Origin: a virus
DNA: 22,360 nt
Virus record (IMG/VR): IMGVR_UViG_3300030107_007467
Coordinates: 1-22,360 of that record
Direction: 5' to 3' (one strand)
In this document: positions 1 to 22,360 of the stretch, piece by piece
Layout of the letters: the number at the start of each line of letters is the position of its first letter
Numbering within the stretch: the first letter of the stretch is position 1
Translations under genes and position numbers: made by a program
Notes under the pieces: model-generated
What the model was told of the DNA's origin: nothing
Database searches by the model: none
Seen by the model: only the letters and a program-made list of their open reading frames with translations

Positions 1-48
1 AAAATAGAAAAAGTTTTTCTTGGGTTAACTACATATAGAGGCAGAAGA

Positions 49-426
49 ATGCTAAAAGAACTAATAGGTGGTTTAGGTGGGAAGGTAGTAGATGCTGTTT
101 CTGCTCGTGGTGAACGTAAACATGAGGAGAAGGTCAAGAAACTTGAGATAGAGGCCGCAAGGCATAAGACTAAACTAGAAATGGCTATGAAAGGCCAGCA
201 GATGGACAACTCTTGGGAACTTGAGCAAATCAGGAACTCAGGATGGAAGGATGAATTTGTTTTATTAATTCTTAGTATCCCTCTAATCCTAAGCTTTATT
301 CCCGGTACTGTCAGCTACGTAGAAGATGGCTTCAGAGCATTGAGCCAAACCCCTGACTGGTATCAGTGGCTCATCCTTGCAGTGTTTGCTGCAATCTATG
401 GTATACGTATATGGAGAAGAAAATAG
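49..426 (+). CDS. Two-helix membrane protein, holin-like
   Basis: A 125-residue protein. The first 60 residues are highly charged (Lys/Glu/Arg rich, predicted helical, probably coiled coil). They are followed by a hydrophobic segment at about residues 69-88, a short acidic loop, and a second segment at about 105-120 that ends in a basic tail (RIWRRK). A charged cytoplasmic helix plus a helical hairpin is a common architecture of phage holin or holin-like proteins, and the position at the end of a rightward operon fits the lysis region. The start ATG has GAGG 8 bases upstream. I infer the holin role from topology and position only; no family-specific motif is visible. Confidence 0.65.
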   Translation: MLKELIGGLGGKVVDAVSARGERKHEEKVKKLEIEAARHKTKLEMAMKGQQMDNSWELEQIRNSGWKDEFVLLILSIPLILSFIPGTVSYVEDGFRALSQTPDWYQWLILAVFAAIYGIRIWRRK

Positions 427-629
427 TGATAGATCCTGTCTCCAGCAGCATACCAGTTTCTACCTGGTCTAAGAGTAGTCAAATAGAATACGTCACTGAG
501 AATAAAAGACTGGGAGAAGAGCGCAGACTTTCTAGAGTTTTTAGAACTATCTTCTATGAATTTCAAGATGGAACTGTTAAACTACAAGACTACACATCTG
601 ACAGATCAACTGTCGATTTAAAAGTATGA
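411..629 (+). CDS. Hypothetical phage protein
   Basis: A protein of about 72 residues, unrecognised. It is rich in Ser, Arg and Thr and has no membrane segment. Two starts are possible: ATG at 411, overlapping the holin-like gene by 16 bases, or GTG at 426, which overlaps that gene's TAG stop by one base and has GGAG (412-415) 10 bases upstream. The GTG is the better ribosome-binding context. A longer GTG-initiated frame from 366 lies inside the membrane-segment codons of the previous gene and is unlikely. The tight overlap suggests translational coupling to the holin-like gene. Confidence 0.6.
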   Translation: MEKKIVIDPVSSSIPVSTWSKSSQIEYVTENKRLGEERRLSRVFRTIFYEFQDGTVKLQDYTSDRSTVDLKV

Positions 630-639
630 GGAATAATAA

Positions 640-867
640 ATGGATGATACGATACAATTCATAGAAACGCCAGAATCTACAGTACTCAGAATCAACTCAG
701 ACGCTATGTCTCACTTAGGAACAACTCTTTCAGAATCTTTACAATACGAAGATGAGAGCATGAAGAAAACTATTTTATCTTTGATACAACAACACAGTGC
801 AATTATTCTAGAAACCAGCAATAAGATTGTAATGAAACAGAAATTAAATATTCAAGCTGTCAGCTAA
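640..867 (+). CDS. Hypothetical phage protein, last gene of the rightward operon
   Basis: A 75-residue soluble protein of unknown function. The ATG at 640 is preceded by AGGA about 8 bases upstream, which supports the start. It is acidic in the N-terminal half and likely helical in the C-terminal half. It is the last rightward gene. Its final 8 bases overlap the end of the leftward gene 860-1069, so the two operons converge tail to tail. No intrinsic terminator hairpin is visible at the junction. Confidence 0.65.
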   Translation: MDDTIQFIETPESTVLRINSDAMSHLGTTLSESLQYEDESMKKTILSLIQQHSAIILETSNKIVMKQKLNIQAVS

Positions 868-1069
868 GAGCGTTTAATTCATTTTCTATAAACTTGTGTA
901 AGTTCTCAAGCTTAGGCTCAAGTTCTCTTAGAATCTTTTTTATAGATACAACATCTTCTTTGTAGAAGACCTTATCTACTTCTTCTTTAGGAAACTTTGA
1001 GTATTCGCTCATCAAGTTTCCAGAAGGATCTATAAAGATTTTAAAAGATATAATATTAGCTTCGTTCAT
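860..1069 (-). CDS. Hypothetical phage protein, last gene of the leftward operon
   Basis: A 69-residue protein from ATG at 1069 (a TTG lies one codon upstream). It is Lys/Glu rich, and the C-terminal half is probably a helix or coiled coil (leucines and isoleucines at heptad-like spacing). It overlaps the upstream gene 1056-1259 by 14 bases. It is the distal end of the whole leftward operon and is not recognised as a known family. Confidence 0.55.
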   Translation of the reverse strand: MNEANIISFKIFIDPSGNLMSEYSKFPKEEVDKVFYKEDVVSIKKILRELEPKLENLHKFIENELNALS

Positions 1070-1259
1070 CAAGTTTTTCTTCTAACACTAGAATTTTTTC
1101 TTTTGCAGAAGCTATCTTTTCAATCATAGCATCCATAGATTTTATAATATCAGGATGTTCTGCAACACCTACAGAGTTGTATAGGTAGTTTTCTAAGTTA
1201 GCAGTAGCTGTAGCTATCTCTGCTTCGTAAGTCATTTTAAGAGCTACTAAGTAGTCCAT
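1056..1259 (-). CDS. Small helical protein of the thyX cassette, copy 1
   Basis: A 67-residue, probably all-helical protein of unknown function. It is clearly a paralog of the product of 10652-10858: both share the block NSVGVAEHPDIIKS at about residues 28-41 and an N-terminal block of the form ALKxTYEAxIATAxANL. It directly follows thyX copy 1, with the ATG overlapping the thyX stop by one base. The other copy also follows a thyX gene, with an oxygenase gene between. The repeated association suggests a role linked to thymidylate synthesis or a cassette duplicated as a unit. Confidence 0.75.
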   Translation of the reverse strand: MDYLVALKMTYEAEIATATANLENYLYNSVGVAEHPDIIKSMDAMIEKIASAKEKILVLEEKLDERS

Positions 1260-1906
1260 CAGTTATTCTCCTCAGTTAAAACTTTCCAAGATATTTTAAA
1301 ATCTTCTGTCTCAGCTATCTCACTACTAATAAGCTGAGCAATTTCCTGACACTCTTTCTGGGCATCATCGTGATCTCTAAGTTTTACTATCCTGGCAAAA
1401 GCCGCAAGAGATCCTGTCCAAATCCATTCTGTCATCATACTCTGAGGCAGAACCATTCTAGCTTGTTCCGGCGCTCCTCCTTTCTCAAGGAGTGTATCAT
1501 ATAACAGTTCTGAAGCTTTTAAAAGCTTTGTGTAACTAGAAAAAAGAATGTCATCGTATACAATTATATCATCAGATGAGCCTTGTTTCTTGTTCTCTGC
1601 TCTCTTCCGCCATACCGGAGGGGTATAGAAAGAGACATCAGAGTCTACGTATCTTCTACTAACTTCATTCCAAACTAATCCTACCTGATGCTTGCCTAAC
1701 TGTCTAGCAATAAACACAGGTGCTGAGATCCTAAACTGTAGTTGAGCATGTCCGAAAGGAGTCCAGTGTTTGTGTTTAGCTAAGTAAGCTATCAAACCTT
1801 CATCAGATTTACGCATCTTTGAAATTTCTTTATTAAAAGAAACACGAGCAGCATTAACAACGGTTTTATCGCTGCCCATGAAATCTATTAGTTTAACTCT
1901 AAGCAA
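1259..1906 (-). CDS. thyX: Flavin-dependent thymidylate synthase ThyX, copy 1
   Basis: A 215-residue ThyX, which makes dTMP from dUMP using FAD, NADPH and methylene-tetrahydrofolate. Visible family features are the N-terminal MGSDxxVVNAARVSF block (residues 10-24), HWTPFGH at 47-53 and the substrate-binding segment GKHQVGLVWNEVSRRY at 71-86. In the classical motif RHRx7S the first residues are RHR; here they are KHQ with one extra residue, so this is a divergent phage-type ThyX. The start is TTG at 1906, overlapping the end of gene 1899-2036; copy 2 also uses TTG at the equivalent site. A second thyX at 11548-12186 is very similar along its full length. It lies downstream of the ribonucleotide reductase in the operon, consistent with supplying dTTP for phage DNA. 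Confidence 0.93.
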   Translation of the reverse strand: MLRVKLIDFMGSDKTVVNAARVSFNKEISKMRKSDEGLIAYLAKHKHWTPFGHAQLQFRISAPVFIARQLGKHQVGLVWNEVSRRYVDSDVSFYTPPVWRKRAENKKQGSSDDIIVYDDILFSSYTKLLKASELLYDTLLEKGGAPEQARMVLPQSMMTEWIWTGSLAAFARIVKLRDHDDAQKECQEIAQLISSEIAETEDFKISWKVLTEENN

Positions 1907-2036
1907 GAATAAATACCATTACACCTAGAATAAAAAGAAATAAACCAATCAAAGCTAACTGTTCATGTTCTGTAACATATCCCATGTAAAGATCCATAAA
2001 AATGTTTTCAACATATTCTACAATTTTCTTAATCAT
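1899..2036 (-). CDS. Small single-pass membrane protein of the thyX cassette, copy 1
   Basis: A 45-residue ORF with a charged, amphipathic N-terminal part (MIKKIVEYVENIF) and one strongly hydrophobic C-terminal helix at about residues 27-44 (LALIGLFLFILGVMVFILA). The ATG overlaps the ribonucleotide reductase stop codon (ATGA), and AGGAG lies about 11 bases upstream. The stop overlaps the TTG start of thyX. The product of 12179-12325 is its paralog: both have xEHEQ or xEKEQ before the helix and end in MVFIL plus one residue, and both precede a thyX in the same way. Function unknown; possibly a membrane anchor or toxic small protein, which is speculation. Confidence 0.7.
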   Translation of the reverse strand: MIKKIVEYVENIFMDLYMGYVTEHEQLALIGLFLFILGVMVFILA

Positions 2037-3907
2037 AGTTCACACACTCCTGATACACAAGCAAGCGTCTGCATACCTTCTGTATTGTCATCATCTTCTT
2101 CTAAGTCCCAGTCCATAGCTAAGGGCATTTTATCATTTAGTATTTTATAATCTTTTAGACTTATCTTTTGATATGGAGCCTGTTTATATACATGTTCTGA
2201 CTCTGGAAGAAAGCTAATGCCACTAACGCTATCAAAGTTTTCCCATATCCACTGACATACTGCAAAGAATGAATCATCATTATAGTAACATGTCATTGAA
2301 GGTTTATGCTCGCACCAATTGTCTTGATAGATCTTCCAGAGTTTAAGCTGTTCTAAAGAACTAAGACTATCTACCGTCAGAGAACCTTCAGGAGACTTCT
2401 GAGGAAATGAAAATACCCAGTTAGAGTTATTCATTACGTCTTCTTCGTAAGGAAACCCAAAGGAGATCATAGCTGTAGCTAAAGGATCTTTCTTATCTGC
2501 ACGTACAGTCCTGATATAGTAGTCACTAAACCTGGGATGGATACCAGAAGCACTGTCAGTTAACTGAGATACAGTACCAGACGGCTTAACGCAAGTTACA
2601 GCAGTAGATTGATTAATACCAAGTTCTTTAGCCATAATTTTATTAGTTTCTACAGCAATTTCCCGCAACTCAGATAAGAATCTAGCGGTAGCTACTTCTC
2701 CTGCACTGCCGTTGGTAAGAGGACAATCCATAATACCTGTCAGAGAGACCCCAAGAAGAGCTTCTTCCTCAGTGTTTTTCTTCCAGATGTTACGAAGGTA
2801 TCTAAAATCTGTCAAGGTAGCCTGTAAAGTTCCTAGAACTGTGGCACGCTGCACTTTAACCCTTAGAGTCTGCTTCGTATCTGTAGATCTTACTACAACT
2901 TCTGAAAGATTGCAGAACTGATACGGCCTGAGAATGATTTCAGAGCAAGGATTAGTACCAAACTTGTGATCCGTATCTCTTCTACCATTTCTAGCAGCCA
3001 CATTCTTAGCTGCTACACGGCTAAAGATACCACGCTCTCCTGATTTACTTTCATAGAGACGCTTCATTTCACCTACGTAAGTATCAAAGTCTGGCTTTTC
3101 AGAATAAACAGCACTGTTATTAGCCAAGGCTCGTTGACCGTTAGTCAAATACCACTCACCATTCTTAGCATTAGACATACGGTTGTCTGTGACATTGCTC
3201 AAGCTAATCAAAGCAGACCTACGTACTCCTCCTACTACAACAATGTCAGCTATCTTACATACAAGATCATGGCACTCAAGAGACGTAAGCTTCCTACCAG
3301 CAGCACCTTTAAATAGATCTACTGTAAAGTTAAATAAATCTGCCAAAGGCTCTGGACCTGAGGCACGTCCACCAAAAGTCTTTAGCCTAGCTCCTGCTGG
3401 ACGTACTCTAGTTAAATCGCACTTAGGTACTTTGCCAGCATACAGAAGGCTAATAAGCTCTCTGAAAGCAGAGGCCCAGCCAATCTTACTATCGGATACA
3501 ATAATAGTTGATTCGGTTTCGTGGAAACTGTCAGCAACTACTGGTAGCTGAGTAACGTAGTCTCTTTCTACGCTAAAGCCAACTCCTGTACCATTTAGAA
3601 GGATATACATTAGCTCATCGAAGGAGCGAGGATTGTCAATAGGAAGATAAGAACAGTTATATCCTGCTACGTTATCGCGGTTAAGAGCATCCCCTGCGGT
3701 CATCATGCAGCGCATAGAAGGCATAATATCGTGACTATGTATAGAAGCATAAAGATCATCCCAATCAATTTCAAACTGATCAGGATTCCTTTCTTTAAAG
3801 AAATTAATATATCTTTCTACAGTTTCTTTCCAAGTTTCTCGGCGCTTCTCATCATCTAAGTAACGTGCGTACCTGCTTTTGTGAATATAGTGCTGGTATT
3901 GATCCAT
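2033..3907 (-). CDS. nrdJ: B12-dependent (class II, monomeric) ribonucleotide reductase
   Basis: A 624-residue enzyme that reduces ribonucleotides to deoxyribonucleotides with adenosylcobalamin as radical source. All key cysteines known for the monomeric Lactobacillus-type enzyme can be placed: the substrate-reducing pair Cys85 (GYNCS) and Cys332; the thiyl Cys321 in NPCSEI, with the conserved Asn and Glu, 11 residues before Cys332 as expected; and the C-terminal shuttle pair Cys617 and Cys622 (CVSGVCEL). The KPSGTVSQL phosphate-binding segment is also present. At 624 residues it is about 100 shorter than the bacterial prototype. The ATG overlaps the stop of gene 3907-4065 as TAATG. No B subunit is needed, so a single gene provides the function, which requires host or environmental cobalamin. 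Confidence 0.93.
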   Translation of the reverse strand: MDQYQHYIHKSRYARYLDDEKRRETWKETVERYINFFKERNPDQFEIDWDDLYASIHSHDIMPSMRCMMTAGDALNRDNVAGYNCSYLPIDNPRSFDELMYILLNGTGVGFSVERDYVTQLPVVADSFHETESTIIVSDSKIGWASAFRELISLLYAGKVPKCDLTRVRPAGARLKTFGGRASGPEPLADLFNFTVDLFKGAAGRKLTSLECHDLVCKIADIVVVGGVRRSALISLSNVTDNRMSNAKNGEWYLTNGQRALANNSAVYSEKPDFDTYVGEMKRLYESKSGERGIFSRVAAKNVAARNGRRDTDHKFGTNPCSEIILRPYQFCNLSEVVVRSTDTKQTLRVKVQRATVLGTLQATLTDFRYLRNIWKKNTEEEALLGVSLTGIMDCPLTNGSAGEVATARFLSELREIAVETNKIMAKELGINQSTAVTCVKPSGTVSQLTDSASGIHPRFSDYYIRTVRADKKDPLATAMISFGFPYEEDVMNNSNWVFSFPQKSPEGSLTVDSLSSLEQLKLWKIYQDNWCEHKPSMTCYYNDDSFFAVCQWIWENFDSVSGISFLPESEHVYKQAPYQKISLKDYKILNDKMPLAMDWDLEEDDDNTEGMQTLACVSGVCEL

Positions 3908-4065
3908 TAATCTACGTCCTTCATATCTTCTTGAGCTTCTAATTCTTGAATTTGACGGGTCTTTAAGCGTTTAAAATTTTTATTAGCTTTTAAAGGCTTG
4001 CCCTTAAATTGTTTACGGTTGTATCGTTCTCGGCGCTCCTCTTTACGGTCCAATTTCTTTTTCAC
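3907..4065 (-). CDS. Small basic protein, translationally coupled to ribonucleotide reductase
   Basis: A 52-residue ORF, very rich in Lys and Arg (KKKLDRKEERRERYNRK at the start) with an acidic C-terminus. The GTG start at 4065 has GGAG 8 bases upstream. The stop TAA shares one base with the ATG of the reductase gene (TAATG), and the 5' end overlaps the DUF3310 gene by 23 bases. The basic, helical character would suit nucleic-acid binding, but this is inference. No homology is recognised. Confidence 0.65.
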   Translation of the reverse strand: MKKKLDRKEERRERYNRKQFKGKPLKANKNFKRLKTRQIQELEAQEDMKDVD

Positions 4066-4348
4066 TGTAAAGCTCCAATAACTTTTTTTCGTACCACGCA
4101 GCCTTATTTAAATCCTCTACGCCATTTTTATAAGGATACCTCCAACGGTACTTCAGAGAGTTCCCGCGAAGGTATCCAATATATTCTTCTGTAGAAAGCA
4201 TTGCTTTAATACCGTCAATACATTCTATATCACCCTTATTATAGTGGGGAGGTTTGTTAACCATATCATGGTTATGGTGTAGAGGGGCTTTACCGTAATC
4301 GTTTCTCAATGAATCCCATTCTACGGGTTTAATATTATCAATACTCAT
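4043..4348 (-). CDS. DUF3310-family phage protein
   Basis: A 101-residue protein whose C-terminal two thirds match the phage DUF3310 signature: VNKPPHYNKGDIECIDGIK at about 30-48, then a GYLRGNSLKYRWRYPYKNG segment at about 58-76, followed by DLNKAAWYEKKL. DUF3310 proteins are common in T7-like and cyanophage replication regions and are often annotated as nucleotide-kinase-like, although the function is not proven. The N-terminal 30 residues look unstructured. The start ATG overlaps the stop of the endonuclease I gene by four bases. Confidence 0.85.
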   Translation of the reverse strand: MSIDNIKPVEWDSLRNDYGKAPLHHNHDMVNKPPHYNKGDIECIDGIKAMLSTEEYIGYLRGNSLKYRWRYPYKNGVEDLNKAAWYEKKLLELYSEKEIGP

Positions 4349-4839
4349 TCCTGTTCCTCAGGGTAATCAGGGTTTTCTTCTATTACTGCTTTGTCATCTA
4401 TCCATTTCTTAGGTATATTATGCACACTATACCATTTAAAACCATTAGCATCTGCCCATTCAGCATGAGACCTCTTAGTCCCATCTTTTCTTCTTTTAGC
4501 TGCAGGCATAGGCGCTGCAGGGTTAGCAAATAAAAATACTAATTCTATATTTTTAGGTAAAGCTTTTTTAATCCATACATATTTATTGTGTTCTGCATAA
4601 TCCCAGAATCTTCCCTTTGCTTCTAAATAAATTTTCTTATTACCAAAGCTTCGTATGAAATCTGGGTGGTAAGTATGCTCTACTATATAGTCAGACTGTT
4701 CTGTATGCACAACCCAATCTTTTAGTATTCCTGTATGTAACTCATACTCCCAATTAGAATCATATCCTTTAACTACATTTTTTTCTACGGGTCTCTTAGC
4801 CCTCCTTTTTCTCACACCTGATTTAATTCTTGGAGACAT
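4345..4839 (-). CDS. Endonuclease I-like Holliday junction resolvase (T7 gp3 type)
   Basis: A 164-residue nuclease. The T7 endonuclease I family uses an acidic N-terminal helix and a D...ExK centre. Here SNWEYELH (28-35) supplies Glu31/Glu33, HPDF supplies Asp60 and LEAKG supplies Glu73 and Lys75. In T7 the enzyme resolves branched DNA and helps degrade host DNA. The first 20 residues are strongly basic and the last 15 acidic. It is slightly longer than T7 gp3 (149 residues). It sits among the replication and recombination nucleases. Assignment rests on motif order and context. Confidence 0.85.
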   Translation of the reverse strand: MSPRIKSGVRKRRAKRPVEKNVVKGYDSNWEYELHTGILKDWVVHTEQSDYIVEHTYHPDFIRSFGNKKIYLEAKGRFWDYAEHNKYVWIKKALPKNIELVFLFANPAAPMPAAKRRKDGTKRSHAEWADANGFKWYSVHNIPKKWIDDKAVIEENPDYPEEQE

Positions 4840-5093
4840 CTAATATCCTTTATGTTTTTAAGAGGCATACCCTGCTTATACAGCTTTTTGATTTTCCTCT
4901 TAGCCCATTTAAAGGTAAAGAAAGAATTTCTCCTAGTTCTTTTACGTACAAAATAAGGAGCTTCCGGCAGGAAGGTTTTGTAATTGCCCTCATTAATTTT
5001 ATCTTTGTCTTCTTCAGGTACAATACTTTTTAACCATTTTATCAGAACTTCTTCTGCCTTCTTATTCAATTTCTTAACCTGCTTTTTGTTCAT
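4812..5093 (-). CDS. Hypothetical basic phage protein
   Basis: A 93-residue, Lys/Arg-rich protein with no recognised domain. The segment FVRKRTRRNSFFTFKWAKRKIKK (in two parts around residues 48-70) is unusually basic and aromatic and could bind DNA. It overlaps both neighbours (20 bases with the Cas4-like nuclease upstream, 28 bases with endonuclease I downstream), so it is probably translated as part of this nuclease group. Function unknown. Confidence 0.7.
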   Translation of the reverse strand: MNKKQVKKLNKKAEEVLIKWLKSIVPEEDKDKINEGNYKTFLPEAPYFVRKRTRRNSFFTFKWAKRKIKKLYKQGMPLKNIKDIRCLQELNQV

Positions 5094-5925
5094 AGATTTC
5101 GTCTACCTTAGGTTCTTTTTTAATTTTAGTGAAGTGGACTAGACCCCTAGAATATTTAAAGGTTCTCAGACCTTCACCATTATTAGCGTCCTTATGGCAG
5201 ACATATTTATGAGGGCAATACACACAGTTTCTATGAAGCTTCATATTACCTGATTTGCCTTCAGGTACTGGAGCATAGCATAGTTCTGGTGGAGAAGCAA
5301 GCTTAAGTTTATGCTTAAGATCTTTTATTCTTTCTTTTATATTAGGCTTATCAAGTTCTTCAGGCTGATAAAAACATAACTCCCCGGTCTCTTTATTGAT
5401 AACCAAGAAACCACCATTGTCTGTTCCTTCATGTTCTTCATATCCAGTAAGCTGGGATATATAACCGAAGGGGTCATCCTCTGGGAGGATACCTTTAGAG
5501 AATTTACTAAAGGCAAACCCAGAGGCTGATTTTATGTCAACTACTTCCCCGTCTATCTTACAATCTATATGTCCTTTTATACCATCGACTACAACTTCTT
5601 TCTGTTCATCTGTTACTTTATGTCCAGACATACGAACAAGCATAAGAAGAAGTTCTTCTAGGATATGACCATATAAAAATTTAATTTGCAAAGAAGAAGA
5701 CTGAGTAGACGACCTATTATAAAGATTGTCAAACCATAACTGACGGGCAGGTTTGCCTATATTAGACATCCTTAAACCTTTAGTTTGCTTATGAGGAGAA
5801 GACCAAGCCCTAAGGGCTTCTTTAATTTTTTCCCCGAAATCATCTATGACTTTTTCAGGGATCTTTAAATCCTCTCCACTAGCTAATGGAGCTATCTTTT
5901 TATATATGTCCTCTACTATAGACAT
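5074..5925 (-). CDS. PD-(D/E)XK exonuclease, Cas4/RecB-like with a likely iron-sulfur cluster
   Basis: A 283-residue nuclease. The core shows YGHILEE (His87), GHIDCKIDGEVVDIKSA with Asp121, Asp130 and Lys132 as the metal-binding D...DxK triad, and a Gln in SQLTGY (about 157-162) that matches the QhxxY motif of RecB-family nucleases. Cysteines at 216, 234, 237 and 243 (CVYCPHKYVC) resemble the Cas4/AddB iron-sulfur cluster, although the usual first Cys near the N-terminus is absent. In this position it probably replaces T7 gp6 exonuclease: 5' end processing, primer removal and host DNA breakdown. Confidence 0.88.
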   Translation of the reverse strand: MSIVEDIYKKIAPLASGEDLKIPEKVIDDFGEKIKEALRAWSSPHKQTKGLRMSNIGKPARQLWFDNLYNRSSTQSSSLQIKFLYGHILEELLLMLVRMSGHKVTDEQKEVVVDGIKGHIDCKIDGEVVDIKSASGFAFSKFSKGILPEDDPFGYISQLTGYEEHEGTDNGGFLVINKETGELCFYQPEELDKPNIKERIKDLKHKLKLASPPELCYAPVPEGKSGNMKLHRNCVYCPHKYVCHKDANNGEGLRTFKYSRGLVHFTKIKKEPKVDEIYEQKAG

Positions 5926-5928
5926 AGT

Positions 5929-6336
5929 TTATTTTTCGCTATAAAAATCAGCGACCTTTCTGATCTGATCAGGAGTAGCTTGATTTTTAATAGTGTTTGC
6001 CATCATACAAACAACAATAACATTGTCTGATTCGTACCCTCTGTTGTTATCAATTCGATCTAAAGAGGGAGAGTTCTGCCAGTTATCCATACCTACTTCA
6101 AATTTAAGACCTAAGATAGGACAGTGTGTACCTATTTTAATATCTTCTAGGTTTAGATCAAAGAAAATGTTACGTCTACGCGCTCTCTTTTTAGCCATAC
6201 GTAACATATGAAGACGATAGTCCTTACCCTGAGGATTCTTTTCTACAGTCTCATACCTTGTCTTTCTATCCATAGGCAATTCTTTTTGTTCAGGGGTATT
6301 GTAAAATAAATCTTTTTGAATATTTACTAGTTTCAT
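5929..6336 (-). CDS. HNH-type nuclease-like protein
   Basis: A 135-residue protein. After a basic region (AKKRARRRN, 48-56) it has THCPILGLKFE (70-80), SLDRIDNNRGY (91-101), DNVIVVCMMAN (104-114) and IKN (116-118). This order of HCP, SxDRID, GY, N and N-K is the degenerate HNH pattern of phage-encoded endonucleases related to homing and recombination endonucleases. Only a few cysteines remain, so a full zinc site is uncertain. It lies between DNA polymerase and the Cas4-like nuclease. It could be a functional recombination nuclease or a free-standing homing endonuclease next to the polymerase gene. Confidence 0.78.
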   Translation of the reverse strand: MKLVNIQKDLFYNTPEQKELPMDRKTRYETVEKNPQGKDYRLHMLRMAKKRARRRNIFFDLNLEDIKIGTHCPILGLKFEVGMDNWQNSPSLDRIDNNRGYESDNVIVVCMMANTIKNQATPDQIRKVADFYSEK

Positions 6337-6354
6337 AGTGTCTCCTAAAATGTA

Positions 6355-8100
6355 TTAATGAGTTTCAGCCCAGTTGTTACCAACATTATATTCTCCATCT
6401 AGGGGGCATTTAAGTTCTAAAGCCTCTCCCGCTTCTCTTATAGCTTCCACACCTAGCTGACCAACTAAGTCAGCAATATCTTCTTTAACTTCTATCTGCC
6501 ACTCATCATGTACATTAGCAACAAAATGAGCATCTTTGTCTTTAAGCTTATCAGCAAGTATTACCAAAGCTTTCTTCATTACAATAGCTCCAGCACCTTG
6601 CAGTAAAGAATTAAGAGCAGAATGCTCGGACCTTATAAATATCTTACGCCCGTCTAATCCTTTAAGGTATCCTTTTTTGCACGCTCTTGCAACTCTATTC
6701 TTGAGAGTCTTAAATGATGGTAGATTATCGACAAAATGCTTTCTAAGTCTTTTACCAGCTTCTCTGCCTCCTCCTGCCACTGTTCCAATTTTTTCATCTC
6801 CTGCTCCGTAGAGGAGCGCATAGATGAAAGTCTTAGCCTGACTTCTTGATTTAAGTCCTGCAAGCTTTTGGTTAGCGGTGTGTATGTCTCCGTTAAGAAT
6901 TTCATTAGTGTACTCCTCATCATTCATGTAATGAGCAAGCATCCTAAGCTCTAAAGCACTGGCATCTATACCAACAAGTTTATATCCCTCCGGTACAGAC
7001 CAGCACTCTCTACATTCTTTTCCGTAAGAAGAAGATATGCTCGGTATCTGAGCCATATTAGGACTTCTGTGTGTCATTCTACCAGTGATAGTACCGTTAT
7101 GGTTTACATAAGCATGTACCCTACCTGTCTGCTCATGTGCTACTTTTAGCCAAGAGTCTATTTGAGCTATACGTTTTTGTAACATAAGGTATTTAGCAAT
7201 AGATGCTGCTTCTTTAATATTTTTAATTTTAGATAATATCTTTTCGTCTACCTTGGCCTGTCCCGTAGCTGTAAACTCTTTAGGTTTCCAGCCAAACTCT
7301 TGAAGATATTCTCCTATTTGTTTCCTAGACCCCGGATTAAACTCTTCAGAATAATACCTAGTTATATAGGGTTTATTTGAAAGCTCTTTCCACTCCTCTT
7401 CGTTTAGGCGAACTCCTTTATTACTTGTATCTTTACCTATACGGGACAAGCTTCCGTCAGCTTTAAATTTAGGATATATCTTACGCTTGGTTTTCCGAGG
7501 AATAAAAACCTTTTTAACTTCCTTTTCAGTAAGGAACTGCTCAGAATTTAATTCTCCTAAGAGCATAGTTGCTCTTTCTATATCTAAAAGAAAACCAAAA
7601 TCTCTTTGAATATTGAGAATATCATAAACCCTATGTTCTAAGTCAACACTATCTTTTGAAAATCCTTTAGATTCTTTTTTAAGAGCTTCGTATACTTTAT
7701 AATTTAAGTATACATCTTGCTCACAATACTTAAGCATTTCGCTAGAATAGCGATCATATTCTTCAAACTCAATTTTAGGAGATCCTAAAGCATAGCCCCA
7801 CCTTTCCAAGCCGTGATTACCTTCACGTACAGGATTAAATAAACGGGATAATACTAAAGTATCTACAAGGGTCTTATCATATAGATCTATACCTGTTAGC
7901 CTTTTGATAACAGGGACATCAAAGCCAACTATATTATGGCCTATCAGTTTGTCAGCAGACATAAGTTCTTCTAGACCTTCCGATAATTCGGAAGGTCCAA
8001 AAGATTTCTGCTTTTCTGTATCAACATCTAACAAAGACATACACCATATTTTAGTGGCGTCAACACCGTCTGTTTCAATATCGAATACTAAGGACTTCAA
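6355..8100 (-). CDS. Family A DNA polymerase with 3'-5' exonuclease (T7 gp5-like)
   Basis: The 581-residue replicative polymerase. Exonuclease motifs: FDIET with Asp7 and Glu9, GHNIVGFD with Asp61, and YCEQDVYLNY with Asp129. Polymerase motifs: A, VGIDASALELR with Asp379; B, R419-x3-K423-x3-Y427-x3-Y431-G; C, HDE at 531-533. The residue equivalent to E. coli Phe762 is Tyr427, as in T7 (KTFIYxxLYG). It is about 120 residues shorter than T7 gp5, so a long thioredoxin-binding insertion is unlikely. There is no 5'-3' exonuclease domain. The ATG overlaps the stop of the primase-helicase gene (ATGA). Confidence 0.96.
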   Translation of the reverse strand: MKSLVFDIETDGVDATKIWCMSLLDVDTEKQKSFGPSELSEGLEELMSADKLIGHNIVGFDVPVIKRLTGIDLYDKTLVDTLVLSRLFNPVREGNHGLERWGYALGSPKIEFEEYDRYSSEMLKYCEQDVYLNYKVYEALKKESKGFSKDSVDLEHRVYDILNIQRDFGFLLDIERATMLLGELNSEQFLTEKEVKKVFIPRKTKRKIYPKFKADGSLSRIGKDTSNKGVRLNEEEWKELSNKPYITRYYSEEFNPGSRKQIGEYLQEFGWKPKEFTATGQAKVDEKILSKIKNIKEAASIAKYLMLQKRIAQIDSWLKVAHEQTGRVHAYVNHNGTITGRMTHRSPNMAQIPSISSSYGKECRECWSVPEGYKLVGIDASALELRMLAHYMNDEEYTNEILNGDIHTANQKLAGLKSRSQAKTFIYALLYGAGDEKIGTVAGGGREAGKRLRKHFVDNLPSFKTLKNRVARACKKGYLKGLDGRKIFIRSEHSALNSLLQGAGAIVMKKALVILADKLKDKDAHFVANVHDEWQIEVKEDIADLVGQLGVEAIREAGEALELKCPLDGEYNVGNNWAETH

Positions 8101-9728
8101 AGTTCCTCCTCTTCTTCCTTGTATATCTCAGATAACCTGCCTGTATCTTTGTCGTAGTATAAGGCAGAGGCTGGGCCTACATCGCCTGTATACCTAGACT
8201 TAAGAATTCTTAGCTGGGTTGTCTGAGCTTCCATAGGATCGTCAGATTGCTGGTTACGTTCTAATGCTATCACACAATCAGATATATGTGCAATACCTCC
8301 AGAGCCTCTTAAGTGACTCAAGCTTACCTCGACACCATTTTCATGGCCCCTATTACCATCCAGTCTTTTAAGATGGGACACCAATATAAGACCAGCCCCA
8401 GTCTGCTCTGCAATCTTTCTAAGCTGGGTCATAATACGATCTATTAACATCCTTTCATTGCTTTCGTCTGAGGCTGACACAAGCATATGTAGATGATCTA
8501 CAATGATCCACTTACAATCGCAGCCTACGATCATGTATCTAATCCTAGACATGATCTCTTCTACATCACTAGCACCGAAGTGAGAATAAATCCAGAGCTT
8601 ATCTTTGTTTCTGGTACTGTAATCTCTACTGATATTAAGATACTCGGCACTATCTTCCTCACGTACCTGATCAATATAATATCTTTTATTACCCTCAATA
8701 GAAATAATACCATCGACGGTACGTTCCCAACTTTCTTCAAGTGCAATAATACCTACACCATCCTCAGTTTTATCTAAGAGCCAGTGTTCTATCTCTCGTG
8801 TAATACTAGATTTACCTAAGCCTGTTCCGCCTGTAAGAGTAACTATCTCTCCTTGACGCAAGCCATAGAGTTTCTCGTTGAGACCATCCCAAGGGTAGGG
8901 AACACTTTCTTTCTTTTCTCTGTTAGAAAGTCTATCAATGTTATCAGAAACATTAATGACACCGGAGGGTGTATAAACTTTAGAAGACCACCACGCAGTC
9001 ATAAAAGCTTCATGCTGACCTTTCCTAAGCATCTCATTAGGATCTTTAAAGTCAGCGGGAAGATTTATGATCTTAGCTTTACCGGGGGTAAGAAGCTTAG
9101 CTGCTTTCTTAGCCGCCTCCTTACCGGGAGCATCATTATCAAACGCAATGACAACAGTATCAAAAGATTCAAGATACTCGATGTTTTTCTTTATGTCTTT
9201 AACAGCACCCGAAGCTCCGTTCTTTAGAGATACGGCAGGCCACTTAGAACCCATAAGCTCAAAGGTTGCCATCGCATCACACTCACCCTCAGTGATAGTA
9301 ATATATTTACCACCATCCTGAAAGGCTTGTTGTCCGAATAAGCCAGAACTTTGAGAGTCTCCTTTCCAAGAGAATATCTTACCGGGTTCTCTTACCTTGT
9401 AGCCTGAAATTTCATTGATGTTATAGTAAGGATAATAGTGTCGAACTATATCACCCGCACTATTTTTAAGTGCTTTAACACCGTACTTCTTTGCCGTGTT
9501 AACACTTATATTTCTGTCAGTTAAATCTAAAAAATCTCCTTCTACGTCATTCATAGAATTTGTCTTATAAGTTTTAAACTCTTTTACATTCTCGCCTTTC
9601 ATGGAACTTTCATAGTCCTTAAAGAAAGTATTACAACTAAAACATTTGGCGCTTCCGTTTTCGTTAACGGATACAGGGTCACTGCCGCCACACTTTGGAC
9701 AAGGTAAATGATATTTTACAAATGCCAT
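8097..9728 (-). CDS. Bifunctional DNA primase-helicase (T7 gp4-like)
   Basis: A 543-residue protein with three parts. The zinc-binding domain has Cys10, Cys13, Cys29 and Cys32. The TOPRIM primase has EGECDA (147-152) and DND (197-199). The hexameric DnaB/gp4-type helicase has Walker A GGTGLGKSS (300-308), Walker B WIIVDHLHM and ILVSHLKR. It unwinds the fork and primes lagging-strand synthesis for the polymerase encoded next. The ATG at 9728 lies only a few bases after a terminator-like hairpin and has no Shine-Dalgarno sequence. An internal ATG (Met43) just after the zinc domain could give a short helicase-only form like T7 gp4B, but its ribosome site (AAGGA, 14 bases away) is also poor. Confidence 0.95.
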   Translation of the reverse strand: MAFVKYHLPCPKCGGSDPVSVNENGSAKCFSCNTFFKDYESSMKGENVKEFKTYKTNSMNDVEGDFLDLTDRNISVNTAKKYGVKALKNSAGDIVRHYYPYYNINEISGYKVREPGKIFSWKGDSQSSGLFGQQAFQDGGKYITITEGECDAMATFELMGSKWPAVSLKNGASGAVKDIKKNIEYLESFDTVVIAFDNDAPGKEAAKKAAKLLTPGKAKIINLPADFKDPNEMLRKGQHEAFMTAWWSSKVYTPSGVINVSDNIDRLSNREKKESVPYPWDGLNEKLYGLRQGEIVTLTGGTGLGKSSITREIEHWLLDKTEDGVGIIALEESWERTVDGIISIEGNKRYYIDQVREEDSAEYLNISRDYSTRNKDKLWIYSHFGASDVEEIMSRIRYMIVGCDCKWIIVDHLHMLVSASDESNERMLIDRIMTQLRKIAEQTGAGLILVSHLKRLDGNRGHENGVEVSLSHLRGSGGIAHISDCVIALERNQQSDDPMEAQTTQLRILKSRYTGDVGPASALYYDKDTGRLSEIYKEEEEEL

Positions 9729-9752
9729 AAGAAAAGGGGGCTATTCGCCCCC
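9729..9752 (-). terminator. Intrinsic terminator or attenuator before primase-helicase
   Basis: Read leftward, GGGGGC (9752-9747), a five-base loop and GCCCCC (9741-9736) form a perfect 6-bp GC stem followed by TTTTCTT. The TAG stop of gene 9741-9968 lies at the loop and 3' arm, and the primase-helicase ATG follows immediately after the T tract. It should terminate or attenuate transcription after the SSB pair of genes, setting replication genes at a lower level unless it is read through. Confidence 0.8.
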
Positions 9753-9968
9753 AGAATCCTCCTCAATTATAGCTGAGTCATCTAAATGATTTCTAACAGA
9801 CTCGTTTAGTTTAATAGATGCAGCCTCTAAAATAGCAAGCCTTCGCCGCAAAGCTCTAACTTCTTGATCATTATTGATAATCAATTCTACTAAAGCTTGT
9901 GCTTCTTCAGGCAACTTATCAACAGCGTAGATATGATCTTCTGTTTTATAAGTCCAGCCTTCACTCAT
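9741..9968 (-). CDS. Small acidic coiled-coil phage protein
   Basis: A 75-residue protein with LPEEAQALVELI at about 19-30 and a predicted coiled coil from 30 to 60 (repeated leucines: VRALRRRLAILEAASIKL), with an acidic C-terminus. The pattern resembles the small phage proteins grouped as DUF6447, also found near replication genes of cyanophages; that match is tentative. The start overlaps the SSB stop (ATGA), and its own stop lies in the terminator hairpin. Confidence 0.7.
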   Translation of the reverse strand: MSEGWTYKTEDHIYAVDKLPEEAQALVELIINNDQEVRALRRRLAILEAASIKLNESVRNHLDDSAIIEEDSGGE

Positions 9969-10381
9969 AGTACATCTTCCTCCTCAATAACATCGAACTC
10001 ATCTTCATCACCAAAAGGTATCAGGTCTACTACCTGTACTTTACAAAGCTCAAGACCCTTAAAGAGTTCTCCTTGCCTATTGACTTCCCAAGGTCGGTAC
10101 TGAACTCTAACTTTAGAGCCATTACCTACCTGACAATCTATAAGATTTTTGCTTCTATCCATAAGCACTGGAGCTTCTCTTATCATACCGTTAGGACCAT
10201 TAACTTTGCGTTTAATCTGAAGAGTTGGTCCCTCTTCTTTATCCATTACAGTATAGCCTTTAGACCTAAAGGTATCTGCAATATCCTCATCAACCACTAG
10301 ATTGATAGTGTACTTAGGTTCAAATTTAGTGTTTGGCTGAGTAATACTAGCCCAGTAAGCCACTCCATCAACAACTGGCAT
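9965..10381 (-). CDS. Single-stranded DNA-binding protein, gp2.5-like
   Basis: A 138-residue protein. The N-terminal half (GVAYWASITQPNTKFEPKY, then TINLVVDED) is typical of short phage single-strand binding proteins with an OB fold, and the C-terminus is a strongly acidic tail (DEDEFDVIEEEDVL). In T7 gp2.5 such a tail contacts polymerase and primase-helicase. It is shorter than gp2.5 (232 residues). The start at 10381 has AGGAG at good spacing. The position immediately upstream of primase-helicase and polymerase supports the call. Confidence 0.82.
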   Translation of the reverse strand: MPVVDGVAYWASITQPNTKFEPKYTINLVVDEDIADTFRSKGYTVMDKEEGPTLQIKRKVNGPNGMIREAPVLMDRSKNLIDCQVGNGSKVRVQYRPWEVNRQGELFKGLELCKVQVVDLIPFGDEDEFDVIEEEDVL

Positions 10382-10428
10382 ATAGTTCTCCTATAAAAAT
10401 TTATTAAAGTTTAAAAGGTTTTTAAAGT

Positions 10429-10659
10429 TTAGCGCACCTCTCCCTCCTTTAAAAGGAAATATAAAAAATCAGGAAACAGATCAATGAAGTCCTGCTCCTC
10501 TGCTTGCTTCATATGAGAACACATCGGGGTGATGAAGTCAAGAAAAGAATCTCTAACTTTAGGATGAGGCTGCTTTGTTCCTAAATTTAAAGCAAACATA
10601 CGCGCCCAAGCGTCATCAAAAGTTTCAAAAAAACTTGTAAGCTCTTCTGTTTCACTCAT
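10429..10659 (-). CDS. Hypothetical phage protein
   Basis: A 76-residue acidic protein, rich in Phe and Asp, with no recognised domain. ATG at 10659 is preferred because GGAAG lies about 6 bases upstream; a longer frame from 10686 lacks this. It overlaps the end of the small cassette protein 10652-10858. About 45 AT-rich bases separate it from the SSB gene; they contain only weak A/T hairpins. Confidence 0.65.
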   Translation of the reverse strand: MSETEELTSFFETFDDAWARMFALNLGTKQPHPKVRDSFLDFITPMCSHMKQAEEQDFIDLFPDFLYFLLKEGEVR

Positions 10660-10858
10660 AAGATTCTTCCAAGTAACTAATAGCATCTAGTTTTTCTTGA
10701 GCCTGTGCAAGATCAGAGATTAAAGAATCAATAGATTTAATAATATCTGGATGTTCTGCAACCCCTACAGAGTTATCCATGTAAACGGATAAATTAGCTT
10801 TAGCTGTAGCTATCTGAGCTTCATATGTAAGCTTAAGAGCATCTATGTATTGGAACAT
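10652..10858 (-). CDS. Small helical protein of the thyX cassette, copy 2
   Basis: A 68-residue paralog of the product of 1056-1259. Shared blocks are ALKxTYEAxIATAxANL (8-24) and NSVGVAEHPDIIKS (29-42). The second half has diverged more. It starts directly after the stop of the 2OG-Fe oxygenase gene, with AAGGAG as ribosome site. Function unknown; predicted to be two helices joined by the conserved loop. Confidence 0.75.
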   Translation of the reverse strand: MFQYIDALKLTYEAQIATAKANLSVYMDNSVGVAEHPDIIKSIDSLISDLAQAQEKLDAISYLEESYE

Positions 10859-11551
10859 TTAGTTCTCCTTATACCCTACAGGGTAACAATTAAAATTAGC
10901 AGCAACAGTTCTACGTTCTCCTTCACCCTTAAATGGGTATACCATATGCTGAAGCCACGAAGGAAAGAAGTATATCTTACCTACTTCTGGTTTCAAAATC
11001 ATAGCTTGCGTGGGCTTTAATCTTTCTTTATCTAGAACAGAATTTTGACCAAAGACAAACTCTAGAAATCCATCGCAACAGCCTGAAGCATTATTATAAT
11101 TAAAAGTATTTTCTGAAGGACTAGGTAAGTTCTTTATTTGTTCAGGAACTTTTGTCCAAGTAGTACAGGATACTCCCATTATAGTTTCTGTGCCGTGATC
11201 ATGTATAGGGTTATAGTCTCCCTCATAACTATGTACTGACCAAAGCTCTTCAATCTGTACACTTCTATCAGTAAGTAGCTGCTGACCTGTATGAGTAAAA
11301 AACTCAGAGATATATTTAGCAGCAATACTACGAAGTGTAGCGGATAGATTTATAAGCTTATCATCTTCTGAATTAATTCTAAGTTGCTCTCCTTTCTGTA
11401 TCTGCCCAACTAAAGTATCTGAGGCTGTCTTCCTATTATCTTGCTGAAGAAGATCGTCTAGATATTTATTTGTAGACTCAATAATATCTTGAGGAAGCTC
11501 TGCTTCTAAAACAAATACAGAGGGCATGGGTAATGTTTTAAACTTAATCAT
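10859..11551 (-). CDS. Putative 2OG-Fe(II) oxygenase (PF13759-like)
   Basis: A 230-residue protein with the pattern of the putative 2-oxoglutarate/Fe(II) dioxygenase family often carried by phages: EELWSVHSYEGDYNPIHDHG (102-120 region, with the H-x-H ligands), then FFPSWLQHMVYPF (195-207) with the distal His202, and ERRTVAANFN (212-221) with the 2-oxoglutarate-binding Arg. Many such proteins hydroxylate proteins or modify nucleic acids; the substrate here is unknown. ATG at 11551 is chosen because it overlaps the thyX stop (ATGA) and has GGGAGG about 10 bases upstream. It is inserted between thyX copy 2 and its small partner gene. Confidence 0.8.
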   Translation of the reverse strand: MIKFKTLPMPSVFVLEAELPQDIIESTNKYLDDLLQQDNRKTASDTLVGQIQKGEQLRINSEDDKLINLSATLRSIAAKYISEFFTHTGQQLLTDRSVQIEELWSVHSYEGDYNPIHDHGTETIMGVSCTTWTKVPEQIKNLPSPSENTFNYNNASGCCDGFLEFVFGQNSVLDKERLKPTQAMILKPEVGKIYFFPSWLQHMVYPFKGEGERRTVAANFNCYPVGYKEN

Positions 11552-12186
11552 CGCGTAAGAACCTCCCATGATATTTTAAAGTTTTCAGTTTTCTTTACTT
11601 CTGCACTTATAAGTTGAGCAACCTCCTGACATTCTTTCTGTGCATCAGGATGATCTCTTAGCTTTACTACCCTAGCAAAAGCTGCAAGAGATCCTGTCCA
11701 AATCCACTCTGTCATCATACTCTGGGGCAGAACCATTCTAGCTTGCTCTGGGGCTGCGCCCTTTTCAAGTAATATATCATACAACAGTTCTGAAGCTTTT
11801 AAAAGCTTTTCGTAGTTAGAAAACAGAAGATCATCTTGTACAATAATGTCATCAGATGATCCTTGTTTCTTATTCTCTGCTTTCTTTCTCCATACCTGAG
11901 GGGTATGGAAAGAGACACCAGAGTCTACGTACCTTCTACTAACTTCATTCCAGACCAATCCTACCTGATGCTTGCCTAATTGTCTAGCAACAAATACCGG
12001 GGCTGAAATCCTGAACGATAGTTGAGCATGTCCAAAGGGAGTCCAGTGCCCATGTTTAGCTAGATAAGCTATAAGTTTTTTGTCAGACTCCCGAAGCTTT
12101 GTAATTTTTTTATTAAAAGATACTCGGGCTGCATTAACAACCGCCACATCGCTACCCATTTTATGTATTAGTTCTACTCTAGACAA
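11548..12186 (-). CDS. thyX: Flavin-dependent thymidylate synthase ThyX, copy 2
   Basis: A 212-residue ThyX, colinear with copy 1 (1259-1906) and differing mainly by conservative changes. The same divergent motif GKHQVGLVWNEVSRRY is at 71-86, and the C-terminal AARMVLP-like block appears as QARMVLPQSMMTEW. Both use a TTG start inside the stop region of the preceding small membrane-protein gene. Both look intact, so neither is an obvious pseudogene. Redundancy could reflect dosage, different expression times (this copy lies earlier in the operon) or a change in substrate specificity. Confidence 0.93.
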   Translation of the reverse strand: MSRVELIHKMGSDVAVVNAARVSFNKKITKLRESDKKLIAYLAKHGHWTPFGHAQLSFRISAPVFVARQLGKHQVGLVWNEVSRRYVDSGVSFHTPQVWRKKAENKKQGSSDDIIVQDDLLFSNYEKLLKASELLYDILLEKGAAPEQARMVLPQSMMTEWIWTGSLAAFARVVKLRDHPDAQKECQEVAQLISAEVKKTENFKISWEVLTR

Positions 12187-12325
12187 GGATAAACACCATG
12201 ACAGATAAAATAAATAAAAAGAAAGCTACTAAAATAACTTGTTCTTTCTCAGTTGAAAATCCAAAGTAAATATCTACAAATATATCTTCAAAGAAACTCT
12301 TTAAAAGAGCTATAAATTTTAACAT
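12179..12325 (-). CDS. Small single-pass membrane protein of the thyX cassette, copy 2
   Basis: A 48-residue ORF: amphipathic N-terminus (MLKFIALLKSFFEDIF), STEKEQ at about 24-29, then a hydrophobic helix (VILVAFFLFILSVMVFILV). It is paralogous to 1899-2036. AGGAGG lies 9 bases upstream of the ATG, one of the best ribosome sites in the window. The stop overlaps the TTG of thyX copy 2. Short conserved length, strong ribosome site and repeated linkage to thyX make it a real gene. Function unknown. Confidence 0.75.
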   Translation of the reverse strand: MLKFIALLKSFFEDIFVDIYFGFSTEKEQVILVAFFLFILSVMVFILV

Positions 12326-12344
12326 ATTTAAAACCTCCTGTCAA
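12316..12344 (-). promoter_or_regulatory. Candidate internal sigma70 promoter for thyX cassette 2
   Basis: Leftward TTGACA (12344-12339), a 17-base spacer, then TAAAAT (12321-12316), which is 5 of 6 to the -10 consensus. It overlaps the start of gene 12179-12325, so a transcript from it would serve thyX copy 2 and genes beyond rather than the small membrane gene. It may be a chance match in AT-rich DNA. Confidence 0.35.
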
Positions 12345-12586
12345 TGAATTATAGGATTTTCAACTTTAGGTAGAATTAATTCTAAATCAAAATTATATGA
12401 ATCTCCTTCGTCATTTAATCTAGCAACGGTATTTAAAGGTACAAAAGAAACCTCCAGAGAACCCTCACACCAGATAGCTAAGAAAGTATTATAAAATATT
12501 TCAGCAGCTTCTTGTGTGGGGAATTCTCCGAAGCATACTATAGAACCTTCCGCTGGTTCTTTAACTAGTATGGCCCAATGATTCAT
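12341..12586 (-). CDS. Hypothetical phage protein
   Basis: An 81-residue, acidic, probably alpha/beta protein (MNHWAILVKEPAEGSIVCFGEF start). Its ATG overlaps the DUF932 stop (ATGA), so the two are translationally coupled. No family recognised. Confidence 0.65.
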   Translation of the reverse strand: MNHWAILVKEPAEGSIVCFGEFPTQEAAEIFYNTFLAIWCEGSLEVSFVPLNTVARLNDEGDSYNFDLELILPKVENPIIH

Positions 12587-13497
12587 GCAGCTAACAAAAC
12601 TAAGTTGTTTTGAACAGAATCAAATCTATTTTGCCTAAGCTTAAGTATATTATTCTCATTGGTTTTCTTACCAAAGCTACCGTGGGTAGCCCAATGAGTC
12701 ATTGCATTATATACAGCCCAGTGATTAGAACCTAAGGTATCTCTTTCAGTTGTGTACTGATTCCAAAGATTATTAAAGGCTCTGTTTCTCCTGACTTCTG
12801 TCTCAGCAAAGATTTCGTTAGGAGTTTTATCAGGATTCTCTAAAACAAATTTACAACTAGAGACTTTTGCAAAGACTTTAATTGCTTCTTTATCTGTAAT
12901 AGAGTTTTCTTTCCATCGAGACCATCTATCAGCTTCTTTGTGGTAAGCTACAATACACTCTTTCATTTTCTCTTTAGCTCTACCAAGATTTAAATTCTTA
13001 GTATGCCTTCCAGAATAGAAAGAGACTGTATCCACAAACACTTGTTTGTTAGTACAGATTGCTCGATTACCTCCGAAGATATATTTAACGGGCCAAGAAC
13101 CATCAAAACTATTTAGCGCAGTAAGCTCTAGAGATGTGGTATCACCTCTACCAGTCTCTACAGTTTCACTGGGAAAAGTGAATCCAATATAACCCCTGGC
13201 TCCATCAGGAGACATAGCTGAATGTACTTCAACGCCTCTGCAATTAATACCTGAAGCTTTACAAATATCTACAAGGGTATTATAGACATCTTTGTACTGC
13301 GCCCCTTCAAAGTTATATGTACTTCTACATACATTGATAGCTTTGTTTTTTCCTACAACGTGTATAGCTTGCCACTTGTCTGCTAAATCATGCCAACCTT
13401 CGCCATAACTATAGACAGGACGAGACTCTACAATTGTATCTACAATTTCTGGAGGTTCTAAATTATCCAGAGGATGATTAAAAGAAAGTATGTTCAT
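12583..13497 (-). CDS. DUF932-family phage/plasmid protein
   Basis: A 304-residue protein with the pattern of DUF932 (phage/plasmid-like) proteins: an alpha/beta N-terminal part with GYIGFTF at about 112-118, a central segment with FGGNRAICTNKQVF (150-163) and a C-terminal helical region with NRAFNNLWNQYTTERDTLGSNHW. Members are frequent in phages and plasmids; the function is unknown. The start at 13497 has AGGA 6 bases upstream. It follows a small membrane-protein gene and tRNA-Arg. Confidence 0.75.
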   Translation of the reverse strand: MNILSFNHPLDNLEPPEIVDTIVESRPVYSYGEGWHDLADKWQAIHVVGKNKAINVCRSTYNFEGAQYKDVYNTLVDICKASGINCRGVEVHSAMSPDGARGYIGFTFPSETVETGRGDTTSLELTALNSFDGSWPVKYIFGGNRAICTNKQVFVDTVSFYSGRHTKNLNLGRAKEKMKECIVAYHKEADRWSRWKENSITDKEAIKVFAKVSSCKFVLENPDKTPNEIFAETEVRRNRAFNNLWNQYTTERDTLGSNHWAVYNAMTHWATHGSFGKKTNENNILKLRQNRFDSVQNNLVLLAA

Positions 13498-13525
13498 AGT
13501 TTTCCTAGTGAAAAAAAAGTTAAGT

Positions 13526-13651
13526 TTAAATATCCTCCCTTAGTTGAGATAAATATATACCAGCTACAACTAGACATATGCCGGGAAAGGCTATTATAAA
13601 TCCTATAACCAGCAATGTCCAGACTGAACACGATATTAGTTTTTCTCGCAT
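13526..13651 (-). CDS. Small membrane protein (two short helices)
   Basis: A 41-residue ORF, almost entirely hydrophobic from residue 5 to 34 (a Pro-Gly near the middle suggests a helical hairpin), ending in a charged tail (SQLREDI). The ATG has AAGGA 6 bases upstream. It begins 15 bases after the 3' end of tRNA-Arg, so it may be translated from the mRNA released by tRNA processing. Unknown function. Confidence 0.65.
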   Translation of the reverse strand: MREKLISCSVWTLLVIGFIIAFPGICLVVAGIYLSQLREDI

Positions 13652-13666
13652 CGTTGTCCTTTGAAT

Positions 13667-13743
13667 TGGTCTCCCCGGCAGGACTTGAACCTGCAACCCT
13701 CGGCTTAGAAGGCCGATGCTCTATCCGGTTAAGCTACGGGGAG
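13667..13743 (-). tRNA. tRNA-Arg (anticodon UCU)
   Basis: A full cloverleaf is readable on the minus strand. The acceptor stem is CTCCCCG (13743-13737) paired with CGGGGAG (13677-13671). The anticodon loop is CTTCTAA, with TCT closed by GGC/GCC-type pairs, and the T arm contains GGTTCAAGTCC. The discriminator A and CCA end are encoded (ACCA at 13670-13667). It would read AGA and AGG codons, which are common in AT-rich phage genes. The 5' end overlaps the stop codon of the SleB-like gene. Confidence 0.95.
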
Positions 13744-14213
13744 TAAAAGATATGATTATCTATCTGTGTTACTTTAGTTTTAGTTTTGGCCCAGTAAGGA
13801 TTAACACTAGTACTATGATACCATAGGCTACCCTCAGTAATATCAGGCAAAGTTTTTAAGAGTACTCGCATGGCTACATTTACAGCTAAGTCCCAAGCTT
13901 TCTTATCGTTTATACTTTCAGACTTGCCATCACAATACCAGCTAAATTGACATCGGTGCTTAACTGGCAGGATATTTCCTTTACTAGAAATATATCTTGG
14001 GCCTTCAAAAATTACATCGCAGGGGGTACTAGGAAAATGTTCAGACTGAACACGATTCATAACAACTTGGGCTACAGCTATTTGTCCTACAAAAGATTCT
14101 GAGGCTGCTTCAAAGTAGACATTCTGTGCCATACAATTTAAATCTCTATCAGCAAAAACCTTAAAAGAAATACTTAAGAGGATCAGTAAGGTCAGCATTA
14201 TTTTCAAGCGCAT
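13734..14213 (-). CDS. Secreted cell-wall hydrolase, SleB type (Hydrolase_2)
   Basis: A 159-residue protein with a clear signal peptide (MRLKIM, hydrophobic core 7-17, probable cleavage after Ala21), then the SleB/CwlJ hydrolase core: LNCMAQNVYFEAASES (25-40), with Glu35 as the likely catalytic acid, GQIAVAQVVMNRV (43-55), the pair CQFSWYCDG (88-96) and the C-terminal LWYHSTSVNPYW. It should cleave peptidoglycan in the periplasm, so it is a candidate endolysin or spanin-independent lysis aid. It lies in the leftward early operon, far from the holin-like gene. Its TAG stop is inside the tRNA-Arg sequence. AAGG lies 9 bases before the ATG. Confidence 0.88.
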   Translation of the reverse strand: MRLKIMLTLLILLSISFKVFADRDLNCMAQNVYFEAASESFVGQIAVAQVVMNRVQSEHFPSTPCDVIFEGPRYISSKGNILPVKHRCQFSWYCDGKSESINDKKAWDLAVNVAMRVLLKTLPDITEGSLWYHSTSVNPYWAKTKTKVTQIDNHIFYSP

Positions 14214-14301
14214 ATATTAGAACCTTTGAATTTTCTATGAATGTATCAAAATCTTCTTCTTGTTTTAAAAGTTTCCAGAACTTCTCGATGTCTTTAGTCA
14301 T
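14161..14301 (-). CDS. Small acidic helical protein
   Basis: A 46-residue ORF (MTKDIEKFWKLLKQEEDFD start) with no membrane segment. The start has GAAGG 8 bases upstream. It overlaps the SleB-like gene by 53 bases in another frame and the preceding small gene by 8 bases. Probably real because of the coupling pattern and ribosome site. Function unknown. Confidence 0.55.
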   Translation of the reverse strand: MTKDIEKFWKLLKQEEDFDTFIENSKVLIYALENNADLTDPLKYFF

Positions 14302-14452
14302 TACTGATGCCTTCTAAAACTATTTCAGCACCTTTTTTAATGTTGCTTATTTCTTCTAGAATCTCTTCAAGAACTTCTATCTTAGCCGCCAAGCGTATAC
14401 GAGTATCTCTAGCTTCCTCAATCTCTGAATGTATATCTATGCTCATAATCAT
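14294..14452 (-). CDS. Small coiled-coil protein
   Basis: A 52-residue ORF with an Ile/Leu heptad pattern (IEVLEEILEEISNIKKGAEIVL), likely a single long helix that dimerises. Two ATG codons lie 6 bases apart (14452, 14446); GAGA precedes both. It begins just after the processed 3' end of tRNA-Leu. Unknown function. Confidence 0.55.
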   Translation of the reverse strand: MIMSIDIHSEIEEARDTRIRLAAKIEVLEEILEEISNIKKGAEIVLEGISND

Positions 14453-14462
14453 TCTCAAAGGG

Positions 14463-14550
14463 TGGTGCCCCGAGCCGGACTTGAACCGGCAAGACCATAA
14501 AGGCCGGGAGATTTTAAGTCTCCTGTGTTTACCAATTTCACCATCGGGGC
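14463..14550 (-). tRNA. tRNA-Leu (anticodon UAA)
   Basis: A class II tRNA on the minus strand. The acceptor stem is GCCCCGA (14550-14544) paired with TCGGGGC. The anticodon stem is GGAGA/TCTCC around loop CTTAAAA (anticodon TAA), with a long variable arm (CGGCC...GGTCTTG region) and T arm GCCGG-TTCAAGT-CCGGC. The CCA end is encoded. It reads UUA and UUG, frequent codons in this AT-rich genome. Confidence 0.95.
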
Positions 14551-14558
14551 GAGTGAGT

Positions 14559-14807
14559 TTATGCCGACTTGGCAGACTTAGTTACAACAAGAACATAAGA
14601 GCTTCGATTCTTCAGCTTAAGCAAACTATACCTGCTCTTGAGGTAGCTATTAGCCGCCGCTGAAGCTCTAGCATGAGCTTTTTCTGGGACTTCCATCCAT
14701 TGTCCCACTTTCATTTGAGGCAATACATCTACCCATTTACCTTTGCTACGACCACGGCAAAGAGTTTCAGGAATAGGACCAGATTTAACTTTGTAGTAGT
14801 TGCTCAT
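14559..14807 (-). CDS. Hypothetical phage protein
   Basis: An 82-residue basic protein with KWVDVLPQMKVGQWMEVPEK in the middle and AHARASAAANSYLKSRYSLLKLKNRSSYVLV toward the end. This is a pattern seen in small phage proteins found beside replication genes, possibly a small beta-helix DNA-binding fold. AAGGAG precedes the ATG at good spacing. It is the last gene before tRNA-Leu. Confidence 0.7.
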   Translation of the reverse strand: MSNYYKVKSGPIPETLCRGRSKGKWVDVLPQMKVGQWMEVPEKAHARASAAANSYLKSRYSLLKLKNRSSYVLVVTKSAKSA

Positions 14808-14817
14808 TGTAGCTCCT

Positions 14818-15015
14818 TTAGCTATCAGTTACAGTTGTATCCCAAACTTCATCAGTGATTCCAGTCATTATGAACTCACGTTCAGATGCTGTTAAATTAG
14901 GCATGGCTTCTTGAATCACTGTTCCTTCATGCCAGATTCTAATTTGCTCTTCTGTTACATCAATCTCCTGTTTGTTTTGTACACCAGTGAATGGACATTT
15001 ACGAATGATTATCAT
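14818..15015 (-). CDS. Hypothetical phage protein
   Basis: A 65-residue protein. ATG at 15015 is preferred over the TTG at 15027 because GGAG lies 8 bases before it and it overlaps the upstream gene's stop by 4 bases. IRKCPFTGVQNKQEIDVTEEQI, with CPFTG near the N-terminus, and the segment PNLTASEREFIMTGI resemble a recurrent small phage protein whose end says that it acts on nothing known. Function unknown. Confidence 0.7.
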   Translation of the reverse strand: MIIIRKCPFTGVQNKQEIDVTEEQIRIWHEGTVIQEAMPNLTASEREFIMTGITDEVWDTTVTDS

Positions 15016-15245
15016 ACAGAACTCCAATCAACATATTCCCAACAGTCTGAATCGTATTCTTCTATTTCGTAACAATAATGATGTCCTATATTTTCTGCCT
15101 CCCCTGAAAGATAATCTTCAATGTAATCTTCCCAGTCTTCATCTTCAGCTACATTAAAAAGTTCACGAATTTCTTGAGGATTTACCTCAATGGTTTCCTC
15201 TATACGCTGTTTAACATCTCTTTCAATTGTTACAACAATTTTCAT
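15012..15245 (-). CDS. Hypothetical acidic phage protein
   Basis: A 77-residue protein from ATG at 15245, one base after the upstream stop (TGATATG). The N-terminus is beta-like (MKIVVTIERDV), and the rest is very acidic (EDEDWEDYIEDYL, YEIEEYDSDCWEYVDW). Such extreme acidity suggests a DNA mimic or a protein that binds a basic partner; that is inference only. Confidence 0.65.
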   Translation of the reverse strand: MKIVVTIERDVKQRIEETIEVNPQEIRELFNVAEDEDWEDYIEDYLSGEAENIGHHYCYEIEEYDSDCWEYVDWSSV

Positions 15246-15246
15246 A

Positions 15247-15450
15247 TCATTTCTCAATAGTAATTAAGAAGTTCCCTGTTGCAAAGATGCCTATGTTTTC
15301 TTCTATAGAATATCTCCCTTTAATGTGTTTGTTTAATGATTCAATAATTTTATTTTTGTCACCTTCTATAACAGTCCACTCTCCGGGTTTTAATCCTACT
15401 AACTCTGAATGAGTTTTAAAGTTATGGTACTTAAGAATACTTACGAACAT
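15247..15450 (-). CDS. Hypothetical phage protein
   Basis: A 67-residue protein, alpha/beta, with GLKPGEWTVIEGDKNKI at about 19-35. The ribosome site is weak (GAGAAAG about 7 bases upstream). It overlaps gene 15441-15587 at its start by 10 bases. No family recognised. Confidence 0.65.
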   Translation of the reverse strand: MFVSILKYHNFKTHSELVGLKPGEWTVIEGDKNKIIESLNKHIKGRYSIEENIGIFATGNFLITIEK

Positions 15451-15587
15451 AGATCAACTTTCTCGGTTACATCAAAGACAGTAGCCATAGACTGAGGGTC
15501 TAGCTGAATCTCTCTAGCTTTCTCAGCAGCTTCAACACTAGACTCTGCCGAGACCTCAATTGTCCATGTCACTTTGTATTCCTGCAT
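15441..15587 (-). CDS. Small conserved-type phage protein
   Basis: A 48-residue ORF (MQEYKVTWTIEVSAESSVEAAEKAREIQLDPQ in two halves, ending with SMATVFDVTEK). The pattern of a beta strand, then a helix with AAxxAxxIQxDPxSxAxVFxV, recurs in small phage and bacterial proteins of unknown function, which supports it as real. GAGG lies 9 bases before the ATG. It overlaps the preceding gene by 32 bases. Confidence 0.7.
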   Translation of the reverse strand: MQEYKVTWTIEVSAESSVEAAEKAREIQLDPQSMATVFDVTEKVDLCS

Positions 15588-15801
15588 TATACTTAGCCTC
15601 CACTTGAATCTTCTTATTAAGCTGTGAAATGAAAGAACTCTCTGGCCTCTCAGAAGAAAAAATTATGTTAGGATTTGCCGGGATATTACAATTAAGATAG
15701 ATATAATCGTCTTCTGATTTAAATATAAAACCTATCCTCCCTTCTGAATTCTCAGTTATAAAAATAGAATTTACATCTTCAATTGAAATTGAACTATCCA
15801 T
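15556..15801 (-). CDS. Hypothetical phage protein
   Basis: An 81-residue acidic protein; beta-rich middle (RIGFIFKSEDDYIYLNC). ATG at 15801 gives the best distance to AGGA (9 bases); ATG at 15807 is only 3 bases from it. Its start overlaps the stop of the small membrane-protein gene 15794-15964. Unknown function. Confidence 0.6.
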   Translation of the reverse strand: MDSSISIEDVNSIFITENSEGRIGFIFKSEDDYIYLNCNIPANPNIIFSSERPESSFISQLNKKIQVEAKYNAGIQSDMDN

Positions 15802-15964
15802 TTTCATCAATCCTTATAAAAAAGGCTACGAGTGAACCTGCTACTGCTAGGAATAAACATATTAGGTAATCACATAATGGTATCATTCCTGAATAAAATC
15901 CATACGTACATAGTATTAACATTAACAGTGAGAACCACAGGATAAACATTAAATTGTCGTTCAT
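15794..15964 (-). CDS. Small two-helix membrane protein
   Basis: A 56-residue ORF with two hydrophobic segments (about 5-25 and 31-49) separated by a short turn with Asp, ending in a charged tail (IRIDENG). The ATG overlaps the upstream stop by four bases (ATGA). There is no good Shine-Dalgarno sequence, so translation is probably coupled. Unknown; one of several tiny membrane proteins in this operon. Confidence 0.6.
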   Translation of the reverse strand: MNDNLMFILWFSLLMLILCTYGFYSGMIPLCDYLICLFLAVAGSLVAFFIRIDENG

Positions 15965-16122
15965 TTTATGAGCTTAGATCCGTCTGAAAAAAGTATATGT
16001 ATCTTAAAGTTTCTAGTAAATAAAGAAGCTTTGTTATCAAACTCACATACTAAGTCTTCAATCTTTTCAGTACTAGATATTTCTTTAGAGATCCAATAAT
16101 TAAAGAGGTCAGAAAGATTCAT
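15961..16122 (-). CDS. Hypothetical small protein
   Basis: A 53-residue ORF (MNLSDLFNYWISKEISSTEK start) lying between the HhH protein gene, whose end it overlaps by 4 bases, and the small membrane protein. It fills what would otherwise be a gap in a gapless operon. Function unknown. Confidence 0.6.
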   Translation of the reverse strand: MNLSDLFNYWISKEISSTEKIEDLVCEFDNKASLFTRNFKIHILFSDGSKLIK

Positions 16123-16718
16123 TGCAGATACTCCAAGTGTACTAGAGATACATGAGAAGAATCTTGCCAGCGTTCAGGCTGCTTCTTAGCTATTAAAGAA
16201 CACCAAGTATTCCAGAGCCAAGAACATTTCCTTTTACTGCAAGCATCTATATAACTTTTAATTCTTCTCTCTTTAGTTTTATCTGTAGCATTCTTATTTA
16301 ATTTCAATATGTTAGGAGATATATTTAATCTCCTTATGTTATGTATATCTATGCAGCCTACACATCCAGCAAATAACTGACAACAAAAACCTGCTTTAGA
16401 TAGACCTAAACCGGGAACCCTTAAGAATACTTTCATTAGTCTAAGAGATTTGTTTTTATAGTTAAACTCTAAACACTCTAGAGCATCTCTATAAAGTTCT
16501 TCTTTATGTTTCTCTAAGAACTTTAGAGTTCTAAGTTTATTACCCCATACATACTTTGAAGAAGAACCTTTTAATCTGTAGTCTTGTATCTGTTTACCCA
16601 CAGAATGCCAAGGTTGTTGGATAGATAACACTACTAGCATTATCATATCTTGGAAATTATCAGGAGATTTTTGAGACCATTTGTTTATTGCAGGGTTGTG
16701 CTTTGTGAAATTGCTCAC
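16119..16718 (-). CDS. Helix-hairpin-helix protein, HhH-GPD glycosylase-like
   Basis: A 199-residue protein from GTG at 16718 (ATG at 16646, Met25, is an alternative). Residues 98-132 show a helix-hairpin-helix (FLRVPGLGLSKAGFCCQ) followed by a conserved Asp in GCIDIHNIRR (Asp124). This is the HhH-GPD arrangement of endonuclease III/MutY-type base-excision enzymes. The position equivalent to the lyase Lys of endonuclease III appears to be Ser107, with Lys next to it, so a monofunctional glycosylase or DNA-binding protein is more likely than a lyase. No cysteine cluster typical of endonuclease III is present. It could repair or modify bases in phage DNA. Confidence 0.7.
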   Translation of the reverse strand: MSNFTKHNPAINKWSQKSPDNFQDMIMLVVLSIQQPWHSVGKQIQDYRLKGSSSKYVWGNKLRTLKFLEKHKEELYRDALECLEFNYKNKSLRLMKVFLRVPGLGLSKAGFCCQLFAGCVGCIDIHNIRRLNISPNILKLNKNATDKTKERRIKSYIDACSKRKCSWLWNTWCSLIAKKQPERWQDSSHVSLVHLEYLQ

Positions 16719-16839
16719 GTTCTTTTAATATCCTCATCATGCAGTAACAGCAAATTAAATCATCGCTGCGTCTAAACATCTTCACATAGACAGTTTGTTT
16801 ACCACAGTAGTCGCAAGACCCTTTTCTTTTTTCTATCAC
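16660..16839 (-). CDS. Small zinc-ribbon-like protein
   Basis: A 59-residue ORF with CDYC (10-13) and CCYC (about 35-38), spaced like a treble-clef or zinc-ribbon site that would bind one zinc ion. The GTG start at 16839 overlaps the stop of the phosphoesterase gene, with AAGGTGGG just upstream. The C-terminus overlaps the HhH gene by about 59 bases in another frame. The paired cysteines make a chance ORF unlikely. It could be a DNA- or RNA-binding adaptor; function unknown. Confidence 0.65.
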   Translation of the reverse strand: MIEKRKGSCDYCGKQTVYVKMFRRSDDLICCYCMMRILKEREQFHKAQPCNKQMVSKIS

Positions 16840-17342
16840 ATGCCCACCTTTGCAATATGATTCTCAATAAGATCATCAATAAGCTGCGGAGTATAGTTAA
16901 TATGCTCAGCACAGACATTGATATAATGGTTGCATGTTATTTTATCAAAATGCATATGCCCATGAATGTTATAATCCCAACGTATCTTTAGCTCTTGAAG
17001 AGCTATAGGTATATGAGTTAAAACAATTGAGTATCTATGCAGTGGAGAATAAGTTTCCTTAGCTCCATAAACTTCATTGAAGTAAGGAATAATATTAGAC
17101 TCATCATGGTTTCCCATAATAAGAATCTTTCTGCCCGGCCAGTTTTTAAAGTCTACAGTATCCAGATGCTTAGCTTTATGCATAGTCACATCACCTAGTA
17201 CATAAACTTTATCTTCAGGCTTAACTACAGAAAACCAATTCTCTTTTATCTTTTCGTCATGCTCCTCAATAGAATTAAATTTCCTAGAAGACAGAACATT
17301 CTTATGTCCTAGATGAAGATCACTGATAATATACTTAGCCAT
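16836..17342 (-). CDS. Calcineurin-like metallophosphoesterase
   Basis: A 168-residue protein with the complete motif set of a small metallophosphoesterase: DLHLGH (8-13), GDV (50-52), GNHDE (77-81), LTHIP (108-112) and HGHMH (127-131). It would use two metal ions to hydrolyse phosphomonoesters or diesters; phage members are common and of unknown substrate. ATG at 17342 is chosen because it overlaps the upstream stop as TAATG. A TTG 12 bases upstream is possible but less likely. Confidence 0.92.
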   Translation of the reverse strand: MAKYIISDLHLGHKNVLSSRKFNSIEEHDEKIKENWFSVVKPEDKVYVLGDVTMHKAKHLDTVDFKNWPGRKILIMGNHDESNIIPYFNEVYGAKETYSPLHRYSIVLTHIPIALQELKIRWDYNIHGHMHFDKITCNHYINVCAEHINYTPQLIDDLIENHIAKVGM

Positions 17343-17437
17343 TAAAGCATCCAAATAATGAACAGGAGACCCACGATAACTACCAAGACAGTCTCAGGAT
17401 CATTCTTGATAGCTTCTTTCAAAGTCAATTTTTTCAT
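17342..17437 (-). CDS. 31-residue single-pass membrane peptide
   Basis: A tiny ORF: basic and acidic N-terminus (MKKLTLKEAIKNDPE) followed by a hydrophobic helix (VLVVIVGLLFIIWML) that runs to the end. It is precisely coupled on both sides: ATGA with gene 17434-17772 and TAATG with the phosphoesterase. The junctions and the amphipathic-plus-transmembrane form support a real gene. Function unknown. Confidence 0.6.
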   Translation of the reverse strand: MKKLTLKEAIKNDPETVLVVIVGLLFIIWML

Positions 17438-17772
17438 TTCATATAGGCAGGACCAGTCCATTTAACCCAACTGAAATCTTTATCTATGACATTACCTCGT
17501 GCCATATCAAAAGAAGGACTCTTCCATCCCTTAGCTCTCAGTATATCTCCTCTTTTAAAACTAGAATGATTCTTAACTACAAAACCCCAAGCTTTCTGCT
17601 CACTCAAATCTTGTCTGGCTCCTGTACGTGTAAATATTTTGAGATAGTTAGGAGATTCATAACAAAATAAAACATCCCTAAAATTTTTGAGGGTTTGAGG
17701 GAGGACCAAATGATCCCCCCTATTATAGTCCTCTGCAATTTTATCCATGAGAACAGCTATGTTTTCTTTCAA
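17434..17772 (-). CDS. Hypothetical phage protein
   Basis: A 112-residue protein. The TTG start at 17772 overlaps the upstream stop (TTGA) and has AGGAG about 11 bases upstream; the ATG at 17748 lacks a ribosome site. The C-terminal half contains KRGDILRAKGWKSPSFDMARGNV, a beta-rich KOW-like pattern. No family assigned. Confidence 0.65.
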   Translation of the reverse strand: MKENIAVLMDKIAEDYNRGDHLVLPQTLKNFRDVLFCYESPNYLKIFTRTGARQDLSEQKAWGFVVKNHSSFKRGDILRAKGWKSPSFDMARGNVIDKDFSWVKWTGPAYMK

Positions 17773-18062
17773 GATCGCGTTGCTCCTGCAGCAACCAAAT
17801 CCTCTAGCCGATCTTCAAGATATGAAAGGATGCTGGTTTTATTTACAGTGAAGTAAGACCTGTTCTCTTCCCCATAAAAAATTCTAGAGCCGTGATCATA
17901 AATAGAAACTTTTATAATACAGCTTCTGTCGTTGTCTCCGTAAGTTTCCTCAAAGACATTAACGATGTACTTCAGAGAAGTAGTCGCAGCATACATAGTT
18001 ATGTTCCGACATTCGCTTTTGATGAGGGAAGATTTGGTTTCGTTGTAATCAATGATTTCCAT
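17769..18062 (-). CDS. Hypothetical phage protein
   Basis: A 97-residue alpha/beta protein. The ATG follows the upstream TAA with no gap, and AAAGG lies about 9 bases before it. It has several beta-like stretches (LKYIVNVFEE, CIIKVSIYDHG) and an acidic helix near the end. Not recognised. Confidence 0.65.
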   Translation of the reverse strand: MEIIDYNETKSSLIKSECRNITMYAATTSLKYIVNVFEETYGDNDRSCIIKVSIYDHGSRIFYGEENRSYFTVNKTSILSYLEDRLEDLVAAGATRS

Positions 18063-18269
18063 TTATTTTACCTTTGTGATGATGCCATTTTCGAGGGTTA
18101 CTTCAGCAAAAAACTCTCTTTTGTGTCCAGTTATATGAGGTCTGTTACAGCCTACAAGCTCTCCAGTCTCTACATACTCAGGACCAAACATAGAGGTCTC
18201 TTGATATATAAGCCTACTGCCGATGTTCTCCTTAAGATTTTTCTTTGAGGGGTAGTCAAATATAAGCAT
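18063..18269 (-). CDS. Hypothetical phage protein downstream of hairpin H1
   Basis: A 68-residue protein. A longer GTG frame (to 18314) runs through the hairpin H1 and is rejected, because ATG at 18269 has AGGAG 6 bases upstream just beyond the stem. MLIFDYPSKKNLKENIGSRL at the start and GCNRPHITGHKREFFAEV in the middle; no known domain. Unlike the genes below the other two conserved-loop hairpins it is not a paralog of 20052-20441. Confidence 0.7.
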   Translation of the reverse strand: MLIFDYPSKKNLKENIGSRLIYQETSMFGPEYVETGELVGCNRPHITGHKREFFAEVTLENGIITKVK

Positions 18270-18283
18270 CGCTTCTCCTTCGG

Positions 18284-18348
18284 GACCAAGGGTCTCTAAA
18301 AACTCTGGAATCACTTCGTTCTTCCAGAGTTTTTAGAGACCCTTGGTC
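18284..18348. repeat. Hairpin H1 of the conserved-loop family
   Basis: A perfect inverted repeat: 25-bp arms (18284-18308 and 18324-18348) plus AA/TT give a 27-bp stem around the 11-base loop TCACTTCGTTC (18311-18321). The stop codon of gene 18347-18571 lies at its outer edge and the ribosome site of gene 18063-18269 just beyond the other edge. No T tract follows, so it is not a standard terminator. Read leftward, the loop is GAACGAAGTGA and contains C-GAA-G, a sequence known to make very stable DNA triloops. Confidence 0.95.
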
Positions 18349-18571
18349 ACTCCTTATATACTCGGTAGGTCACAAGCTGCAATATAATACCCAGAATTAT
18401 ATAGAGAAAGGGTATAGAATATGCAAACACTTTGTCTCTCGGGGTTACAGTACCTCCCCATTCTACTATTGAGTGAGCAGCTACAGCAGTCTCGGTGATT
18501 AAAAGAACACCAGATATTATACAGTAAGTACTGGCGAGTGCTGCTAAACTAATAATTATATATCTGATCAT
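18347..18571 (-). CDS. Two-helix membrane protein
   Basis: A 74-residue protein with hydrophobic segments at about 3-25 and 51-69 and a polar loop between (VEWGGTVTPRDKVF), ending in a basic tail. The ATG overlaps the upstream stop (ATGA). It resembles generic phage small membrane proteins; function unknown. Confidence 0.65.
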   Translation of the reverse strand: MIRYIIISLAALASTYCIISGVLLITETAVAAHSIVEWGGTVTPRDKVFAYSIPFLYIILGIILQLVTYRVYKE

Positions 18572-18759
18572 TGCTTTGCCTCAATGAGTTTATTCTTCAG
18601 ATTTACTGGTGCAGTATGTCCTAAATGTTTGATTATTATTTCGTTCTGAGCATCTATACTTTCGTGGATTTCAATGATCCTCTTGAGTACTTCTACCTGC
18701 TCTGTTAATTTGTCGATTAATTCCTGCTGAGATTCCAACAAACCATTTACATCTATCAA
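18568..18759 (-). CDS. Small coiled-coil protein
   Basis: A 63-residue protein with a long leucine/isoleucine heptad region (about residues 7-38), likely a dimeric coiled coil. The TTG start at 18759 overlaps the upstream TGA (TTGA) and has AAGGAG 7 bases upstream, which supports it. Unknown function. Confidence 0.6.
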   Translation of the reverse strand: MIDVNGLLESQQELIDKLTEQVEVLKRIIEIHESIDAQNEIIIKHLGHTAPVNLKNKLIEAKQ

Positions 18760-19028
18760 TGTACTTCTCCTTCTTCTATGACAAAGCCCCCTTCTTTACA
18801 AAGGGCAAGAAACATTTCCATAGAGTCAATTTTACTTAATACCTCTGACTCCGCTAACCATATCTCTGTTAATTTTGGGCCTTGTTGCTTTAAAGTCTCA
18901 AGAATATTCTCTTTGAATCTTACCTCACAAAACTTTAAAGAAAAAAGTACTTGAGTAGGAAAAAGATTTTCTTCTATTGCTTTGCAAAAAAGATCCCAAA
19001 GCTCAATTTGAAACTCTTGTTCTGTCAT
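18756..19028 (-). CDS. Hypothetical helical phage protein
   Basis: A 90-residue, acidic, mostly helical protein with several Cys (LWDLFCKAIEENLF, LKFCEVRF). ATG at 19028 is preferred: it overlaps the stop of gene 19025-19249 (ATGA) and has GGGAG 8 bases upstream; the TTG at 19040 does not. Not recognised. Confidence 0.65.
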   Translation of the reverse strand: MTEQEFQIELWDLFCKAIEENLFPTQVLFSLKFCEVRFKENILETLKQQGPKLTEIWLAESEVLSKIDSMEMFLALCKEGGFVIEEGEVH

Positions 19029-19249
19029 ACATACTCCCAAATTTTAGAAGGAACTGTGTCCATTTCAAAATAGATCTGGACTTCATCTTGTGTTATGTAT
19101 CCATGCTTATAAGTATATCTCCTTAAAGCACGACGGAACTTTCTACAAAGATACTCCTGTTCGTTAGAAGTTTCTGGTTTCATCAAGGCAGCAAAGTGAC
19201 TAGCGACTGCACTGAACTGCCGGTGGCTTACGGGTCTCAGTAAATCCAT
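19025..19249 (-). CDS. Early protein, paralog of the product of 20052-20441
   Basis: A 74-residue protein. Without gaps, residues 9-74 match residues 15-80 of the 20052-20441 product at 23 of 66 positions (QFxAV, AAL, PE, FRxAL, GxxT, VQ, VP). It lacks the long Lys/Ala/Pro tail of that protein. The fold is probably a small helical bundle. Its ribosome site GAGGAG (19260-19255) is the outer end of hairpin H2, so translation should depend on opening that hairpin. Function unknown. Confidence 0.75.
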   Translation of the reverse strand: MDLLRPVSHRQFSAVASHFAALMKPETSNEQEYLCRKFRRALRRYTYKHGYITQDEVQIYFEMDTVPSKIWEYV

Positions 19250-19254
19250 TCAGA

Positions 19255-19305
19255 CTCCTCTAAAATCTCTAGAATCACTTCGTTCTTCTAGAGATTTTAG
19301 AGGAG
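19255..19305. repeat. Hairpin H2 of the conserved-loop family, masking a ribosome site
   Basis: A perfect inverted repeat: 18-bp arms (19255-19272, 19288-19305) plus AA/TT give a 20-bp stem with the same 11-base loop TCACTTCGTTC as H1, although the arms are different in sequence. The stop of gene 19297-19476 lies in one arm, and the Shine-Dalgarno of gene 19025-19249 is the outer end of the other arm. This suggests that a ribosome ending the upstream gene opens the stem for the next gene. Confidence 0.95.
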
Positions 19306-19476
19306 CCAAGGACCAGCCTCTATAACTATAAAATCTATTTCCTCCTTTGTAAATATATAATCAGGATACCTACTTTGACCTCGACATTCCATGCATATAT
19401 AGAGACCTCTTATATGTTCCCAAGGAATATCAATACCTCCAGAGTGAAGCCCTAAATCATTGAAATACATTGTCAT
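19297..19476 (-). CDS. Hypothetical small protein
   Basis: A 59-residue ORF (MTMYFNDLGLHSGGIDIPWE start) with one CMEC pair (about 28-31). ATG at 19476, or 19470 two codons later. GGGG lies close upstream. It overlaps the preceding gene by 20 bases, and its last codons and stop are inside hairpin H2. Unknown function. Confidence 0.6.
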   Translation of the reverse strand: MTMYFNDLGLHSGGIDIPWEHIRGLYICMECRGQSRYPDYIFTKEEIDFIVIEAGPWLL

Positions 19477-19612
19477 TAACCCCGTGCCCTATACGATATG
19501 CTGTCTCAAGAACGCTTTCTTTTTGCTGTCGTTGCGCCTCCTTTTCTTGAGCCTTTTGAATTTCTTTTGCCCACCTTTCTTCAAGATACTGATAGAATAC
19601 ATCTTCAATCAT
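19457..19612 (-). CDS. Hypothetical small helical protein
   Basis: A 51-residue, Gln/Glu/Lys-rich, probably helical protein (YLEERWAKEIQKAQEKEAQR). The ATG has GAGG 8 bases upstream. The 29-base leader is repeated almost exactly before the next gene upstream, 19634-19966. Unknown function. Confidence 0.6.
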   Translation of the reverse strand: MIEDVFYQYLEERWAKEIQKAQEKEAQRQQKESVLETAYRIGHGVNDNVFQ

Positions 19613-19638
19613 ATTAAAACCTCAGGATAAAAACTAAA
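19610..19638 (-). promoter_or_regulatory. Repeated translation leader, copy 1
   Basis: This 29-base stretch matches 19964-19992 at 28 positions. Leftward it reads as TTTAGTTTTTA, then CCTGAGGTTTTAATATG, with GAGG as ribosome site and the ATG of gene 19457-19612. The TAG stop of gene 19634-19966 lies in it. Confidence 0.8.
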
Positions 19639-19966
19639 TCTCGCCTTCGTGGATTGCTTGACCCGTGTGCCTCCCGTCATCAAATCCCCCGGTATACTTA
19701 TTACATAACGTCCAATTTACCATTTCTGCTATGGTCCGTCTTACATAATGTCCAACATTCATAGTATTGTCTTCCAATAATATAAAGTGATGACTGGATG
19801 CATTCTCATCAACATAAGAATAAAACTCCTCACTCAACTTTTCTATCACCGCATCAATAAAAGCATCCAGCACATCGTCGGATACATAACCCTTACCGCC
19901 ATAGTAAATATCACCCTTACTATAGACGTTTTTAATTTCTTTAGCAGACAATGCTATCTCGTACAT
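19634..19966 (-). CDS. Hypothetical phage protein
   Basis: A 110-residue, acidic, mixed alpha/beta protein with a His-containing centre (ASSHHFILLEDN) and TGGFDDGRHTGQAIHEGE at the end. Preceded by the repeated leader with GAGG. It is the first gene beyond the terminator at 20010-20041, so its expression needs readthrough or an undetected promoter. Not recognised. Confidence 0.65.
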   Translation of the reverse strand: MYEIALSAKEIKNVYSKGDIYYGGKGYVSDDVLDAFIDAVIEKLSEEFYSYVDENASSHHFILLEDNTMNVGHYVRRTIAEMVNWTLCNKYTGGFDDGRHTGQAIHEGEI

Positions 19967-19992
19967 ATTAAAACCTCAGGCTAAAAACTAAA
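19964..19992 (-). promoter_or_regulatory. Repeated translation leader, copy 2
   Basis: Near-identical to 19610-19638 (one mismatch). It provides the GAGG ribosome site and ATG for gene 19634-19966. The duplication of the leader, but not of the genes behind it, suggests a spread of a translation-initiation module or a shared RNA-binding site. Confidence 0.8.
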
Positions 19993-20009
19993 AGGAAAAT
20001 TGCTCGCGT

Positions 20010-20041
20010 AAAAAAAAATGAGCAGTTTATAGCCATGCTCA
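20010..20041 (-). terminator. Intrinsic terminator after the first early gene
   Basis: Leftward: TGAGCA (20041-20036), an 11-base loop, TGCTCA (20024-20019), then nine T. It lies 11 bases after the stop of gene 20052-20441 and should separate that gene from the rest of the early operon, making it the most abundantly transcribed early gene. Confidence 0.85.
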
Positions 20042-20051
20042 GGGCTGGGTG

Positions 20052-20441
20052 TCACATATCGTTCAGGAGTGTCTGCAAGGCGTCCAGTTGTGCCTGCAAT
20101 TTCGCGATTTTCGCATCACGAGGGTCAGCTTTAGGCTTCGCAGCCTTCGGCTTCGCCTTAGCCTTCGGCTTTGCCTTAGCCTTCGGCTTCGCTTCAGCTT
20201 GCAGCAGCTTCATCAGCGGAGCTGGAACCTTATCGGCCTTGAGCGCCTTTTGCACATCACCCATCGTTAAAAAGCCGTTGGCTTTTGTATGGATCGCCAA
20301 AGCTTTACGAAAAGCCCGGTAAAGCTCGTAGCGGGTCTTATCCTTCTCGGGACGCAGCAGAGCTGCATAACGATGGCAAACGGCGTTGAACTGCTTAAAC
20401 GTTGCCTGCTTGCTTGGGTCTACGGTGAAGTTGGTCGCCAT
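20052..20441 (-). CDS. First early protein with a histone H1-like Lys/Ala/Pro tail
   Basis: A 129-residue protein in three parts. Residues 14-80 form the domain shared with the product of 19025-19249. Residues 83-106 form a tail of repeated KAKPKA units, like histone H1 or bacterial H1-like proteins. A short final helix (about 107-129) has leucine spacing for a coiled coil. The tail implies DNA or RNA binding. The gene is visibly more GC-rich than its neighbours, and the tail is encoded by tandem repeats, pointing to a different origin or recent repeat expansion. The ATG at 20441 has only a GAGAGA-type upstream sequence that is partly inside hairpin H3. It is followed by a strong terminator. 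It is probably the immediate-early gene of the leftward operon; function unknown. Confidence 0.8.
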   Translation of the reverse strand: MATNFTVDPSKQATFKQFNAVCHRYAALLRPEKDKTRYELYRAFRKALAIHTKANGFLTMGDVQKALKADKVPAPLMKLLQAEAKPKAKAKPKAKAKPKAAKPKADPRDAKIAKLQAQLDALQTLLNDM

Positions 20442-20453
20442 ATATTCTCTCTC

Positions 20454-20515
20454 TCTCTTGGGTGTCTTTTAAATCTCTTTCACTTGTTCAAGAGATTTAA
20501 AAGACACCCAAGAGA
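20454..20515. repeat. Hairpin H3 of the conserved-loop family
   Basis: A perfect 26-bp stem (20454-20479 with 20490-20515) closing the loop TCACTTGTTC, the H1/H2 loop minus one base. A 2-base bulge then allows 6 more pairs out to 20448-20523. The stem sequence is unrelated to H1 and H2, and the loop-closing pairs are TT/AA instead of AA/TT. It lies directly before gene 20052-20441. Confidence 0.95.
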
Positions 20516-20540
20516 TAGAGAGAAAAATTTTTTGGGTTCA

Positions 20541-20600
20541 AAATTTTCTAAAATTCCTCCTAAGATCTCTAGAGATCTTAGGAGGAATTTTAGAAAATTT
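20541..20600. repeat. Palindrome P1, 60 bp perfect, no loop
   Basis: Every base from 20541 to 20570 pairs with 20571 to 20600. The centre is CTCTAGAG. Loopless perfect palindromes of this length are rare and normally unstable in bacteria because of cruciform-cutting nucleases. Confidence 0.97.
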
Positions 20601-20644
20601 CTACATGTACGCTCGTATACGCACGAGAATTTCTGGATAATTTA

Positions 20645-20710
20645 AAATTTGCTACCCTTCTTCACTTTTAAAGATCTAGATCTTTAAAAGTGAAGAAGGG
20701 TAGCAAATTT
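20645..20710. repeat. Palindrome P2, 66 bp perfect, no loop
   Basis: 33-bp arms, centre between 20677 and 20678, core ATCTAGAT. An 11-base direct repeat AATTTCTGGAT occurs at 20628-20638 and 20706-20716, bracketing the palindrome and resembling a target duplication, although the right copy overlaps the arm. Confidence 0.97.
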
Positions 20711-20725
20711 CTGGATGTCCTCTAA

Positions 20726-20780
20726 AGTATTATGAGTTTTTTAAAATCTTCAGGGAAGATTATTAAAAACTTATAATACT
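20726..20780. repeat. Inverted repeat P3, 26-bp arms with 3 mismatches
   Basis: Arms 20726-20751 and 20755-20780 match at 23 of 26 positions around the loop AGG. AT-rich; the only clearly imperfect one among the larger repeats. Confidence 0.85.
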
Positions 20781-20787
20781 ACTTAAA

Positions 20788-20815
20788 TATTTAAAAACTC
20801 TAGAGTTTTTAAATA
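20788..20815. repeat. Palindrome P4, 28 bp perfect, no loop
   Basis: 14-bp arms around the centre CTCTAGAG, the same core as P1. Confidence 0.92.
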
Positions 20816-20820
20816 AAAAT

Positions 20821-20858
20821 ACAGACTCTAGAATATTCTAGAATATTTTAGAGTCTGT
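20821..20858. repeat. Palindrome P5, 38 bp, one G/T mismatch, no loop
   Basis: 19-bp arms with a single mismatched pair; centre TTCTAGAA. Its right end merges with TGTCAA (20856-20861), which read leftward is a TTGACA -35-like box. Confidence 0.92.
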
Positions 20859-20871
20859 CAAGTTTTGAGGC

Positions 20872-20925
20872 CAGCCTCTGGAATCTCAAAAGATTTCTGG
20901 AAATCTTTTGAGATTCCAGAGGCTG
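20872..20925. repeat. Inverted repeat P6, 25-bp stem, 4-base loop
   Basis: Perfect arms 20872-20896 and 20901-20925 around CTGG. The inner part TCAAAAGATTT is shared with P7. Confidence 0.95.
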
Positions 20926-20928
20926 CTT

Positions 20929-20977
20929 CCCCTCAGAGATTCAAAAGATTTATGAAATCTTTTGAATCTCTGAGGGG
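20929..20977. repeat. Inverted repeat P7, 23-bp stem, 3-base loop
   Basis: Perfect arms 20929-20951 and 20955-20977 around ATG. It lies three bases from P6 and shares the inner 11 bases of its stem, while the outer stems differ. Confidence 0.95.
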
Positions 20978-21063
20978 GCTGGGCAGGAGGCCATGCCGGG
21001 GCTGGGGTATATATACTAATATACATACATTTCTAGAACTTTTGAGGTGTCAACCTATAAGAA

Positions 21064-21114
21064 ATCGCGGGTATTCTAAAATCTCGGGTATTCTAAAATC
21101 TCGGGTATTCTAGA
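21064..21114. repeat. Three 17-bp iterons
   Basis: Three head-to-tail units at 21064-21080, 21081-21097 and 21098-21114 of the form ATCTCGGGTATTCTAAA; unit 1 has GC for TC, and unit 3 ends in TAGA. They lie about 40-90 bases downstream of the leftward promoter -10 box. Likely binding sites for a phage protein (regulator, origin binder or TerS). Confidence 0.9.
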
Positions 21115-21155
21115 GTATCTCTAAAGATATACAAACCGCCGGGGGTGGTTATGCC

Positions 21156-21184
21156 AGTATATAGTTGAAAATTAGTTTTGTCAA
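21156..21184 (-). promoter_or_regulatory. Leftward sigma70-type promoter for the early operon
   Basis: TTGACA (21184-21179), 17-base spacer, TATACT (21161-21156): -35 perfect, -10 five of six. Transcription should start near 21149 and run through the iterons and hairpins into gene 20052-20441. Confidence 0.8.
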
Positions 21185-21187
21185 TAC

Positions 21188-21216
21188 TTGACAGAACTAA
21201 ATATAGAACCTATAAT
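21188..21216 (+). promoter_or_regulatory. Rightward sigma70 promoter, perfect consensus
   Basis: TTGACA (21188-21193), exactly 17 bases, TATAAT (21211-21216). Expected start of transcription is about 21222-21224, i.e. at the terS ATG, implying a leaderless or nearly leaderless mRNA. The -35 box is 3 bases from the -35 box of the leftward promoter and forms an inverted repeat with it. Confidence 0.88.
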
Positions 21217-21223
21217 AAGCCCC

Positions 21224-21613
21224 ATGAATAAAGAATTAACACAAAAACAACAATCTTTTCTAAACCACCTAGTGGAGCAAGGAGGTGATCCTAAGAAAGC
21301 AGCGGTGTTGGCTGGGTATAATAGTGGTCATTATCAGGTTGTCAAATCATTAAAAAAAGAAATATTAGATATAGCTGAAGGAATCCTTGCTCAGTCAGCA
21401 CCACAAGCTGCTCTAAAACTAGTAGAAGTTATGAATTCAGATAGACCTATACCTCAGGTTAATACTAGAATTCAGGCTGCTCAGACTATCTTGGACAGGG
21501 TAGGTTTAGGAAAAACAGAACGCTTAGATGTTAATCATAAATCTGAGGGTGGTCTCTTTGTATTACCTTCTAAAAAAGAAGTTGTTATAGAGGCAGAATA
21601 CGATGAAGTTTAG
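21224..21613 (+). CDS. Terminase small subunit
   Basis: A 129-residue protein. The N-terminal LTQKQQSFLNHLVEQGGDPKKAAVLAGYN segment is the helix-turn-helix region common to phage small terminases, followed by helical oligomerisation segments (AAQTILDRVGLGKTERLDV near 88-106). It recognises phage DNA and loads TerL for packaging. ATG at 21224 is chosen; a TTG frame from 21188 begins inside the -35 box and would need another promoter. There is no ribosome site before the ATG, consistent with leaderless initiation. A perfect anti-16S sequence AAGGAGGTGATCC (21279-21291) lies inside the gene. Confidence 0.88.
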   Translation: MNKELTQKQQSFLNHLVEQGGDPKKAAVLAGYNSGHYQVVKSLKKEILDIAEGILAQSAPQAALKLVEVMNSDRPIPQVNTRIQAAQTILDRVGLGKTERLDVNHKSEGGLFVLPSKKEVVIEAEYDEV

Positions 21614-21827
21614 AGGCCCAATACCTTTCGGTTATAAGAAAGAAAATGGTATAGTGGTAGAAATACCAGAAGAGCTAGAAGCTTTAGAAGAAATTAAAGA
21701 TCTTATAAAAGATAAATCTATTAGTTTACGTGAAGGTTCCGCATGGTTAGAGTTTAGAACAGGACGTAAGCTTAGCTACCAAGGACTTAAAAATAAGATA
21801 GATAAAGATGCAAGACTGGGAAATTAA
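21603..21827 (+). CDS. Small recombinase-domain-like protein between TerS and TerL
   Basis: A 74-residue protein reading GPIPFGYKKENGIVVEIPEEL, ...SLREGSAWLEFRTGRKLSYQGLKNKI. The order of (P)xGY, an acidic EIPEELEALEEI and a terminal Gly-rich xxLSYQGLKxxI resembles the Recombinase (PF07508) domain of large serine recombinases without the catalytic part; this similarity is tentative. It overlaps terS by 11 bases and terL by 20 bases, so it is translated with both. GAGG lies 9 bases before the ATG. It may be a DNA-binding helper of packaging. Confidence 0.7.
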   Translation: MKFRGPIPFGYKKENGIVVEIPEELEALEEIKDLIKDKSISLREGSAWLEFRTGRKLSYQGLKNKIDKDARLGN

Positions 21828-22360
21828 TCCTGATAATTACCTTAAAGACTCTGAAGGTTCTTTTGTTTTAAAAAAGGACGGTACTCCTAGACGTAAAGGA
21901 GGAAGACCTAAAGGCTCTAAAGGAAAAGGATATAATTATCATAGTAAAACTAAAGCTACTATGCAGGCTAACAAGTCTATAAGAGAAAAACAAAAGAAGA
22001 TTAAGAAGACAGCTTCCAAGCTAGAAGCTTATAAAAAATCTCTAGAAAATAATAAAAAGACTTTAAAGAAAATAGAGGGTTCTGAAGCTTCTGTAACTTC
22101 TCCAGAAGACTTGGAAGGAGTCCCTAAAGCTTTAAAAGAAGAAGCTGAGATTTTATTTCAGCCTAATGAAGGTCCACAGACAGACTTCTTAGCAGCTTCA
22201 GAAACTGATGTTCTTTACGGAGGCGCAGCAGGCGGCGGTAAATCCTATGCCATGCTCGTAGATCCTTTAAGGTATTGTCATAGGCCAGCCCATAGGGCTT
22301 TAATCCTAAGGAGGTCTATGCCAGAACTTCGGGAACTTATAGATAAGTCCCGTGAGCTAT
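21808..22360 (+). CDS. Terminase large subunit, N-terminal part (runs off the window)
   Basis: 184 codons are visible without a stop. Residues 28-41 hold a basic GRPKGSKGKG segment like an AT-hook. Residues 50-95 are Lys-rich and probably coiled coil. The packaging ATPase begins near 115, with Walker A GGAAGGGKS at 138-146 and the LRRS/PELREL segment (about 167-176) typical of TerL. It powers DNA translocation into the capsid and cuts concatemers; the nuclease domain lies beyond the window. The basic extension before the ATPase is longer than in T7 gp19. Confidence 0.93.
   Translation, partial: MQDWEINPDNYLKDSEGSFVLKKDGTPRRKGGRPKGSKGKGYNYHSKTKATMQANKSIREKQKKIKKTASKLEAYKKSLENNKKTLKKIEGSEASVTSPEDLEGVPKALKEEAEILFQPNEGPQTDFLAASETDVLYGGAAGGGKSYAMLVDPLRYCHRPAHRALILRRSMPELRELIDKSREL

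What the first reader, a model, noticed from the sequence alone, without database searches (positions are those of the whole stretch)
18284..20515. Family of three hairpins with a conserved loop and covarying stems
H1 (18284-18348), H2 (19255-19305) and H3 (20454-20515) have unrelated stems of 27, 20 and 26 bp, all perfectly paired, but the loop is TCACTTCGTTC in H1 and H2 and TCACTTGTTC in H3. The loop-closing pairs swap from AA/TT to TT/AA. Conserved loop plus covarying stem is the signature of a structured RNA or a folded single-strand DNA site recognised by a loop-binding protein, as in boxB antitermination or coat-protein operators. All three point the same way and lie in non-coding junctions upstream of leftward genes. 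No T tract follows, so they are not ordinary terminators.
Basis: partly seen in the sequence, partly recalled or inferred. Interest (0 to 1): 0.92.

Follow-up and report, generated by a model that had tools for sequence, protein, structure and literature searches.

The report
Shared-cap RNA hairpins between phage genes
The three hairpins belong to a widespread, apparently undescribed family of RNA stem-loops that sit between the early genes of many uncultured phages: the tip is conserved while the stem sequence is free to change as long as it still pairs, which points to a shared but still unknown way of handling phage messenger RNA.

Summary
H1, H2 and H3 are perfect 27, 20 and 26 bp stems. 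On the coding strand of the leftward genes the loop is GAACGAAGTGA (H3: GAACAAGTGA). Scans and a covariance model found 63 distinct stems with this tip in about 30 viral records, including isolate HMO-2011. The tip is T-GA-[2 bp]-N(2-5)-[2 bp]-GA-A: tandem G·A, a mini-stem that also covaries, and a free apical loop. Copies lie in one early region per genome, on one strand, between a stop codon and the next start. An SD and start follow on the sense strand in 36 of 63 cases, on the other strand in 1. This supports an RNA-level element. Shine-Dalgarno masking (H2, H3, about 40% overall) is not general, so a plain translational operator does not fit all copies. I favour mRNA processing or stability between early genes; no factor is identified. 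Orthologous genes often lack the hairpin, and similar caps occur in dispersed Campylobacter repeats, so one dedicated loop-binding phage protein is possible but not shown. No Rfam family, and no paper in the searched library, describes it.

The parts
18284..18348 (-). H1 hairpin, 27 bp stem, loop GAACGAAGTGA (18311-18321)
   Evidence: model hit 35.2 bits
19255..19305 (-). H2 hairpin, 20 bp stem, loop GAACGAAGTGA (19275-19285); its 3' arm holds the Shine-Dalgarno GAGGAG
   Evidence: model hit 37 bits; SD pairing probability 1.0
20445..20524 (-). H3 hairpin, 26 bp perfect core (35 bp with one mismatch), loop GAACAAGTGA (20480-20489); 3' arm holds the purine-rich SD region
   Evidence: model hit 29.6 bits; SD pairing probability 0.86
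18063..18269 (-). gene after H1 (68 aa, PHROG 37117, unknown function)
   Evidence: homolog in L237 also follows a capped hairpin
19025..19249 (-). gene after H2 (74 aa), paralog of the H3 gene
20052..20441 (-). gene after H3 (129 aa, Lys/Ala/Pro linker), first gene of the leftward operon
21156..21184 (-). sigma-70-like leftward promoter TTGACA-17-TATACT (11/12)
   Evidence: consensus match only
20541..20977 (.). chain of six further palindromes with loops of 0-3 nt, in the presumed leader upstream of H3 (20541-20600, 20645-20710, 20788-20815, 20821-20858, 20872-20925, 20929-20977)

Best explanation
H1-H3 are copies of an intercistronic cis-acting RNA hairpin of phage early operons. Shown: a stem of about 20-29 paired positions per arm with free, covarying sequence; a conserved cap of tandem G·A, a covarying 2-bp mini-stem and a free apical loop; sense orientation, between the stop codon of one gene and the start of the next; one to seven copies in one early region of a genome. 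Inferred: the long double-stranded rod is a processing or stability point of the polycistronic early mRNA (an RNase III-like cut, or a protected end). The cap is read by a factor, or simply seals the rod. Where the 3' arm carries the Shine-Dalgarno sequence (H2, H3), opening or cutting the hairpin would also switch on translation.
For: Covariation of the stem with 94.8% paired cells. Stem-free scan 9/100 against 0.003. GA/GA is 60 of the 2x2-loop hairpins, next class 6, and the inner pairs covary. SD plus start on the GAAC strand 36/63, other strand 1/63, random 11%; an ORF of 45 codons or more ends within 90 nt upstream of the loop in 63/86. All model hits of a genome on one strand in one region. 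Median 23 paired positions per arm, about the length RNase III needs, with the length requirement taken from general knowledge. Self-cleaving ribozymes and tmRNA-like elements in the same region of several carriers.
Against: No transcript, cleavage or stability data. No RNase or binding factor identified. Orthologous genes often lack the hairpin. Related caps occur outside this context, in dispersed Campylobacter repeats and in coding linkers, so the cap need not mean mRNA processing. Part of the sequence set was chosen by loop string and pairing, which inflates the counts.
Confidence: 0.45

Rival explanations
1. Translational operators of a phage regulon: a phage-encoded protein binds the GA-capped loop, holds the hairpin shut and represses early genes. 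It would work like coat-protein operators or a RegA-type regulon.
For: Conserved loop with covarying stem; SD paired with the 5' arm in 21 of 51, including H2 and H3; several copies per genome; H2 and H3 precede paralogs.
Against: In 30 of 51 the SD is free; loop-to-start distances reach 94 nt; L404/L383 show no SD; no common RNA-binding protein found; hairpin gained and lost before the same gene.
Confidence: 0.23
2. DNA-level origin or role: the cap folds in single-stranded DNA and seeds fold-back or template-switch synthesis, which makes and keeps the stems perfect; an RNA role would be secondary or absent.
For: Perfect stems of 20-35 bp with unrelated sequences and neighbouring perfect palindromes; the same cap in Campylobacter repeats on both strands and in coding linkers.
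Against: Strand bias towards translation starts of 36:1 in the phages and confinement to one early region are not expected from a DNA-only process.
Confidence: 0.15
3. Processive antitermination sites (works like lambda nut/boxB or HK022 put) that let polymerase read through the early operon.
For: Leader and intergenic position in early operons and conserved loop.
Against: Up to seven copies per genome; the loop is not a boxB-type pentaloop; no boxA seen by eye; no N-like protein identified.
Confidence: 0.07
4. Intrinsic terminators or chance palindromes.
For: They follow stop codons.
Against: No T tract at H1-H3; stem and cap statistics far from chance; often 20-70 nt before an SD and start.
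Confidence: 0.02

Closest known systems
Extended start-associated sequences (ESAS) of cluster K mycobacteriophages (PMC3203893)
   Same: Repeated inverted repeats upstream of start codons of many phage genes, function unknown
   Different: There the 17-bp arms are conserved and the spacer varies, with little support for an RNA hairpin; here the loop is conserved and the arms covary
Phage T7 RNase III sites (general knowledge)
   Same: Intercistronic hairpins in an early polycistronic mRNA, long double strand
   Different: No conserved cap of this kind is known to me there; cleavage here is untested
Lambda boxB / nut and RNA-phage coat-protein operators (general knowledge)
   Same: Conserved loop on an exchangeable stem in a phage leader
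   Different: The loop here is tandem G·A plus a mini-stem, not a GNRA-like pentaloop or a bulged-A operator; no binding protein is known
T4 RegB target sites (PMC3014915)
   Same: Post-transcriptional control in intergenic regions of early genes
   Different: RegB cuts GGAG and is inhibited by RNA secondary structure; no capped hairpin is needed
Dispersed REP-like bacterial repeats
   Same: Some carry the same capped hairpin, for example in a Campylobacter MAG
   Different: Those are scattered on both strands with conserved flanks; the phage copies sit in one operon on one strand with free stems

Membership tests
Rfam RNA families (release 15) | Score at or above a family's gathering cut-off at H1-H3 or the homologous hairpins | tested here: not met
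   only sub-threshold miRNA-type matches at the window's palindromes; above threshold only tRNA, tmRNA, Pistol and hammerhead elsewhere in related loci
ESAS (cluster K phages) | Conserved arms, variable spacer | tested here: not met
   Arms covary, loop conserved; definition
ESAS (cluster K phages) | Position upstream of start codons of many genes | tested here: met
RNase III processing site | Intercistronic stem of about 20 bp or more | tested here: met
   Median 23 paired positions per arm; upstream stop codons within 90 nt in 63/86
RNase III processing site | Cleavage in the stem by RNase III | not testable with these tools
   Needs transcript end mapping or in vitro cleavage
Lambda boxB / nut | GNRA-like pentaloop | tested here: not met
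   11-nt GA-AC-NNN-GU-GA loop
Lambda boxB / nut | N-type arginine-rich binding peptide and boxA | not tested
   No systematic search was made
Coat-protein-type operator | Short hairpin over the ribosome-binding site with a cognate phage protein | tested here: inconclusive
   SD paired in 21 of 51, including H2 and H3, but free in 30 of 51; no protein known
Intrinsic terminator | T tract after the stem | tested here: not met
REP-like dispersed repeats | Scattered over the genome on both strands with a conserved palindrome | tested here: not met
   Phage copies on one strand in one region with free stems

The most novel reading that the evidence does not exclude
A phage-wide post-transcriptional regulon: one class of trans-acting factor reads the tandem-G·A cap, and unrelated phages have independently placed or exchanged capped hairpins before their early genes, keeping the cap and letting the stems drift.
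Probability: 0.25. Interest if true: 0.85.

Novelty: new variant of a known kind. Interest (0 to 1): 0.68.

Why it matters
It defines a structured RNA element with a simple search rule (stem, GA, 2 bp, short loop, 2 bp, GA, stem), shared by phages with unrelated terminases and very different leaders, including one isolate (HMO-2011). That makes it directly testable whether phages without familiar regulators control early mRNA by a common hairpin code. It would help to annotate early regions full of small unknown genes, and it may lead to a new RNA-binding or RNA-cutting factor.

Tried and rejected
Terminator (no T tract). Chance. N4-type virion RNA polymerase promoter hairpin: considered from memory, rejected because the stems are 20-35 bp and reach the SD. 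Cap stability as the sole reason: by nearest-neighbour RNA or DNA energy 36-65% of random 11-nt loops are as stable, though non-canonical pairs are poorly modelled. Association with one protein family: the H3 gene product has no relatives in the collection, the H1 gene family mostly lacks the hairpin, and the LNRKIN and Zn-finger proteins have no INPHARED match. A bS20-like fold of the LNRKIN domain (Foldseek E 0.37) is not supported by sequence. The AlphaFold model of the H3 product was too poor to use (pLDDT 49). A longest-ORF test of gene orientation was unreliable in G+C-rich contigs and was replaced by the SD/start test. HMO-2011-type isolates CRP-1, -3, -9, -235, -738, HTVC033P, HTVC103P and HTVC115P, and phages phiM6, RHph_N3_19, 1233 and CHOED, gave no hit with the model. 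Hits in coding linkers of prophage genes were set aside as a separate class. No paper in the searched library holds the loop sequence in a phage context.

Full report
Setting. The window is a 22,360-base viral record. Leftward genes encode ThyX (twice), ribonucleotide reductase, DNA polymerase I, primase/helicase, nucleases and an endolysin-like protein. A rightward terminase begins at about 21.2-21.8 kb. Its TerL N-terminus matches HMO-2011-type podophages of Pelagibacter, Roseobacter and SAR116. Divergent sigma-70-like promoters (12/12 rightward, 11/12 leftward) sit back to back at 21156-21216.

Observation. H1-H3 are present as described. On the strand of the leftward genes the loop is GAACGAAGTGA (H1, H2) or GAACAAGTGA (H3). 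H2 ends in GAGGAG-TCTGA-ATG, H3 in GAGAGAGAGAA-TAT-ATG, and after H1 come AAGGAG and the ATG at 18269. H2 and H3 precede paralogs.

More instances. An exact scan with the closing pairs gave two real relatives, L079 and L080. A scan that left the stem free but asked for GGAG and ATG downstream contained 9 of 100 sites with stems of 8 bp or more, against 0.003 expected. Two further scans brought the set to 63 distinct 29-mers. With the structure 9 bp, GA, 2 bp, loop, 2 bp, GA, 9 bp, 94.8% of cells pair, 10 of 11 pairs have changes on both sides, and the covariation score is 0.852 against 0.205 shuffled and at most 0.26 for slid versions. The scans fixed the loop and in part the first closing pairs, and candidates were filtered for pairing, so these counts lean towards the structure. 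The stem-free scan and the TerL relatives do not carry the stem bias.

The cap. Among hairpins of 9 bp or more with a 2x2 internal loop and a 2-bp inner stem, GA/GA is 60 and the next class 6 (the set is enriched for carriers). Among 26 with a loop string other than the one searched, the inner pairs are AC/GU 17, AU/AU 4, GU/AC 2, and CU/AG, CC/GG and GC/GC 1 each; the closing pair is T-A in 21. So the tandem G·A and the pairing are kept, while inner pairs and apical letters can change. HMO-2011 carries GAACATAGTGA (model hit 54103-54131) and two GATACTTTAGTGA hairpins.

Place and direction. Within each multi-copy record the model hits fall in a few kb and on one strand. An SD plus start codon follows on the GAAC strand in 36 of 63 distinct cases, counted without the loci fetched by the GGAG..ATG pattern, and on the other strand in 1; at random positions the rate is 11%. 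In 63 of 86 an ORF of 45 codons or more ends within 90 nt 5' of the loop. The median arm has 23 paired positions; the 3' arm is 69% purine and the 5' arm 32%. In 21 of 51 the SD is predicted to pair with the 5' arm. In L404/L383 no SD is seen before the start. These facts support an RNA element between co-transcribed genes and argue against SD masking as its common purpose.

Evolution. At the orthologous place before the H1 gene, L237 has GAACGTAGTGA on a different stem, but most of about 55 homologs have other hairpins or none. In loci found through the LNRKIN protein family most have the hairpin upstream (several were already known). The element is gained and lost, which is unlike an essential operator of one gene.

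Wider occurrence. One Campylobacter MAG has 13 model hits on both strands. The copies read are a compound repeat with a 9-22 bp capped hairpin whose cap varies between GAAC/GUGA, GAGC/GCGA and GAGAU/AUCGA. The cap motif is therefore broader than these phages.

Mechanism. I commit to an intercistronic mRNA processing or stability hairpin at about 0.45. The RNA-level, sense-strand, intercistronic part is well supported; the processing step is inferred. A loop-read translational regulon is at 0.23 and a DNA-level origin at 0.15. Self-cleaving ribozymes and tmRNA-like elements in the same region of several carriers agree with a processing theme but do not prove it. No trans-acting factor was found.

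Comparison. No Rfam family covers it. The nearest described element by position, ESAS of cluster K phages, has the opposite conservation pattern. I found no paper describing it in the searched open-access library; most subscription journals are not held there.

Noticed in passing
window 20541-20977; L079 3431-3933: Chain of perfect palindromes with loops of 0-3 nt between divergent terminase and early operons, just upstream of the first capped hairpin. Only L079 and this window have five or more among the loci surveyed.
   Followed up: partly
L354 12313-12382 (Pistol) and 12123-12205; L490 2267-2343 (hammerhead II) and 4151-4233; L625, L626, L632, L636: Self-cleaving ribozymes and short tmRNA-like matches lie next to the LNRKIN gene and the capped hairpins in several phages.
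   Followed up: partly
L704-L712 (Campylobacter sp. UBA1713 MAG, G038): Dispersed compound repeat: a GGGGTCGCAGGGGC hairpin, a tandem-GA-capped hairpin with a covarying stem of up to 22 bp, then an AAAAAAGCG..GCTTTTTT hairpin.
   Followed up: partly
L433 4977-5888, L407, L411, L443, L463, L484, L501 and others: Same loop, antisense, with covarying 6-8 bp stems inside the coding linker (SSLRSE/D) of replication-like genes of many prophages.
   Followed up: partly
L183, L134, L485, L402, L340, L225, L133, roughly 80 nt before the capped hairpin: A second hairpin with a changing stem around a constant TCTATA-type centre precedes the Zn-finger gene.
   Followed up: no
L393, L405, L427, L437, L450, L474, L480: REP-like palindromes of the type ATTCT-GAACGAAGTGA-AGAAT or ATCCT..AGGAT followed by GAC/TGACA use the same loop with a 4-5 bp stem.
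   Followed up: no
window 1259-1906 and 11548-12186: Two close ThyX-type thymidylate synthase genes in one phage fragment.
   Followed up: no
L079 4000-4398, L490 3711-4055, L361 391-702 and relatives: LNRKIN-domain proteins after capped hairpins; the predicted helical fold is weakly like ribosomal protein bS20, without sequence support.
   Followed up: yes
L404 1-9750: The contig is one perfect 4875-bp inverted duplication, most likely an assembly artefact.
   Followed up: yes
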